DNA of 64,000 nt from Halomonas sp. (GTDB lineage Bacteria > Pseudomonadota > Gammaproteobacteria > Pseudomonadales > Halomonadaceae), in NCBI RefSeq assembly GCF_017983445.1, contig NZ_JAGOBJ010000003.1:310001-374000 (forward strand), read 5' to 3'. The stretch's first letter is position 1. Each line of letters begins with the position of its first letter. Both the position numbers and the translations under genes were made by a program. The notes under the pieces were generated by a model. That model saw only the letters and a list, made by a program, of their open reading frames with translations. It did no database searches and was not told the origin of the DNA. Positions 1 through 64,000 of the stretch are shown piece by piece.

Positions 1-1
1 T

Positions 2-562
2 CTTTCCGGCACCTACCATATCGTGCCTTTCTCAAGCGTGGATACCGTATCCAACTACATGCGTGAATACGGCAACCATGTGGGCGAATACAGTATCGCC
101 TACCGCGAGAATATCGATCATGCAATTGACCAACTCAAATTGGCGTTTGATGATATCCGATCCAGTGAAGAGCATGGCTTCAAGATACTGGCTGATCTGA
201 CCGTTGCTGGCGTGGTTGCCTTAGCTGATAGCTCGGTGAATATTCGTGTGGTCATCAAGACGACTCCTGGCGATCAGTGGGGCGTTGGCCGTGCCTATAA
301 CCGTCTTGTGAAGATGCGTTTTGATCAGGCAGGCATTGAGATTCCGTTCCCGCATACCACGCTTTACTTCGGACAAGATAAGATTGGTTCTGCACCGCCT
401 GCGAACCTGCGCGTTATGCAGCAGGACTTCACCATTGATGGTAGCCCGGCAGGTCAGCCTAAGTCGGGTGATCTAACCTCGGATGATCGCTATGATCCAC
501 GCAAGAAAAACCTTCAAACGGGTGACCCAGATCACCATAAGCCTGATGAGGAAGATGTTTAG
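2..562 (+). CDS. MscS-family mechanosensitive channel, C-terminal part (partial)
   Basis: The frame is open from the window edge and ends at TAA 562, so only about the last 186 residues are present. The visible part matches the C-terminal cytoplasmic region of MscS-type channels: a beta-rich stretch around VPFSSVDTVSNY, the segment ADLTVAGVVALADSSVNIRV, and the closing motif GIEIPFPHTTLYFG. These channels sit in the inner membrane and release solutes on hypo-osmotic shock. The membrane helices lie upstream of the window. After the conserved end there is a hydrophilic, Asp/His-rich tail of about 60 residues with no recognised domain. Which MscS subfamily it belongs to cannot be told from this fragment. 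Confidence 0.85.
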   Translation, partial: LSGTYHIVPFSSVDTVSNYMREYGNHVGEYSIAYRENIDHAIDQLKLAFDDIRSSEEHGFKILADLTVAGVVALADSSVNIRVVIKTTPGDQWGVGRAYNRLVKMRFDQAGIEIPFPHTTLYFGQDKIGSAPPANLRVMQQDFTIDGSPAGQPKSGDLTSDDRYDPRKKNLQTGDPDHHKPDEEDV

Positions 563-592
563 CCAGATGGGTTAATGCTTCTGTATTGGGTC

Positions 593-628
593 AACACGGG
601 CCGCCGAAAGGCGGCCCGTGTTGTTTTT
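593..628 (+). terminator. Rho-independent terminator after the MscS-family gene
   Basis: A 13-bp perfect stem (593-605 with 610-622) closes a GAAA tetraloop and is followed by GTTTTT. It sits 31 bases past the MscS stop. The minus-strand gene at 637-1383 ends just beyond, so the hairpin may serve both directions. Confidence 0.9.
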
Positions 629-636
629 GACATGAT

Positions 637-1383
637 TTAGGGAGCGTAATTTTCTGAGTGTCTGCCTTCCAGATAGATTGACTCGCCACCATCGACACAT
701 AGCACTTGGCCTGTGACAAAATCGTTATCCAGCAGGTAGTGCACGGCCTTTATCAAATGCCCAGGCGCTCCCTGCCGATGAAGCGGAATGCCCTCCAGGC
801 GCCACGCAATATAGGCATGGTTACGCTGTGCGATGGGCAGTATGACGCCTGGCGCAATGCCGTTAATCCGAATATGCGGTGCAAATTCAATGGCCGCCAT
901 TTGCGTCATGTCCGCCAGGCCCTTTTTAGACAGCAAATACGCTGCATACGGATACTGATGATAAGCCACTTTATTATCGATGATATTAATCACGCAGCCT
1001 TGGGAAACTACCTGGGCAAAATGGCGGATTAATAACAGAGGGGTAAACAGGTTAATGCGAAACTGCGTCTCCAGTATGGCCAGGTCGGTTTTGGCGATAG
1101 GCGCTGCCTGATAACTTGAGGCGCTGTTAAGCAGCACGTTTAAATGGGGAAACCGCGCTTGTGCCGTATGAATCAGCGTATCAACGGATTCGTGCAGAAA
1201 ATCGCACGGCAATATTTCACACTCGCGCCCCTTGCTACGAATACTCTTCGCTACTTCTTCGGCTTCTTCTCGTGAGCTATTAACATGCAGGGCAATGTCA
1301 TACCCCGCATCCGCTAATGCTTCAGAAAAATGGCGCCCTAAGCGGGTCGCGCCCCCTGTCACTAATGCAGCTTTAGCAGTCAT
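637..1383 (-). CDS. folM: SDR-family pteridine reductase, FolM-like (dihydromonapterin/dihydrofolate reductase)
   Basis: A 248-residue short-chain dehydrogenase. It has the NADP(H) loop TGGATRLGR near residue 10, the NAS segment near residue 86 (NSASSY), and the catalytic YxxxK as YLLSKKG near residue 149. Glycine-poor TGGATRLG loops of this type occur in pteridine reductases and FolM rather than in generic SDRs. FolM reduces dihydromonapterin to tetrahydromonapterin with NADPH and has weak dihydrofolate reductase activity. Its divergent neighbour is an HPPK-like gene, which supports a pterin role. AGGG lies seven bases before the ATG. Length equals the family norm. A general SDR reductase remains possible, so the symbol is tentative. 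Confidence 0.7.
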   Translation of the reverse strand: MTAKAALVTGGATRLGRHFSEALADAGYDIALHVNSSREEAEEVAKSIRSKGRECEILPCDFLHESVDTLIHTAQARFPHLNVLLNSASSYQAAPIAKTDLAILETQFRINLFTPLLLIRHFAQVVSQGCVINIIDNKVAYHQYPYAAYLLSKKGLADMTQMAAIEFAPHIRINGIAPGVILPIAQRNHAYIAWRLEGIPLHRQGAPGHLIKAVHYLLDNDFVTGQVLCVDGGESIYLEGRHSENYAP

Positions 1384-1543
1384 TGCGTATCCCTGTATCT
1401 AATAATTATGTAGTGGTTGCGTGTATCTTGCGTTTATTGTTAGCCGCTTTACGGCTTGCACACTAAGAGCGTAGCGCTAGTCTGATAGTTGGTCATTACC
1501 AAAATGTTAAGAATATTTCGGCCACTTCGGATGGGGAATCTCT

Positions 1544-1987
1544 ATGCCAACAACGGCGTTACGAGCAGGGCAGAACACGGCGCTTCATGAGTGTTTGATT
1601 TCCATAGGATCGAATATTGAGCCCGAGCTTAACTTTGCCCAGGCGTTAAATTTCTTGCGTACCGAATGCGAACTGGTGGCTCACTCGCAGGCCATTAGCA
1701 CCCCGCCGGTAGGGTTTTTAGATCAACCTGATTTTCTCAATGCTGCGCTGTTGATCCGCACGGCGCTTACCTATGAAGCGTTTCGGGTCTATTTGAAGGC
1801 GCTGGAAAACCGGCTGGGGCGCGTACGTGGGCCAATCAAATCAGGCCCTCGCACCATGGATCTGGATATTGTGGCGTGGAATGGCGAGCTATTGGATCAG
1901 GGGTACTTTGAGTACGATTACGTGCGGCTCCCGGTCGACGAGGTGCTTGCCGCCAGCGGGCGCTCCCTGACAACGAAAAAAGGCTAA
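1544..1987 (+). CDS. HPPK-like 6-hydroxymethyl-dihydropterin pyrophosphokinase, short form
   Basis: A 147-residue protein of the FolK family, which moves pyrophosphate from ATP to 6-hydroxymethyl-7,8-dihydropterin in folate synthesis. Visible hallmarks are SIGSN near residue 22, ENRLGRVRGP near residue 86, and GPRTMDLDI near residue 104 with the two Mg-binding aspartates of DLD. Past that point the usual IPHP...F.L ending is missing and is replaced by YFEYDYVRLP and a short tail, so the last ATP-contact segment appears altered or lost. GGGGA precedes the ATG. It is divergent from the folM-like gene, and its stop codon overlaps the flagellin promoter. It may be a second HPPK paralogue acting on monapterin-type substrates; that is inference. 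Confidence 0.75.
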   Translation: MPTTALRAGQNTALHECLISIGSNIEPELNFAQALNFLRTECELVAHSQAISTPPVGFLDQPDFLNAALLIRTALTYEAFRVYLKALENRLGRVRGPIKSGPRTMDLDIVAWNGELLDQGYFEYDYVRLPVDEVLAASGRSLTTKKG

Positions 1988-2011
1988 CGTTTTATCCATT
2001 CAGGCCGATAA
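1985..2011 (+). promoter_or_regulatory. Sigma-28 (FliA) promoter of the flagellin gene
   Basis: TAACGTTT (1985-1992), 11 bases, then GCCGATAA (2004-2011). The enterobacterial sigma-28 consensus is TAAAGTTT-N11-GCCGATAA, so there is one mismatch and exact spacing. The first three bases of the -35 box are the stop codon of the HPPK-like gene. The flagellin start lies 65 bases downstream. Confidence 0.85.
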
Positions 2012-2076
2012 GTCTATTGCCGCTATTCAGTAAGCAAGTCAGTAAGTGCCAAGCTTCTCCCCTGTGAGGGTTTATA

Positions 2077-2895
2077 TTGTTTAGCCTGAATACCAATCTA
2101 ACCTCGCTGCTGGTGCAAAATAATTTGCGCAACAGTCAGCAGGCGATACAAACCTCCATGCAACGGCTATCGTCGGGCTTGCGTATTAATAGCGCCAAGG
2201 ACGATCCTGCCGGGCAAGCGATTGCCAATCGGATGGGCGCCCAGATTCGTGGAATGCATCAGGCTATCCGCAATACCAACGACGGTATTTCGCTGGTACA
2301 AGCCGCCGAAGGCTCGCTTAATCAGATCAACGACAATCTGCAGCGCATTCGTGAGCTGAGCGTACAGGCGGGCAATGGGACTTATTCGGCAACCGATCTG
2401 GAGTCGATCCAGGACGAGATAGATCAGCGGCTGGATGAGATCGATCGCATCGCCGGGCAGAGCAACTTCAACGGTATTAACCTGTTGGGGGAGGAACGTA
2501 GCCTCAATATCCAGGTGGGGGCCAATGCTGGCGATACCATCAGCGTTCGTATGGCGGCCATGAACCGTGACGCGCTGGGCCTTGAAGGATTCAGCGTGCT
2601 TGATGGCAGCACCACTGATAAACCCATAGACAAGCTCGATGAAGCCATCAAAAAGCTGGATCAGCAGCGCAGCTATTTCGGCGCGGTACAAAACCGTTTT
2701 GAAAGCGTGATCGACGGCCTGAATAATAATATTGTGAATCTCTCGGCCGCGCAGTCACGTATTCAGGACACCGATTACGCCCAAGAAGTCTCCAACCTGA
2801 TCCGCGCACAAATTCTCCAGCAGGCGGGCATGTCGATACTCGCTCAGGCCAACCAGCAGCCGCAGATGATCCTGCGCTTGTTAGAGGGCTTATAG
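2077..2895 (+). CDS. fliC: Flagellin (filament subunit), orphan locus
   Basis: 272 residues with the paired D0/D1 helices of flagellin at both ends: LNTNLTSLLVQNNL and SSGLRINSAKDDPAGQAI near the N-terminus, and AAQSRIQDTDYAQE followed by QILQQAGMSILAQANQ near the C-terminus. The variable middle is short, as in the small flagellins common outside the enterics. The frame has a stop 12 bases upstream, so the start must be the TTG at 2077, preceded by GTGAGGG at good spacing; a TTG start is unusual for so abundant a protein. No other flagellar gene is nearby, so it is transcribed alone from the sigma-28 promoter. Exported by the flagellar type III system. Confidence 0.93.
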   Translation: MFSLNTNLTSLLVQNNLRNSQQAIQTSMQRLSSGLRINSAKDDPAGQAIANRMGAQIRGMHQAIRNTNDGISLVQAAEGSLNQINDNLQRIRELSVQAGNGTYSATDLESIQDEIDQRLDEIDRIAGQSNFNGINLLGEERSLNIQVGANAGDTISVRMAAMNRDALGLEGFSVLDGSTTDKPIDKLDEAIKKLDQQRSYFGAVQNRFESVIDGLNNNIVNLSAAQSRIQDTDYAQEVSNLIRAQILQQAGMSILAQANQQPQMILRLLEGL

Positions 2896-3098
2896 CGCCG
2901 CTAAGCATTAAGCCAGGCGCAGTTTTGAATTCCTTTCATTCCTTTCTTACAGATCGTTACTCACTAATATCACCCTCGGTGATACCTGATACATTAAATG
3001 CATTCCAATTTGGCATGCATTAAGCGTTTTTTTTCGTTTGTGATCTCGCCTGATAATTTGCTTTGATAACGTCATTCACCCTGAATGGCAGAAAAGCA

Positions 3099-4358
3099 AT
3101 GGCGATGGATCTTCCTCATGTAAGTGCTGCGTTAGGCGTTTTACACCCTATTTGTATAGCCCGTGGGCGTAATGCGGAGGTTTGGGATGAATCAGGCCAG
3201 CGCTATATCGATTTTATCGGCGGCATCGGCGTGCTTAACCTTGGTCATAGCCATCCGGCAGTAGTGGAAGCCGTTCAAAGCCAGGTAGAAACGTTAATGC
3301 ATTCTGCATTTAACGCAGTACCACACCGGGGTTATCTGTCGGTAGTAGGCGCATTAAACCAGTTTGTACCGGTCTCCTATCCGCTCTCCTGCATGCTCAC
3401 CAATAGTGGTGCGGAAGCAACCGAAAACGCTCTCAAAGTGGCTCGAGGCGTCACTGGGCGACAAGCAGTTATTGCCTTCGATGATGCTTTTCATGGGCGA
3501 ACGCTGGCCGCCTTGAACTTGAATGGCAAGGTTAAACCTTACAAGTCAGGTCTTGGCGCCTTACCGGGGCCGGTTTACCACCTGCCTTTCCCGAGCCGCG
3601 ATAGCGGTGTGACCGATGAACAGGCGCTTGCCGCGTTGGAACGGCTATTTGAAGTTGAAATACCCGCCGATGAAGTGGCGTGCATGATCGTTGAACCCAT
3701 CCAGGGAGAAGGTGGCTTTCGCCTACTGTGCCCTAAGTTCGCCAAGGCAATGCGTGAAATCTGTAATCAACACAGCATCGTACTGATATTTGACGAAATT
3801 CAATCAGGGTTCGGACGCAGTGGTAAGCGTTTTGGCTTTTCACACTTGGGCGTTGAGCCAGATCTTCTGTTGATGGGCAAAAGCATCGCCTCAGGATTGC
3901 CGCTGGCGGCATTAGCGGGGCGGGCAGAGCTGATGGATGCGTTACCCAAAGGTGCGCTGGGTGGTACATACTCAGGCAATGCAGTGGCATGCGCAGCTGC
4001 ACTGGCCGTCATGGACATCATGCAGGAAGAGGTGCTTGCCTGCTGGGGAGAGCGGCAGGAAGCGCTGATAGTTGAGGCTTACCAGACGTGGCAGTCGAGC
4101 GGCCGCTTTCCTATGCTGGGAGCTATGACGGGCGTTGGTTCGATGCGGGGTGTTGTTTTCAACGATACGCAAAATGCCACAGGTGCCGAGCATCTGACGG
4201 CGCTATTGACCGCCGGACGTAACGCTGGCGTTCTGCTGATGCCCAGCGGGCGCAAACGCAATATTCTACGTTTATTACCGCCGCTCACCACTGAGCCAGA
4301 AATATTAAAAGAAGGTCTAAGCCTTATTGAACAGGCGCTGGAGACGCTAAGCGCATGA
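3099..4358 (+). CDS. Class III PLP aminotransferase, GabT-like; probable 2-aminoadipate transaminase
   Basis: About 419 residues of the class III omega-aminotransferase fold: substrate loop GGIGVLNLGHSHP, PLP phosphate contact NSGAEATENALK, DDAFHGRT, IFDEIQSGFGRSG with the PLP-binding Asp, and GKSIASGLPLAAL with the Schiff-base Lys. Sequence alone suggests 4-aminobutyrate aminotransferase. The next two genes, YdiJ and HglS, act after 2-oxoadipate, and in Pseudomonas putida a GabT-like enzyme supplies that keto acid, so 2-aminoadipate is the likelier amino donor; this is inferred from context. The start is uncertain: ATG 3099 or 3105, with a TTG at 3063 also open; none has a strong ribosome site. 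Its TGA overlaps the next ATG (ATGA). Confidence 0.82.
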   Translation: MAMDLPHVSAALGVLHPICIARGRNAEVWDESGQRYIDFIGGIGVLNLGHSHPAVVEAVQSQVETLMHSAFNAVPHRGYLSVVGALNQFVPVSYPLSCMLTNSGAEATENALKVARGVTGRQAVIAFDDAFHGRTLAALNLNGKVKPYKSGLGALPGPVYHLPFPSRDSGVTDEQALAALERLFEVEIPADEVACMIVEPIQGEGGFRLLCPKFAKAMREICNQHSIVLIFDEIQSGFGRSGKRFGFSHLGVEPDLLLMGKSIASGLPLAALAGRAELMDALPKGALGGTYSGNAVACAAALAVMDIMQEEVLACWGERQEALIVEAYQTWQSSGRFPMLGAMTGVGSMRGVVFNDTQNATGAEHLTALLTAGRNAGVLLMPSGRKRNILRLLPPLTTEPEILKEGLSLIEQALETLSA

Positions 4359-7300
4359 TCGCAATGCAAGCCGGTGAAAGTGTTAGCGCGGTATATCAGC
4401 GCTTTCTGAAAGCCCTGAAGACCCGCGGCTTCGACGGCGAGATTGCCCCTGACTACGCTCAGCGCACGGTACTGGCAACCGATAACTCGATCTATCAGCG
4501 CCTGCCCCAGGCGGTGGTCTTTCCCCGCCATGCCGAAGATCTGGAGCGCCTCGCCAAGCTGGCGGCCGAGATGCCTTACCGTGACGTCGTCCTTACCCCG
4601 CGAGGCGGCGGTACCGGCACCAACGGCCAATCGCTCACCGACGGGATCGTGGTGGATGTGTCCCGGCATATGAATCAGGTGCTGGAGATCGATGTCGAGG
4701 CCCGCCGGGTACGCGTTCAGGCCGGGGTGGTGAAAGACCAGTTGAACGCTGCGCTAAAACCCCATGGCCTGTTCTTTGCCCCGGAGCTTTCCACCTCCAA
4801 CCGCGCCACCCTTGGCGGCATGATCTCCACCGACGCCAGCGGTCAGGGCAGCTGTGCCTACGGCAAAACCCGCGATCACGTGCTGGAACTCGACACGGTT
4901 TTGCTCGGGGGCCAGCACCTGCATAGCCGGGCGCTGAGTGCCGAGGATGAGCAACACGCCTGCCAGCAGGAGGGGATCATCGGCCGCGTTCACCAGACGG
5001 CGGCGGCGATTATCGACCAGCAGCGCGCGCTGATTGAGGCGACCTTTCCGCCGCTGAACCGCTGCCTGACCGGCTACGACCTGGCCCACCTGCGCGACGC
5101 CGCCGGCCAGTTGAACCTCAATAGCCTGCTGTGCGGCTCGGAAGGCTCGCTGGGGTTTCTGAACGAAGCCGTTCTCAACGTGCTGCCGATTCCCAAGTAC
5201 GCCACGCTGGTCAACGTGCGCTACCCAAGCTTTATGGAGGCCCTGCGCGACGCCAAGGCGCTGATGGCGAATGCCGAACCCATCTCGATCGAGACCATCG
5301 ACGATACGGTGTTGACGCTGGCCATGGCCGATTTTGTCTGGGACAGCGTGGCCGCGTTCTTCCCCGAGAGCGACACACCGATTCGGGGCATCAACCTGGT
5401 CGAGTTCAGCGGCGATGACGCAGGCGCGCTGGCCGAGCAGGTCGAGGCCTTTACCCGTCACTTGGCTCAGGATGCCACGGTCACGCGATTAGGCTATACC
5501 CTGGCCGAAGGCCGTGAGCAGATCGGTGCCGTGTACGGGATGCGCAAGCGCTCGGTCGGCCTGTTAGGCAATGTCCAGGGCGAAAAGCGTCCGCTGCCGT
5601 TTGTCGAAGACACCGCCGTACCGCCGGAGCACCTGGCCGCGTTTATCGCGGAATTCCGCGCCGCGCTGGACGCCCGCGGGCTCACTTACGGAATGTTCGG
5701 CCACGTCGATGCCGGGGTACTGCACGTGCGCCCCGCCCTGGACATGAAAGACCCGGCCCAGGCAGCGCTGATTCGGGAAATCTCCGATGAGGTGGCCGCC
5801 CTGACTCAAAAGTACGGTGGGCTACTATGGGGCGAGCATGGTAAAGGCGTGCGCTCCGAGTACGCACCTAAATTTTTTGGCGCACTCTACCCCAGCTTAC
5901 AACGGGTCAAAGCGGCTTTTGACCCGTATCACCAGCTCAATCCCGGCAAAATTGCGTCGCCGGCAGAGGGTGGCGAAGAAGACCGCGCGCTGATCGCCAA
6001 AGACAGCGACCCGAACCTGCTAACAATTGACGGCGTGCCGATGCGCGGCCAGTTGGACCGCACGATCGACGAGCGCGCCTGGCAGGCCTATGACGCAGCG
6101 GTGTACTGCAACGGCAACGGCGCCTGCTACAACTACGATGTCGATGACCCCATGTGCCCCTCGTGGAAGGCGACCCGTGATCGCCTTCACTCGCCCAAGG
6201 GGCGCGCCAGCCTGATTCGCGAATGGCTGCGCCTGCAGTCCCAGGCGGGTATTGACGTGGTGGAAGAGTCACGCCAGAAGAAAGCCGAGCGCACCTGGGG
6301 GTTTATCAAGCACTACCCGAAACGCATAGCCAATACGCTCAGCCGCCAGCAGCACCACGACTACTCCCACCAGGTGTATGACGCCATGGCCGGGTGCCTG
6401 GCGTGCAAATCCTGCACGGGGCAATGCCCTATCAAGGTCAATGTGCCGCAGTTTCGTTCGCAGTTCCTGGAGGTCTACCACGGGCGCTATTTACGCCCGT
6501 TGCGCGACTACGTGATTGGCGGCACGGAGTTCATGCTGCCCACGCTTGCCAAGGCAGCGCCGCTGTATAATGCCTTGATGGGCCAGCGCTGGATGGAAAC
6601 GCTGATGCGGCGTGGCGTGGGCATGAGCGACTCACCGTTACTCTCCCGCGCCAGTGTGAAAAAGCAGCTGCGGGCCTGGGGCGTGGCGGAAGCCACGCCC
6701 CAGGCCCTGCTCACCGAGCAGCAGCGCGCCCAGAGCGTGATTGTGGTTCAGGATGCCTTCACCACGCACTTTGAAGCCAAGCTGGTGATGGACGTGATCG
6801 AACTGCTCTCACGCCTGAACCTGCGCGTGTTCGTGATGCCGTATAGTGCCAACGGCAAGCCGCTGCACGTACAAGGCTTTTTAGGCGCCTTTGAGCGCAC
6901 GGCGGAAAAGCAGGCCAAACGCCTGCGCGCCTTAAGTGAGTTTGAGGTGCCCATGGTGGGCATCGACCCGGCCATGACCCTGACCTACCGCCAGGAGTAC
7001 GTGAAAGCGCTGGGCGCCGACGCCGTGCCTGACGTGTTAATGCTTCAGGAGTGGCTGGCCACACGGGTGAACACTTTAGCGCCCAACCATCTTTCACTGC
7101 GCGACCCCGGCTTTACGCTGCTGTCCCACTGTACGGAAAAGACCAATGCGCCCGGCAGCCCCAAAGCATGGCAACAGGTATTTGCCTCGTTTGGCCTAAC
7201 GCTTGAGTTGGCGGCGACGGGCTGCTGCGGCATGTCCGGCACCTACGGTCATGAAACCCGTAACGCCGACACCTCCAAAACCATCTACGCCCAGTCCTGG

Positions 7301-7477
7301 CAGCCGCAGGTGGAAACCCCCGAGAATGCGGGCAAACTGCTGGCGACGGGCTATTCGTGCCGCAGTCAGGTGAAGCGCTTTTCACATATAAGCTTACAAC
7401 ATCCCCTTCAGGCACTATTAGCACAACTAAAATCAAACACTCCTTTTCACCGTAACAATATGCATAGAGAGCTGTGA
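4355..7477 (+). CDS. ydiJ: YdiJ-type FAD/Fe-S D-2-hydroxyglutarate dehydrogenase
   Basis: 1040 residues, the usual size of YdiJ. An N-terminal FAD_binding_4 domain carries TPRGGGTGTNGQSL near residue 85. A FAD-oxidase C domain follows (YGMFGHVDAGVLHVRP, WGEHGKGVRSEY). Then come cysteine-rich segments (CNGNGACYNYD, and CLACKSCTGQCPIKVN near residue 685) that fit 4Fe-4S binding, and a CCG-type domain with TGCCGMSGTYGHE. The enzyme oxidises D-2-hydroxyglutarate to 2-oxoglutarate and passes electrons to the respiratory chain. It overlaps the aminotransferase by four bases and is followed by hglS after one base, so the three are translationally coupled. Confidence 0.9.
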   Translation: MIAMQAGESVSAVYQRFLKALKTRGFDGEIAPDYAQRTVLATDNSIYQRLPQAVVFPRHAEDLERLAKLAAEMPYRDVVLTPRGGGTGTNGQSLTDGIVVDVSRHMNQVLEIDVEARRVRVQAGVVKDQLNAALKPHGLFFAPELSTSNRATLGGMISTDASGQGSCAYGKTRDHVLELDTVLLGGQHLHSRALSAEDEQHACQQEGIIGRVHQTAAAIIDQQRALIEATFPPLNRCLTGYDLAHLRDAAGQLNLNSLLCGSEGSLGFLNEAVLNVLPIPKYATLVNVRYPSFMEALRDAKALMANAEPISIETIDDTVLTLAMADFVWDSVAAFFPESDTPIRGINLVEFSGDDAGALAEQVEAFTRHLAQDATVTRLGYTLAEGREQIGAVYGMRKRSVGLLGNVQGEKRPLPFVEDTAVPPEHLAAFIAEFRAALDARGLTYGMFGHVDAGVLHVRPALDMKDPAQAALIREISDEVAALTQKYGGLLWGEHGKGVRSEYAPKFFGALYPSLQRVKAAFDPYHQLNPGKIASPAEGGEEDRALIAKDSDPNLLTIDGVPMRGQLDRTIDERAWQAYDAAVYCNGNGACYNYDVDDPMCPSWKATRDRLHSPKGRASLIREWLRLQSQAGIDVVEESRQKKAERTWGFIKHYPKRIANTLSRQQHHDYSHQVYDAMAGCLACKSCTGQCPIKVNVPQFRSQFLEVYHGRYLRPLRDYVIGGTEFMLPTLAKAAPLYNALMGQRWMETLMRRGVGMSDSPLLSRASVKKQLRAWGVAEATPQALLTEQQRAQSVIVVQDAFTTHFEAKLVMDVIELLSRLNLRVFVMPYSANGKPLHVQGFLGAFERTAEKQAKRLRALSEFEVPMVGIDPAMTLTYRQEYVKALGADAVPDVLMLQEWLATRVNTLAPNHLSLRDPGFTLLSHCTEKTNAPGSPKAWQQVFASFGLTLELAATGCCGMSGTYGHETRNADTSKTIYAQSWQPQVETPENAGKLLATGYSCRSQVKRFSHISLQHPLQALLAQLKSNTPFHRNNMHREL

Positions 7478-7478
7478 A

Positions 7479-8840
7479 ATGAACCACGCACTGTTTTTAG
7501 CAACCAATGATATTCGCGACCGTTTCTCCAAAGCCATGTCGGCGATGTATCAAACCGAAGTGCCCCAGTACGGCACGCTATTGGCGTTGGTCGAGCAGGT
7601 AAACCAGGAAACGCTTAGCCAGCAGCCAGAGTTACGCCGCCGCCTTGAGGCCCAGGGCGAGCTTGCGCGTCTGAGCGTAGAGCGCCACGGGGCAATTCGC
7701 GTGGGCTCAGCCGAAGAGCTATCCATGCTGCGCCGCCTGTTTGCCGTGATGGGCATGTACCCGGTGGGCTATTACGACCTTTCTGAAGCGGGGGTGCCGG
7801 TTCACTCCACAGCGTTTCGTCCTGTCGAGGATGACGCGCTGGCCTGCAACCCGTTCCGCGTTTTTACCTCGCTGCTGCGCCTGGAACTCATCGAGAGCGA
7901 GACGCTGCACCAGCGTGCCGAAGAAATTCTGGCCAAACGGGATATTTTCACGCCCGCCGCCCGTGAGCTGATTGAGCGTTTTGAAAACCAGGGCGGATTA
8001 ACCTCTGAAGAGGCGGATCAATTCGTTAAAGAGGCCCTGGAAACCTTCCGCTGGCACCAGGATGCCACGGTAGATCTGGATACTTACCACGCGCTGAGCG
8101 ATGAACACCGCCTGATTGCCGATGTGGTGTGTTTTCGTGGGCCGCATATCAACCATTTAACGCCGCGCACCCTGGACATCGACGAAGTTCAGCGCCGTAT
8201 GCCAAGCGTTGGCATGAACCCCAAGGCGGTCATCGAAGGCCCACCGCGCCGTGAAGCGCCCATTTTGCTACGCCAGACAAGCTTCAAGGCGTTAGAGGAA
8301 TCGATCCGCTTTGCAGGCGATGCCCAGGGCACGCATACCGCCCGCTTTGGCGAAATTGAGCAGCGCGGCATGGCGCTTACGCCGAAAGGACGCGCGCTTT
8401 ATGATCAGCTGCTTAACGAAGGCCGTAAACAAACCGCGGGGCTGGATAACAACGCTCACCAGGCGGTCATGAACAAGGTATTTGCCGCCATGCCGGATAG
8501 CGATGAAGCAATGCGACGTGAAGGTCTGGCCTACTTTCACTACCATCTTACAGAAGCTGGGAAAGCCGCTGCAGGTGATGCCGGCACCGATATGAACGCC
8601 CTGATTGCCAAAGGGCTGGTAGAGGCGCAGCCGATTACCTATGAAGACTTTTTGCCGGTCAGCGCGGCGGGTATCTTCCAGTCGAACCTGGGCGGTGGCG
8701 AAAACGCAGCCTATGCGGGCAATGCCAACCGTGAAGCGTTTGAAGAGGCACTGGGCGCCCCGGTGACCGATGAGCTGGCGCTGTATGCCGAGCGTGAACA
8801 GGCATCCAAGCAGCGCGTACTGGCGTCATTGGAAGGTTAA
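7479..8840 (+). CDS. hglS: HglS, 2-oxoadipate dioxygenase/decarboxylase (DUF1338)
   Basis: 453 residues of the DUF1338/VOC-like family. HglS is an Fe(II) enzyme that turns 2-oxoadipate into D-2-hydroxyglutarate with loss of CO2. Metal and substrate residues can be placed: His70 and Arg74 in VERHGAIRVG, His226 in GPHINHLTPRTLDID, and a glutamate in RFGEIEQRG (Glu291 or Glu293), matching the characterised HglS set as I recall it. The product is the substrate of the gene immediately upstream, so the three-gene operon converts 2-aminoadipate to 2-oxoglutarate. A purine-rich AGAGAGCTGTGAA precedes the ATG. A terminator and a convergent LysR gene follow. Confidence 0.92.
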   Translation: MNHALFLATNDIRDRFSKAMSAMYQTEVPQYGTLLALVEQVNQETLSQQPELRRRLEAQGELARLSVERHGAIRVGSAEELSMLRRLFAVMGMYPVGYYDLSEAGVPVHSTAFRPVEDDALACNPFRVFTSLLRLELIESETLHQRAEEILAKRDIFTPAARELIERFENQGGLTSEEADQFVKEALETFRWHQDATVDLDTYHALSDEHRLIADVVCFRGPHINHLTPRTLDIDEVQRRMPSVGMNPKAVIEGPPRREAPILLRQTSFKALEESIRFAGDAQGTHTARFGEIEQRGMALTPKGRALYDQLLNEGRKQTAGLDNNAHQAVMNKVFAAMPDSDEAMRREGLAYFHYHLTEAGKAAAGDAGTDMNALIAKGLVEAQPITYEDFLPVSAAGIFQSNLGGGENAAYAGNANREAFEEALGAPVTDELALYAEREQASKQRVLASLEG

Positions 8841-8863
8841 TCTACGCCAGCAATTGCTTGAAA

Positions 8864-8890
8864 TTCAGGCTGCCTAACCGGCAGCCTGAA
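8864..8890. terminator. Bidirectional hairpin between hglS and the LysR gene
   Basis: An 11-bp perfect stem (8864-8874 with 8880-8890) and a five-base loop lie in the 54-base gap between two convergent genes. There is only a weak T-run on either side. Confidence 0.7.
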
Positions 8891-8894
8891 GTGT

Positions 8895-9791
8895 TTATAC
8901 GCGGCGTTCAGCGCTTGCTGTAATGTGCTCGACAAAGCGGCGTACTTTACCCAGTTCACCCAAGTGCTCGGGGTAGACAAGATAATAGGCGCTTTCGCTG
9001 TATAAAAGATGCGGCCAAGCGAGTATAAGGCGCTCGGCGGCCAGCTCTTCATCCACGGTAAAGTGCGGCACTAAAGCAACGCCTCCACCTGCCATGGCGG
9101 TGCGTACCAGCATGGGGAAGGTCTCAAAACGAGTGCCGTGGTAGCTGCGATCAGTGGTGATTTCTTGACCTGCAAACCAGTGATGCCAGGCATCCGGGCG
9201 GGTAGATAGGTGGAGTAGTGGCAGCTGGGCCAAGTCACTCGCAGTATGGATAGGATGCTTCGCCAGAAGCGATGGGGCGGCAACCGCGACCATTTCTTCA
9301 TCCACCAGTTTATGGCAAGCAAGATTAGGCCAACTACCATGACCGTAAAACAGCGCAATATCGATATCTTGCTGTTCAAGGGCAAAGTCTTCCACCCTGT
9401 CGTGAAATTCCAGACTAATGCCCGGGTTTGCAGCTAGAAAGGCGGGCAGCTTGTCTGCTAGCCAGCGGCTGCCAAAGCTTGGCAGAGTGGCTACCTTGAG
9501 TACTTCACTATTGCCGCTATAGGTCATGATGGTGTGGGTCGACATCTCAATCTGAGCGAGCACCTTGCGCACGTCGCTTAAAAAGATGGCACCCTCCGGC
9601 GTGAGCACAAGCGTGCGTCTTACGCGACGAAACAGCTTATGTTGTAGCGTTGACTCAAGGTGGGCGACCTGTTTGCTGACGGCACTTTGGGTCAGGCTTA
9701 GTTCATCGGCCGCCCGGGTAAAACTCATATGGCGCGCCGCCGCCTCAAAGCACTGCATAGCGGCGGTTGAAGGAAGGTTGCGTGAGGCCAA
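8895..9791 (-). CDS. LysR-type transcriptional regulator, GcvA-like
   Basis: 298 residues. An N-terminal winged helix-turn-helix (FTRAADELSLTQSAVSKQVAHLE) is followed by a LysR effector domain, in the style of GcvA-type regulators (STAAMQCFEAAARHMSFTRAA at the start). The start is set at TTG 9789-9791 because AGGAG lies seven bases before it; a longer GTG start at 9821 has no ribosome site. It is convergent with the aminotransferase-ydiJ-hglS operon and is the nearest candidate regulator of it, but nothing in the sequence proves the link. It could also act on the TRAP transporter that lies upstream on the same strand. Confidence 0.85.
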   Translation of the reverse strand: MASRNLPSTAAMQCFEAAARHMSFTRAADELSLTQSAVSKQVAHLESTLQHKLFRRVRRTLVLTPEGAIFLSDVRKVLAQIEMSTHTIMTYSGNSEVLKVATLPSFGSRWLADKLPAFLAANPGISLEFHDRVEDFALEQQDIDIALFYGHGSWPNLACHKLVDEEMVAVAAPSLLAKHPIHTASDLAQLPLLHLSTRPDAWHHWFAGQEITTDRSYHGTRFETFPMLVRTAMAGGGVALVPHFTVDEELAAERLILAWPHLLYSESAYYLVYPEHLGELGKVRRFVEHITASAERRV

Positions 9792-9863
9792 ATGAAATGC
9801 TCCTGATAACCTGTGAATCACCCCGGTGACCTAGCACCGGGGTGATGTAGAGGTGATCATAAC

Positions 9864-11711
9864 TCATGAAGCGAGTGGCTGAGCATCCTGGAAACTATCC
9901 TTACGACGTGATTGCCACCAACCAATGGCTGCCATGGCAATCAAACCTAAACCGCTGGTCATTAGCTCAGGCACCACCATGGCAAGCCCGGCGGCCAGGA
10001 GTACGAAACGCTCCCATACGCGGGAGTCGCGAATAAAGTAACCCAGTAATGCGCTGCTGACGCCCATAATTCCTAACAGCGAGAAGCCCAATGCGCTAAT
10101 CAAGCCAAGCGGTGTGGGATCAACCATTACCAGCATCGGGTTATAGATAAACGCGTAGGGGATAATAAAGGCCCCAATGGCTAACTTAACGGCGGTAAAA
10201 CCGGTTTTCATTGGGTTAGCTTGAGCGATACCTGCGCCGGCAAAGGCAGCCAAACACACCGGCGGGGTGATATCAGCGATGATGCCAAAATAAAACACGA
10301 ACAGATGCACCGCCATGGGAGGAAGGCCAAACTCATTGATGAGTGCCGGTGCCGCAATAGTAGCGGTAACCACATAGTTGGCCGTAGTGGGTAGCCCCAT
10401 GCCCAGCACGATACAAGCGATCATGGTGAACAGCAGAGCGAGTATCAATACGCCATCAGCTAAACTGATAATACCGGCTGCGAATTTCGCACCCATGCCA
10501 GTCATGCCCACTACGCCTGCAATTATGCCCGCACAGGCTACGGCGGCAATGACCGGTAAAGCCACGCGCGCCCCTTGTTCGAAGATATTGAGAATACCTT
10601 TCAATGAAGGCCGAGTATCTTTACGTACAAAGCTCACCGCAAAGGCGCAAGCGATGCCCAGTAGCGCGGCGCGTTGTGCCGTAAAACCTGCACTAATCGT
10701 GATCACGATGATCAGCAGCGGCAGCAGCATATAACCTTTTTCCAGTAACAGTTTACGCTTGCTTGGCAGCTGGTCTTTGGGAAGCCCCAGGATACGATGG
10801 CGCTTGGCTTCAAAATGAACGCCGATAAAAATACCGGTGAAATAGAGAATTGCAGGGATTAGCGCGGCGAACATGATCTCTCTGTAAGAAACGCCCACGT
10901 ATTCCACCATGATAAATGCGGCTGCCCCCATTAACGGTGGCATGATCTGCCCGCCGGTTGATGCAGAGGCTTCAACTGCACCAGCCACTTCGGGCTTGAA
11001 GCGTGCATTTTTCATCATGGGGATGGTGAACGAGCCAGAAGCGACGGTATTGCCAATAGAGCTGCCGGAAATCATGCCTTGTAGCGCGCTGGCGATGACG
11101 GCTGCTTTACCTGAGCCGCCGGTAAAGCGTCCGGTAACGGCAAAAGCCAAATCATTAAAGAAGCGGCCTACGCCAGTGTGCATCAGCACAACACCGAAGA
11201 ATAAAAACAGGAAGATAAAGCGCGCCGATATTTGCAGAGGTGTACCAAACACACCGCTTTCTCTAAACCATAAATACGGTGAGATCTGCTCAAGTGCAAA
11301 ACCCGGATGGGAGAGTAAGGGGCTCGGGATTAGGTTGCCAAATAGTGCGTACAAAATCGCTATTGCTGCCATGACGACAATAGGCATGCCGACTGTACGG
11401 CGGGTCGCTTCAAGAACAAACAGTACACCCAGAACGGCTATGGTGAGATCAAATGTTGAGTAGCCGGTAATACGGGCGCGCAGCACCTCTTCGTAAAAGA
11501 TGATTTTATAATAGGCTGTAAATGTCGCTGTAAAAGCCAGTACGATATCGTACCAGGGAACGCCGTGGCGAGGACTGGCGCCACGTGTGGCAGGAAAGAG
11601 GATGAATATCATCCCAAGAGCCATGCCAAGGTGAACAGCACCTTGCTGCTGTGAAGGAAGCGTACCGAAATAAGCTGTGTAAAGGTGGAAGCAGGTGAGT
11701 GATACGCCCAT
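9864..11711 (-). CDS. TAXI-type TRAP transporter fused DctQ-DctM permease (5' end displaced by an A9 run)
   Basis: The open frame from ATG 11711 encodes 615 residues of a fused small-plus-large TRAP permease with many membrane helices. The family signature is clear: GSSIGNTVASGSFTIPMMKN, EASASTGGQIMPPLMGAAAF, and GMGLPTTANYVV. It imports an organic acid with sodium or proton gradients, fed by the TAXI binding protein encoded just upstream. ATG 11711 cuts the first membrane helix in half. The same frame continues upstream as family-like sequence (ASLLEKYDRESQVRS) but hits TAA without a start codon. A well-placed GTG at 11819-11821 is one base out of frame across an A9 run. The true protein therefore probably starts there; see the separate feature. 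Confidence 0.85.
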   Translation of the reverse strand: MGVSLTCFHLYTAYFGTLPSQQQGAVHLGMALGMIFILFPATRGASPRHGVPWYDIVLAFTATFTAYYKIIFYEEVLRARITGYSTFDLTIAVLGVLFVLEATRRTVGMPIVVMAAIAILYALFGNLIPSPLLSHPGFALEQISPYLWFRESGVFGTPLQISARFIFLFLFFGVVLMHTGVGRFFNDLAFAVTGRFTGGSGKAAVIASALQGMISGSSIGNTVASGSFTIPMMKNARFKPEVAGAVEASASTGGQIMPPLMGAAAFIMVEYVGVSYREIMFAALIPAILYFTGIFIGVHFEAKRHRILGLPKDQLPSKRKLLLEKGYMLLPLLIIVITISAGFTAQRAALLGIACAFAVSFVRKDTRPSLKGILNIFEQGARVALPVIAAVACAGIIAGVVGMTGMGAKFAAGIISLADGVLILALLFTMIACIVLGMGLPTTANYVVTATIAAPALINEFGLPPMAVHLFVFYFGIIADITPPVCLAAFAGAGIAQANPMKTGFTAVKLAIGAFIIPYAFIYNPMLVMVDPTPLGLISALGFSLLGIMGVSSALLGYFIRDSRVWERFVLLAAGLAMVVPELMTSGLGLIAMAAIGWWQSRRKDSFQDAQPLAS

Positions 11712-11821
11712 TAACGTAATGAGCCATGCCCATTTGCCTAATTGAAGTGGCGAGCGTACCTGGGACTCACGATCATATTTCTCTAATAGAGATGCTTCGT
11801 CAGGAGTTTTTTTTTATCCAC
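11712..11821 (-). other. Displaced N-terminus of the TRAP permease with A9 frameshift site
   Basis: On the minus strand GAGG, seven bases, then GTG GAT (11821-11816) is followed by nine A (11815-11807) and CTCCTGAC. Reading from GTG reaches TAG after 12 sense codons. With ten A the frame becomes a plausible permease N-terminus that joins the 615-residue frame. Candidate explanations are transcriptional slippage on A9, a real inactivating mutation, or a homopolymer sequencing error. Confidence 0.7.
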
Positions 11822-11842
11822 GATTAAGCCTCATGCGGATGA

Positions 11843-11865
11843 CGCCGCTGGTTTACCCAGCGGCG
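11843..11865 (-). other. Intercistronic hairpin between TAXI binding protein and permease
   Basis: A 9-bp perfect GC-rich stem (11843-11851 with 11857-11865) lies between the binding-protein stop and the permease start, without a T-run. Hairpins here often protect the abundant binding-protein message; that role is inferred. Confidence 0.6.
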
Positions 11866-11880
11866 GAAAAGGATCAGTGA

Positions 11881-12876
11881 TTAGTTAGCCAAATCGCTCA
11901 AGCTTTCAATCTTGGAGCGCTCGCGAGTGACAATCTGAATGACTTCTGGATAGATATGCCCGATGAAAGCGACGTTATCGATAGCGCCGCTGTCGAACTC
12001 TCCACGGCCTTCAACGGCGTCTTGAGCAGGCGCATGAACCGTCATCCCAAGATCCATACTATTGTCGCGAATGCTCACTAGGTTCTCGATTGAGGCACCG
12101 GTCTCGATGTTGGTGAAATTCTGGCCATCCAGGTAACGGTTCCAGATAGTCGCCATCTCGCCACCCAGCGGGTAGTAAGTACCGCCTTGGCTACCGGTGC
12201 CCAGGACGAATTCACTTTTAGGCTCAATATCGCCCAGCTCTGCCACGGAATTATCGACAGTCAACCCTTGCTCTTCATAATAGCGCTTGGCGCCAGGATG
12301 AATGGGCAGACCTTCAGAGCCGTTTAAAGCATTTTCCAGGGTCATGAATGCTGATTGAGCATGCGTATTCTCTTCAGCATGCTCATGCATCAAACGAGCC
12401 AGCTCATAGCCTAGCTCCTCATCAATAGTCTGGGTATTGCCGACCAAAATAGCGTAGGCCGTGATGGTTTCTACATCCTGATCCTGAAAGTCGTAGCTAC
12501 CGGCCGGAATCGTGAAGCGTTTATAGGCACTATTGGCTTCGATGTAGTCGATCGCCTCGTCACTTAGGCCCAGTAGTCGAGCGTCACCGCTGGAAGCTTG
12601 CAGGTTTTCAATACTGCCTGAAGGCAAACCAAGAATGCCGATTGAAATATCAATGTTGCCATCTTGAACGCCATCAAGTGCAGCGCCAAAGCCCTCTTGA
12701 TACGTGCTGTATTTGTCCTTGCCTATACCGTAGGCATCAAAGAGCAGTTGGGAAACGCTTTGCGTTGTACTGGCAGGAGGCCCAATAGCAATATTAGGTT
12801 TACTGTCGCTACTACATCCCGCTAGTAAAAGACCAGCACTTAAGCCACAGCAGACCTTGGATAGGTAAGGTTTCAT
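11881..12876 (-). CDS. TAXI-family TRAP substrate-binding lipoprotein, circularly permuted
   Basis: 331 residues with a lipoprotein signal ending LLLAGC (Cys21). The start is ATG 12876, with AGGAGT five bases before it. The mature protein contains both halves of a TAXI-type binding protein in reversed order. Residues about 26-205 match the usual C-terminal two thirds: AIGPPASTTQ, DGNIDISIGILGLPSGSI, FTIPAGSY, and the normal C-terminal end GLPIHPGAKRYYEEQG. After a linker, residues about 223-331 match the usual N-terminal third: FVLGTGSQGGTYYPLGG, GASIENLVSIRDN, IGHIYPEVIQIV, and finally SKIESLSDLAN. In normal members SLSDL-GK runs directly into the V.GPPGS segment that here begins the mature protein. 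Total length matches an unpermuted protein. It precedes the fused TAXI permease, its expected partner. Confidence 0.9.
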   Translation of the reverse strand: MKPYLSKVCCGLSAGLLLAGCSSDSKPNIAIGPPASTTQSVSQLLFDAYGIGKDKYSTYQEGFGAALDGVQDGNIDISIGILGLPSGSIENLQASSGDARLLGLSDEAIDYIEANSAYKRFTIPAGSYDFQDQDVETITAYAILVGNTQTIDEELGYELARLMHEHAEENTHAQSAFMTLENALNGSEGLPIHPGAKRYYEEQGLTVDNSVAELGDIEPKSEFVLGTGSQGGTYYPLGGEMATIWNRYLDGQNFTNIETGASIENLVSIRDNSMDLGMTVHAPAQDAVEGRGEFDSGAIDNVAFIGHIYPEVIQIVTRERSKIESLSDLAN

Positions 12877-13268
12877 ATTAACTCCTGCTAATAAATTTAT
12901 TGTTAATAATTTAGTTGCGCCCATTGCTCGGTCACATCTTCGATTGATGGGTGAAGATGACCAGACGGAAGCGTGAGCGGAAAATAGACTGGCTATTGTT
13001 CACGCACATGGGGCAGCAGACAAAAGAAATTAAGTTGCGTATGCATTCCATTTTCTCATATTTAAAGCAAAAGTAGCTTGTTAGCTAGTTACAAAAACGC
13101 TATTTAAATGAAATTAAATCTTATAAGTGACTTATAAATAGGGGAAAGACCTAACTTAATTCTGTTAAAGGTTAAGATTAACTAGCATTACCTGTATTCA
13201 ATGAGGGAATGCATGGCCTCATACGATAAGGCCATGCGTATCACATTAAAATGAGAAAGACCTACCAG
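12877..13268. other. AT-rich intergenic region upstream of the TAXI transporter
   Basis: About 390 bases with no convincing gene. It should hold the minus-strand promoter of the TAXI operon. At 13211-13237 there is a 9-bp perfect stem (GCATGGCCT with AGGCCATGC) just past the BCCT stop, with no T-run; it is a possible weak terminator or processing site. Confidence 0.5.
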
Positions 13269-14825
13269 CTAGCCGTCAATAATGCCTTGCTCACGCGCCA
13301 TGGCAAACGCCGCTTTAGGGCCATCCCAGAGTGAGGGCAGCAGAATCAGAGATACCGGCACGGCGGTGATCACGATGAATTGCTGCAGCGCGGCGATCTG
13401 CCCTTCACGCATGGCCAGCAGCACCGCCGCCATGATCGTCATGATTACGCCCCAGAAGGCACGTAGAAATGGGCTGGGCTCGTCGTGGCCAGCACCGACC
13501 ATGGCAATGGAGTAACTCATGGAGTCGCCGGTGGTAGCCACGAAGATGGTCGTCAGCAGCAGGATTGCCAGCGCCATCCAAGTGCCGCCAGGCAACGCCT
13601 GGGCCAAGGTGAGCGTGGCGATGTCGAACTGAAAGCCCAAAAGCGCATCGGTCAGATCGATCACGCCGACCAACTGATAGTAAATGCCCGAGCCGCCCAG
13701 CAGTGTGAACCAGACCGTGGTGGCGATGGGGGCGATGACCGCGACGGCCAGAATCATTTCGCGAATGGTGCGCCCGCGGGAGATGCGCGCCACGAAGATC
13801 GCCATCAAAGGCGCAAAGGCGATGAACCAGGCGTAGAAGAACACGATCCACCACTGCATCCAATCCACCGGCGCGGTTTCCGCGGTGATGGTGACCATCT
13901 TGAAGAAGTCATCCAGGTACGTGCCCATGCCGGCAAAGTAGCTGTTGAACAGAAACAGCGTCGGCCCGAACAAAAAGATGACCGCGCCGATGCTCAGCGC
14001 CAGCATGACATTGAGGCGGCTCAAGAGCTGCATGCCCTTGTGCACACCGCTGACCGCGGAAAGTATGTATACCATGCCCAGGGTTGCAAGGACGCCAAGC
14101 CGTGTCACGAAGGTATTAGGCAGTCCGAACAAATCCTCAAGGCCATGGGTAACTTGGGTCGCCAGAAAACCGACCGGCCCGACGGTGCCTGCCACTACTG
14201 CCAGTACGCAGCAGGTATCCACGACGCCCCCCAGCGGGCCACGCATCAAGCGCTCACCAAATAGCGGGTAAAGCAGGGTGCGCGGTTGTAACGGCTGGCC
14301 TTTCACGTAGTGGGCGTGGGACAGTACGATCGCGGTGAGCGACCCCAGTATCGCCCAGCCGACGAACCCCCAATGGGTGAACGACTGCGCCAGCGCCCCA
14401 GGCACTGCGGCGGCCACGCTCGGGTCGGTATCGAAGGCCGGCGGCACGTTCACGAAGTGATAGATCGGCTCACCAGCGGCGAAAAAGACGCCACCACCGC
14501 CCAGCAGCGTACACAAGATGATCGAAAGCCACTTGAAGTTACTCAGCTCCGGTGCATCCAGATTGCCGATCTTGGCATTGCCGGCCGGTGTCAGCGCAAG
14601 CCCTATGGCGATGAAGAACGTCAACAGCATCAGAAACTGGAAGTAGGTACCGAAGGTCAGCGCGCTCCAGGCAAAACCCTGGCTAATCGAGTCAGCGACG
14701 AAGTCTAGGTCATAAAAGGAAAGCGCTAGAAAAAGCACTATAAATCCTATGCTTAGCGTGAGTACGATGGGGTCGCCAAGCGAAGAATGCTTTTGGCTTT
14801 CAGCATTGGAGGTTGGTTGGTTCAT
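13269..14825 (-). CDS. BCCT-family transporter (choline/betaine/carnitine type)
   Basis: 518 residues with about twelve membrane helices. The BCCT signature is present: a Trp-rich segment WMQWWIVFFYAWFIAFAP followed by ARISRGRTIRE, and the glycine stretch GMGTY. These carriers bring in trimethylammonium compounds with sodium or protons, often for osmoprotection, which would suit a halophile. The Trp box departs from the classical betaine-carrier form, so the substrate is open. The ATG at 14825 is chosen because AAGG lies upstream; an in-frame GTG at 14837 is possible. It is preceded by a strong minus-strand terminator, so it has its own promoter. Confidence 0.9.
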   Translation of the reverse strand: MNQPTSNAESQKHSSLGDPIVLTLSIGFIVLFLALSFYDLDFVADSISQGFAWSALTFGTYFQFLMLLTFFIAIGLALTPAGNAKIGNLDAPELSNFKWLSIILCTLLGGGGVFFAAGEPIYHFVNVPPAFDTDPSVAAAVPGALAQSFTHWGFVGWAILGSLTAIVLSHAHYVKGQPLQPRTLLYPLFGERLMRGPLGGVVDTCCVLAVVAGTVGPVGFLATQVTHGLEDLFGLPNTFVTRLGVLATLGMVYILSAVSGVHKGMQLLSRLNVMLALSIGAVIFLFGPTLFLFNSYFAGMGTYLDDFFKMVTITAETAPVDWMQWWIVFFYAWFIAFAPLMAIFVARISRGRTIREMILAVAVIAPIATTVWFTLLGGSGIYYQLVGVIDLTDALLGFQFDIATLTLAQALPGGTWMALAILLLTTIFVATTGDSMSYSIAMVGAGHDEPSPFLRAFWGVIMTIMAAVLLAMREGQIAALQQFIVITAVPVSLILLPSLWDGPKAAFAMAREQGIIDG

Positions 14826-14880
14826 CAATAAGAACACCTTGGGTGGAACATGAGGAAACAGCGCAAATGCGGAAAGCGCA

Positions 14881-14912
14881 GCAAAAAAAAAGCGCCATTC
14901 ATTGAATGGCGC
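14881..14912 (-). terminator. Rho-independent terminator just upstream of the BCCT gene
   Basis: On the minus strand a 9-bp perfect stem (14904-14912 with 14892-14900) with a 3-base loop is followed by a long T-run (A-run at 14883-14891 on the plus strand). It ends transcription arriving from the DUF481 gene. It lies 56 bases before the BCCT start, so it could also act as an attenuator. Confidence 0.85.
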
Positions 14913-15083
14913 GAGGACAGGAAACTGGCGCTAGTATATCGCGCGCTTAGACCAAAGTCGAACGAGATTAAGGTGGATGCTTAAAATGGGTGCTGAAAAA
15001 CAAGTCAATGCGCCCTGCTGGTGCGCTGAAGAAATCATGGTGGTGCTTCTAACGGTGAGCCACAATGCGAAGCATCACTTTCA

Positions 15084-15860
15084 TTACCAGTGATAAAGCA
15101 GCGATGCGCTGGTGGTATTATCGGTGCGTTCGCTGGCATCGTCCGGCGGCTGAGAGTTGTGCTTGATTTCATGGGACAAGCGTAGCGACATGCGCGAGTT
15201 GAGTCTTGCGGTAAGCGCTGTCAGTGACCTGCCTGTGGTGTTTTGCTGGGTGTATTCCACCGACATTTCCTGTTCAATATCGGCGTAATCCGAAAAGCCC
15301 CAGTGATAGGCCAAGGCGGTATAAGCAACCGCGAGCTGTTCGTTATCCGCTTCACGCAAGCGATCATTCCGGTAACCTGGGCCTGCCTCAAGCGACAGGG
15401 AATGGCGCGAGCCTTCTAACAGCTGACGGCCATACCCGCCGATCACGGAAAGCTGCTGGTCGTAGCCCGCAAAGCGATCTTTTTCCCAGCGGGCAAATCC
15501 AAATACATAGTGCGGGCCGTTAAAATCGTAGCGTTCGCGGGCAGCGAGCAGATATTGCTCGGCGCTGGTTTCACCATCCTTGCTCACGTTGCGCACCTCG
15601 CCGCGCAGCGAATGGGTAAAATCGCCGGTTAACCACGTCAGGCGGGTTTTGCCAATCAGCGTCTGGCTATTGGTGTTGCCGGAAAGGTGGGTAAAGCCAA
15701 GTTCAGCGTCGCCGCTGAAAATCGGCGCGTCATCGGTAGGCGGCGGGGGTGCATAAAAAGGGTTGGCTACCGCAGGGCTTGCAAGCACAAGGCTTAAAAA
15801 GGTAACGCTCACAAACAGGTAACTGCTCGACGAAATAACGCGTTTAAATATGCTGAACAC
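15084..15860 (-). CDS. DUF481 outer-membrane protein (YdiY-like)
   Basis: 258 residues with an N-terminal signal peptide (hydrophobic run ending SPAVANP near residue 33). The remainder has the alternating pattern of an outer-membrane beta barrel and the DUF481 hallmarks: GDAELGFTHLSGNTNSQT near the mature N-terminus, REVRN-type strands, AARERYDF, GYGRQLLE, and a terminal aromatic (LLYHW), the normal beta-barrel assembly signal. Function of the family is unclear; YdiY of E. coli is acid-inducible. The start is GTG 15860, with GGAGG seven bases before it. Transcribed alone on the minus strand. Confidence 0.85.
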   Translation of the reverse strand: MFSIFKRVISSSSYLFVSVTFLSLVLASPAVANPFYAPPPPTDDAPIFSGDAELGFTHLSGNTNSQTLIGKTRLTWLTGDFTHSLRGEVRNVSKDGETSAEQYLLAARERYDFNGPHYVFGFARWEKDRFAGYDQQLSVIGGYGRQLLEGSRHSLSLEAGPGYRNDRLREADNEQLAVAYTALAYHWGFSDYADIEQEMSVEYTQQNTTGRSLTALTARLNSRMSLRLSHEIKHNSQPPDDASERTDNTTSASLLYHW

Positions 15861-15952
15861 CCAACGCCTCCCTTAATGACATAAAAGATGGCGATTAACG
15901 CCCCCTTGCTGCGCATGTCATAATGACGCTGTCGCGCACTTTGAGTTCCGCC

Positions 15953-17644
15953 ATGACTGATTCCCGCCCCCGTACCTTAGCTGAATTACAGCGCTGGCGC
16001 CGTACTCGTGCGAAACGGCGCTGGTATAAACGTAGCTTTCGTTTACAGGTAATGATGCTGGTTGGCTTACTTCTGGCCGGCATGCTACTGGCTCAGGGTA
16101 CATATCTCAATCATCGTAAAGCAGATATTATCAGCCATCAGATCGGTGAGCGGGCACTGGCTGTGGCTAAAACGGTGGCTAGCATGCCGCAAATCATCGA
16201 TGCATTTGCCACGCCTGACCCTGCGATAATTATTCAGCCGCTGGCAGAGCGGGTGCGCCTGGAAACCGGTGCGCGCTACGTGGTCGTGGGTAATATGCAG
16301 TCGATTCGCTATTCGCACCCTATGCCCGAACGCCTTGGTCACCGAATGGTGGGGGGCGATAACGATCGAGCGCTATTGTATGGCCAATCCTATATATCCG
16401 AAGCTACGGGAACCCTGGGTATCGCCATGCGTGGTAAAACGCCGGTGTGGGATGAAGAAGGCAATATCATCGGACTCGTCTCTGTCGGTTTTCTGATGGA
16501 TCGTGTCGAGATGGACGTGGCACGTTATACAAGCCTTGGGTGGGCATTGGTCGCATTGATGATTCTGTTGGGCTTTGCAGGCGCTTACTGGCTTTCCCAG
16601 CATCTGAAAAAGGTCATTCTGGGTCTGGAACCTTATGAAATTGCCCGCTTGGCGATGGAAAAAGAAGCCATCTTGCAGTCAATTCATGAGGGAATCCTAG
16701 CGGTTAACCGCGACGGCCATATTACGCTGGTTAACCAACAGGCACGCCGCTTTCTAGAGCTGTCCGATGAACATGTACTCTTAGGCCAGCCGATTCGGGA
16801 AGTCGTTCCCAATTCGCGCCTGATTGAAGTGCTCAAGCACGGTAAGCAGGAGTTTGATCAAGAAATGTGGCTGGGTGATCATCCAGTGGTAGTGAACCGC
16901 GTGCCTATACTCCACAACGATGAGATTGAGGGCGCCGTGGCAACGTTTCGCAGTCGGCGCGAAATTATTGACCTTTCCCAGGCGCTCACCCAGGCAAGCC
17001 GTGATGTCGATATGCTGCGCGCTCAGGCTCACGAATTTTCCAACAAACTTTATACCATTTCCGGCTTGCTACAGCTTCAGCGTATTGATGAAGCGCTAGC
17101 GCTGATACATCAGGAAACCGAACGTGCCCAGGCTCAGATGAACTTTTTGATGCGCCACGTCGCTGATACGGTGCTAAGCGGTACACTGCTGGGTAAACTT
17201 ACACGTGCCCGTGAGATGGGCGTAACTATGGAAATTGATGAGCAAAGCTCGCTTTCTCGCCAGCTAACGCCGACGGGTCAGGAAGCAATGATGAGCGTAG
17301 TGGGCAATTTATTGGATAACGCCTGCCATGCGGCACTTCATGGCCCGAATGCCTCGTCCCCCAAAGTACGGCTTTTTTTTACTGACCTAGGTGAGCAACT
17401 ACTGGTTGAGGTAGAAGATAATGGCCCAGGCATACCCGAAGCGCATGCTGAAACAGTATTTCAGGAGGGGTTTTCCACCAAAACCGGCAAGCATCGAGGG
17501 ATTGGACTAGCGCTGGTAGCACGGCTATGCCGCCAGCACGGGGGCGAGGTAACCTTAGAGGAAAGTGAGCTAGGTGGCGCATGTTTTATAGCAGTACTTG
17601 ACCGTTCGCTGTGTCTTCCATCTGACATAGCCGATGAAACATAA
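15953..17644 (+). CDS. CitA/DcuS-type sensor histidine kinase
   Basis: About 563 residues. TM1 near residues 32-54, a periplasmic PAS domain with citrate-type contacts (SIRYSHP, AMRGKTPVWD), TM2, a cytoplasmic PAS, then the kinase core. The H-box is AHEFSNKLYTISGLLQL, the CitA/DcuS form. The N-box is NLLDNACHAAL and the G-boxes are EDNGPGIP and GIGLALV. It senses an external di- or tricarboxylate and phosphorylates the regulator encoded next. Given CitMHS and TctCBA downstream, citrate is the likely ligand. The start at 15953 is preferred over 15923, but neither has a good ribosome site. Confidence 0.88.
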   Translation: MTDSRPRTLAELQRWRRTRAKRRWYKRSFRLQVMMLVGLLLAGMLLAQGTYLNHRKADIISHQIGERALAVAKTVASMPQIIDAFATPDPAIIIQPLAERVRLETGARYVVVGNMQSIRYSHPMPERLGHRMVGGDNDRALLYGQSYISEATGTLGIAMRGKTPVWDEEGNIIGLVSVGFLMDRVEMDVARYTSLGWALVALMILLGFAGAYWLSQHLKKVILGLEPYEIARLAMEKEAILQSIHEGILAVNRDGHITLVNQQARRFLELSDEHVLLGQPIREVVPNSRLIEVLKHGKQEFDQEMWLGDHPVVVNRVPILHNDEIEGAVATFRSRREIIDLSQALTQASRDVDMLRAQAHEFSNKLYTISGLLQLQRIDEALALIHQETERAQAQMNFLMRHVADTVLSGTLLGKLTRAREMGVTMEIDEQSSLSRQLTPTGQEAMMSVVGNLLDNACHAALHGPNASSPKVRLFFTDLGEQLLVEVEDNGPGIPEAHAETVFQEGFSTKTGKHRGIGLALVARLCRQHGGEVTLEESELGGACFIAVLDRSLCLPSDIADET

Positions 17645-17670
17645 CAATGACGCCCGTAAGAGGAGCACGC

Positions 17671-18402
17671 ATGTCTGCAACGCAATACGGCATTTTAGTT
17701 GTCGAAGACGATTTTCGCATTGCAGATATCCACAAGGCCTTTATCGAGCAAAGCGAAGGTTTTGACATAGTAGGTATGGCACGCAATGGCAGCGAGGCAA
17801 AAGCGTTGATGGCCCAGCATGCTAAAGATATCCATTTGATCTTATTGGATGCATATCTACCTGATGTAGAGGGGCTAGAGCTTTTATGGTCCATCCGTCG
17901 TGACTATGTGCATGTGGATATCGTGATGGTAACGGCTGCCCGTGAAGTGGAAACCATTAGCGAGGCGCTGCGAGGTGGGGTTTTTGACTACTTGATTAAG
18001 CCTATCGAAGCGGTACGCATGCGTCAGATGTTAGCGCGCTTTCGCCGTGAGCGGGAGGCTTTGGCCAACCGAGCCGAAATGAACCAGGATGAGCTTGACC
18101 GTGTGCTGGCGCGGTTACAGCCAGGTGAGTCCTCTCGATCAGCGACGGGTGCTTTACCAAAAGGCATCGACCGCCTAACGCTTCGTCGTGTGGTCGACGC
18201 GCTAGCGGCTGAATCTTCACCTTTAGCGGCTATGCAAGTGGCCCGCATTATGGGTGCTAGTCGGTCAACGGCGCGTCGTTATCTCGAGTTTCTCGTGGCG
18301 GAAAAGAGTGTGAGTGCCGAACTGGGTTATGGAGATGTCGGCAGACCTGAGCGTCGCTATCGGCTGGTGGGCGATATCTTGCCCTGGTGCGAAGAAGAAT
18401 GA
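17671..18402 (+). CDS. CitB/DcuR-type response regulator
   Basis: 243 residues. The receiver domain has EDD at 12-14, the phosphate-accepting Asp60 in LILLDAYLPD, and a Lys in LIKPIE. The C-terminal helix-turn-helix is of the CitB kind (AMQVARIMGASRSTARRYLEFLV). AGGAG before ATG 17671 sets the start; an upstream ATG at 17647 lacks a site. It forms a pair with the kinase and probably binds the repeated GTGAGCATAAAGAAC-like elements found before the two citrate transporter units. Confidence 0.9.
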   Translation: MSATQYGILVVEDDFRIADIHKAFIEQSEGFDIVGMARNGSEAKALMAQHAKDIHLILLDAYLPDVEGLELLWSIRRDYVHVDIVMVTAAREVETISEALRGGVFDYLIKPIEAVRMRQMLARFRREREALANRAEMNQDELDRVLARLQPGESSRSATGALPKGIDRLTLRRVVDALAAESSPLAAMQVARIMGASRSTARRYLEFLVAEKSVSAELGYGDVGRPERRYRLVGDILPWCEEE

Positions 18403-18855
18403 GAGGGTTAAAAACCAAGGTAGACGTGTGAGCAAAATGCGCACAACGCTCACAATGCACTTTTTGTTCCTTATGTTCACAACGTTGAAAGGCGAAGTGC
18501 CAATCTATTAACGTGCACTTCGCGCGCTTCCCTAGTAATGCTTTCTTCCCAAGAAGAGCGCCATGTTCGTCAGTTTCTGCACTAGACATATTGATTGGCT
18601 TGAACTGTCTCAGAGCTTACTGGCCGAACCTGGCGGCGCTATCAAGGTGGACGGGCAAGAGCCGTCTTATTCTAGCTTCCAGTAGAATTCTAACTTTTTT
18701 CAATTCCAGCGAAAGATAGCGTATCCCGGTCTAGTTACCAGGCAGATTCTGCTTGCCTTGTCCGTTCATGGTAGGCCGGGAAGGGTTGAGGCGATGCCTC
18801 TTTTCAAATTGCTATGGCTGATTAAGTTAAAAATCTAACAAAGGGTTAATAACGC
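18403..18855 (+). promoter_or_regulatory. Regulatory region before citMHS with CitB-type operator copies
   Basis: No gene is convincing in these 450 bases. Three related elements cluster at 18428-18480: GTGAGCAAAATGCGC forward at 18428-18442, GTGAGCGTTGTGCGC inverted (18439-18453), and GTGAACATAAGGAAC inverted (18466-18480). The last differs at two positions from the element before tctC. AAGGG precedes the citMHS ATG. Confidence 0.65.
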
Positions 18856-20184
18856 ATGAGCTTAAGTGTTATTGGGTTTATTACCATAATCGTTATCGTT
18901 GGCTTGCTTATTAGTGGTCGTGTTTCACCTCTAGTGGCGATGGTAATACCGCCGGTGATTGCGGCTTTTGCAGCCGGGTTTGACGCAAATGATCTAGGTG
19001 GGTTCTTTAGTTCGGGACTGAGCTCCGTTATGAATGTAGCGGTGATGTTCATCTTCGCCATTATCTTCTTTGGAGTTATGCAGGACACGGGGCTGTTCGA
19101 ACCTGTCATTAACAAGATGATTGCTCTTTCGAGAGGCAATATCACTACCGTTGCGGTGATTACCGTACTCATTGCCATGGTCGCGCAATTGGACGGCTCT
19201 GGCGCGTCGACCTTCCTGATTACCATTCCTGCGTTATTGCCGCTTTATTTGCGACTGCGTATGAATCCTTATTTATTGTTAATGCTCATCGCAGGGTCAG
19301 CAGCCATTGTTAATATGGTGCCGTGGGGTGGGCCTCTGGGCCGAGTTGCATCGGTACTAGAAGTAGATGTTACCGAGCTATGGTACCCGCTGATCCAGAT
19401 TCAGGCCATTGGGCTCGTCCTGATGTTGGCGCTGGCTGTCTTTATGGGCACTTTGGAAAAGCGCAGAATTTTGAAAACCTATGGCACGCTTCTGCCGAGC
19501 CAAGAGCATACTGAAACACCACATACCCAAGGCGTAGTATCCAACGAGGTGGATGTAAGCTTAAAACGTCCCAAGCTGATCTGGGTGAATGCGCTGCTTG
19601 CCATTGCAGTTATTACTATTTTGGTAACGGGCGTTTTGCCTGCTGCCCTAGCCTTTCTGTTGGGAGTTTCTGTTGCGCTGCTGGTGAACTACCGCACGCC
19701 TAAAGAGCAGATGGCGCGTGTTCAGGCACATGCGCCGGGTGCGTTGACCATGGCATCTATTATTATCTCGGCCGGACTGTTCCTGGGAATACTGAATGGC
19801 ACAGGTATGTTGACTGCCATCGCGAACGATGTCGTAACGGTGATGCCGACAGCGCTCTCAGGCTATTTGCATATCATTATCGGGGTGCTGGGCGTTCCAT
19901 TTGATCTGCTGCTCAGTACGGATGCCTACTACTTTGCCTTGCTACCGGTGGTAGAGCAAATTGGCCTTACCTTCGATATTGACTCCTATTCCACTGCTTA
20001 TGCCATGATCATTGGCAACATCGTGGGAACGTTCGTTTCCCCTCTAGCTCCGGCAGTATGGTTAGCCCTAGGCCTGTCTGGCCTGGAGATGCACAAACAC
20101 CTGCGGTACTCGTTCTTCTGGATGTGGGGGTTGAGTATAGTACTGCTGGCATGTGCTGTTTTGCTGGGCGTGATTACCGTTTGA
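18856..20184 (+). CDS. CitMHS-family citrate transporter
   Basis: 442 residues with about a dozen membrane helices. It matches CitMHS carriers, which import citrate complexed with a divalent metal using a proton gradient: an N-terminal VIGFITIIVIVGLLISGRVSP, the segment GSGASTFLITIPALLPLY, NMVPWGGPLGR, and the C-terminal GNIVGTFVSPLAPAVWLALGL. It sits between the CitA/CitB pair and tctCBA, giving two unrelated citrate uptake routes under one apparent regulator. It is monocistronic; about 330 bases separate it from tctC. Confidence 0.9.
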   Translation: MSLSVIGFITIIVIVGLLISGRVSPLVAMVIPPVIAAFAAGFDANDLGGFFSSGLSSVMNVAVMFIFAIIFFGVMQDTGLFEPVINKMIALSRGNITTVAVITVLIAMVAQLDGSGASTFLITIPALLPLYLRLRMNPYLLLMLIAGSAAIVNMVPWGGPLGRVASVLEVDVTELWYPLIQIQAIGLVLMLALAVFMGTLEKRRILKTYGTLLPSQEHTETPHTQGVVSNEVDVSLKRPKLIWVNALLAIAVITILVTGVLPAALAFLLGVSVALLVNYRTPKEQMARVQAHAPGALTMASIIISAGLFLGILNGTGMLTAIANDVVTVMPTALSGYLHIIIGVLGVPFDLLLSTDAYYFALLPVVEQIGLTFDIDSYSTAYAMIIGNIVGTFVSPLAPAVWLALGLSGLEMHKHLRYSFFWMWGLSIVLLACAVLLGVITV

Positions 20185-20360
20185 TGCACTACTGAAAATA
20201 CACCTGCTGCGGGTAAGGGGTCTATCGCAGGTAAAGCGCTAATTGCCTTTATATTGGTTAAAGACGCGCTCACGAAGTAGTATTGATAAGCAACCTGAGC
20301 GGCGTTATTGGTTTCTAGCGATCGCTCAGGATTAGTTTTTAGCCCTACTGTTTTACGCGC

Positions 20361-20413
20361 GTGAGCATAAAGAACAAAATGAGCATAAAGAACGTTTTGT
20401 TCTTTATGCTCAC
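20361..20413 (+). promoter_or_regulatory. Triple operator for a CitB-type regulator upstream of tctC
   Basis: Three copies of one 15-mer: GTGAGCATAAAGAAC forward at 20361-20375, ATGAGCATAAAGAAC forward at 20379-20393, and the exact reverse complement at 20399-20413. Forward copies are spaced 18 bases apart. The second and third form an inverted repeat around CGTTTT. The start of tctC lies 100 bases downstream. The rest of the 20185-20512 gap shows nothing else clear. Confidence 0.75.
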
Positions 20414-20512
20414 AAACTTGTTGTAACGAGCAGGTTTCTTCTAACGTTCGCGGCGTAACCACGAAATAATAACAGTGAACCACACAACAACATTATATGT
20501 GGAGAACGCCAA

Positions 20513-21511
20513 ATGACCTCGCTTTCCTTGAAGCGCTTAGCCGTGATTGCGCTACCGATAGCCGCCCTGGCAGGCATGACGACATCTGTTCAAGCACAAG
20601 AGTGGACACCGAGCAAGTCGATTGAGTTCGTTGCACCGGCCAACCCCGGTGGCGGCTGGGATACACTGGTACGTACCGTATCGCGCGTTATTCAGCAAGA
20701 AGGTCTGGCTGATAAAAACTTTGCGGCGATCAACGTACCTGGTGGTGGCGGTGCCGTGGCATGGGCACAGATCGCCCGAGATAGCGGCAACCCGCACAAG
20801 CTATTTGCCACCAGCCCGCCGATCATTCTGGTGCCGCTGGCAGGCGCTTCGCGCTACGACCACACTAATTTCACGCCGGTCGCTCGCCTGATTACTGACT
20901 ATTCCATCGTGCTGGTATCGACAGACTCTGAATACGAGACGATCAACGATCTGTTCGACGCTTTCAAAGAGAATCCGAGCCTGAGCGTAGGCGGCGGTAG
21001 TGCGCCGGGCTCCATGGACCATATCTCTATTGCGGGACTCGCATCGGCGGCAGGTCTTGAAGCCTCGAGCGTGAACTACATTCCGTTCTCAGGCGGCGGC
21101 GATGCCATGACCAACCTGATGGGCGGTCATATCGAAGCAGTAATTACCGGTGCCGGTGAGTCGGTAGGCCAATTGGGTGAAGGCAGTCAGATCCGTGCAC
21201 TAGGTGTATCGGCACCGAAGCGCCTGGGTGGCGGCCTGGCCGATGTACCGACCTACCAAGAGCAGGGTATTGATTACACCTTTGATATCTGGCGCGGCGT
21301 AATGGGCACTCCAGATATGCCGGAAGAAGCGGTGACCTATTACCAGGATCTGTTTGCCGAAATGCTCGAAACCGATGGCTGGCAGCAGGCTCGTGACCAG
21401 TTGGGCTGGATCGATGCCTACCAGAACAGTGAAGAGTTCGGTACTTTTCTCGATGAGCAGCAAGAGCAGTTCAGCGGTGTGCTGAGCGATCTGGGTCTAC
21501 TGCGTCAATAA
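20513..21511 (+). CDS. tctC: TctC, tripartite tricarboxylate transporter binding protein
   Basis: 332 residues with a Sec signal peptide (cleavage near VQAQEW, residue 30). TctC-family features: FVAPANPGGGWDTLVRT at the mature N-terminus, VPGGGGAVAWAQI, PGSMDHISIAGLASAAG, and the C-terminal DLGLL. It binds citrate or a related acid in the periplasm and delivers it to the TctA/TctB membrane pair encoded next. GGAG lies nine bases before the ATG. First gene of the tctCBA operon, behind the triple operator. Confidence 0.93.
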   Translation: MTSLSLKRLAVIALPIAALAGMTTSVQAQEWTPSKSIEFVAPANPGGGWDTLVRTVSRVIQQEGLADKNFAAINVPGGGGAVAWAQIARDSGNPHKLFATSPPIILVPLAGASRYDHTNFTPVARLITDYSIVLVSTDSEYETINDLFDAFKENPSLSVGGGSAPGSMDHISIAGLASAAGLEASSVNYIPFSGGGDAMTNLMGGHIEAVITGAGESVGQLGEGSQIRALGVSAPKRLGGGLADVPTYQEQGIDYTFDIWRGVMGTPDMPEEAVTYYQDLFAEMLETDGWQQARDQLGWIDAYQNSEEFGTFLDEQQEQFSGVLSDLGLLRQ

Positions 21512-21611
21512 ATATCCTGTAGCGCTATAGCGTGTTCTCCCAGCGGCCTTCGTGCGCCGCTGGGAATGCCTGTTCGTGTTGATTAGGTACGTGCTCCTCG
21601 GAGAAAACCCA

Positions 21612-22094
21612 ATGACTAAATTGAATACCAATCAGTGGTTAGCGCTAGTATTGGCATTACTAGCGGCTGCGTATCTCGCCACGGCGTGGCAGATACCTAC
21701 CTTTCCTCTGCCACGCCCGGTCGACTCTGACCTGTTTCCTAAAGTGCTAGGCTTTTCACTACTGATTCTCTCCGCGTTTCTGTTCTTTGAGAAACCCACG
21801 CCGCTTGCCGGTGCCGATGAGATCGATGATGACGCTCAACAAGGCCCGATGCTGCTGACACCGTGGGCACGAGTGATTATCACCTCACTGGCAATTGCCG
21901 CCTACGCGCTGTTACTGGTGCCATTAGGATTTGTACTGGCCTCGACGCTTTTATGCACGGGGCTAACGGCTTATTACGGCTATCGCCGCCATTCGGTCAA
22001 TCTAGCGACATCGTTAGGCGTCGTACTGGCGCTTTATCTGACGATGACGCGCGTAATGGACGTTTATCTGCCGACCGGCGTGATCCCTTTTTAA
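21612..22094 (+). CDS. tctB: TctB, small membrane subunit of the tricarboxylate transporter
   Basis: 160 residues with four predicted membrane segments and the TctB pattern (FPLPRPVDSDLFPKVLGF near the first loop). The start at 21612 follows GGAG; a longer upstream start at 21552 has no site and would add a non-family N-terminus. It pairs with TctA to make the membrane part. Confidence 0.88.
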   Translation: MTKLNTNQWLALVLALLAAAYLATAWQIPTFPLPRPVDSDLFPKVLGFSLLILSAFLFFEKPTPLAGADEIDDDAQQGPMLLTPWARVIITSLAIAAYALLLVPLGFVLASTLLCTGLTAYYGYRRHSVNLATSLGVVLALYLTMTRVMDVYLPTGVIPF

Positions 22095-22127
22095 CGCCGA
22101 CGTGCTAATGCCTCCTGCGTCGTATCT

Positions 22128-22162
22128 GAGCTGGTTTTTAAGCTAGTTTTGAGCTGGTTTTT
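22128..22162 (+). repeat. Three short imperfect tandem repeats between tctB and tctA
   Basis: GAGCTGGTTTTT at 22128-22139, AAGCTAGTTTT at 22140-22150, GAGCTGGTTTTT at 22151-22162, directly before the tctA ribosome site. Probably a slipped-strand duplication. Confidence 0.7.
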
Positions 22163-22177
22163 GAGAGAGTAAGTCCC

Positions 22178-23677
22178 ATGGATGCCTTAAATAATTTGAT
22201 GTACGGCTTCGGCATCGCGCTCGAGCCTATCAATATCGCGTACGTATTTGCCGGTGTGTTTGCCGGTACGATTATCGGCATGCTGCCCGGTCTTGGGCCG
22301 ATCAGCGCGCTGGCCCTGATGATTCCCATCACCTTTGCCATGGAGCCTTCGTCTGGCTTGATCCTGATGGCAGGGGTATACTATGGCGCCATTTTTGGCG
22401 GCTCCACTTCCTCTATCCTACTCAACGCCCCCGGCGTTGCAGGCACGGTCGCCACGTCTTTCGATGGCTACCCGATGGCTAAAAAAGGCATGGCCGGTAA
22501 GGCGCTTGCCATCGCCGCCTACTCCTCGTTTGTGGGTGGAACCGTCTCGGTTATCTTCTTGATGCTGGTGGCACCGTTGCTTTCCAAGGTAGCGGTAAGC
22601 TTTGGCCCTGCCGAGTACTTTGCATTGATGGTGCTGGGCTTAACCGCGGTAGTCTCACTGTCGGATAAGTCGCTGGTCAAAGGCCTCATTGCCGCGGTGG
22701 TCGGGATGATCATCTCGATTGTGGGTATCGATCTGCAAACCGGTACTGAACGCTTCACTTTTGGCTCTATTCAGCTGCTGGATGGCATCGATTTCCTAGT
22801 GGTGGCATTGGGTATCTTTGCATTGGCTGAAGTGTTCTACATGTTGCTGCGCGGCGGCGGCGGTAAAGAAGCCCCGCGTAATGCAATTGGCTCGTTAAAG
22901 CTCACCCGTAGTGAAGTAAAAGAGATCGCTGGCCCCGTTAGCCGTGGCTCTGTGCTTGGGTTCTTTACCGGCGTACTGCCGGGCGCAGGGGCGACGATTG
23001 GCTCGTTTCTGGGCTACAGCATGGAAAAGCGTATTGCCAAAGATGGCAATACCTTCGGCCAGGGCAACATTAAAGGGGTTGCAGCACCGGAAGCTGCCAA
23101 CAATGCGGCGTGTACCGGCTCGTTTGTACCGCTTTTAACCCTGGGTGTGCCGGGTTCGGGTACCACGGCGGTACTGCTAGGTGCCTTGTTGGTAATGGGC
23201 GTAACGCCTGGCCCGATGATGCTTGAGCAGCGTCCAGACGTGTTCTGGGGCGTGGTAGCCAGTATGTATATCGGCAACATCTTCCTGCTGGTCTTGAACC
23301 TGCCGTTGATTCCGTTTATTGCCAAAATTCTCGACCTGCCTAAACCGCTGCTGCTGTCGTTGATTCTGATCTTCTGCATGATCGGTGTTTACGGTATGAG
23401 CTTTAGCGTGTTTGACCTGCTGCTGCTGTTAGGCTTTGGCCTACTGGGCCTGGGAATGCGCCTGTTTGGCTTCCCGGCAGCACCGCTGATTCTGGCGCTG
23501 ATTCTGGGTAATATCATGGAAGAGTCCATGCGTCGTGCGTTGCAGATCTCCGGCGGTGACTGGATGACGTTTATTGATAAACCGATTTCACTCTCGCTGC
23601 TGCTGATCGCTTTACTGTCGCTTGGCCTGCCGCTGTTGAAAAAGCGTCGTAAACGCGTGGCTGCGACCGCCGAATAA
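22178..23677 (+). CDS. tctA: TctA, large membrane subunit of the tricarboxylate transporter
   Basis: 499 residues and about eleven or twelve membrane helices. TctA hallmarks are GTIIGMLPGLGPISALALMIP near residue 30, YYGAIFGGSTSSILLNAPG, GVLPGAGATIGSFLGYSMEKR, and FVPLLTLGVPGSGTTAVLLGAL. It is the transport channel of the tripartite carrier. A factor-independent terminator follows 22 bases after the stop, closing the operon. Confidence 0.95.
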   Translation: MDALNNLMYGFGIALEPINIAYVFAGVFAGTIIGMLPGLGPISALALMIPITFAMEPSSGLILMAGVYYGAIFGGSTSSILLNAPGVAGTVATSFDGYPMAKKGMAGKALAIAAYSSFVGGTVSVIFLMLVAPLLSKVAVSFGPAEYFALMVLGLTAVVSLSDKSLVKGLIAAVVGMIISIVGIDLQTGTERFTFGSIQLLDGIDFLVVALGIFALAEVFYMLLRGGGGKEAPRNAIGSLKLTRSEVKEIAGPVSRGSVLGFFTGVLPGAGATIGSFLGYSMEKRIAKDGNTFGQGNIKGVAAPEAANNAACTGSFVPLLTLGVPGSGTTAVLLGALLVMGVTPGPMMLEQRPDVFWGVVASMYIGNIFLLVLNLPLIPFIAKILDLPKPLLLSLILIFCMIGVYGMSFSVFDLLLLLGFGLLGLGMRLFGFPAAPLILALILGNIMEESMRRALQISGGDWMTFIDKPISLSLLLIALLSLGLPLLKKRRKRVAATAE

Positions 23678-23698
23678 ACGTTTTCAAACAGGCTGCTC

Positions 23699-23733
23699 AA
23701 AACGCCCTGGGGATATTTCGGGGCGTTTTTTTT
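23699..23733 (+). terminator. Rho-independent terminator of tctCBA
   Basis: Stem AAAACGCCC (23699-23707) with GGGCGTTTT (23721-23729), 13-base loop, then TTTT. Confidence 0.9.
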
Positions 23734-23750
23734 GTATATGCGTTTTTTAA

Positions 23751-23828
23751 GCGCACTGTTGGTGCAAAGCGTCGCTATGGTGCATAGAAGCGTGCGTCGG
23801 AAATTCATGCACGCGCTATCGCAGTGCA
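23751..23828 (+). promoter_or_regulatory. NtrC-like enhancer half-sites upstream of urtA
   Basis: GGTGC halves preceded by T occur at 23761-23765 and 23779-23783, and a TGCAC...GTGCA dyad spans 23808-23828. The NtrC consensus is GCACCAnnnTGGTGC; the halves fit but the full dyads are imperfect. They lie 75-150 bases before the sigma-54 promoter, a normal enhancer distance. Confidence 0.5.
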
Positions 23829-23903
23829 AAAGGCGAAAATGGTAGCTTTTTAAATATGTGCAAGTAATTGATTGAAAACTTAATACTGGCTTTTGTTTCA
23901 ATG

Positions 23904-23919
23904 TGGCGCATCCCTTGCA
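23904..23919 (+). promoter_or_regulatory. Sigma-54 promoter of the urt operon
   Basis: TGGCGCATCCCTTGCA. The GG and GC elements have the required spacing of the -24/-12 consensus (TGGCACG-N4-TTGCW). Transcription would start near 23930, upstream of the urtA GTG at 24053. One base differs from the promoter before ureD. Confidence 0.85.
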
Positions 23920-24052
23920 GATGCTAGTGGCTAAACCCTCGTGGATATACCGAGTAGATGCCATGTCAATAGTCATCACGCGTAATGGCAAACCGCTCGG
24001 CCGCGAAGCCCCTATAACAAGCCCCAGCTACCAAGGGTGCAAGGAGATTCAA

Positions 24053-25408
24053 GTGGCCATACAACATCACAATGTCCTTTCTCGCCGTTTTATTACTTCT
24101 CTACTGGCCGCCGCAGTGATGGGTGCAAGCGCCCAGGCCATTGCCCAAAGCGGCGATCAGAACGACGACCCGATCAAGGTCGGTATCCTGCACTCTCTGT
24201 CCGGCACCATGGCGATCAGTGAAACCGTTCTCAAGGATACGGTCGAGATGCTGATTGAGCAGCAAAATGACGCTGGGGGCTTGTTGGGCCGCCAACTGGA
24301 GGCGGTAGTGGTTGATCCGGCCTCTAACTGGCCGCTGTTTGCCGAACGTGCCCGTGAACTGCTGGCCCAGGAAGAGGTTGATGTCATTTTCGGTAACTGG
24401 ACGTCGGTATCGCGTAAGGCCGTGCTGCCGGTGGTCGAAGAGTTAAACGGCCTACTGTTCTACCCGGTGCAGTATGAAGGCGAAGAGTCATCAGAAAACG
24501 TGTTCTACACCGGGGCGGCGCCTAATCAGCAGGCCATTCCTGCCGTTGAATATCTGATCAATGAAGTCGGCATTGAGCGCTTTGCTCTGATCGGTACCGA
24601 CTACGTTTATCCGCGCACCACTAACCGTATCCTCGAAGCTTTCCTCAAGGATGAACACGGTATTGCGCAAGAAGACATCATGGTCAACTACACGCCGTTC
24701 GGTCACTCGGACTGGCAGAATATCGTTTCCGAGATTCGTCGTTTTGGTGAAGAGGGCAAACCGACCGCCGTGATTTCGACGATTAACGGCGATGCCAACG
24801 TGCCGTTTTATACCGAACTTTCTAACCAGGGCATCGACGCGGCCGATATTCCGGTCATTGCCTTCTCGGTTGGTGAACAGGAACTTACCGGTATCGATAC
24901 TGGCCCGCTGGTCGGCCATTTGGCCGCCTGGAACTACTTCATGAGCGTCGATAACGACGCCAACTACGACTTTATCGATGCCTGGATTGATTACACCGGC
25001 GATGAAGAAGCCGTTACCAATGACCCCATGGAAGCTCACTACATCGGCTTCAATATGTGGGTCGAAGCGGTGCGTAAAGCGGGTACTACCGATGTCGATT
25101 CTGTTAAAGATGCCATCATCGGCGTAACGGTACCCAACCTTTCCGGTGGCTATGCCGCCATGATGCCCAACCACCACATCACCAAGCCGGTGCTGATTGG
25201 TGAAATTCAGGACAATGGGCAGTTCGACATCGTCTGGCAAACGCCCTCAACCGTGGCCGGTGATGCGTGGTCTGACTACCTGCCCGGCTCGCGCGACCTG
25301 ATCGCCGATTGGCGCAAGCCCATGGAGTGCGGCAACTTTAACGTCGTGAACGGCTCGTGCGGTGGCAGCACCGCCGCTGAAGAAGCCGAAGCGGCACTCG
25401 CCGAGTAA
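24053..25408 (+). CDS. urtA: UrtA, urea ABC transporter substrate-binding protein
   Basis: 451 residues with a twin-segment signal peptide (RRFITSLLAAAVMGASAQAIAQ). UrtA hallmark GILHSLSGTMAISE opens the mature protein. Other family blocks are VVDPASNWPLFAERA, VFYTGAAPNQQ, and HYIGFNMW. It captures urea in the periplasm. GTG 24053 is chosen because AGGAG stands before it. The frame extends upstream to 23903, but that would overlap the sigma-54 promoter. Confidence 0.95.
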   Translation: MAIQHHNVLSRRFITSLLAAAVMGASAQAIAQSGDQNDDPIKVGILHSLSGTMAISETVLKDTVEMLIEQQNDAGGLLGRQLEAVVVDPASNWPLFAERARELLAQEEVDVIFGNWTSVSRKAVLPVVEELNGLLFYPVQYEGEESSENVFYTGAAPNQQAIPAVEYLINEVGIERFALIGTDYVYPRTTNRILEAFLKDEHGIAQEDIMVNYTPFGHSDWQNIVSEIRRFGEEGKPTAVISTINGDANVPFYTELSNQGIDAADIPVIAFSVGEQELTGIDTGPLVGHLAAWNYFMSVDNDANYDFIDAWIDYTGDEEAVTNDPMEAHYIGFNMWVEAVRKAGTTDVDSVKDAIIGVTVPNLSGGYAAMMPNHHITKPVLIGEIQDNGQFDIVWQTPSTVAGDAWSDYLPGSRDLIADWRKPMECGNFNVVNGSCGGSTAAEEAEAALAE

Positions 25409-25505
25409 TCACCTGGGCTAAAACACCTCCCTTGCCGCGCTGTTAAACCCGGCGCGGCAAGGAGCACGCTACCTTTCTCACTTGGATAACCAAAGGAAGA
25501 ACCCC

Positions 25506-27122
25506 ATGAGGCGTTTCTTTTCCTTGGCGCTGCTCTGCTGCCTGCTGTTGGGGGCCACCCTCACGGCACAAGCACAAACGGACGCCGCCACTCCGCCCTC
25601 TAACGATACCGCTGCGCTTGCGCTTCTTGATGCACTGGACGTCGATTCCTACCGCGACAAAGGCGAAGCCATTACCGCCATTCTACAGAGCGACAATGAG
25701 CGCGCCCGCGATTGGCTGCAGGCCCTTCTGGATGGCCGCTTACAACGCAGCGAAGATGGTCGAATGATCGTAGTGCTTGAAAACCGAGGCCGCGAGTGGC
25801 CGGTGGCCGACGCCTTGACCGGCGAGGCGCTGGGGGAGATGTCGCGGCGTGACCTGAAACGCATCGGGATCAATAACGCACTGCGCAACCAGCTGCGCAG
25901 TGCCATTGCCGTGGTGGATCTCTATTCACCTAATCTGGATCGCCGCCGCACCTCCGCCGCTCGCCTGCTGGGAGAGGTGGACAGTGAGCTGGTAGCACCG
26001 ATCAATGAGCTGATTGCCGAAGAAGACGACCGCCAGGTGCGCGAACGTCTGACCCAGGCAGTGGCTATTTACCGCGCCGAACAGGGCGAAATGGCCGGCG
26101 TCGAAGCGCTCACCGGCAGCCTGCACCCCCGCGCCCGTGTTGCCTTGAGCCGCGCAGCCAATGGCGACGACCCGGTGGTCGCAGATGCCGCCCGTGCCGC
26201 ACTTGTCAGCGTGGAGCAGAATCTGAAAATCAATCGGGGGATTGAAACGCTCTACTTTGGTCTTTCGCTAGGCTCCGTGCTGGTACTCGCAGCCATCGGT
26301 CTTGCGATTACCTTTGGCGTGATGGGCGTGATCAACATGGCCCACGGCGAGTTGATGATGCTGGGGGCGTATACCACCTGGATGATGCAGCAGCTGTTAC
26401 CCGGCCAGCCTGGGCTGGCGCTGGTGCTATCCATTCCGGCGGGCTTTCTGGTTGCCGCCCTAGTGGGTGTCGCGATTGAGCGCAGCGTTATTCAGTTTCT
26501 GAAAGGCCGCCCGCTTGAGACGCTGCTCGCCACTTTCGGTATTAGCCTGATTCTGCAACAGCTGGTGCGCACCGGAATCTCACCACTTAACCGCACCGTG
26601 ATTACCCCTGAGTGGATGAGCGGCTCGCTGGTGATCAACGATGCGCTGTCGCTGACCATTAACCGCATGGTGGTACTCGCCTTTGCCCTGGTCGTGTTCG
26701 CTGGTTTGATGCTGATCATGCGCCGCACGCGCCTGGGGCTTGAGGTGCGCGCAGTTACTCAGAACCGCGCTATGGCACGCTCCATGGGCATTCGCGCCAC
26801 CCGTGTGGATATCATGACGTTTGCGCTGGGTTCGGGGGTGGCCGGGCTTGCCGGGGTCGCGCTTTCCCAGCTCACCAACGTGGGACCGAACCTTGGCCAG
26901 AACTACATCATCGATTCATTCATGGTGGTGGTGTTTGGCGGCGTGGGCAATCTCTGGGGCACGCTGGTAGCGGGGCTGTCGCTGGGCGTGATCAACCAGG
27001 TACTGGAACCCTGGGCGGGCGCGGTGCTCGCCAAGATTATCGTGCTGGTGTTTATCATTCTGTTTATTCAAAAACGCCCGCGTGGACTCTTCCCGCAGAA
27101 GGGCCGGGCTGCGGAGGGCTAA
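25506..27122 (+). CDS. urtB: UrtB, urea ABC transporter permease
   Basis: 538 residues. A signal peptide (ending AQAQT) and an extracytoplasmic region of about 230 residues precede a LivH-type permease domain (GLAITFGVMGVINMAHGELMMLGAY, and VFGGVGNLWGTLVAGL near the end). The long N-terminal region is normal for UrtB and separates it from amino-acid LivH proteins. GGAAG before ATG 25506 sets the start; a TTG eight codons earlier has no site. Second gene of urtABCDE. Confidence 0.94.
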   Translation: MRRFFSLALLCCLLLGATLTAQAQTDAATPPSNDTAALALLDALDVDSYRDKGEAITAILQSDNERARDWLQALLDGRLQRSEDGRMIVVLENRGREWPVADALTGEALGEMSRRDLKRIGINNALRNQLRSAIAVVDLYSPNLDRRRTSAARLLGEVDSELVAPINELIAEEDDRQVRERLTQAVAIYRAEQGEMAGVEALTGSLHPRARVALSRAANGDDPVVADAARAALVSVEQNLKINRGIETLYFGLSLGSVLVLAAIGLAITFGVMGVINMAHGELMMLGAYTTWMMQQLLPGQPGLALVLSIPAGFLVAALVGVAIERSVIQFLKGRPLETLLATFGISLILQQLVRTGISPLNRTVITPEWMSGSLVINDALSLTINRMVVLAFALVVFAGLMLIMRRTRLGLEVRAVTQNRAMARSMGIRATRVDIMTFALGSGVAGLAGVALSQLTNVGPNLGQNYIIDSFMVVVFGGVGNLWGTLVAGLSLGVINQVLEPWAGAVLAKIIVLVFIILFIQKRPRGLFPQKGRAAEG

Positions 27123-27125
27123 CCC

Positions 27126-28286
27126 ATGATGCAACCTTCTTCAAATCAGTCACTTTCAAGCCAGTTCTGGCTAACCCGCCCGTTTGATGAGCGCGCCACG
27201 CAGCTGTTTCTCGGCGTGCTGTTTGCGGCTCTGATTCTGGTGACCGTGCTACATGTGGTCGTGCCCCAGGGTAGCACGCTGCACGTCAATGCCTACACGG
27301 TGAACCTGTTCGGCAAATACCTAAGCTATGCGCTGCTTGCCGTTGCGGTCGATCTGGTATGGGGGTATCTGGGCATTTTAAGCCTGGGGCACGGCGCGTT
27401 TTTTGCTATCGGCGGTTACGCCATGGGCATGTACCTGATGCGCCAGATTGGTGACCGAGGCACCTACGGCCACCCGGAGCTTCCAGACTTTATGGTGTTC
27501 CTGAGCTGGGACAGCCTGCCCTGGTACTGGCAGGGCTTCGATATGGCCTGGTTTGCGTTTGCCATGGTGCTACTGGCGCCGGGGCTTCTGGCGCTGGTGT
27601 TCGGTTTCCTGGCGTTTCGCTCGCGGGTGACCGGGGTGTATCTGTCGATCATTACCCAGGCGCTTACCTTTGCGCTGATGCTGGCGTTCTTTCGCAATGA
27701 AATGGGTTTCGGCGGCAACAACGGGCTGACCGATTTTCGTGAGATTCTAGGCTTTAACCTGCGCAGTAATGACACGCGTCTGGGGCTTTTCCTGGCGACC
27801 GGCGTAGCACTTGCGCTGAGCTATATCCTGTGCCGGGCGATTGTTTCCAGCAAGCTGGGCCGGGTGTGTGTGGCCACGCGCGATGCTGAGGCGCGCACGC
27901 GCTTTATCGGCTACCGGGTGGAGCGCTTTCAGCTGTTTGTGTTTGTGGTTTCCGCGATGATCGCGGGGCTGGCTGGTGCCCTTTACGTGCCTCAGGTGGG
28001 CATTATTAACCCCAGCGAGTTTTCGCCGCTATTCTCGATTGAGATCGTACTCTGGGTTGCACTGGGCGGGCGGGCCACCCTGTATGGCGCGGTTATTGGC
28101 GCGATTTTAGTCAACTACGCCAAGACCATCTTTACCGGGGTAATGCCTGATGCGTGGCTGTTTGCCCTGGGCGCGATGTTTGTCCTCGTGACGGTATTTC
28201 TACCCAAAGGCGTAGCGGGGCTTCTGCGTAAGCGCCGCCGTGCCGCTACATCAGATAACGCGGGTACTCAGGAGGCGATCGTATGA
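27126..28286 (+). CDS. urtC: UrtC, urea ABC transporter permease
   Basis: 386 residues with LivM-type permease helices: YLGILSLGHGAFFAIGGYAMG, TGVYLSIITQALTFAL, and FGGNNGLTDF. The last block is typical of UrtC. It forms the membrane channel with UrtB. It starts three bases after urtB (GAGGG seven bases before ATG) and overlaps urtD by ATGA. Confidence 0.94.
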   Translation: MMQPSSNQSLSSQFWLTRPFDERATQLFLGVLFAALILVTVLHVVVPQGSTLHVNAYTVNLFGKYLSYALLAVAVDLVWGYLGILSLGHGAFFAIGGYAMGMYLMRQIGDRGTYGHPELPDFMVFLSWDSLPWYWQGFDMAWFAFAMVLLAPGLLALVFGFLAFRSRVTGVYLSIITQALTFALMLAFFRNEMGFGGNNGLTDFREILGFNLRSNDTRLGLFLATGVALALSYILCRAIVSSKLGRVCVATRDAEARTRFIGYRVERFQLFVFVVSAMIAGLAGALYVPQVGIINPSEFSPLFSIEIVLWVALGGRATLYGAVIGAILVNYAKTIFTGVMPDAWLFALGAMFVLVTVFLPKGVAGLLRKRRRAATSDNAGTQEAIV

Positions 28287-29119
28287 GTTTGCTGCAATCA
28301 CTCAAAGCCCGCGACCGGGTGTTTGATTTTATGGCGCCGGACGCCTCGCCAGTTGATGTGCGCCACGGCCCGATTCTGTATATGGAAGATGTCGCGGTGA
28401 GCTTTGATGGCTTTAAGGCAATCAATAACCTCAACCTGACCATTGATGACGGCGAGCTGCGCTGCATCATTGGCCCCAATGGCGCGGGTAAAACCACCAT
28501 GATGGATATCATCACCGGCAAGACGCGGCCCACTGAAGGCAGTGTCTGGTTTGGCAGCCGTCACAATTTGCTTCATATGAACGAGCCGGAGATTGCAAGC
28601 CTTGGCATCGGGCGCAAGTTTCAAAAGCCCACGGTGTTTGAGGCGCTGAGCGTATTCGAGAACTTGGAGCTTGCCATGGCCGCCGATAAGGGGATATGGC
28701 CCACGTTAACGGCGCGCATGACCGGTGAAATCAAAGACCGCATCGACGAAGTGTTGCAAACTATCGGCCTGGTTCCACTGCGCCACCAACCCGCCGGGAT
28801 TCTCTCCCACGGCCAAAAGCAGTGGCTGGAGATTGGCATGCTGCTCATGCAGCGTCCGCGCCTGTTATTGGTCGATGAACCCGTGGCCGGAATGACCGAG
28901 CAGGAAATGGAGCGTACGGCCGAGCTGTTAACTGGTCTTGCAGGCAAGCAGTCGGTGGTGGTGGTCGAACACGACATGGGCTTTGTGCGCTCGATTGCCC
29001 GCAAGGTGACCGTGCTTCACCAGGGTAGCGTACTGGCCGAAGGCAGCATGGACCAGGTCTCAAGCGACCCCAACGTGGTCGAAGTGTACCTGGGTGCCGA
29101 TGACGAGGAGGCTGCCTGA
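28283..29119 (+). CDS. urtD: UrtD, urea ABC transporter ATPase
   Basis: 278 residues. Walker A is GPNGAGKTT near residue 72, and Walker B is LLLVDEPVAG, with a switch His in VVEHDM. The ABC signature is the divergent LSHGQKQWLEIG form seen in UrtD, instead of LSGGQ. It hydrolyses ATP together with UrtE. Overlaps both neighbours by one to four bases. Confidence 0.94.
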   Translation: MSLLQSLKARDRVFDFMAPDASPVDVRHGPILYMEDVAVSFDGFKAINNLNLTIDDGELRCIIGPNGAGKTTMMDIITGKTRPTEGSVWFGSRHNLLHMNEPEIASLGIGRKFQKPTVFEALSVFENLELAMAADKGIWPTLTARMTGEIKDRIDEVLQTIGLVPLRHQPAGILSHGQKQWLEIGMLLMQRPRLLLVDEPVAGMTEQEMERTAELLTGLAGKQSVVVVEHDMGFVRSIARKVTVLHQGSVLAEGSMDQVSSDPNVVEVYLGADDEEAA

Positions 29120-29826
29120 TGCTAGCAATTGAAAAGCTCAACCAGTTTTATGGGGAAAGCCATACGCTTTGGGATCTGGACCTGGACGTGCCCGCTGGCC
29201 AGTGCACCTGTGTGATGGGTCGCAACGGCGTGGGTAAAACCACGCTGATGAAGGCCATCATGGGCGAAGTGGCGGTCAAAAGCGGTCAATTACGCTACCA
29301 GGCGGGCAGTGAGGCGGTTGAGCTAACCAAAAAAGCCGTGGAAGCGCGCTCGCGGCTGGGCATTGGCTTTGTGCCCCAGGGGCGGCAGATTTTTCCGCTA
29401 CTCACCGTAGAAGAGAATTTGCGTACCGGCCTTGCTGCGCGCAGCGACGGGCTGAAAAAAATCCCCGAGCGTATCTACGAGCTGTTTCCAGTGCTTAAAG
29501 AGATGAAGCACCGCCGCGGCGGTGACTTATCCGGTGGACAACAGCAGCAGCTCGCCATTGGCCGGGCGCTGGTGATCGAGCCCAAACTGCTAATTCTGGA
29601 TGAACCGGGAGAGGGCATTCAGCCCAATATCGTGGCGCAAATCGGCCAGGTGATTCGCCAATTGATTGCTGAAGACGGCCTGACGGTACTGCTGGTCGAG
29701 CAGAAGCTGCCCTTTGCGCGTAAATATGCCGACCGCTTCGTGATCATGGACCGCGGCCGCCCGGTCGCCAAAGGCGATATCGGCGAGCTTTCCAATGAGC
29801 TGATCAAGCAGCACCTGACGGTTTAA
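29119..29826 (+). CDS. urtE: UrtE, urea ABC transporter ATPase
   Basis: 235 residues, LivF-like. Walker A GRNGVGKTT, signature LSGGQQQQLAIGRAL, Walker B LLILDEPGEGIQPNIV; the GEGIQP stretch is characteristic of UrtE. It starts within the urtD stop (TGATG). Last gene of the urt operon. No strong terminator is visible; a weak inverted repeat (CCTTCCGCC with GGCGGAAGG) lies near 29876-29912. Confidence 0.94.
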   Translation: MLAIEKLNQFYGESHTLWDLDLDVPAGQCTCVMGRNGVGKTTLMKAIMGEVAVKSGQLRYQAGSEAVELTKKAVEARSRLGIGFVPQGRQIFPLLTVEENLRTGLAARSDGLKKIPERIYELFPVLKEMKHRRGGDLSGGQQQQLAIGRALVIEPKLLILDEPGEGIQPNIVAQIGQVIRQLIAEDGLTVLLVEQKLPFARKYADRFVIMDRGRPVAKGDIGELSNELIKQHLTV

Positions 29827-30068
29827 GTTATCCACAGCTGGTTTTGGTCACCGCATGTGAATGAGGCGCTAAAGACCTTCCGCCCTTTTATGACCACAGC
29901 CAGGGGCGGAAGGTTATATATCAGGCAGTTTGTTTGATTGGCTGCTTGTTCTCTTGTGGTGCGGCGGGATTTTTTAATGGTCTTTTTTGGTGCAAAAAGC
30001 ATTTGGCACTAATGGTTTATAACGGCTAAATCAGTGCAGTGATAGTAAAAATCCGTTTTTCACCATTT

Positions 30069-30084
30069 TGGCGCATTCCTTGCA
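30069..30084 (+). promoter_or_regulatory. Sigma-54 promoter of the urease operon
   Basis: TGGCGCATTCCTTGCA, one base different from the element before urtA. Predicted transcription start near 30095, 33 bases before the ureD ATG. Upstream (29988-30009) are TTGGTGCAAA and TTGGCAC halves resembling NtrC sites; the first is shared with the urtA region. The rest of the 29827-30127 gap is unassigned. Confidence 0.85.
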
Positions 30085-30127
30085 TTTGTTTAGGTATGAC
30101 CTACTCAAAAGGATGCGACCGCCTGCC

Positions 30128-31012
30128 ATGACCTTGCGAGAACTCGCCACACCGCTTGCGGGCTCCGGCCACCGCTTTGACCAGGAACGCCACTGGGCGG
30201 CCTCACTGACGCTGCGTTTTGCCAAGCGCGAAGGCGCCACACGGTTAATCCAGGCCCGCCACCGCGGGCCACTTCGGGTTCAGCGGCCGTTTTACCCTGA
30301 AGGTAGCCAGGAGGCGTGCCATATCTACGTGCTGCACCCCCCCGGCGGATTGGTAAGCGGCGACGCGCTCACCATCAAGGCCCACGTAGAGCCGGACGCA
30401 CATGCCCTGCTGACTACCCCGGCGGCGAACAAGCTTTATAAGGCCGACAGCCAAGGCGTGGCTTGGAGTCAGCGTACCGAACTTGAAGTGGCCGATGGCG
30501 CAACGCTTGAGTGGCTACCTCAGGAAACCATTGCCTTTGATGGCTCTAAAGGCGAACAGCGTACTCATATTGATCTTCACGGTAGCGCTCGCTGTTTAGG
30601 CTGGGAAGTCATGGCTTTAGGCCGCCCGGCGAGCGAGTTGCCGTACTTGTCGGGGCGCATTGAGCAGTATTTTCGTTTGACGCTGGATGGCAAGCCGCTG
30701 TGGTTGGAGCGCCAGCCGCTAGACCCGTTACACCCACGCTTTACAGGACGCTGGGGGCAAGGCGGCGCCACGGCGCAGGCCACGCTCTGGGCGGTGGGTA
30801 TTAACGATGCGCCAGCGGTTATTGATGAGCTGCGTGACGCCCTGCCGGATAACCCGCGCTGGGCGGTAACGGTACGCCAGGGCGTTTTATTGCTGCGCTA
30901 TCTGGGTAACTCGCGAAATGAAGCCTGGGCGCTGTGCGAACAGGCCTGGCAGCTGCTGCGTCCGCGCTGGATTGAGCGTGAGGCCCATATCCCGCGTATT
31001 TGGTTAACTTGA
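30128..31012 (+). CDS. ureD: UreD, urease accessory protein
   Basis: 294 residues. UreD blocks are visible: [14 protein letters not shown] near residue 26, [37 protein letters not shown], and GREAS-type GRPASELPY. UreD is the scaffold that docks UreF and UreG on apo-urease and channels nickel. ATG 30128 is chosen; the frame extends to 30068 but that overlaps the sigma-54 promoter. First gene of ureDABCEFG. Confidence 0.93.
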
Positions 31013-31034
31013 TCGATTCTGGTGGAGACGCCCT

Positions 31035-31337
31035 ATGGAATTAACCCCAAGAGATAAAGACAAGCTGCTGCTGTTTTCCGCCGCCCAGCTTGCCGAGCGG
31101 CGCAAGGCGCGTGGTTTAAAGCTCAACTATCCCGAAGCGGTCGCGCTGATCAGCTTTGAGATTATAGAAGGTGCCCGCGATGGCCGCAGTGTGGCCGATT
31201 TGATGAGCTACGGGCGCGAAATCCTCAGCCGTGATGACGTGATGGAAGGCGTGGCCGAGATGGTAGATGAAGTCCAGGTCGAAGCCACTTTTCCAGATGG
31301 TACGAAACTCGTGACGGTTCACACGCCTATTGTGTGA
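31035..31337 (+). CDS. ureA: UreA, urease gamma subunit
   Basis: 100 residues, the full size of a bacterial gamma subunit. It begins [23 protein letters not shown] and contains [10 protein letters not shown], and ends with [14 protein letters not shown], all classic. It forms the (alpha-beta-gamma)3 urease. Lies 22 bases after ureD. Confidence 0.97.
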
Positions 31338-31403
31338 GGAGTTAGGAGTGAATGGTAAGGGGTAAGCGGTATTACTCCTCACATCTTACGCCTTACGCCT
31401 CAC
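31334..31403 (+). repeat. Intercistronic inverted repeat between ureA and ureB
   Basis: GTAAGGGGTAAG (31355-31366) pairs with CTTACGCCTTAC (31385-31396) with one mismatch. Outer arms GTGAGG (31334-31339) and CCTCAC (31398-31403) also pair. It ends 22 bases before the ureB ATG and has no T-run. It looks like a short mobile palindrome of REP type. Confidence 0.6.
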
Positions 31404-31425
31404 AACAAAACAAAGGAGTAAGTAG

Positions 31426-31737
31426 ATGATTCCCGGTGAGTATCAGTTAAAAGAGGGTGATATCGAGCTGTGCGTGGGGCGTGAGCGAATCACGGTAGAG
31501 GTGGCCAACACCGGTGATCGGCCGATTCAGTTGGGTTCTCACTATCACTTTACTGAAGCCAATCCCGCACTGGTTTTCGATCGCGCCAAGACGCGTGGCT
31601 ATCGGTTGGATGTCGCCGCTGGCACCGCGATCCGCTTTGAGCCCGGCCAGACCCGCGAAGTTACGCTGATTCCGTTTGTGGGCAAGCGGGAGATCTATGG
31701 CTTTCGTGGCGAAGTGATGGGGCCGCTGGACGTTTAA
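31426..31737 (+). CDS. ureB: UreB, urease beta subunit
   Basis: 103 residues, normal for a separate beta subunit. It begins MIPGEYQL and contains [19 protein letters not shown] and [26 protein letters not shown] stands eight bases before the ATG. Confidence 0.97.
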
Positions 31738-31899
31738 GCGGCAGGTTCGATAGATGCCATCGCGTGCAAGGAGGGCATTGCTTGCGGGACTGTCTGCGGC
31801 ATGGATGCCGCAGTCAAGCGTACACGGACGTATTCACAGCGTGTCCCGCAAGTGATGACCTCCTGGTGCCAGGCTCAACCTTTAAGGACGAGGCAGAAC

Positions 31900-33615
31900 A
31901 TGAAACCGGGTAACAAGATCAGTCGGCAGGCCTACGCCGATATGTACGGCCCCACGGTAGGCGACCGGGTGCGCCTGGGCGATACCGAGCTGTGGATCGA
32001 GGTCGAAAAAGACGCCACCCACTACGGCGACGAGGTCAAATTCGGCGGCGGTAAGGTCATTCGCGACGGCATGGGCCAGAGCCAGCGCAATGATGAAACG
32101 GTCATGGACACCGTGATTACCAACGCGTTGATTCTCGACTGGTGGGGTATCGTCAAAGCCGATGTGGGGCTACAGAACGGGCGTATCGCCGCGATTGGCA
32201 AAGCGGGCAACCCTGACGTACAGCCCGACGTGGATATCGTGATTGGCCCCGGCACTGAAATTATCTCGGGCGAAGGCAAGATCCTGACCGCGGGCGGCAT
32301 CGACGCGCATATCCACTTTATCTGCCCCCAGCAGGTAGACGAAGCGCTGATGAGTGGCGTCACCACCATGCTGGGCGGCGGCACCGGCCCGGCCACCGGG
32401 TCGAATGCCACCACCTGTACGCCGGGCGCGTGGCACATCGGCAAAATGCTTCAGGCGGTGGATGATCTGCCCATGAACATCGGCCTTTTGGGTAAAGGTA
32501 ACGCCAGCCTGCCGGAAGCGTTGGAGGCCCAGTTGGAAGCGGGCGCCATGGGTCTTAAGCTCCACGAAGACTGGGGCACGACGCCCGCCTCGATTGATAC
32601 CTGCCTGAGCGTGGCCGAAAGGTACGACGTGCAGATCGCCATTCACACCGACACCCTCAACGAGTCGGGCTTTGTGGAAGATACGCTCGCGGCGTTTAAA
32701 GAGCGCGGCATTCATACCTACCACACTGAAGGCGCGGGCGGTGGGCACGCGCCGGATATCCTCACCGCGTGCTCCAAAGAGTACGTGCTGCCGTCATCCA
32801 CGAACCCCACGCGGCCCTACACGGTGAATACCATTGATGAGCATCTGGATATGCTCATGGTCTGCCACCACCTGGACCCCAACATTCCCGAAGACGTGGC
32901 CTTTGCCGACTCGCGCATTCGCCGCGAAACCATTGCCGCCGAGGATATCCTGCATGATTTGGGCGTGATCTCGATGATCGCCTCCGACTCCCAGGCCATG
33001 GGTCGAGTAGGCGAAGTGGTCTGCCGTACCTGGCAAACTGCGCATAAGATGAAAGTGCAGCGTGGTTTACTGCCTGAAGACGAAGCGCTTGGTGCCGATA
33101 ATCTGCGTGCCAAGCGCTATATCGCCAAGTACACCATTAACCCGGCGATTACCCACGGCATCGCTCATGAGGTGGGCTCTGTTGAGGTAGGCAAACTGGC
33201 TGATCTGGTGCTCTGGAAGCCGGCGTTTTTTGGCGTTAAGCCCTCGCTGATCTTGAAGGGCGGGATGATCGCGGCAGCACCTATGGGCGACCCCAACGCT
33301 TCGATCCCCACCCCCCAGCCGGTGCATTACCGGCGCATGTTTGGTGCCTTTGGCCGCGCGGCCAGCCAGACCCGGCTCAACTTTGTCAGCCAGGCGGCGA
33401 TTGATGCGGGTCTCAAGGAGCGCCTGGGGCTTCAGAGTACGCTTGCCGCGTGCAAGAACGTGCGTGGGGTGCGCAAGAAAGACATGAAACTCAACGATGC
33501 CTGCCCTGAGCTGACCGTGGACCCGCAGACTTACGAAGTGCGCTGCGACGGAGAGCTTTTGACCTGCGAGCCCGCCACCGAACTGCCGCTGGCGCAGCGT
33601 TATCATTTGTTTTAA
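31900..33615 (+). CDS. ureC: UreC, urease alpha (catalytic) subunit
   Basis: 571 residues, normal length. All nickel-site elements are present: DAHIHFICP (two His), GLKLHEDWG (the carbamylated Lys), [21 protein letters not shown], catalytic His in MVCHHLDPN, and the Asp ligand in SDSQAMGR. It splits urea to ammonia and carbamate in the cytoplasm. ATG 31900 follows AAGGACGAGG; a longer frame to 31801 would add 33 non-family residues. The 160-base gap after ureB contains no gene. Confidence 0.97.
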
Positions 33616-33624
33616 GGAGCTCTC

Positions 33625-34156
<532 letters not shown>

Positions 34157-34167
<11 letters not shown>

Positions 34168-34867
34168 ATCAGCGGCGTTGGGTAGCCAGCCTGATCTAGC
34201 CCTGCTCGGGCTAATGCAGTTGGTCAGCCCGGCGCTACCCATCGGTGCCTTTGCGTTTTCTCAAGGGCTGGAAAGCGCCTTTGAACTTGGCTGGGTGCAC
34301 GATGAAAAAACGCTGGCCGAGTGGCTATCCGGCGTGCTGGAAGATGGTCTGACTCGCTGCGAGCTGCCGGTAATTGCCCGTTTGCACGCCGCGTTTACGC
34401 AGCAGGACGGCGCAGCGATTGCCCACTGGGATGATTGGCTGAGTGCCACGCGGGAAACCGCCGAGCTTGCCGCTGAAGATAGCCGCCTGGGGGCATCCCT
34501 TAAGCGCCTATTGGGTAGCCTTGATCTACTACCCAGTGAGGACTTACTACCGTCCTTGTTACCGGCTCAGCCTGGCTATGTCACGCTGTTTGCGTTTACC
34601 GCCCATACGCGGGGCGTAAGCATTCGCCAAGCGCTTATCGGATTTGGCTGGGCATGGCTTGAAAACCAGCTGGCGGTGGCCTGTAAAGCATTACCCCTTG
34701 GCCATACGGCCGCGCAACGGATTATCGAGCAGTTGCGCCCAGAGCTGGTTAGCGCGGTAGATGAAGCCTTAACGCTTAGCGATCACGACCTTGGCCCCGT
34801 ATTGCCGGGCCTGGCGCTGGCCAGCGCTCTACACGAAACTCAATATTCACGACTGTTTAGAAGTTAG
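34157..34867 (+). CDS. ureF: UreF, urease accessory protein
   Basis: 236 residues with UreF blocks LMQLVSPALPIGAFAFSQGLE, WLSGVLEDGL and SRLGASLKRLL. UreF acts with UreD and UreG in GTP-driven nickel insertion. ATG 34157 lies inside the ureE tail (11-base overlap). The frame runs further upstream but would read the His-Asp repeat as a poly-Thr run, which is not UreF. Confidence 0.93.
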
Positions 34868-34879
34868 GAGATATTCACC

Positions 34880-35515
34880 ATGACTCACTGTTTACGTATT
34901 GGTGTGGGCGGCCCAGTTGGCTCCGGCAAAACGGCGCTACTCAAGCAGCTCTGCCTGGCACTGCGTGACTATTACGACATCGCAGTGGTGACCAACGATA
35001 TTTATACCCGCGAAGATGCCGACTTTTTGCTCAAGCACGATGCCCTGGCGGCTGACCGCATTCTGGGCGTGGAGACAGGCGGCTGCCCGCATACGGCCAT
35101 CCGTGAAGACGCCTCGATGAACCTGGCGGCCATTGATGAGCTACAGGCGCGTCACCCCAAGCTCGAACTAGTGCTGGTGGAGTCGGGGGGCGATAACCTT
35201 TCGGCAACGTTTAGCCCAGAACTTTCCGATTTAACGCTCTATGTGATCGACGTCTCGGCAGGCGATAAAATCCCGCGTAAAGGCGGGCCGGGGATTACCA
35301 AATCGGATCTGCTGATTATCAACAAGATCGATATTGCCGAGCAGGTTCACGCGTCGCTTGAGATCATGGAGCGCGACTCAAAAAAAATGCGTGGCGAGCG
35401 GCCATTCGTGTTTACCAATCTGTATGACGGCGTGGGGCTTGAAGAGATTATCCGCTTTATTTTGGATAAGGGGATGCTGGACGAAAGGCGCCCACAAGCT
35501 ACTGAACAGGCGTAA
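34880..35515 (+). CDS. ureG: UreG, urease accessory GTPase
   Basis: 211 residues. P-loop [14 protein letters not shown] at the N-terminus, [15 protein letters not shown], the nickel-binding [12 protein letters not shown] motif, and [19 protein letters not shown]. It uses GTP to load nickel into urease. 12 bases after ureF; last gene of the urease operon. Confidence 0.96.
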
Positions 35516-35819
35516 GCAAAAAGGCTGCCATGACCAGGCGGAAAAAGGTCAGGGCAGCCAAAAAAGGGTGGTTAGCGTCTTGCCAAACGGGCCGTCCCTG
35601 GCCACCACGCCGCTACAGTGAACGTTGTGATTATTTATATCCTTAACCTAGGTTATAAATTTGAATTTATACTGTTTTTAAACGCTAGTTTGGTTAAAAA
35701 ATCAGCGCTAACTAAGAGAATATTGATAAAAGTCAAATTGATAGGGGCGATTTGGCCGTTTTATTAACAGTAGATAACGCTAATGTAGAAAGCAGCTTTG
35801 TTACTCAATAAAGCGATCC
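35516..35819. other. Gap between ureG and fdhD with a minus-strand terminator
   Basis: No gene is visible. Bases 35523-35559 form a strong hairpin (GGCTGCC-TGACC with GGTCA-GGCAGCC). Read on the minus strand it is followed by TTTTT, so it would end fdhD transcripts; on the plus strand it would cap ureG without a U-run. The segment 35630-35810 is AT-rich and unassigned. Confidence 0.7.
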
Positions 35820-36695
35820 TCAGTCGAAGCGGCGGCACGTTGCGGTGACGGCGGTTTCCTCATTGCGCCCACCTGGGCGGTGGTAGATCAAATGACGGCC
35901 AGGACGAGCAAAACCCGCCAGCAGCAGGTTCGCTGTGCGCGCCTGCTCCACCGCCAGGGCCGTGGCAGCGGAAACGGCGACCAGCGCGCCAATCCCGGCA
36001 CTGGCACACTTGTGCACCATTTCGTAGCTGGCACGGCTGGAAACCAGCACAAAGCCTTCTGCAAGCGGCGCTGCATCGCGGGCAAGCGAGCCGATCAGTT
36101 TATCCAGAGCATTATGGCGGCCCACATCCTCCCGCAGGCGCTGAATCCACCCATGTAAATCGCACCAGGCAGCGCCGTGCACGGCGCCTGTCGCCGCCTT
36201 TAACGGCTGATAGTCGGCAAGCTCCCCCAGAGCGTGCTGAATGGCCACGTCATCGAGTGGCGGCGCGGTTACCGTCGGGATTGGCCGAATGGCGTGCTCC
36301 AGGGCTTCTGTGCCGCATAGCCCGCAGCCGGTGCGTCCGGTCAGGCTGCGCCGTCGCTCCTTGAGTTCGGCCAGCCGTTGCGTGGCGATGGTCATATGAA
36401 CGGCTAATCCCTGAGCTTCCTCACGAAGTTCCAGGTCATAACATTCGTGAGGATGAGCCAGAATGCCCTCGGTCAGGCTGAACCCCAAGGCCAAATCTTC
36501 AAGCTCAGTGGGGCTTGCCATCATCACCGCATGGGAGATGCCGTTGTAAACCAACGCCACCGGCACTTCCAGGGCCAGGGCGTCCTCCTGCAGATCGGCG
36601 AACCAGCCGGTTGCGCTCTTGCGCACCTCAACCGGCAGACGCGCCAGGGCGTTATCCGACTGAGGTGGCGTGCCGCCTTCGCGGTTTGTGCTCAT
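35820..36695 (-). CDS. fdhD: FdhD, formate dehydrogenase sulfurtransferase
   Basis: 291 residues. FdhD moves sulfur from IscS to the molybdenum cofactor before its insertion in formate dehydrogenase. Visible: EVPVALVYNG, the active-site CGLCG loop in GRTGCGLCGTEAL, ATGAVHGAAWCD, REDVGRHNALDKLIG and SSRASYEMVHKC. AGGAGG before ATG 36695 fixes the start. No formate dehydrogenase is nearby, so it stands alone. Confidence 0.95.
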   Translation of the reverse strand: MSTNREGGTPPQSDNALARLPVEVRKSATGWFADLQEDALALEVPVALVYNGISHAVMMASPTELEDLALGFSLTEGILAHPHECYDLELREEAQGLAVHMTIATQRLAELKERRRSLTGRTGCGLCGTEALEHAIRPIPTVTAPPLDDVAIQHALGELADYQPLKAATGAVHGAAWCDLHGWIQRLREDVGRHNALDKLIGSLARDAAPLAEGFVLVSSRASYEMVHKCASAGIGALVAVSAATALAVEQARTANLLLAGFARPGRHLIYHRPGGRNEETAVTATCRRFD

Positions 36696-36777
36696 GGCGC
36701 CTCCTGTTGTGCCTTTGCCTTTGTCCACGCTGAGCATGGCTAAAAGCGTTAGTTACTGCAAAGCGTTTTATGCATGC

Positions 36778-38040
36778 CTAATTACCCGACCAGCCCATAA
36801 AGATGGGTACGTAAACGACCAACAGCAGCACGCCGATCAACCCCAGCATATACGGCACGATGGCCTTGGTAATACGCTCAAGCGGCAGCTGTGTGACGGA
36901 GGACGCAACGTACAGGTTGATCGCCACCGGCGGAGTAATCATGCCTATCGAGAGCCCTACCACGATAATCAGGCCGAAGTGGATCGGGTCGATACCCAAC
37001 TGCAGCACCAGCGGTAGCAGCACTGGCGTCAGGATGATCAGCGCGCTTGCCGTTTCGATGAACACGCCGGTCAGCAGAATGACAGCGACCACCAGCAGCA
37101 TGATGACCAGCGGGTTGGTGGAGAGCGAGAGCACCGATTGGGCGATAGCGCCGGGCACCTGCCAGCTAGAGAGCGTCCAGCTCAGCACTGCCGACATGGC
37201 GATTACCAGCATGATCACCGCAGTGGTCATGGCTGAGCGGATCAACAGCCGATACACTTGGGGCAGAGTCAAATCGCGATAGACGAACAGCGAGACCAGC
37301 AGCGCATAGTTCACGGCGACCACTGCCGCTTCAGAAGGCGTAAAGATCCCTGTGAAGATACCGCCAAGGATAATCACCGGCGTCATCAGCCCCCAGCTGG
37401 CATTTTTCAGCGTACGCCAGATGGTGGCTAAAGAGAGAGGTGTACCCTTGGGGTATTGGCGTTTATAAGCCTGCACAATGGCAATGGCCATCAACCCCAA
37501 ACCCATGGCCAAACCGGGCAAAAAGCCGCTTAAAAACAGCTTGGATACCGACTGCTGGGCGATTACCGCGTAGATGATCATGGGCACTGACGGCGGAATA
37601 ACCACGCCAATGGTACCGCTGGCGGCGATCAGGCTGGCCGCCGAGGCGGGGTTATAGCCTTTACGCTTGAGCTCCGGCACCAGGCTTGAACCGACAGCTG
37701 CCGTGGTGGCCGCTCCCGAACCCGAAATAGCAGCAAAGAACATGCCCGCCATGACCGATACGACCGAAAGCCCGCCGCGCATAAAACCCACCAGCGAATC
37801 GGCAAAGCTCACCAACCGCTCGCTCACCTTGCCCTGAGCCATTAAATCACCGGCAAGAATGAACATGGGAATTGCCACCAGCGCGAAGGAGTTGATGCCC
37901 TGGAACATCTGCTGGGTCACCACCATCAGCGGCACGCCAGACTGATACAGGGCATACAGAGTGCTTGCGCCAATCGCAAAGGCAATCGGCACGCCCATCA
38001 GCATCAACAGGAAGAACAGGCCAAATAGCAGCATGGTCAT
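36778..38040 (-). CDS. dctM: DctM-type TRAP large permease subunit
   Basis: 420 residues, about twelve helices. Signatures are ISGSGAATTAAVGSSLVPELKRKGY, IPPSVPMIIYAVIAQQSV, FTPSEAAVVAVNYAL, and GLSIGMITPPVAINLYV. It overlaps dctQ by ATGA. It forms a DctPQM importer with the next two genes. Confidence 0.93.
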   Translation of the reverse strand: MTMLLFGLFFLLMLMGVPIAFAIGASTLYALYQSGVPLMVVTQQMFQGINSFALVAIPMFILAGDLMAQGKVSERLVSFADSLVGFMRGGLSVVSVMAGMFFAAISGSGAATTAAVGSSLVPELKRKGYNPASAASLIAASGTIGVVIPPSVPMIIYAVIAQQSVSKLFLSGFLPGLAMGLGLMAIAIVQAYKRQYPKGTPLSLATIWRTLKNASWGLMTPVIILGGIFTGIFTPSEAAVVAVNYALLVSLFVYRDLTLPQVYRLLIRSAMTTAVIMLVIAMSAVLSWTLSSWQVPGAIAQSVLSLSTNPLVIMLLVVAVILLTGVFIETASALIILTPVLLPLVLQLGIDPIHFGLIIVVGLSIGMITPPVAINLYVASSVTQLPLERITKAIVPYMLGLIGVLLLVVYVPIFMGWSGN

Positions 38041-38564
38041 GGTGTCTGTTCTCCCATGGGCTGCGAGGGTTTGCCTTCAAGTACCAGTTCAAGCAGGTCG
38101 ATCAGAGCATACCAGGCCATGATGGCCGCACTGATGGGCATCACGGCATATACATACGACATCGGCACGCGCAGCGAGGCCGATTTCTGGAAACTCTGTA
38201 CCTGCATATAGCGATAACCGATCACCACCAGCGCAATCATAAAAGCGATAACCGCCACCACGGCCAGTATCCGCGCTATCTGGCGTAAACGAGCGGGGAG
38301 CGCATCGACGGCAAAGGTAACGGCGATATGATGGCCGCGCTGAAAGGCCAGCGTACCGGCCAGAAAGGTAATCCAGATGAGTAGAAAGCGGGCGACCTCT
38401 TCGGTCCAGCCGACCGCAGTAAACAGCACCCGCGAGACGATCTGCAGCGTGATCACCCCGATCAAAGCCGCCATACCGATAAACACGACAGGCTGGATGA
38501 TGCCATCCAGCCCGCGCTCGATCAGCCGCAGCGGTGTCAATAACGTTTGAGACAAAGTGGCCAC
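38037..38564 (-). CDS. dctQ: DctQ-type TRAP small permease subunit
   Basis: 175 residues with four helices and DctQ features (TEEVARFLLIWITFLAGTLAF, RGHHIAVTF). It directly abuts the dctP stop and overlaps dctM, giving the order dctP-dctQ-dctM. Confidence 0.9.
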   Translation of the reverse strand: MATLSQTLLTPLRLIERGLDGIIQPVVFIGMAALIGVITLQIVSRVLFTAVGWTEEVARFLLIWITFLAGTLAFQRGHHIAVTFAVDALPARLRQIARILAVVAVIAFMIALVVIGYRYMQVQSFQKSASLRVPMSYVYAVMPISAAIMAWYALIDLLELVLEGKPSQPMGEQTP

Positions 38565-39584
38565 TTACTGCAAAGCCTCCTGAATACGGGGAAGGTAGTC
38601 ACCGAACTGCTGACCGTATTTTTCATACACCGGGGCAACGGCTGTCTGGAACGCTTCGATATCCGGCGAGTCGTTGATTTCCATGCCTGCGGCTTCCAGC
38701 GCCGCCAGCTGCTCGGCTTCCATCTCGGCATTCTGCTCGCGGGCGTAAGTTGAAGCTTCGCGCGCGGCGTCAAGTACGAGCGTCTGGACCTCTTCGGGCA
38801 TGGCATTCCACTTGGGCAGGCTCATCACGAAAAGCGCCGGCGCGTAGATATGGCGCGTCATGGTCAGGTAGTTCTGGGTTTCGGCCAGGTTAAAGGCGTA
38901 GATGGCGTTGATCGGATTTTCCTGGCCATCGATGGTGCCCTGCTGTAAGGCGGTCAGGGCTTCGGTCCAGGCCATGGGCACGGCGTTGGCGCCCAGCGTG
39001 CGGAAGGTATCCACATACACTTCGTTTTCGATTACGCGCAGGCGCAGCCCATCAAGATCGTCCGGAGCATTGATCGCGTTGCGGCTATTGGTGATGTTCC
39101 GAAAGCCGCGCTCAGCAAACGCCAGGCCTTTCAGGTTAACGTCTTCGAGCTTGTCGAGAATCTCCTGACCAATCTCACCATCCAGCACTTCATAAGCGGC
39201 TTCTTTGGTGGGGAACAGGAACGGCAGCTCGAACACCGAAAACGCATCGACAAAGTTCGCCACCGGGCCGTTGGTAATCACGCCCATATCGACCGTGCCG
39301 ATCTGCATGCCTTCAAGCAAGGTGCGCTCATCGCCAAGCGATGCATTGGGGAAAATCTCGACGCTGATCGCGCCGTCGCTTTTCTCGCTTAAAAGCTCCT
39401 GAAAGCGGGTTGCGGCAATATGGTAGGTATCGTCGCTATTAACCACATGGGCCAAGCGCAGGTTGGTGGCGGGCACGTCGGCGTGGCTGGCAAGCGAAAG
39501 CCCCAGAAGGCTAGCGCAGGCCATGGCCCGCGTGGCGCGTTTAAACAGGGTGCGGGGCGTGCTGGAAAGTGCAGTGGTGTCCAC
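38565..39584 (-). CDS. dctP: DctP-type TRAP substrate-binding protein
   Basis: 339 residues with a signal peptide ending SLASHAD. DctP features: LRLAHVVNSDDTYH, GDERTLLEGMQIGTVDMGVITNGPVANF, the conserved substrate Arg segment LRLRVIENEVYVDTFRTLGANAVPMAWTE-type (near residue 190), and GTIDGQENP. GTG 39584 is the start, with AGGAG seven bases before. It is a close paralogue of the binding protein at 41387-42385. The ligand is probably a hydroxy- or keto-acid, judged from the divergent dehydrogenase. Confidence 0.92.
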   Translation of the reverse strand: MDTTALSSTPRTLFKRATRAMACASLLGLSLASHADVPATNLRLAHVVNSDDTYHIAATRFQELLSEKSDGAISVEIFPNASLGDERTLLEGMQIGTVDMGVITNGPVANFVDAFSVFELPFLFPTKEAAYEVLDGEIGQEILDKLEDVNLKGLAFAERGFRNITNSRNAINAPDDLDGLRLRVIENEVYVDTFRTLGANAVPMAWTEALTALQQGTIDGQENPINAIYAFNLAETQNYLTMTRHIYAPALFVMSLPKWNAMPEEVQTLVLDAAREASTYAREQNAEMEAEQLAALEAAGMEINDSPDIEAFQTAVAPVYEKYGQQFGDYLPRIQEALQ

Positions 39585-39904
39585 GTGATCTCCTTGATGC
39601 GATCAATTTTTTTATAGTGTTAAAAGGATGTGTCCTTGATAGGCGCGTCATCTATACCATATTGGTTTTAGCGAACAAATAATTGATTGTAACCCTGCCA
39701 TTCGTCTTAGAGCCTGCAGGCGATTCACGCTTGCCATAAAAAAGCGTTTCAGGGCGTAGACTTGAGCAAATGCCCGGTTGAGGATAGCCTCATCGCCCTG
39801 GCAAATCTGGAACGCTAAACGATCTTCCCGATGATGCATTCCCATTGCTTGCATAAAATAACGAATCTTCTCTCCGCACCGACCGGCCAATACAGGAACA
39901 GACA
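39585..39904. promoter_or_regulatory. Divergent regulatory gap between dctP and the FAD dehydrogenase
   Basis: About 320 bases with no convincing gene. It must hold the promoters of both divergent units. The palindrome ACCATATTGGT (39655-39665) is a candidate operator of GntR type. Confidence 0.45.
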
Positions 39905-41290
39905 ATGGACACGCTGATTAAAGAGCTCGAAAACATCGTAGGCAAAACGGGTGTGCTGCTGGGTGACGATGTCGCGCAGCGCAGCGTCGACTGGTTCACC
40001 AAAGCGCCCTGCGAAGCCAAAGCGATCATTCGGCCGCAATCCACCGAACAGCTCAGCCAGGTGATGGCCAAATGCCATGCTGCCAAGCAGGCTGTGGTAA
40101 CTCACGGTGGCTTAACCGGCGTAGTGCATGGCGCTATTGCCAGCCCCAATGAGCTGGTGGTGTCTCTTGAGCTGATGAACCAGATCGAAAACATCGATGC
40201 GGTCGGCTCGACGATGCAGGTGCAGGCGGGTGTAACGCTTCAGCGTGTTCAGGAAGCCGCTCAAGAGATCGACATGCAGTTCGCGCTCGATCTGGGTGCG
40301 CGCGGTTCCTGCACCATCGGCGGTAACATCGCTACTAACGCCGGCGGCATTCGGGTTATCCGCTACGGCATGATGCGCCAGCAGGTGTTAGGGCTGGAAG
40401 TCGTCCTGAGCGACGGCACCGTGGTCAGCTCGATGAACACCATGCTGAAAAATAACGCCGGTTACGATTTGAAGCAGATGTTCATTGGCAGCGAAGGCAC
40501 CCTGGGGATCGTCACCCGCGCCGTGCTGCGCCTGCACCCCAACATGCCCAGTGAGCAGACCGCGCTGGTCGCCGTGCCGTCCTTTTATGCCCTGACCACG
40601 CTGCTAAAACTGGTTTCAAAAGAGCTTGCCAACAGCCTGAGCGCCTTTGAAGCGCTGTGGAACAACCACTACGCCCTGATGACGTCTGAAACCACCAAGC
40701 ACACCGCGCTTTTGGCCACCGACTCACCGTTTTACGCCATCATCGAAACGCTGGGGTCAGACGAAAAGCAGGAAGCCGAGGCATTCGCCCGCGTGCTGGA
40801 ACAGGCGCTGGAAGCCGAGCTGATCACCGATGCGGTGCTTGCCAACTCCAACACCCAGCGCCAGGGCATCTGGGAAGTCCGCGAGGATATCGAAACCCTG
40901 GTACACGAACTCAACCCGATGTTCTCCTACGATGTCAGCCTGCCGATTGTTCATATGGATGAGTACGTAACGGCGCTTGAGCGCAAGCTGAAGGAGCAAT
41001 GGCCGGAAACCGGCGCGCTGGTAGTGTTTGGCCACCTGGGCGATGGCAACCTGCACATCATGATCACCGTGCGTGACGCCAGCCCGCACAGCCGCCATCA
41101 GGTAGAAGAAGTAGTGTATGGGTCGCTTGCCGCCTATAACGGCTCCATTTCTGCTGAACACGGCGTGGGTATGGAAAAGCGCGATTATCTGGCGATCTCG
41201 CGCACACCGGAAGAGATTGCGCTGATGAAACGCATGAAGCTGGCGCTGGACCCCAAAGGGCTGCTTAACCCCGGCAAGATTTTAGGTTAA
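39905..41290 (+). CDS. FAD-linked 2-hydroxyacid dehydrogenase (GlcD/D-lactate or D-2-hydroxyglutarate type)
   Basis: 461 residues. FAD_binding_4 domain with VVTHGGLTGVVHGA and GSCTIGGNIATNAGGIRVIRYG, then FAD-oxidase C with FGHLGDGNLHI and SAEHGVGMEKRDYL, the metal-site motifs of D-2-hydroxyacid dehydrogenases. It lacks the Fe-S domain of YdiJ. It would oxidise a D-2-hydroxyacid and pass electrons to quinone or an electron-transfer flavoprotein. It lies between two TRAP binding-protein genes, so the imported substrate is likely its substrate. Confidence 0.9.
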   Translation: MDTLIKELENIVGKTGVLLGDDVAQRSVDWFTKAPCEAKAIIRPQSTEQLSQVMAKCHAAKQAVVTHGGLTGVVHGAIASPNELVVSLELMNQIENIDAVGSTMQVQAGVTLQRVQEAAQEIDMQFALDLGARGSCTIGGNIATNAGGIRVIRYGMMRQQVLGLEVVLSDGTVVSSMNTMLKNNAGYDLKQMFIGSEGTLGIVTRAVLRLHPNMPSEQTALVAVPSFYALTTLLKLVSKELANSLSAFEALWNNHYALMTSETTKHTALLATDSPFYAIIETLGSDEKQEAEAFARVLEQALEAELITDAVLANSNTQRQGIWEVREDIETLVHELNPMFSYDVSLPIVHMDEYVTALERKLKEQWPETGALVVFGHLGDGNLHIMITVRDASPHSRHQVEEVVYGSLAAYNGSISAEHGVGMEKRDYLAISRTPEEIALMKRMKLALDPKGLLNPGKILG

Positions 41291-41324
41291 GCCAAGCGCA
41301 CAAGGCAGGCTTCTCGCCCACTAA

Positions 41325-41352
41325 AAAGGCCACCGTGCGTACGGTGGCCTTT
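41325..41352. terminator. Bidirectional terminator between the FAD dehydrogenase and the second dctP
   Basis: A perfect 12-bp stem AAAGGCCACCGT with ACGGTGGCCTTT around a GCGT loop, placed between convergent genes; A and T at the ends supply U-runs in both directions. Confidence 0.9.
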
Positions 41353-41386
41353 CGCATAAACGGCTCAAGCAATAGTTGATGCCGGT

Positions 41387-42385
41387 TTACTCAGCAATGG
41401 CTTCGCGAATGCGCGGCAGGTAATCGCCAAACTGCTGTCCATACTTCTCATAGACAGGTACGACCGCTGCCTGAAAGGCTTCAAGGTCAGGCGTTTCGTT
41501 GATTTCCATACCGGCTTCTTGAAGCGCAGCTAGCTGCTCGGCTTCCATATCGGCATTCACCTGGCGCTCATGCTCGGCGGCTTCCTGGGCGGCTTCTTTC
41601 AAAACAGCCTGCGCTTCTTCCGGCAGCTTGTTCCAGGCGGACATACCCATCACAAAAATGGCCGGGGCATAGGTATGACGCGAAAGCGTCATGTAGTTTT
41701 GCGTTTCGCCCAGATTGAACGAGTACACCACGTTGACCGGGTTTTCCTGGCCGTCGATAGTGCCCTGCTGCATGGCGGTCAGCGCTTCGGTCCAGGCCAT
41801 GGGAATGGCGTTGGCGCCCAGCTCACGGAACGTATCGGTGTAAACGGGGTTTTCCATCACGCGAATACGCAAGCCGTCCATATCGTCCGGCGTATTCACC
41901 GCGCGCTCGCTGTTGGTCAGGTTACGAAAACCGCGCTCGGCGTAGGCCAGACCTTTCAGGTTAACGTCGGAAAGCTTGTCTAGAAGCTCCTGACCAATCT
42001 CACCATCCAGCACGTTGTAAGCAGCTTCAGGAGAAGGGAACAGGAACGGTAGTTCGAACACCGCCATCTCTTCGACAAAGTTGGCCACCGGGCCGTTGGT
42101 AATCAGGCCCATATCCACCGTGCCGATCTGCATGCCTTCAAGCAAGGTGCGCTCATCGCCCAGGGTCGCATTGGGGAAAATCTCAATGCTTACCTTGCCG
42201 CCGGTGCGCTCTTCAACCAGCTCTTCAAATTTGGTGGAGGCGATATGAAAGCCATCCTGCTCGTTGACCACATGCGCCAAGCGCAGGGTAACCGGGTCCA
42301 TATCGTCAAAATCAGCCGCGTTGGCAGCGCTTGCCAGCGCCAAAGAAATACCTAACGCCAGCGTGTTCAGCGTGAATGTTTTCAT
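41387..42385 (-). CDS. Second DctP-type TRAP substrate-binding protein (paralogue, no permease)
   Basis: 332 residues, signal peptide ending ASAANAAD. It is very similar along its length to the protein at 38565-39584: shared LRLAHVVN, TLLEGMQIGTVDMG, ITNGPVANFV, EALTAMQQGTIDGQENPVN, and the same ending (YEKYGQQFGDYLPRI). No permease genes adjoin it, so it probably feeds the DctQM pair 3 kb away. ATG 42385 is chosen after GGGAA; the frame extends to 42466 without a signal sequence. Confidence 0.92.
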   Translation of the reverse strand: MKTFTLNTLALGISLALASAANAADFDDMDPVTLRLAHVVNEQDGFHIASTKFEELVEERTGGKVSIEIFPNATLGDERTLLEGMQIGTVDMGLITNGPVANFVEEMAVFELPFLFPSPEAAYNVLDGEIGQELLDKLSDVNLKGLAYAERGFRNLTNSERAVNTPDDMDGLRIRVMENPVYTDTFRELGANAIPMAWTEALTAMQQGTIDGQENPVNVVYSFNLGETQNYMTLSRHTYAPAIFVMGMSAWNKLPEEAQAVLKEAAQEAAEHERQVNADMEAEQLAALQEAGMEINETPDLEAFQAAVVPVYEKYGQQFGDYLPRIREAIAE

Positions 42386-42527
42386 TTTTATGAGTTCCCG
42401 ATGTGTAAAAAGACGAAGTGCCCACAAATCATGCCCTACACCTGGGAAAACGGTCAATCGAGGCAAGCAGTAAAGCCGCCGCGCGGCTGGACACAGCGCG
42501 CCCGCACAGGTACGATACGCACCCTAT

Positions 42528-42604
42528 GCGCCCGTAGCTCAGTTGGATAGAGTATCGGCCTCCGAAGCCGAGGGTCGCAGGTTCAAATCCTGCCGGGCGC
42601 GCCA
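42528..42604 (+). tRNA. tRNA-Arg (anticodon CCG)
   Basis: 77 bases folding as a full cloverleaf: acceptor GCGCCCG with CGGGCGC, anticodon stem TCGGC/GCCGA with loop CTCCGAA (anticodon CCG), T-arm GCAGG-TTCAAAT-CCTGC, discriminator G and encoded CCA. It reads CGG codons. Confidence 0.97.
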
Positions 42605-42610
42605 GATTGT

Positions 42611-42649
42611 AAAACCCCGAGCAGCTATTTCATCTGCTTGGGGTTTTTT
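42611..42649 (+). terminator. Terminator of tRNA-Arg
   Basis: AAAACCCC-GAGCAG pairs with CTGCTT-GGGGTTTT (one mismatch), then T. It begins six bases after the CCA end. Confidence 0.9.
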
Positions 42650-42679
42650 CGTTGTAGCTACCGATTTCTCCGAGTACGG

Positions 42680-42708
42680 TTGTAATATCACGCATAAGCA
42701 ATTTATAT
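42680..42708 (+). promoter_or_regulatory. Sigma-70-like promoter of the AT-rich operon
   Basis: TTGTAA (42680-42685), 17 bases, TTATAT (42703-42708). It lies after the tRNA terminator and 38 bases before the first ATG of the operon. Confidence 0.6.
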
Positions 42709-42746
42709 GAATGTTGATTTAGTTGAGATTCGATTTTGGTGGAAAA

Positions 42747-43634
42747 ATGCAGGAATCTAAACGAAATGCTCAGCTTTTTACGAGTAAGCGAATTAATGAT
42801 ATCGCCGAAGGTGATTTTAATTTCATATTAGAAATGGCTGCCTTCCACGAAAAAAAATTACCGCATATTTTCTCAGTTCTAGACGTGTTTGAGCTTTGTT
42901 TCCTTGAACTATCTAAAAGCTATAGAGCTGAATACTACTTTAAAAGTATCGTTGCCAAGAAGATTCTTTTTGGAATTCATTCTTTAAATACTGCAACAGT
43001 TATTCCAGAGTTTCGCGTTGGCAAAAACAAAGCCGACTGTGTTGTTTTAAATGGAAAAAGCGTTTGTTATGAAATAAAGTCTCGTTACGATAATTTGTCT
43101 AGATTGCCTGAACAGTTAAATTCATATCAAAAGATATTCGACCAAGTTGTTGTAGTGACTAGTGATGAACATTTAGAAAAAGTTCTTTGTAATGTACCGT
43201 GTGATGTTGGCGTGATAGAGCTGACTAAAAGAAATACTTTGAGAGTTGTAAAAAGCGCTAATGATAATAAAGAACCTGTCGATGTTTCAGTATTAATGAG
43301 ATCCTTGCGTTTAAAAGAATATAAAGAAATGGTTCGCTTAGTCACAGGAAAAACACCTCTGCAAAATAATACAGAAATCTTCGAGGTATGTGAGAGAGAG
43401 CTTTCACAGGTTTCTTCGCAGGTTCTGCGAGAAATTTTTTGTAAAGTACTAAAAGAAACAAGAAAAATTGACAAAGAATACGTAACTAATCTTCCTGAGT
43501 CATTGTTAATGGCTGGTATTGGCTATAATATGAAGCTAAGTAGCAAGAAGTCATTGATAAAAAATTTAAAGATAAACTTGAGTAAGGACCTGTTATGTAC
43601 TATCCAATCCTCAGAGGTAAACAGTTTGAGTTAA
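42747..43634 (+). CDS. sce7726-family protein with PD-(D/E)XK nuclease-like core
   Basis: 295 residues, soluble, no signal peptide. A probable PD-(D/E)XK core is visible: Glu88 (VIPEFRVG), Asp97 in KADCVVLNG, and Glu109-x-Lys111 in CYEIKSR, followed by a predicted helix-strand (LNSYQKIFDQVVVVTSDEHLE). That pattern and overall form match what NCBI calls the sce7726 family, of unknown function. The C-terminal 130 residues are unassigned. Base use is very AT-rich, unlike the flanking genes, pointing to acquisition. ATG 42747 follows GGTGGA; a TTG at 42723 is possible. It overlaps the next gene by 40 bases. Confidence 0.7.
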   Translation: MQESKRNAQLFTSKRINDIAEGDFNFILEMAAFHEKKLPHIFSVLDVFELCFLELSKSYRAEYYFKSIVAKKILFGIHSLNTATVIPEFRVGKNKADCVVLNGKSVCYEIKSRYDNLSRLPEQLNSYQKIFDQVVVVTSDEHLEKVLCNVPCDVGVIELTKRNTLRVVKSANDNKEPVDVSVLMRSLRLKEYKEMVRLVTGKTPLQNNTEIFEVCERELSQVSSQVLREIFCKVLKETRKIDKEYVTNLPESLLMAGIGYNMKLSSKKSLIKNLKINLSKDLLCTIQSSEVNSLS

Positions 43635-44509
43635 TCGCGATTAGAGAGCTTGCTAGCTCTATTGAAGAAAAAAACTTTTGTCCTGTTATTGAGCCAGTTA
43701 GAACTAATACTAAACCTCTGAAAAAAACACTTGAAGTGCTTTCAGGAAATGGAATAAAACCTCTTTTAATACTTAATCCAGATATCGGTAATTTTGCTAA
43801 TAAGAAAGCCTCGCTTGATTTTTTTTCTGATATGGAAGAGTATTCTGATTTATACGTTCCCTGTATAAAAGTAAGTGACATTAACGATATCGAAAGTATA
43901 TCAAGATATTCTTTTAAGATAGAGGATGTTGCTGTTTTTGTAGCAGGAAGTATTGATAAAAATATGTTGAGTCGTCTAGTCGATGCTAAATTCGTTTTTG
44001 TTGATCGTGAGAAAATTCATCCGGGCGCCTTGGCCCAGTTGAAAAGAGTAGTGCTTTACTCAGATTCATTTGATAAAAAAACTAGAAATGCTGACTATTC
44101 GGAAACTTCATTTTTCTCTACTCTCCACGCTGAATGGAAAAACATCGGTGGTTCCATAGGCTTTGGTGATTATACAATACTAAGCCAAGATTATTCTGAA
44201 TCTGGAGGCCCTGCATATGTTGTTACGATCCATCTTAGCTATATTGACGAAGAGTCATTCGATTCTATGAGGGTTAGACACTTTTCATCTTATGATGACG
44301 AATCTCCCGCAAACCCTGGGGGCAAGTTTAAGAGTGCACTTCAAGAGCTATGCGATTATGTAGAAGAGAATCCAAACGAGTTTTATATGACTTCTGGTTT
44401 GAGTGAATTTATTTATCTCAAAAATAGTTCGTTTCCAGGTCTTGGACATGTTAAAAAACTTTCAATGAAACATCATATTGAGACAACATGTCACTATATC
44501 GGAGCATAA
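43595..44509 (+). CDS. sce7725 / beta-family protein
   Basis: 304 residues, soluble. The opening MYYPILRGKQFELIAIREL and the following PVIEPVR are the signature of the sce7725 family, which resembles the phage T4 beta-protein family; function unknown. The C-terminal half has VVTIHLSYID and an RHFSSYDDESPANPGGKF motif. Translationally coupled to the gene before it (40-base overlap, with TAAGGA before ATG) and four bases before the next gene. AT-rich like its partners. I can describe family likeness only, not a biochemical activity. Confidence 0.7.
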   Translation: MYYPILRGKQFELIAIRELASSIEEKNFCPVIEPVRTNTKPLKKTLEVLSGNGIKPLLILNPDIGNFANKKASLDFFSDMEEYSDLYVPCIKVSDINDIESISRYSFKIEDVAVFVAGSIDKNMLSRLVDAKFVFVDREKIHPGALAQLKRVVLYSDSFDKKTRNADYSETSFFSTLHAEWKNIGGSIGFGDYTILSQDYSESGGPAYVVTIHLSYIDEESFDSMRVRHFSSYDDESPANPGGKFKSALQELCDYVEENPNEFYMTSGLSEFIYLKNSSFPGLGHVKKLSMKHHIETTCHYIGA

Positions 44510-44513
44510 TAAC

Positions 44514-45554
44514 ATGTCTAATTGCTGTGTTAACTGCATCTCCGATTCGGCCTTGATTACAGAAGTTCATAAAGAAAAAAATGTTACTAGATGTACATAC
44601 TGCGGTTCTAAGCGCGTTCATTGTATTGATTCAAAGAGGTTGTCTGAAAAGCTAGAGATCTTTTTTTATGGTTTGGTAGATGATGAGGACGGAAAGAAAT
44701 TTTCCGAAATATTAGACTGTTATGGAGTCTTTGAACGAGATCATGGTGCAATCGAAGAAATTGTGAAAGATGCTTTTGGTGATAGTATATTAGATAAAAA
44801 ATATATATTTGATTTTGACCTTGATGGATTTAAAGTCCAATGGGAAGATTTTAAAAAAGAAATAAAACATGGGAATCGTTTTTTTCCTCGAGGAACAATT
44901 TACTCTTCTCTTTTTTCAAACTCTGAGGAAAGCATAGATGCCGCAGTTTTTTTTCAACTTCTTGAACAGCTAAAAATTTCAGTTTATCCTCAGGACAGGT
45001 TTTTTAGAGCAAGAATATCTGATTATAAGCTTGATGCATCAGAAATGGGTTGTCCTCCTAAAGAGATAGCTTCCGGAGGAAGAGCAAACCCTGTTGGCAT
45101 ACCTTATTTATATGTCGCTGATAATATTGCTACTTGTATAGCGGAAGTAAGACCTTCAAATACTAGTAAGGTCTCCGTAGCTACTTTTTCCCTATCGAGC
45201 GAGTTAGCTGTACTCGATCTGACAAGTCCAAGAAGGCTTTGTTCTGCTTCGTCTTTCGAAGAAGAACAGCTCTCTATAGTTTTAAACTACTTAAACTTGC
45301 TTGAACAGTTATCTTTTGACCTATCTAGACCTGTTAGTAAAGAGCGAAGTCAGTTGGAGTATATACCAACACAATTTTTATGTGAGTTCATAAAAAGTGT
45401 CCCCGGGTTTAGTGGTCTTTTATTTAAAAGTTCCTTTTCGACAGGTAATAACTATGTATTTTTTGATGATGATGACTTGCAAGCTAATGAGTCAGAGCAT
45501 TATGAAGTGTATGAAACACAACACAGTACCCGTCTGATTGATAGGGAGGTTTAA
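44514..45554 (+). CDS. RES-domain protein with N-terminal zinc ribbon (putative NAD+-acting toxin/effector)
   Basis: 346 residues. An N-terminal CxxC-x18-CxxC zinc ribbon (Cys5, 8, 27, 30) and an alpha-helical region of about 120 residues, in the manner of HEPN/RES N-terminal domains, precede a RES domain. RES landmarks are Arg165 in FFRARI, the block ASGGRANPVGIPYLYVAD, Glu211 in TCIAEVRP, and Ser306/307 in LLFKSSFSTGNNYV. The three name-giving residues are thus present, so the fold looks catalytically competent. Characterised RES toxins degrade NAD+ by phosphorolysis. No Xre-type antitoxin is next to it. GGAG precedes ATG 44514. Last gene of the AT-rich operon. Confidence 0.8.
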   Translation: MSNCCVNCISDSALITEVHKEKNVTRCTYCGSKRVHCIDSKRLSEKLEIFFYGLVDDEDGKKFSEILDCYGVFERDHGAIEEIVKDAFGDSILDKKYIFDFDLDGFKVQWEDFKKEIKHGNRFFPRGTIYSSLFSNSEESIDAAVFFQLLEQLKISVYPQDRFFRARISDYKLDASEMGCPPKEIASGGRANPVGIPYLYVADNIATCIAEVRPSNTSKVSVATFSLSSELAVLDLTSPRRLCSASSFEEEQLSIVLNYLNLLEQLSFDLSRPVSKERSQLEYIPTQFLCEFIKSVPGFSGLLFKSSFSTGNNYVFFDDDDLQANESEHYEVYETQHSTRLIDREV

Positions 45555-45605
45555 AAAATCCTGACACTTACAATTGCTCTATTGATTTAAAGGGATAATG
45601 GTGGC

Positions 45606-46727
45606 ATGGCTATTGAGCAAGGAATCTGGAAGCTTGCGAGCACTCCCGGTGCTTCACCACAAAAGCTGCGCCCGGCGGGGCTGGCGGATGAAAGCCTGCT
45701 GGAAGAGCAGATCATGCAGGATGTTTCGATTCTGAATCGGGACTGGCTGCTGATTGGCCGTCAGGTGCGTACCGGCTTCGATAAGTTGATTGATCTACTG
45801 GCCGTGGACGCTAACGGTACGGTGATTGTGATTGAGTTAAAGCGTGATAAAACCCCGCGTGACGTCGTCGCTCAAGCTATCGACTACGCCTCTTGGGTGG
45901 TAACACTTGCCGATTACCAGCTGATTGATATTTACCAGCAGTTTGCCGAGCGCTATAGACGCCCTTATGTCACGCTGGGAGATGCCTTCGAGGCTAAGTT
46001 TGGTATTGCGCTGGATAGCGTGACACTCAACGAGAGCCATCAACTGGTCGTGGTCGCCACGCAGTTAGATGCCAGCAGTGAGCGCATTATCAATTACCTG
46101 AACGAACATGCTCAGCTGTCCATCAACGCCATGTTCTTCTCCGCGTTTGAGGATAACGGCAATCGCTATCTCAGCCGCGCCTGGATGATTGACCCTGACG
46201 AGCCGCCCAAGCCAGTAGCACGTAAAGCCAATAAAGAACCTTGGAATGGCGAGTTCTACGCCTCGTTTGGTGACGACCGGCCCTGGGAGCTTGCTCGGCG
46301 CTTGGGTTTTATCGCCGGTGGCGGTGCTACGTGGTATTCCAAAACGCTGGCGATGCTTTCGGAAGGCGACCGCGTGTGGGTCAATATTCCTAAAACAGGC
46401 TACGTGGGCGTTGGAGAAGTTATCGGCGAGCGCAGCCGGGCCACGGAATATCCGTTTGAAACGGAAAACGGCCCCAAAACGTTACTCGATATCGTGCATC
46501 CAGATGATTACCCCCACTTGTATCGAGAGCCTAATGACGAGGAAGATAGCGCCGAATATCTAGTACCGGTGCGCTGGCTCTATACCGTCGAGCGTGCGCA
46601 GGCGTTCAGCGAAGTGGGGCTGTTTGGTAATCAAAATACGGTGTGCAAGCCTACAGCGCCAAAGTGGTCGCATACGGTCAATCGGCTTAAGCAGGTGTGG
46701 CCGGTAGATGTTCGTTCTCCAACGTGA
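45606..46727 (+). CDS. NucS/DUF91-like PD-(D/E)XK nuclease with C-terminal PUA/EVE-like domain
   Basis: 373 residues. The N-terminal half has a nuclease-type core: LIGRQVRTGFDKLIDLLAVD then TVIVIELKRDKTPRDVVAQAIDYASWV, giving D...ELK plus the downstream Q-helix. The C-terminal part, from about residue 215, contains GDRVWVNIPKTGYVGVGEV, a beta fold of the PUA/EVE kind that in other proteins reads modified bases. Base composition is like the host and unlike the three genes before it. A role in DNA damage or invader DNA cleavage is plausible but unproven. It starts 51 bases after the RES gene. Confidence 0.7.
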   Translation: MAIEQGIWKLASTPGASPQKLRPAGLADESLLEEQIMQDVSILNRDWLLIGRQVRTGFDKLIDLLAVDANGTVIVIELKRDKTPRDVVAQAIDYASWVVTLADYQLIDIYQQFAERYRRPYVTLGDAFEAKFGIALDSVTLNESHQLVVVATQLDASSERIINYLNEHAQLSINAMFFSAFEDNGNRYLSRAWMIDPDEPPKPVARKANKEPWNGEFYASFGDDRPWELARRLGFIAGGGATWYSKTLAMLSEGDRVWVNIPKTGYVGVGEVIGERSRATEYPFETENGPKTLLDIVHPDDYPHLYREPNDEEDSAEYLVPVRWLYTVERAQAFSEVGLFGNQNTVCKPTAPKWSHTVNRLKQVWPVDVRSPT

Positions 46728-46835
46728 TGCTAATTATCTAGATACCGCTCGTACTCCTACGTAATTACACCCTCAAAAAGCGTCTTAACGCTCACCGAGG
46801 GTGTGCAATCCTCAGATATGTTTATAGCTAAAAAA

Positions 46836-47576
46836 CTACTGACTAGCAGTAGGCCGCACCACAATATCGCTGGTGTCGACATCGTCAGGCTGGTTGATGG
46901 CGTGGGCGATGGCGGAGGCAATAGCCTCGGGTTTAAGCGCGATCTGGCGATAGGTCGCCATGGCCTCGGCGGCTTCCTTGTCGGTGATGGTGTTGGCCAA
47001 TTCTGATTCCACAACGCCGGGGTAAACGCAGGTGACGCGCAGGCAGTTGGTTTCCTGGCGAAGGCCGTCAGAAATAGCGCGCACGGCGTATTTGGTGGCG
47101 CAGTAAACCGCGGCGGTGGGCACGACACTCAGCCCGCCGATGGAGGAGATGTTGATAACCTGCCCCGCCTGTTGTGCCTGCATGGTGGGAAGAACCGCCG
47201 CGATCCCGTTCAGCACGCCACGAATGTTCACATCGATCATGCGGTTCCATTCATCTACCTTGAGCGCTGCCAGCGGGGAAAGCGGCATGACGCCTGCATT
47301 ATTGATGGTGACATCAATGCGGCCATGGGTTGTGATCGCGAACTCGGCAAACGCCTGCATATCTTCAAGGCGAGTGACATCCAGCGCCTGGTAATCAACC
47401 GTGCCGCCGATGGCACGCAGCTCGTGTGTCAGTGCTTCCAGGCGGTCGGTACGCCGTGCGCCAATCATCAGGCGATGGCCTTGCTTGGCTAGTTCGCGGG
47501 CTGTGGCTTCACCAATACCGCTGCTGGCGCCGGTCAATAAAATAACTTTAGAAGGGATGTTCGATAGGCTGGTCAT
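46836..47576 (-). CDS. SDR-family oxidoreductase
   Basis: 246 residues. Classical SDR: cofactor loop TGASSGIGEATA, NNAG (INNAGVMPLS), catalytic Ser in ISSIGGLS, and YxxxK in YCATKYAV. The ARRTDR segment after strand 2 favours NADP(H). Substrate unknown. AGGAAAA before ATG 47576 fixes the start. Divergent from an AraC regulator, a very common pairing. Bases 46767-46804 form an inverted repeat (ACACCCTC with GAGGGTGT) between this gene and the nuclease gene. Confidence 0.9.
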   Translation of the reverse strand: MTSLSNIPSKVILLTGASSGIGEATARELAKQGHRLMIGARRTDRLEALTHELRAIGGTVDYQALDVTRLEDMQAFAEFAITTHGRIDVTINNAGVMPLSPLAALKVDEWNRMIDVNIRGVLNGIAAVLPTMQAQQAGQVINISSIGGLSVVPTAAVYCATKYAVRAISDGLRQETNCLRVTCVYPGVVESELANTITDKEAAEAMATYRQIALKPEAIASAIAHAINQPDDVDTSDIVVRPTASQ

Positions 47577-47800
47577 ACGTTTTTCCTGTTGTGGGGGAGT
47601 ACAGGGAAAGCGTAGAGGGTGACCACGAACGGCAATATAGACGATCCTCTTGCATGCTTGCCTAAAGCTATTAATTGGCGGGCTGGCGGCAGGAAGCTGA
47701 CCCAACAACCTATACTATTGCTCTTATGTTGGCTCAGGCACTGCCAGTGTCAGCGGCGAAAAACAATGGCGAACAGTGAGAGCATTTAGCGAGGTTGCCC

Positions 47801-48745
47801 ATGGTAGCGAGTAGCGATGCGTTAGTGCAGCGCCGGATAATCGAGCGGTTATATCAACTTACCCCGCACGAGGGCTATACCCAATCGCTGGTAGATGACG
47901 TGCGCCTGATGCGTTCAAACCGGACGCTTAAAAATACCCCGGTTCTGTATGAGCCGAGCATCGTCATCATTTGCCAGGGGCGTAAGCGGGGTTATCTGGG
48001 TGGTGAAATGTATCTTTATGATGCCCATCACTATCTGGTGCTGGCGGTTCCTCTGCCGTTTATTTCAGAAACGGAGGCGAGCCCTGAAGAGCCGATGCTG
48101 GGGATTGCGATACGCCTTGATGCCGCGGTCATTGCAGAGCTTGTCACCCAGCTGGATGAAGCGGGCGATGTTCAGTCAATCCCTCCGCGGGGCATGCTTT
48201 CCACACCGCTTGATCAATCGCTTGCCGGGGCAACACTGCGTTTACTGGATGCGCTGTCAGCGCCTGTGGATGCGCGCATTCTGGCGCCGTCCATCGTGAG
48301 AGAAATTTGCTACCGGGTGCTGACCGGCGAGCAGGGCGGAAGTGTTCGCTCGGCGCTATCTCACTATGGGCAGTTCGGAAAGATAGCCAAGGCGCTGAGG
48401 CGCATACATGTGCATTTCGCCGCCCCGCTGGAAGTGGGCACGCTCGCCAGTGAGGTAGGCATGAGCGCTCCGGCGTTTCATGCGCACTTCAAATCCGTCA
48501 CTCAAACCTCGCCTATTCAGTACATCAAATCGACGCGCTTGCACCATGCACGGCTGATGATGATTCGTGATGGGCTAACCGCAGCGGCCGCGGCGAGCCG
48601 GGTAGGCTATGAAAGCCCTTCCCAGTTCAGCAGGGAGTTCAAGCGGCTGTTTGGTCAGCCACCGGCAGAGGAGGTGCGCGCCATGAAATTGAGCCTTGCG
48701 CTATCCCCGCCTGCGTCAATCACCGATATCGCTGTGCCGCATTGA
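47801..48745 (+). CDS. AraC-family transcriptional regulator
   Basis: 314 residues. N-terminal AraC_N (cupin-like) domain (VLYEPSIVIICQGRKRGYLGGE) and two C-terminal helix-turn-helix motifs (LEVGTLASEVGMSAPAFHAHFK; AAAASRVGYESPSQFSREFKR). GAGG lies six bases before ATG 47801. It probably controls the divergent SDR gene across the 224-base gap. Confidence 0.9.
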   Translation: MVASSDALVQRRIIERLYQLTPHEGYTQSLVDDVRLMRSNRTLKNTPVLYEPSIVIICQGRKRGYLGGEMYLYDAHHYLVLAVPLPFISETEASPEEPMLGIAIRLDAAVIAELVTQLDEAGDVQSIPPRGMLSTPLDQSLAGATLRLLDALSAPVDARILAPSIVREICYRVLTGEQGGSVRSALSHYGQFGKIAKALRRIHVHFAAPLEVGTLASEVGMSAPAFHAHFKSVTQTSPIQYIKSTRLHHARLMMIRDGLTAAAAASRVGYESPSQFSREFKRLFGQPPAEEVRAMKLSLALSPPASITDIAVPH

Positions 48746-48789
48746 TATCGCCAAGTACTGCACCAGTGAAAACGACATCTGCCGCTCCT

Positions 48790-49710
48790 TTAATCAATCC
48801 GACTGATCGGCTGGCGGTCGGGGTCGATATGCCAGGGGAGCCCAAGGCGCGAGTTACGCTCCAGCTCAGCGATGACCTGAGCGCCCAGCAATAAAATGAT
48901 GGCGCCTATTTCCAGGCTGAGCAGCACGATCACTAAGGCTGCCAGGGAGCCGTAGATGGCGTTGACGAAAGAGAGGTGGGTAAAGTAGTAGACCAGCAGC
49001 AGCCGCACGCCTTCCCACAGTAGTGCCGCCACGAAGCCGCCGACGACTGCCCGGCGCAGGGAGATTCTGACGACCGGAAGCACCTTGTAAATGGCGCTGA
49101 AGAGCAGGAATACACCGAGAAAACTAATCAGGTTGAGCACCGACCCTGAGAGCCCTGCCAGCGGTAGCTCCTGGGCGAAGAGCGCCAGCGCCAGCGCATT
49201 GAGCGAACTTGCCAGCGTGACGACCAGGGTCAGCGCCATTAGCCCGGCACCCAGTACCAGCATGAAGGCGTAGGGCAGCAGCATCGATACCCAAAGGTGG
49301 CGCTGGGGCGTCTCTGAGGTATGAAAGATCAGCGCCAGGGCGTCTTCGAGCATACGAAAGGCAAAGGAGCTTAACAGCAGCAAGATGGGCACGCTGAGAA
49401 TGCCGATCACATCGCGGGAATCCAGCAGCCCTCGGACGGCGTCCATCACGACCTCGGCATGGGCTGGGGCGAGGTGGCGCGCCTGAACCGCCAGCACCTC
49501 TAGCAGGTGTTGCTCGTCCACCACGCGCGTCAACATCACCCCTAGCAAGGCAAAGAGCGGCACGACCGAGAGCAAAATGTTGTAGCCCACGCCGCCAGCT
49601 AGCAGAATACCGCGGTTTTTCAGAAAATGGCTCAGTACCCGCCAGGCAAAGGCGGTAAGCCTTGGCAGCAGTAATAAGACGCTGTTGAGCAGTGTGCGAT
49701 TGCGAGCCAT
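48790..49710 (-). CDS. YihY/BrkB-family inner-membrane protein
   Basis: 306 residues with six predicted helices. Family blocks: LAGGVGYNILLSVVPLFALLGV near residue 36, SFAFRMLEDALALIF, and YGSLAALVIVLLSLEIGAIILLLGAQVIAELE at the end (residues about 255-285). The family was once called RNase BN by mistake; its real role is unclear. ATG 49710 follows GGAG at a long spacing. Confidence 0.88.
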   Translation of the reverse strand: MARNRTLLNSVLLLLPRLTAFAWRVLSHFLKNRGILLAGGVGYNILLSVVPLFALLGVMLTRVVDEQHLLEVLAVQARHLAPAHAEVVMDAVRGLLDSRDVIGILSVPILLLLSSFAFRMLEDALALIFHTSETPQRHLWVSMLLPYAFMLVLGAGLMALTLVVTLASSLNALALALFAQELPLAGLSGSVLNLISFLGVFLLFSAIYKVLPVVRISLRRAVVGGFVAALLWEGVRLLLVYYFTHLSFVNAIYGSLAALVIVLLSLEIGAIILLLGAQVIAELERNSRLGLPWHIDPDRQPISRID

Positions 49711-49888
49711 AGCTTGCCACGCTCCTTGTGCATCAATGCATGGTTGAACGAACATGAACGAAGTATGAATGAACGTATCATGCTTCGGTAAGGTGGGCTT
49801 GAGTAGAGTGAGTGCCACTGGATGACATCGCCTCACCCTGAGGCGTTTCATTCATCGAAGCGTCACTTCATCGAAAAGGGATATTGCC

Positions 49889-50374
49889 ATGAAAAAGACA
49901 TCGATCGCACTCGCCTTCACCGCCGCCGCCACGCTAGGACTCAGCCAGGGCGCAATGGCCGACCGTAACGACTATCAAGAGGCACTTGATCAGGCGGCCT
50001 TCTCTGACATGATCGGCCAAGCGGCCAATGCAGGCGTCACGTCGTTTCGCGAACTGCAGATAGACGAAGAGCGCGGCACATTGGAGTTTGAGGTTGAAGG
50101 CTGGAACGCCGAGGGTCAAGCGTATGAGTTGACGCTGAACGGCGAGAGCGGAGAAGTCATCCGCGAGTCGAGCAACGACACTCAGGTCGCGCCTTGGGGG
50201 CTTGATCAGCAGCAGCTCAACAGCCTGCTCGACCGGGCTAGCGGCGACGGCTTCGACCGTTTCGAAGATATCGATCTTGATGAGAACGGTACGGTCGAGA
50301 TCAGCGGCTTCGATAGCGACCAGCGTGAAATGGAGCGCAGCTACGGCATTGATGAGTTCAACGCCGGACAATAA
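49889..50374 (+). CDS. Periplasmic PepSY-like domain protein
   Basis: 161 residues with a signal peptide ending GAMAD. Two similar acidic units follow, each with a helix and a strand pair (FRELQIDEERGTLEFEVEGW and FEDIDLDENGTVEISGF); the first resembles a PepSY repeat (ELTLNGESGEVI). Function unknown; the acid-rich surface fits a halophile's periplasm. A strong terminator follows. Confidence 0.7.
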   Translation: MKKTSIALAFTAAATLGLSQGAMADRNDYQEALDQAAFSDMIGQAANAGVTSFRELQIDEERGTLEFEVEGWNAEGQAYELTLNGESGEVIRESSNDTQVAPWGLDQQQLNSLLDRASGDGFDRFEDIDLDENGTVEISGFDSDQREMERSYGIDEFNAGQ

Positions 50375-50400
50375 CCACCAGGCCTCGATACCGTTATGCC

Positions 50401-50439
50401 ACGCTCCGCCGGCCCACGCCGGCGGGGCGTTGTCGTTTT
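50401..50439 (+). terminator. Rho-independent terminator after the PepSY gene
   Basis: GC-rich stem at 50401-50430 (ACGC-CCGCCGGC with GCCGGCGG-GCGT, one bulge), then TGTCGTTTT. Confidence 0.85.
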
Positions 50440-50730
50440 AGCCTCAGCGATCAATACCTGGTCTGGCGCTGGGTAAAAGGCCGCGCCGCATGTCAGGCAT
50501 CAGCGCTGTGCCTTTCTCGGCCAGCGATGTCAAAAAGCTGGTGGGTGCGGTACGGTGAGTGCAGTACATTGGTTGAGCAAAGCTTATAAATTTAGCATGT
50601 TTAGCACGTCTTACAAACGGCCAAATAGAACATAGAATATGGGTAATCTCAAATATTATAATATTTGTTAATTATTATAATTAAGTGACTGATTTTATAT
50701 TAATAATCAGAAAACACTCAAGAGAACCCA
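50440..50730 (+). promoter_or_regulatory. AT-rich upstream region of the chemoreceptor gene
   Basis: No gene. The last 120 bases are very AT-rich and contain the perfect palindrome AAATATTATAATATTT (50651-50666). No sigma-28 box like that of the flagellin was found. AAGAGAA precedes the ATG. Confidence 0.5.
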
Positions 50731-52398
50731 ATGAAAAACCTTTCCGTAAAGACACTCATTTCGGCAGCGCTCATACTACTGTTGAGCATGATCATCATTC
50801 TTGGCTCGCTGGCCATACAAAGCGAGCTTGAATCCATTGATAAAATCTCTGAAATTAACGAGATAAGCGCCATTCAGGCCAACGATGCCAACCGCGCGAA
50901 GGCCCACCTCATGGAGGTACGGCTGCGTTTGGCGCGCATGGTGTTGCATAATATGAGCGGTAATAATGATCGGGCCACCCTGGCACTGAATCAGGCCCGC
51001 GACAATTTGGCCCAGACCGATAGTCTCGTCGAACGCCTCACCCCGGTCGAGGCCTCAGCCCAGTCGGAGCGCCAATCATTATTAGCTACTATCTCGACGA
51101 CCTACGACAGCGTCATGACATCATCGCTGCGCCAGGCCATGGCGGCTGGGGACTATGCCGAACTCGACCGCCAGCGCGATGCACTTAATGAAAGCTTTAC
51201 TGCCTTCAGTGAAGCGGTGGATCGCTTCAGTGCGTTCGCGCTTCAGTACGGCGAAAATCTCATCGAAGGCGAGCGCCGCGACAGCAAGGTCTCCATGCTG
51301 ACCGTCGGTACGCTGCTGGCACTTGGCATCGTGATCTTCATCGTCATGCAGATACTCATCAATCGCCTTGTCGTCTCGCCGCTCAAGCGCGCCGCCGACG
51401 TGTGCGAAGGTATCTCTCAGGGCAACCTGACTCACCACATCGAAACGGGCGGACGCAATGAAGTGGGTCGGTTCTATAACGCTCTTGGCAACATGCAGTC
51501 GCACCTTGAAAGCATTATTGGCACGTTGAGTCAGAGTGGCGAGGCCGTCGCCAGTAGCTCGAAGCAGATCGCCAGCGGTAGCCAGGATCTGGCGTCCCGC
51601 ACCGAGCAACAGGCGGCCGCTCTGCAGCAGACTGCTGCTAGCATGGATGAGATCTCATCGCTGGTGCGTCAGAACGCCGACACTGCCGCTGAAGCGGAGC
51701 GCTTGATGCAGGACGCCGCCAACAGAGTTTCGCAGGGTCAACAGACCTCGGAGCGCACCACGGAACTCATGCGTGAACTCGAGGCAGCCTCTCATCGCGT
51801 CCATGATATCGTTCAGGTTATCGACTCCATCGCTTTTCAGACCAACATCCTGGCCTTGAACGCGTCCGTCGAGGCGGCGCGGGCCGGCGAGCATGGCCGG
51901 GGCTTTGCCGTTGTGGCAAGCGAGGTGCGTTCGCTGGCCACTAAAACCTCCACGTCGTCCAAGGAGATTCGTATCATGATCGAGGATATCGCCCAGCGCA
52001 TCGCGCAGGGTGCCGAGCAGTCGGCGCGCAGCCGTCACGACATGAAGGATATCAATGGTGCGATCCTGAAGGTCAACGATATGATGCAGTCGTTGGCCAT
52101 GGCCGCGAAGGAGCAGGATGCTGGTATCAGCCAGGTGAGTACGGCGGTGTCGGAAATGGACAGCGCTACTCAAGAGAACGTATCGCTGGTCGAGGAAACG
52201 AGCACCGCTTCGGCCGCGCTTGAGGACGAAGCGAGTCGCCTCGCCGATCTGGTCAGCGCTTTCAAGCTCAATCGCACGATCGAGCGTACACCGTCACGCT
52301 CGCGCTCCGTATCGACAGGTACTGCCCCTGGGAGCAATGCCTTAACGGTCCCCACCAGCCGACGTGTTACCCGTGAGTCCGAGTGGGAAGCGTTTTAA
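50731..52398 (+). CDS. Methyl-accepting chemotaxis protein with C-terminal CheR/CheB tether
   Basis: 555 residues. TM1 residues about 8-28, a periplasmic four-helix-type sensing domain to about 188, TM2, HAMP (NRLVVSPLKRAADVCEGIS), then the signalling hairpin with the tip DSIAFQTNILALNASVEAARAGEHGRGFAVVA-type core near residue 370 that binds CheW and CheA. Methylation helices flank it. It ends EWEAF, the xWxxF pentapeptide that docks CheR and CheB, as in high-abundance enteric receptors. Ligand unknown. Followed by a terminator. Confidence 0.95.
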   Translation: MKNLSVKTLISAALILLLSMIIILGSLAIQSELESIDKISEINEISAIQANDANRAKAHLMEVRLRLARMVLHNMSGNNDRATLALNQARDNLAQTDSLVERLTPVEASAQSERQSLLATISTTYDSVMTSSLRQAMAAGDYAELDRQRDALNESFTAFSEAVDRFSAFALQYGENLIEGERRDSKVSMLTVGTLLALGIVIFIVMQILINRLVVSPLKRAADVCEGISQGNLTHHIETGGRNEVGRFYNALGNMQSHLESIIGTLSQSGEAVASSSKQIASGSQDLASRTEQQAAALQQTAASMDEISSLVRQNADTAAEAERLMQDAANRVSQGQQTSERTTELMRELEAASHRVHDIVQVIDSIAFQTNILALNASVEAARAGEHGRGFAVVASEVRSLATKTSTSSKEIRIMIEDIAQRIAQGAEQSARSRHDMKDINGAILKVNDMMQSLAMAAKEQDAGISQVSTAVSEMDSATQENVSLVEETSTASAALEDEASRLADLVSAFKLNRTIERTPSRSRSVSTGTAPGSNALTVPTSRRVTRESEWEAF

Positions 52399-52435
52399 TC
52401 CATTAGCGGAATCATGAGCGGCAAAAAACACCAAG

Positions 52436-52469
52436 CGCCATGCCGACGGTTACGACATGGCGTTTTTTT
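52436..52469 (+). terminator. Rho-independent terminator of the chemoreceptor gene
   Basis: Stem CGCCATG (52436-52442) with CATGGCG (52456-52462), then seven T. Confidence 0.9.
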
Positions 52470-52882
52470 GTTTAAAGCTCAGTCCTTAAAACTTATCCCT
52501 TAAAACTTACTCTTTAAAACTCAGTCCGCAGCGCCACCATCGCACTGCGCGGGCTTCCGAAGATAGAACCGGCAGACGCCGTAACGCTCGTAGTAGGGCT
52601 TGGCCGGAGTAGGGCATCGCACGGGAGGCGCTGCCAACGGTCGCGAAGGGGATCGTGCATTGTTTTGCTGGCTGGTGTTTAGACCTGCAAATTTGCTGAC
52701 TGTGCTCATCCAGGAGCCAAGACTTCGATCTTCCGCGTTCTGACTTTGAGGTGCTGAAGACCTTGAGAGAGGTGCCCGATCAAATCGTCAGTGCCATCAA
52801 GCGCCATCGGGTACGGCTTAGGGGTGAGTATTGCGCGGAGCATCGTGATGGCACATCGCGGCAGGCTTGCGCTTGAAGCCCG
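52470..52882. other. Unassigned gap
   Basis: About 410 bases between the chemoreceptor terminator and the NYN gene. Near 52473-52523 the motif CTTAAAACTTA-like is repeated three times imperfectly. A 50-codon open stretch near 52712-52877 on the plus strand (DFDLPRSDFEVLKTLREVP) has no start codon and could be a gene remnant. Nothing else is recognisable. Confidence 0.4.
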
Positions 52883-53359
52883 TTAGCCCAGCAGCAGGTC
52901 GCTCTTGATAGGGATGAACTCGCTCGACGCATTAATGAGCGACGCGGCGGTAAGCTGGGGAACGCCATACACTTCCACTTTCTTGCCATGTACGGTGCGG
53001 ATTTTATGGGCGAGAAGATCAAAGTCGCCGTCACCCGAGACCAGAACGATAACATCGGCCTTTCCAGCGTACTCGATAGCATCGAGAGTAATGCCGACGT
53101 CCCAATCACCCTTGGCCGAGCCGTCTGCGCGTTGAATAAACGGTTTAAGCTTCACTTCAAAACCGATCGCCCTGAGTATGTTCTGAAACTCACGCTGTTT
53201 CTGATCACCTTTATCGATAGCATAGCAAAACGCGCCCATAACCTCTCGGTTGGCAGTGGCCTGCGCCCAAAACTTGTTGTAATCAAAGTTTTTTCGATAG
53301 GCGTCCCGCGTGGTGTAGTAGACGTTTTGGGTATCAACAAAGATGGCGACGCTGGTCAT
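52883..53359 (-). CDS. NYN-domain protein (LabA/DUF88, PIN-like RNase fold)
   Basis: 158 residues. NYN features: AIFVDTQNVYYTTRD at the N-terminus with the first acidic site, KGDWDVGITLDAI, and VLVSGDGDFDLLAHKIR with further acidic residues. The family is PIN-like and is expected to be a metal-dependent RNase. ATG 53359 is chosen, with GGAG 11 bases before. Single gene. Confidence 0.9.
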   Translation of the reverse strand: MTSVAIFVDTQNVYYTTRDAYRKNFDYNKFWAQATANREVMGAFCYAIDKGDQKQREFQNILRAIGFEVKLKPFIQRADGSAKGDWDVGITLDAIEYAGKADVIVLVSGDGDFDLLAHKIRTVHGKKVEVYGVPQLTAASLINASSEFIPIKSDLLLG

Positions 53360-53499
53360 ATGCAGTAAGGCTCCTTGAAAGGTGTTAAAGCATGCCAGCA
53401 TGGTCAGGCGAATGTAAGGTTTTACGGCACAGCACGGTGCATCAGGTGCGCTAGTTGATTAGCATGCTTTATGTATCTCCAGCCTATTGCGAGCCACCC

Positions 53500-54396
53500 A
53501 TGAATATACTCGATAAACGTGCTTTATATTTGCTGGAAGTAAACAGCTGCGGCGGTATTCGCGCGGCGGCTGAGCATTTGCATATTAACCCTTCTGTGGT
53601 GAGCCGGCAGGTGCGCAGTCTTGAGCGAGAGCTGGGCATGGCACTTTTAGAGCGCCAAGGGCGCCATATGATGTTAACCGAGGCGGGCTTACTGGTAGTA
53701 GATAGCTTTCTTGCCCAGCGGCGGCTCAACTCAGAGCTGGGTGATACGCTTTCCCGGCTACGCAACCTGCAGGCGGGAAAGGTCGTGGTATCAGTCGGTG
53801 ACGGGTTCGTGGATAGTTTTATCAACTATGTGATGAAGCGTGTCTCCGAGCATTATCCGGACGTGCTGATCGAGATCAAGACGGGCATCTACTACCCCCG
53901 TGAGCCTCATGAGATGGTGGCCAACGACGAGGTTGATATCGCGATTACCTATGGCCCAATTTCTGACCCGCGGCTGGTCGTGCACTCCTTTGAACGCGGC
54001 CCGCTATGCGCCTTGGTAGCGCCTTTTCACCCGCTGGCCCGGCAGACAAGCGTTACGGTGGCGGAGCTTTTGCAGCATAAGCTGATTTTCTTGCCCGATG
54101 TGTCGGGATCGCAACAGTTCGTGAATGCGCTGTTCAGTGCCGCTGGGCAGCCCGCCACTCCTGCCTACCGTTGCAACCTGCATTCTGTTTCACGGCGCAT
54201 GGCGAGTGCCGGTATCGGCATATCGTTCATGACCGCGGCGGCGGCGCGCAACGAGGTGGACGCGGGGCAGCTCATGGCGATCCCCGTGGCCCACCCGCTG
54301 GCGGCCAGCAGCCAGGGCAACCTGGTAAGAAGAGCCGGCAGAAGGCTTTCGCCCGCTGCCGACTATCTGTGGAAGCTGATGCTGACGATGCAGTAA
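53500..54396 (+). CDS. LysR-type transcriptional regulator
   Basis: 298 residues. N-terminal helix-turn-helix GGIRAAAEHLHINPSVVSRQVRSLE and a LysR effector domain with VDIAITYGP. It is convergent with, and directly abuts, the AbgT gene (stop codons adjacent), so it may regulate the AbgT/M20 unit, though LysR regulators usually lie divergently. The start could also be ATG 53464 or further; ribosome sites are weak. Confidence 0.85.
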   Translation: MNILDKRALYLLEVNSCGGIRAAAEHLHINPSVVSRQVRSLERELGMALLERQGRHMMLTEAGLLVVDSFLAQRRLNSELGDTLSRLRNLQAGKVVVSVGDGFVDSFINYVMKRVSEHYPDVLIEIKTGIYYPREPHEMVANDEVDIAITYGPISDPRLVVHSFERGPLCALVAPFHPLARQTSVTVAELLQHKLIFLPDVSGSQQFVNALFSAAGQPATPAYRCNLHSVSRRMASAGIGISFMTAAAARNEVDAGQLMAIPVAHPLAASSQGNLVRRAGRRLSPAADYLWKLMLTMQ

Positions 54397-55902
54397 TCAG
54401 TTCGCCATCATGTAAACACCGGGGCCAATCGGCCAGCCCATGGCCAGCCAGAACATCAAAAAGGCGGACCAGACGAGCAGGAAGGTAACCGCTAGTGGAA
54501 GCATGGTGGCTATCAGCGTGCCCAGCCCCATATCCGGCTTATAGCGCTGCATATAGACCAGCGCAACCGAAAAGTACGGGCTCATAGGTGAAATGATATT
54601 GGTGCTGGAGTCACCAATGCGGAACATGGCCAGTACAAAGGCCGGGTCAAAGTCGATCATCATCAGCATGGGCACAAATACTGGGGCCATCAGCGCCCAC
54701 TGTGCCGAGCCGCTGGTCATGAACACGTTAAGCACTGCACTCATGGCGATAAAGGCACCCACCAGCGGTAGGCCGGTAAATCCGGTACTTTGCAGGATGT
54801 CCGAACCTACTATGGCGATGTACTGGCCAAGCTCCGACCAGCGGAAGTAGGCGATAAACTGCGCAATGGCGAAGAAGAGGACCAGAGTGGGTGCTAAATC
54901 GCTCGCCGACTCGGCCATGCGCTGAGGCACATCGCGGCTGGTTTTGATCTTACCGGTGGTGATGCCATAAACCAGGCCGATGGTCACGAAATAGCCAAAC
55001 ATGAGTGGCACCAGCGAGCGCAGAAAAGGTGATGGGATCAGCCCGCCCTCTTCGTTACGCAGCGGCGATGCTTCTGGAAGAACGGCCATCAGGATCAGCG
55101 CTAGGTAGATCAAAGTGGCAAAGCCGACCCGCTTGAGCCCTAGCTTTTCTGCAGGCGTTAACTCCGGCTTGATGATATCCGTCTTGAAGTCCTTGCTCAT
55201 CGGCAGCGTGCGCGTGAGCCGCGGTTCAACCACCTTATCGATAATCAGCGTACCTGCAATGGCAAGCACGAACACCGAGCAGGCCACAAAATAGTAGTTA
55301 TCCACCGGGGAGACATAGGCGTCGGGATCAACCAAACGCGCCGCGTCGGTAGTGATACCGGCAAATAGCGCGTCCCCGACGGTAATAAACAAACTGGCAT
55401 CAAATCCTGCACCGGCGGCAGCGTAGGCCGCAGCGGCGCCAGCAATCGGGTGACGGCCCACCGAGTGATACAACATGGCGGCCAGGGGAATCAAAATCAG
55501 GTAATTGGCATCGGAGGCAATGCTGCCACAGATGCCCGCCAAAAAAACGCAGAAGGTCAGCATAGAAGGTGGGGCTTTGGCGACGCTTGCCTGCATCAGC
55601 GTCGACATCAGGCCGACCTTATCGGCCAGGCCGATACCGAACATCACCACCAGAATCAGCCCAAGCGGCGGGAAGTTGACGAAATTACTGACCACACTGG
55701 TCAGCATGAACTCCATGCCATCGCCTGACAACAGGCTTTGTACGTAGACGGTGTCGCCGGTTTGTGGGTTAACCGCCGAGACGCCGAATGCCGCAAGTAA
55801 AGCGGAGATAACCACGACCAACACGGCGAGAATAGTAAACAGAATGAACGGATGGGGAAGCTTGTTACCCACGCGCTCAATAGAAGCGAGTACGGACTGC
55901 AT
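54397..55902 (-). CDS. AbgT-family transporter (aminobenzoyl-glutamate type)
   Basis: 501 residues with about a dozen helices. AbgT blocks: GNKLPHPFILFTILAVLVVV at the N-terminus, LVVMFGIGLADKVGLMSTLM, CGSIASDANYLILIPLAAMLYHSVGRHP, and FRIGDSSTNIISPMSPYF. Some members import p-aminobenzoyl-glutamate; others export antimetabolites such as sulfonamides. The partner peptidase just upstream favours import of an amidated acid. It lies 45 bases after the M20 gene on the same strand. Confidence 0.92.
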   Translation of the reverse strand: MQSVLASIERVGNKLPHPFILFTILAVLVVVISALLAAFGVSAVNPQTGDTVYVQSLLSGDGMEFMLTSVVSNFVNFPPLGLILVVMFGIGLADKVGLMSTLMQASVAKAPPSMLTFCVFLAGICGSIASDANYLILIPLAAMLYHSVGRHPIAGAAAAYAAAGAGFDASLFITVGDALFAGITTDAARLVDPDAYVSPVDNYYFVACSVFVLAIAGTLIIDKVVEPRLTRTLPMSKDFKTDIIKPELTPAEKLGLKRVGFATLIYLALILMAVLPEASPLRNEEGGLIPSPFLRSLVPLMFGYFVTIGLVYGITTGKIKTSRDVPQRMAESASDLAPTLVLFFAIAQFIAYFRWSELGQYIAIVGSDILQSTGFTGLPLVGAFIAMSAVLNVFMTSGSAQWALMAPVFVPMLMMIDFDPAFVLAMFRIGDSSTNIISPMSPYFSVALVYMQRYKPDMGLGTLIATMLPLAVTFLLVWSAFLMFWLAMGWPIGPGVYMMAN

Positions 55903-55947
55903 AATATTAACCCTTATTTTTAGAAATTTTTTGGCTGTAAAAGGTTG

Positions 55948-57102
55948 TTAGCTGCGTGATAGCAGCCCTTTTGCTAAAGCTACAAACATGCCGCCTGCCA
56001 CCGGCAATATATTGTCGTTAAAGTCGTAGTGCTCGTTGTGAAGGTAGGCGCTGTCACCGTTACCAACGAAGAAAAAGCAGCCGGGCACTTCCTGCAGATA
56101 GAACGCAAAGTCCTCAGCCCCCATGGTGGGCATGTAATCAAGCTTTTGAATATCGTTGCTCACCGTGTACTCGGAAGCGAGTGCCAGCACGCGCTCGGAC
56201 CACTCGGGATCGTTGACCAGCGGTGGGATCTGGTGAATATGCTCAAGCTTGAAACGGGCGCCATGGGCATCGCACACGCCTTGTATTACCTGTTCAAGCT
56301 TGCCGGCCAGCGCTTCGCGGGAGGAGGGGCGGTCGCTTCTTATGTTAACCATCAGCTCAGCGCTGCCCGGAATCACGTTGGCGGCATCGCCTGCATGGAA
56401 GGCGGCCACGGTAATCACACCGGATTCCAGGGGCGATTTGTGGCGGGCCACCAGGCCTTGCAACTGCTGAATGAGCGAGGCGCCTACATAAATAGGATCA
56501 ACGGCCAGATGAGGCATGGCGGCATGGCCGGAGACTCCCTTGATGGTGACCTTGAACGTATCGTTGCCACCCATGGCCGGGCCGGGTTTCACGAATAGCT
56601 GGCCTTCAGGAAAGCCGGGGCGGTTGTGGTAACCAAATACGGCCTCCACTCGGGGATTTTCAAGCACACCGGCCTTGACCATCGCATCCGCACCATTGCC
56701 ACCTTCCTCCGCCGGCTGAAAAATCAGCTTGAGGTGTCCGCATAGTTCATCACGCTTTTCCATGACGGCTTCGGCGGCGAGCAGCAGCGTTGCGGTATGT
56801 CCGTCGTGCCCGCAGGCGTGCATCAGGCCTTCATGCTGAGAGCGGTGGCCAAACGTATTAGCTTCGTGAATGGGCAACGCGTCCATATCGGCACGAAACG
56901 CGATCACTGGGCCTTCGCGGCCGGTATCCAGCTCCGCCAGAATCCCTGTGGTCGCAATACCCTCTGTTACCTTATAGCCAAGCGCGCGTAATCGCTCAGC
57001 GGCGAGCCTTGCGGTTTGGGCTTCTTGATATTTAAGCTCAGGGTGCTGGTGAAGGGTATGTCGCAGCGCAATCGCATCTTGTACTTGCTTGTCGGTAAAC
57101 AT
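55948..57102 (-). CDS. M20-family amidohydrolase (AbgA/hippurate hydrolase-like)
   Basis: 384 residues. M20 metal site: FRADMDALPI, HACGHDGHTATLL, PAEEGGNGA, and TMGAEDFAFYL. The dimerisation domain is in the middle (KGVSGHAAMPHLAVDP). It hydrolyses N-acyl amino acids such as p-aminobenzoyl-glutamate, hippurate or related compounds in the cytoplasm; substrate inferred from the AbgT partner. First gene of the two-gene unit; its promoter lies in the 57103-57401 gap, where no gene is visible. Confidence 0.92.
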   Translation of the reverse strand: MFTDKQVQDAIALRHTLHQHPELKYQEAQTARLAAERLRALGYKVTEGIATTGILAELDTGREGPVIAFRADMDALPIHEANTFGHRSQHEGLMHACGHDGHTATLLLAAEAVMEKRDELCGHLKLIFQPAEEGGNGADAMVKAGVLENPRVEAVFGYHNRPGFPEGQLFVKPGPAMGGNDTFKVTIKGVSGHAAMPHLAVDPIYVGASLIQQLQGLVARHKSPLESGVITVAAFHAGDAANVIPGSAELMVNIRSDRPSSREALAGKLEQVIQGVCDAHGARFKLEHIHQIPPLVNDPEWSERVLALASEYTVSNDIQKLDYMPTMGAEDFAFYLQEVPGCFFFVGNGDSAYLHNEHYDFNDNILPVAGGMFVALAKGLLSRS

Positions 57103-57401
57103 TGCCTGTCCTTGCCACTATTGGTGTCATTTTGATGTGCTGTAAAGCTAAGTGACTTGTGGGTCTTAAAGGAGAGGTTTGTGTGTTGTGTTTGTTGCTT
57201 TTGGAGCAACAGTGAAAAAAACCTAAGATCTCTGAATTTATTGGTCACGCTAATTTCTTGTGAGTGTGGTGTGTTATTTTACGTTTAGTTGTATCAATCC
57301 GTTACGTTATAAAAATAGAAACCCAGATGATTATCAGAGACTATATGAAAGCGTAAAAGCAGTTTACGCCTGAGTCATTTTGTCATTATTCAAGGTAAGT
57401 C

Positions 57402-59129
57402 ATGTCCATATCTACTCTATTTTCGTTTGACGATTTTCCTGTAGGGTGCATGGTTACCGACAGTAAACGGCGTATTTTGTACAGCAATCACTATATTGAA
57501 AAGCATTACGGTTATTCAGCCAGTGCGCTGGTCGGCACTGACCTATTTATCCTATTAAGTAAAGCGTCGCAGATTATGTATGAGGCGTATATCGTGCCTC
57601 TGCTGCTTCAGGAAAAATACTGTGATGAAATCCGCCTGACCCTGGTCACGCCCTCAAAAGGCAAGGTGCCAGTCTCGGTAAGTGCTTTCTTTGATGGCAG
57701 TTCTGATGGAAACGTTTATTGGAGTATCAGTAATGCCAGCCGTTCAGATCAATTATTTGAAGAGCTAACGGAAACCAAAAAACTGCTTGAGCAGAAAGTA
57801 TCCGTACTGCGTACACTATCCGATACGGATCCGTTAACCGGGCTGCCTAATCGGGCAGCTTTGACTAAATACCTTGACCATAAAATGCTGGATCGAAAGC
57901 GTAGCGTTATGGCGTTCGCTTTGGCGTTTGTTGATCTTGATGGTTTTAAGGAAATTAACGACCGCTATGGGCATCATGTAGGTGATAAAGTTCTGCAGTT
58001 AGTGGCTGAGCGGCTGGCCAATAATCTTCGAAGCGACGATTTAATTGCCCGTTTTGGGGGCGATGAGTTTGTTATTTTTTTAAATGGCCGCTTTAGCGCA
58101 GGTTTGGTAGAAGAGTCACTAACGCGGCTAATCGGTAAACTTTCAGAAACAATCAGCATCGATTCAATGCACTTAAAGCTCTCTGCCAGTATTGGCGTTA
58201 CGCTTTATCCGCAGGCGAAAGAAGTACAACCGGACCAGCTTATTCGCCAAGCCGATCAGGCAATGTATCAGGCAAAACTTTCCGGAAAGAGCCAAGTGTG
58301 CCTTTTTAATATCGATAATGAAGCCGTTCAAAAGGAATGGTATTCAGAGCTGCTGGCAATTAAAACTGCCATCAAGGCCGATCAGTTTGAGCTTTATTAC
58401 CAGCCCAAAATCAATATGCGTACCGGTGAGGTCTTTGGCGTTGAGGCCTTAATACGCTGGAACCACCCGGTAGAGGGGTTGAAAGGGCCGGCTACTTTCT
58501 TACCGGTACTCAGCAATACATCTTCCGGTTTGACGCTGGGACGTTGGGTGATCACAAAAGCACTTTGCCAGCTGCAAATATGGCTACAGCAGGGACTGGA
58601 TCTGCAGGTCAGCGTCAACATTGATGGTTATCACTTGCAGCACCCACAGTTTCTGCGCGATTTAAGCGTCATCCTTTCTGACTTTCCCAATCTGCCTAAA
58701 CAGCGGTTTGAGATTGAAGTGCTTGAAACCAGCACTATTGAAGATGTAAGCCATGTTTCTTCTGTGCTTAATGCCTGCAGGATGATGGGGATTCGTATCT
58801 CGCTGGATGACTTCGGCACGGGTTACTCCTCCTTGAGTCATCTCCGCGATCTGTCGGTAGATACTCTTAAAATTGACCGCAGTTTTGTCAAGAATATGCT
58901 TACCAGCAGCAGCGATTTGGCCATTTTGAAAGGCGTTATCGGCTTCGCTCGCGCATTTGAATGTGACTTGGTCGCAGAAGGAGTCGAGACACTCGAACAT
59001 AGTCGACTGCTGATTGAGCTTGGGTGTGAGTGTGGTCAGGGTTACTACATCGCCAAACCGATGCCTGCCCGTGCCTTTCCCGCATGGGTTGATCAGTGGT
59101 ATCAAAGAGAGTTTCAAATGAAATATTAA
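57402..59129 (+). CDS. PAS-GGDEF-EAL cyclic-di-GMP enzyme
   Basis: 575 residues, no membrane helix. PAS at residues about 8-120, a short coiled coil, GGDEF near 135-300 with intact RFGGDEF, and EAL near 310-565. EAL landmarks are present: VEALIRWNHP, VSVNIDGYHL, EVLETSTIE, SLDDFGTGYSS, LKIDRSF and VAEGVET. Both synthesis and breakdown of c-di-GMP look possible. It lies 48 bases before an RsbQ-like hydrolase, the known partner of such PAS domains. Confidence 0.93.
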   Translation: MSISTLFSFDDFPVGCMVTDSKRRILYSNHYIEKHYGYSASALVGTDLFILLSKASQIMYEAYIVPLLLQEKYCDEIRLTLVTPSKGKVPVSVSAFFDGSSDGNVYWSISNASRSDQLFEELTETKKLLEQKVSVLRTLSDTDPLTGLPNRAALTKYLDHKMLDRKRSVMAFALAFVDLDGFKEINDRYGHHVGDKVLQLVAERLANNLRSDDLIARFGGDEFVIFLNGRFSAGLVEESLTRLIGKLSETISIDSMHLKLSASIGVTLYPQAKEVQPDQLIRQADQAMYQAKLSGKSQVCLFNIDNEAVQKEWYSELLAIKTAIKADQFELYYQPKINMRTGEVFGVEALIRWNHPVEGLKGPATFLPVLSNTSSGLTLGRWVITKALCQLQIWLQQGLDLQVSVNIDGYHLQHPQFLRDLSVILSDFPNLPKQRFEIEVLETSTIEDVSHVSSVLNACRMMGIRISLDDFGTGYSSLSHLRDLSVDTLKIDRSFVKNMLTSSSDLAILKGVIGFARAFECDLVAEGVETLEHSRLLIELGCECGQGYYIAKPMPARAFPAWVDQWYQREFQMKY

Positions 59130-59177
59130 ACTCATTTATTTAAAACCTATTTATTTAAGACGAAGGAGTAAAGCTGC

Positions 59178-59987
59178 GTGTTAACTAAAGGACAGGTCAT
59201 AGCGCGGAATAATGTGACTATCGTCGGGTCTGGCGAAACAACACTAATGCTTGCTCATGGATTCGGCTGTGACCAACAGGTATGGCACTACCTGATCCCT
59301 AAATTAAAAGATCATTACCGGTTAGTGCTATTTGATTATGTGGGTTCAGGCCAATCGCAGCTATCGGCCTTTAATGAGGCGCGCTACCACTCGCTTGAAG
59401 GCTATGCCCAGGATGTCACCGACATCTGCGCGGCGCTGGATTTAAACCAGGTGCATTTTGTCGGGCATTCGGTAAGCGGTACGATTGGCTTGCTAGCAAG
59501 TATTGCCCAGCCTGAGCGCTTTGCCAGCCAGATCATGATTTGCCCTTCACCCTGCTTTTTGAACATGCCACCTGACTACTACGGCGGTTTTGAGCGAAGT
59601 GACTTGGAGGAACTCATCGGTTTGATGGATCGCAATTATATTGGCTGGGCAAATTATCTGGCGCCCTTGGTAATGGGGCCTGAAAGCTCTGAGTTATTGG
59701 TAGGCGAGCTTTCCAGCAGCTTCTGCTCGACTGACCCGGTAGTTGCCAAGTTATTCGCTAAAGCGACATTCTTTTCGGATCATCGCTATCTATTGCCTCA
59801 AGCTAAGCATCCTGCCTTAGTTCTTCAAAGCCAGGTAGATACCCTTGCCAACCCTGACGTCGGCAAGTACATGCATGCGCACATGCCGGGTACCACACTG
59901 CATGAAGTACCAAGCCAAGGGCACTGCATTCATATGACTCACCCTGACCTTATCGCTCAGGAGATCAATGCCTGGTTGGGGAAATGA
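59178..59987 (+). CDS. RsbQ-like alpha/beta hydrolase
   Basis: 269 residues. Nucleophile elbow GHSVSGTIG (Ser), oxyanion AHGFGCDQQVW, catalytic Asp in SQVDTLANPD and His in SQGHCIHMTHP. These and VLFDYVGSGQS are RsbQ hallmarks. RsbQ makes or delivers a small ligand for the PAS domain of its partner (RsbP in Bacillus). Here the partner is the PAS-GGDEF-EAL protein encoded just before. GTG start with AAGGAG eight bases upstream. Confidence 0.92.
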   Translation: MLTKGQVIARNNVTIVGSGETTLMLAHGFGCDQQVWHYLIPKLKDHYRLVLFDYVGSGQSQLSAFNEARYHSLEGYAQDVTDICAALDLNQVHFVGHSVSGTIGLLASIAQPERFASQIMICPSPCFLNMPPDYYGGFERSDLEELIGLMDRNYIGWANYLAPLVMGPESSELLVGELSSSFCSTDPVVAKLFAKATFFSDHRYLLPQAKHPALVLQSQVDTLANPDVGKYMHAHMPGTTLHEVPSQGHCIHMTHPDLIAQEINAWLGK

Positions 59988-60173
59988 GAGCCTGTTGGAT
60001 TGATGCGGGGTTAGTTTTTTAAAGGCCTTGGCATGAGGCCATAGCCTGCCAATAGAAGGGCAACTTAGGTATTATTCCTATCAGCCTTTAAAGGTTCGCT
60101 TTAATAGCATCGGTTTAGTAAGGCTGACAGGATAGGGTGCTAGTTTTATTTAATATTTAATGCAGTTCCATGA

Positions 60174-61244
60174 TTATCCAAGCACCGAATTGCGGTCGGC
60201 GTTGGCGCGCTCTTGGGCGCGTTCACGGGCATTCTCAAAGGCTTCAAGGAAATTCTCGCCGTCTTCGCCAAAATGATCTAAGTACCATGCGCGAATGGGA
60301 TCGGCCAATGCACGGAATTCCTTCATTTCTTCTTCGGTGGGTGTGTAAATCTCGCCACCTGCATCTTTCCATTTACGGTAAGCCGCTAGCTCTTTGCGGG
60401 GCTGGATGCCGAACTGTACCGTTGCCATCATGGCGGCACCGTCAGCAACAACACGCTGTTGCTCGGGTGTCAGAGACTGAAACTTCTGATTTCCCATCAG
60501 CCACATGGACGCCATATACGCATGGTTATCCATGGTCATATATTTGATGACTTCCTGAAAATTCATGTTGGTGATGTCTGAAATGGAGTTGAGCGTGCCG
60601 TCGACGACGCCTGTCTGCAGGCCGGTATATACTTCAAGCCAGGGCAGGGGAGTGGGGGAGGCCCCCATTTCGCGAACCATGAGCTGCTGTATTTCTGACT
60701 CAATGGTACGAAAGCGGAGACCTTCCGCGTCGCTGGGCGTGCGAATTTCACGCTCGCCATTAGTGATGTTGCGCCAGCCACCCGTTTGAGTCATCGACAT
60801 CAAGCGGATTCCGCCATTGGTGGACCTAAGAATCTCGTCTCTTAGAAACCCCGTGAACTGCGGGTCTGTCAGCATATTCATGGCCGCCCGGTCATCAGGG
60901 AATGCGTAAGGGATATCTAATCCCTGGATTGGCGGATAAATGGAGGCAACACCGCCGGCCGTCGCAGTATACAAATCCACAATTCCTGCCTGCATGGCTT
61001 CAAAGCATTCGTTGGCAGAACCACACAGCTGCGCGCCTGCAAAGATATTAACCGTAACGTCTCCGCCGGTGCGGCTCTCAACGTAGTTCTTGAACACTAA
61101 TGCAGCGTCATACTCTTGATCTTCTTCGTTTGCGAGAAAAACGAGGTTGAGTTCTGCAGCCTGGGCGATGCTCGACATGCAGAGTGCGCCGCCTAATAAT
61201 AGTGAAGCGAGCGCTTTCTTGGTGTGCTTTATAGGCATTGTCAT
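60174..61244 (-). CDS. dctP: DctP-type TRAP substrate-binding protein
   Basis: 356 residues with a signal peptide ending SSIAQAAE. DctP landmarks: NLVFLANEEDQEYDAA, IVDLYTATAGGVASIYP, RFRTIESEIQQLMVREMGASPTPLPW, and TGLQTGVVDGTLNSI. Two cysteines (LCGSANEC) may form a disulfide. AGGAG lies 4 bases before ATG 61244 or 10 before ATG 61238; the start is one or the other. Third gene of a dctQ-dctM-dctP unit, divergent from a sugar-acid dehydratase, so an aldonic or similar acid is the likely cargo. Confidence 0.92.
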   Translation of the reverse strand: MTMPIKHTKKALASLLLGGALCMSSIAQAAELNLVFLANEEDQEYDAALVFKNYVESRTGGDVTVNIFAGAQLCGSANECFEAMQAGIVDLYTATAGGVASIYPPIQGLDIPYAFPDDRAAMNMLTDPQFTGFLRDEILRSTNGGIRLMSMTQTGGWRNITNGEREIRTPSDAEGLRFRTIESEIQQLMVREMGASPTPLPWLEVYTGLQTGVVDGTLNSISDITNMNFQEVIKYMTMDNHAYMASMWLMGNQKFQSLTPEQQRVVADGAAMMATVQFGIQPRKELAAYRKWKDAGGEIYTPTEEEMKEFRALADPIRAWYLDHFGEDGENFLEAFENARERAQERANADRNSVLG

Positions 61245-61270
61245 TGTTCTCCTAAAATATATATTGCGGG

Positions 61271-62566
61271 TCAAGCGACGTATCCGAACATTCTGGGCAG
61301 CGCCAGAATGAGATCGGGGATGTAAACCAAAGCAAAAAGGATGGCGATTTCAACGAAAAAGAGCGGCAGCATCTCCCAGGCAATCTTTTCGATACGCTCC
61401 TTACTGATACTGCTGACCACAAAGAGCACCAAGCCCATGGGAGGTGTTATCAGTCCCATGATCAGCGTGATGCTCATTACGACAGCAAAATGAATAGGGT
61501 CAACGCCTACACCCACCATTACCGGCGCAAGGATAGGCCCCAGGATCAAGATGGCGGGACCTGCATCCATGATGGTGCCTACCGCCAACAGGAAGGCCAC
61601 TACCAAAAAGAATAGAATTCTAGGATCATCAGTGACTGAGAGAATGAATGCACTTACCAGTTGGGGGGTGCCTTTAAGGCTAACGAGAGATGCAAAGGCC
61701 ACAGCAGCGCCGACTAAAAGCAGAATGACCGCAGAGTTGATAGCCGCTTTACCAAACAGGCCGGGCAGATCCTTGAAGGTAATCTCCCGTGTTACGAACA
61801 GGCCCAGAATCAGCGCATAAAAAGCAGCAACGGCAGCGCCCTCGGTGGGCGTAAAAATACCACCCACAATACCGCCGATAAGAATCAAGGGAGTCAGAAG
61901 TGGCATAAACGCAGTGACAAAGGCCTGCCACTTTTCTTTCCAGCTGGCTTTGGGCAGCGGTTCTGGAAACTCCTTAAACCGAGCCATAATCGCAATCGTG
62001 ATCATTAACCCTATGCCGATGAGTATGCCTGGCACTACACCACCTGCAAACATGCCAGCTACCGACACGTTCATGATAAACGCATAAAGAATGAAAATGC
62101 CGCTTGGTGGAATAATACTGGCTATGACCGCGGAAGCCGCTGTAATGGCCGCTGAAAAGCGGTTGGTATAACCCGATTGGCGCATTGCGGGAATCATTAC
62201 TGAACCCATTGCTGAAGCGTCTGCCACGGCAGAACCGGAGCCGCCCGCCAACATCAGTGAGGACGCTACCGACACCTGTCCAAGGCCAGCCTTACGATGG
62301 CCAATCAGCGTTTCGGCAAAACGCACGATACGCTTCGTCACACCCCCCGCCGTCATTAGCTCACCGGCCAGAATGAAAAACGGCAGTGCCATGAGCGGGA
62401 AACTATCGATCCCTGCAAAAAGCCGCTGAAATAATAGGTTAAGAAAGACCGGCTTACCTTCCATTAATAAACTAATGCCTGGCGCAAAAAGCATTAGAAA
62501 TACGATGGGCATACCGGCAATTAACAGAAAGAGGAAGATCCATAAATAAGCGAAAGTCATGGTCAT
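61271..62566 (-). CDS. dctM: DctM-type TRAP large permease subunit
   Basis: 431 residues, twelve or so helices. LAGGSGSAVADASAMGSVMIPAMRQSGY, IIPPSGIFILYAFIMN, FTPTEGAAVAAFYALILGLF and GLITPPMGLVLFVVSS mark the family. It overlaps dctQ by ATGA. A second ATG at 62560 has GAGG at better spacing. Confidence 0.93.
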   Translation of the reverse strand: MTMTFAYLWIFLFLLIAGMPIVFLMLFAPGISLLMEGKPVFLNLLFQRLFAGIDSFPLMALPFFILAGELMTAGGVTKRIVRFAETLIGHRKAGLGQVSVASSLMLAGGSGSAVADASAMGSVMIPAMRQSGYTNRFSAAITAASAVIASIIPPSGIFILYAFIMNVSVAGMFAGGVVPGILIGIGLMITIAIMARFKEFPEPLPKASWKEKWQAFVTAFMPLLTPLILIGGIVGGIFTPTEGAAVAAFYALILGLFVTREITFKDLPGLFGKAAINSAVILLLVGAAVAFASLVSLKGTPQLVSAFILSVTDDPRILFFLVVAFLLAVGTIMDAGPAILILGPILAPVMVGVGVDPIHFAVVMSITLIMGLITPPMGLVLFVVSSISKERIEKIAWEMLPLFFVEIAILFALVYIPDLILALPRMFGYVA

Positions 62567-63114
62567 ACCTCAACGTTGCTATCAGCATTAGGCGTTTCCT
62601 GCCTAACGGATAAAGTGGTGTTAAAAACGAGGCAATACCCTAAGCGAAGCACACGTTCGAAAGAGCTTAATGCCGTTAGGAAGAAACTTAAGGGGAGTAC
62701 GTAATAGACGCTGGCCATGCTGATGCCCAGCGATAAGCTTGAAATAGTGGCGCCGCGCTCTATGCGCTCAAAACCGAGCTTGATGCACCATATGAGTACC
62801 GCCAGAATGCAGATTTCAAGTAACAGCTGTAGAAGCCGCCATGCGACGGAGTCGCGAAACCATTCTGTTGCGATTTCCAGACTGGCGTTCAGCCCTTTGC
62901 GATGGGCCGCAGGAAAAAACAAAAAGGCCATCCAGACCATCATGAAACGGGCTAATTCTTCCGTCCAGCCGAAACTATCGCTCAATACATAGCGGAAGAA
63001 TACGTGGGTAATCATGATGCCAAGCATACTGGCCAGCAGCAGGGTGGCAGCGTAACCGGCCCAACGTGTGGTTACCTCATTAATACGGTCAAGCAGGGCG
63101 ATGAACGTGGGCAT
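62563..63114 (-). CDS. dctQ: DctQ-type TRAP small permease subunit
   Basis: 183 residues, four helices, with the DctQ block SFGWTEELARFMMVWMAFLFFPAAHRKG. First gene of the dctQMP operon, right behind an operator-bearing promoter. Confidence 0.92.
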   Translation of the reverse strand: MPTFIALLDRINEVTTRWAGYAATLLLASMLGIMITHVFFRYVLSDSFGWTEELARFMMVWMAFLFFPAAHRKGLNASLEIATEWFRDSVAWRLLQLLLEICILAVLIWCIKLGFERIERGATISSLSLGISMASVYYVLPLSFFLTALSSFERVLRLGYCLVFNTTLSVRQETPNADSNVEV

Positions 63115-63203
63115 TTTCGCCTCCGGAAGGCAGTTCTACTCCCGCAGGAGGGTGCCTTTGTCATTATATTAGTGAAGGTTAAGAACCGAATTACAGTTTT
63201 CGT

Positions 63204-63247
63204 CGTAGCGCTGCGAAAATGTTAAGGACACCTCTATAAACTGTCAA
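63204..63247 (-). promoter_or_regulatory. Promoter and operator of the dctQMP operon
   Basis: On the minus strand: TTGACA (63247-63242), 17 bases, TAACAT (63224-63219), then the operator. The operator read on the plus strand is CGTAGCGCTGCGAAAAT (63204-63220), overlapping the -10 box. It is the exact reverse complement of the copy at 63411-63427. Confidence 0.75.
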
Positions 63248-63383
63248 GCAACCCAACGCTACTCTTGACAATATGGCCTTAGACATAAGTCGTAATTATA
63301 AGGTTGTCTTAACAAATAAGCTGTTAAATAGTTATTGAACAGTATTTATTTTTACCTTTAACAGCTCTTACTAAGCCATCAAG

Positions 63384-63427
63384 TTGACATCCATAAATGC
63401 CAGCAGCTATATTTTCGCAGCGCTACG
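63384..63427 (+). promoter_or_regulatory. Promoter and operator of the dehydratase gene
   Basis: TTGACA (63384-63389), 18 bases, TATATT (63408-63413), and the operator ATTTTCGCAGCGCTACG (63411-63427). The near-palindrome TTCGCAGCGCTACGAA has the central CG of LacI-type operators. Placement over the -10 fits a repressor that acts on both divergent units. Confidence 0.75.
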
Positions 63428-63494
63428 AAATTTAAAAGCAGGGTATAAGAATCACGACCATATAACCGCCCGCTACGACTTAAAGGCATACGAC

Positions 63495-64000
63495 GTGACA
63501 ACAAAACATCGACGCAAGATCGAAGAACTGCGCAGTCAGCGTTGGTACGATTCGCAAGACATGCGAGGTTTTGCGCATCGGCAGCGGACCCAGCAAATGG
63601 GATTGCGGCGTGATGAATTCATGAATAAGCCGGTCGTCGGCATTATTAATACATGGAGTGATTTAAGCCCGTGTCATGCGCATTTGCGCGACCGCGCTGA
63701 AGCCGTCAAGCGGGCCGTATGGGCAGGCGGTGGTTATCCTGTAGAGTTGCCCGCTCTGTCGTTAGGCGAAGTGCTCGTCAAGCCCACCACCATGCTCTAT
63801 CGAAATTTCCTGGCGATGGAAGCTGAAGAGCTGTTGCGCTGTCACCCGATCGACGGTGTCGTATTGCTGGGCGGTTGTGACAAGACGACGCCAGCCCTGC
63901 TGATGGGCGCGATCAGCATGGATATACCGGCGATATTCTGCTCGGCGGGCCCCATGCTGAACGGAAAATGGAAAGGCCAGACGTTAGGCGCCGGCACCCA
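63495..64000 (+). CDS. IlvD/Edd-family sugar-acid dehydratase (partial, 3' end outside window)
   Basis: The first 168 residues, still open at the window edge. It is of the type that dehydrates L-arabinonate, D-xylonate or related aldonic acids to 2-keto-3-deoxy acids. Visible: GLRRDEFMNKPVVGI, NTWSDLSPCHAH with Cys60, and LGGCDKTTPA with Cys128 and Lys130, the 2Fe-2S and carbamylated-Lys positions of characterised aldonate dehydratases. GTG 63495 is the start, with AAGG eight bases before. Divergent from dctQMP, which probably brings in the substrate. Confidence 0.9.
   Translation, partial: MTTKHRRKIEELRSQRWYDSQDMRGFAHRQRTQQMGLRRDEFMNKPVVGIINTWSDLSPCHAHLRDRAEAVKRAVWAGGGYPVELPALSLGEVLVKPTTMLYRNFLAMEAEELLRCHPIDGVVLLGGCDKTTPALLMGAISMDIPAIFCSAGPMLNGKWKGQTLGAGT

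Follow-up and report, generated by a model that had tools for sequence, protein, structure and literature searches.

The window (the whole 64,000-nucleotide stretch of Halomonas sp. DNA that was analysed) contains a group of transporter genes on the minus strand, on which three enzyme genes converge. The receptor gene (11881..12876, -) encodes a predicted lipoprotein of 331 amino acids and runs from an ATG at 12876, with AGGAG just 5' of it, to a stop codon at 11883-11881 (11881-11883, -); re-reading of the ORF confirmed the coordinates and length given in an earlier note on this DNA. The fused TRAP permease (9864..11711, -; TIGR02123, 706.2 bits, cut-off 320.65) is its probable partner. A LysR-type regulator (8895..9821, -) is encoded on the same strand as the transporter genes, and a relative of it is found in 25 of 26 gammaproteobacterial loci. 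The converging genes, each above its NCBIfam equivalog cut-off, encode 2-aminoadipate transaminase (3063..4358, +; NF049976, 738.2 bits, cut-off 650), the D-2-hydroxyglutarate dehydrogenase YdiJ (4355..7477, +; NF049975, 1537 bits, cut-off 1350) and the 2-oxoadipate dioxygenase/decarboxylase HglS (7479..8840, +; NF049974, 746 bits, cut-off 550). Near the transporter cluster, at 15923-17644 (+), lies a gene for a sensor kinase with sCache_3_2, PAS and SPOB_a domains, presumably of the kind that senses small carboxylates.

The receptor begins with a signal peptide and lipobox ending at Cys21 (12814..12876, -), assigned by motif, which agrees with its earlier description as a lipoprotein. Residues 28-205 (12262..12795, -) correspond to the C-terminal part of an ordinary TAXI protein and comprise most of lobe 2, the second hinge strand (135-147) and the end part of lobe 1. 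A linker of about 16 residues (206-221; 12214..12261, -), close to the 17 or so first proposed, then bridges the old C-terminus to the old N-terminus. Residues 222-331 (11884..12213, -) correspond to the ordinary N-terminal part, with the start of lobe 1, the first hinge strand (302-318) and a short helix in lobe 2. The spacing from the end of the HPGA..YYEEQG motif to LGTGS is 19-22 residues in 101 of 106 unique permuted proteins (those with both motifs). The receptor is nearly as long as ordinary TAXI ORFs (331 residues against a median of 337), as the earlier note had said; its further claim that nothing is lost does not hold entirely, as about 3-4 residues of the ordinary sisters (often G-K-R) have no counterpart at the cut.

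The swapped order of the two parts was identified by profile and structure matches. The Pfam profile NMT1_3 (PF16868; 211 bits, cut-off 27) and TIGR02122 (219.9 bits, cut-off 84.35) each match the receptor in two stretches, the best of which aligns receptor residues 28/29-204 to the C-terminal part of the profile. All seven TAXI chains found in the PDB likewise match in two stretches, with the order swapped in all five whose alignments are shown. Among these is VcGluP (VC0430, PDB 8s4j/9ibo), a glutamate-binding TAXI TRAP receptor that is homologous over both stretches (109 bits): receptor residues 224-330 correspond to residues 7-116 of the 8s4j chain, and 29-205 to 120-298. The remaining two PDB matches, both hyaluronidase chains (E 0.37 and 0.39), were disregarded. 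Four further TAXI genes in the same genome align piecewise to the receptor, and the three with both pieces found have the ordinary order. The receptor thus passes the curated TAXI cut-offs but fails to be collinear with the profile; a collinear chain is usual among TAXI proteins and is not required by the cut-off, so that profile annotation can hide permutations of this kind. As they match in two swapped stretches, the receptor and its relatives are filed as a permuted branch by descent rather than as ordinary TAXI members. A full-length collinear reading is ruled out by these matches, and the circular permutation claimed in the earlier note is confirmed as an observation and, at the level of sequence, supported as an interpretation.

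In VcGluP, lobe 1 consists of residues 29-115 and 268-328, the hinge strands of 116-131 and 255-267, and lobe 2 of 132-254 (PMC11574862). When the 8s4j alignment is followed by hand, the cut lies between the equivalents of VcGluP residues 144 and 148, inside lobe 2 and 13-17 residues beyond the first hinge strand. By sequence, the new ends are placed in a loop of lobe 2 just after that strand; their earlier placement exactly at the first hinge crossing was slightly off. Since the cut lies past the first hinge strand and within lobe 2, both hinge crossings remain covalent, and lobe 1 (about residues 148-301) becomes one continuous inserted piece, with both ends borne by lobe 2. Ordinary TAXI proteins have the reverse arrangement, with both ends on lobe 1. 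An AlphaFold model of the receptor (37 sequences) has a pLDDT of 85.7 and a pTM of 0.82, and its long strands, 302-318 and 135-147, are where VcGluP hinge strands 116-131 and 255-267 map by hand; the control, an ordinary TAXI protein with a shallow alignment (three were tried), reached a pLDDT of 51.2. Foldseek, which keeps the chain order, aligned only about 200 columns of the model to TAXI chains, with a TM-score near 0.45; such a partial alignment is as a permutation would predict, yet is no proof of the whole fold. End-to-end Foldseek matches to PtxB, PhnD and OpuAC gave query TM-scores of 0.35-0.47 with rmsd above 5, and no conclusion was drawn from them.

The residues that contact the ligand in VcGluP are kept only in part. 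Residues equivalent to VcGluP S40, Y45, Y46, S75, E125 and G203 are kept in 105-106 of the 106 permuted proteins and fall in the swapped parts of the chain. By contrast, V44, Q93, H123, D157, Y200 and M201 are changed in all 106, with Q93, H123, Y200 and D157 replaced by V, Y, G, T or S. VcGluP is like the permuted receptor in having several of its ligand contacts kept and in hinge strands that map onto the long strands of the model, and differs from it in its ordinary chain order and in several other contact residues. The change of Y200 to G may leave more room in the pocket. The changes at V44, Q93, H123, D157 and Y200 are mostly common to the 20 ordinary-order sisters described below (17-20 of 20). 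Only the position of G156, close to the new N-terminus, sets the permuted branch apart: it is G in 17 of the 20 sisters, and in the permuted proteins it is kept in 11 of 106 and is E, T or A in 95. As the contact residues, G156 apart, are mostly those of the sisters, the pocket is largely the sisters' own with one change close to the cut.

The neighbouring genes bear on the likely cargo. HglS is described in PMC7286885 as converting 2-oxoadipate to D-2-hydroxyglutarate in lysine catabolism. At least one of the 2-aminoadipate transaminase, HglS and YdiJ is found in 23 of 26 gammaproteobacterial loci, compared with 0 of 54 Gram-positive loci, counted at the thresholds used in stretches of at most 11 kb per locus; the stretches of the other three gammaproteobacterial loci, including that of the nearest relative L027, have none of them. 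Most genomes of the genus have HglS in any case (76 of 82 over the cut-off). By coordinates compared by eye, it is no more than about 10 kb from the permuted gene in 15 of the 19 genomes of the genus that carry the permuted form; in the other four it is on another contig (three) or is a mere fragment (one). These neighbours tip the balance slightly towards 2-aminoadipate, or else 2-oxoadipate or 2-hydroxyglutarate, as the cargo in Halomonas. The adjacent transaminase, HglS and YdiJ would then convert imported 2-aminoadipate or a close relative to 2-oxoglutarate, and the system would be a specific candidate for the import of 2-aminoadipate or a related acid. A literature search for a 2-aminoadipate TRAP transporter returned nothing to the point. 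A less probable cargo, which nevertheless deserves weight, is glutamate as for VcGluP, with the lysine-pathway genes as chance neighbours: several glutamate-contact residues are kept, and the Gram-positive members have no pathway genes nearby. Against glutamate stand the replacement of Q93, H123, Y200 and D157 throughout the permuted proteins, the convergence of three pathway genes on the transporter genes in the window, and the closeness of HglS to the permuted gene in most of the carrier genomes of the genus. At two other loci (L239:3980-8678 and L240:7567-13062), the genes of an ordinary sister receptor and its permease precede a gene for a class III aminotransferase resembling glutamate-1-semialdehyde aminomutase, a possible hint to cargo.

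Phylogenetic analysis was performed with quick trees, without bootstraps and midpoint-rooted, in which long branches were flagged among the distant ordinary rows. In the tree made after the segments had been put in a common order (94 rows, 40 permuted and 54 ordinary), the permuted proteins form one side of a branch (SH-aLRT 99). They lie within a group (support 100) that otherwise consists of 20 ordinary-order rows from Bacillota genomes, and this nesting indicates shared ancestry with the ordinary TAXI receptors. One permuted clade is also recovered from each segment by itself (SH-aLRT 97 and 97, with 12 of the distant ordinary rows left out), and the clade has a support of 98 when five divergent members are added. 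The partial permease tree (82 rows) has one clade of permuted partners (support 100), the exact sister of which is not resolved in this tree. The trees support the view that the permuted form arose once from an ordinary-order TAXI receptor with Bacillota relatives, and likewise that the permuted receptor stayed with its own permease lineage. With the ordinary form as outgroup, the permuted form is the derived one. Since gammaproteobacterial rows are found among Bacillota rows, a transfer from Bacillota to gammaproteobacteria is the simplest reading, and Halomonadaceae together with the Oceanisphaera relatives probably received the gene in this way.

Tandem duplication with fusion is a usual route to circular permutation. 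Three loci (L058, L060 and L065; two from Siminovitchia and one from Bacillus norwichensis) have two operons in tandem, in which an ordinary TAXI gene and its permease immediately precede the permuted TAXI gene and its permease. The tandem ordinary copy in L060 is only about 30-38% identical and hence is not the parent of the permuted gene. No repeated-part intermediate with more than two profile stretches was found among 225 matching ORFs, and a search for more ordinary sisters in the family of G896 gave 1 of 54, G896 itself. A fusion of halves from two different TAXI genes, in place of permutation of a single gene, is improbable. It would find support in the tandem operons, and in the ordinary rows nearest to each part (of ten compared), which differ between segment A (marginally L203, median 58.1%, and L163, 57.5%) and segment B (L204, 64.9%, then L210 and L207). 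These nearest rows, however, all belong to one ordinary group, and either half by itself places the permuted proteins in a single clade. The separate segment trees speak against a fusion of unrelated halves; fusion of two copies of one duplicated gene could have given the permuted order.

A permease gene follows directly after 149 of 151 permuted ORFs, a count that includes duplicates between searches. The two permuted genes lacking an adjacent permease are those of L066, whose strain has another locus (L084), and L168, whose genome (G1113) has a second permuted copy. In five divergent members (L228-L232), the permuted order holds over one stretch, and the tree puts them within the permuted clade, next to Oceanisphaera (support 98 and 100). 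No relative of the window permease is found within 16-17 kb around their genes (loci L233-L237), which precede genes read by eye as a his operon; in L234, an HglS gene (57% identical) is located directly before the permuted gene. The five genomes contain seven fused permeases over the cut-off, at most 48% identical to that of the window, and most of the seven adjoin an ordinary TAXI gene. These five proteins may have either borrowed a permease or taken on a new role. They and the permeases of their genomes are what would favour a reading in which the receptor no longer serves transport and is now a sensor or other ligand-binding lipoprotein. This reading is very improbable in view of the permease that follows nearly all other permuted ORFs, the single permuted clade in the permease tree and the intact permease in the window. 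The best explanation as a whole, held with high confidence, is that this circularly permuted chain works as the substrate-binding protein of a TRAP transporter of the TAXI type. Such a receptor would still close on its ligand as a Venus flytrap and would hand it to the fused permease at 9864-11711.

Permuted TAXI proteins are a conserved branch common to many species. A scan of one genome per species (84,980 species) gave 135 loci encoding a relative; in the best 80 of these 135, with identities of 61-98%, all 80 proteins align to the permuted query without a change of order for more than 270 residues. Homologues with the same order, for which the earlier note had proposed a search, are thus present in many species. 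The named hosts are Halomonadaceae, Oceanisphaera, Oceanimonas, one Pseudomonas and many Bacillaceae and Caryophanaceae. An artefact of sequencing or assembly, which a misjoined contig could produce in one genome and for which no actual support was found, is refuted, since all 80 loci share the order and come mostly from separate assemblies, and since several genomes on a single contig (for example G028, G043, G048 and G051) show it too. The permuted form is present in 19 of 82 genomes of the genus and 20 of 201 of the family, where a gap in E from 6.5e-180 to 8.8e-33 separates permuted from ordinary proteins. Other samples gave 2 of 398 genomes for the phylum, both from the genus of the window, 1 of 398 for Bacillota, this being the centre genome itself, 26 of 146 for the family of G622, 10 of 299 for the order of G631 and 10 of 75 for the family of G626. 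As the samples are each centred on a carrier and overlap, with only the first few candidates per genome scored in the larger ones, these counts are not prevalences. No match to the permuted receptor was found among plasmids in PLSDB at E 1e-60.

The permutation also moves the lipid anchor. Cys21 is invariant in the 37 aligned permuted proteins, and the lipobox and first-strand motifs are present in 105 of the 106 unique ones. Measured by motif, 92 of 105 permuted proteins have 6-9 residues between the lipid Cys and the first-strand motif (6-18 over all 105), compared with 9-67 residues from the lipid Cys to the GTGS motif in 19 of the 20 ordinary sisters. As the cut lies inside lobe 2, the anchor shifts from lobe 1 to lobe 2, and this shift, together with the short spacer, makes for a closer and differently placed attachment. 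The idea that the lipid is anchored at the hinge is right in that the anchor is near it; by the VcGluP mapping of the cut it sits on lobe 2 and not in the hinge itself. Membrane attachment through lobe 2 on a short tether would set how the receptor is presented to the permease. Tentatively, the permutation may have been kept for this re-siting of the anchor: a tether of 6-9 residues on lobe 2 near the hinge would fix the docking pose on the receptor's own permease lineage and make the receptor a part of the transporter, not a free shuttle, and the pair would then have passed from Gram-positives to halophilic gammaproteobacteria, serving there to import 2-aminoadipate. The permuted branch offers a natural experiment on the meeting of a binding protein with its secondary transporter, with the same family and kind of permease but with ends and anchor on the other lobe.

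Several known systems can be compared with this one. The permease of VcGluP carries a claw domain, DUF3394 (PMC11574862), whereas that of the window has only a short partial match to DUF3394 (residues 6-48 of the 181-residue profile, 29.6 bits, cut-off 28.2). TpMglB-2 (PMC4990184) is likewise a two-lobed, tethered binding protein that has been circularly permuted in nature and has relatives in Gram-positives, and its authors raise tethering as a possible reason for the permuted ABC receptor. It belongs to another transporter class (ABC) and another class of binding protein, and its permuted part is poorly conserved and might derive from another gene, whereas both TAXI parts keep 55-65% median identity to their nearest ordinary sisters. 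BP0403 of the TAXI-GltS system is also a TAXI lipoprotein of unusual architecture; according to PMC12344293, it differs in having extra domains ahead of a standard SBP domain and in its link to GltS in place of a TRAP permease, and a word search of that paper did not find the stem "permut". A permuted TRAP receptor was not found in a literature search that included word searches in PMC11574862, PMC12344293 and PMC12667903 and left subscription papers mostly beyond its reach. Within the literature searched, the earlier statement that no permuted TRAP-TAXI receptor has been described is borne out. Natural permutation of a binding protein is already known from TpMglB-2, and for a permuted TRAP receptor no earlier description was found. 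Also among the closest systems are the ordinary Bacillota sisters L163, L204, L207 and L210, which are 51-58% identical segment by segment, also have a permease downstream, and differ from the window receptor in their ordinary order and in the spacer behind the lipid Cys. Ordinary-order sisters at about 50-65% identity are available for comparison with the permuted receptor. In one further sister locus (L241:4127-7601), the permease gene of the ordinary sister is split around a same-strand ORF of 400 amino acids, possibly an insertion.
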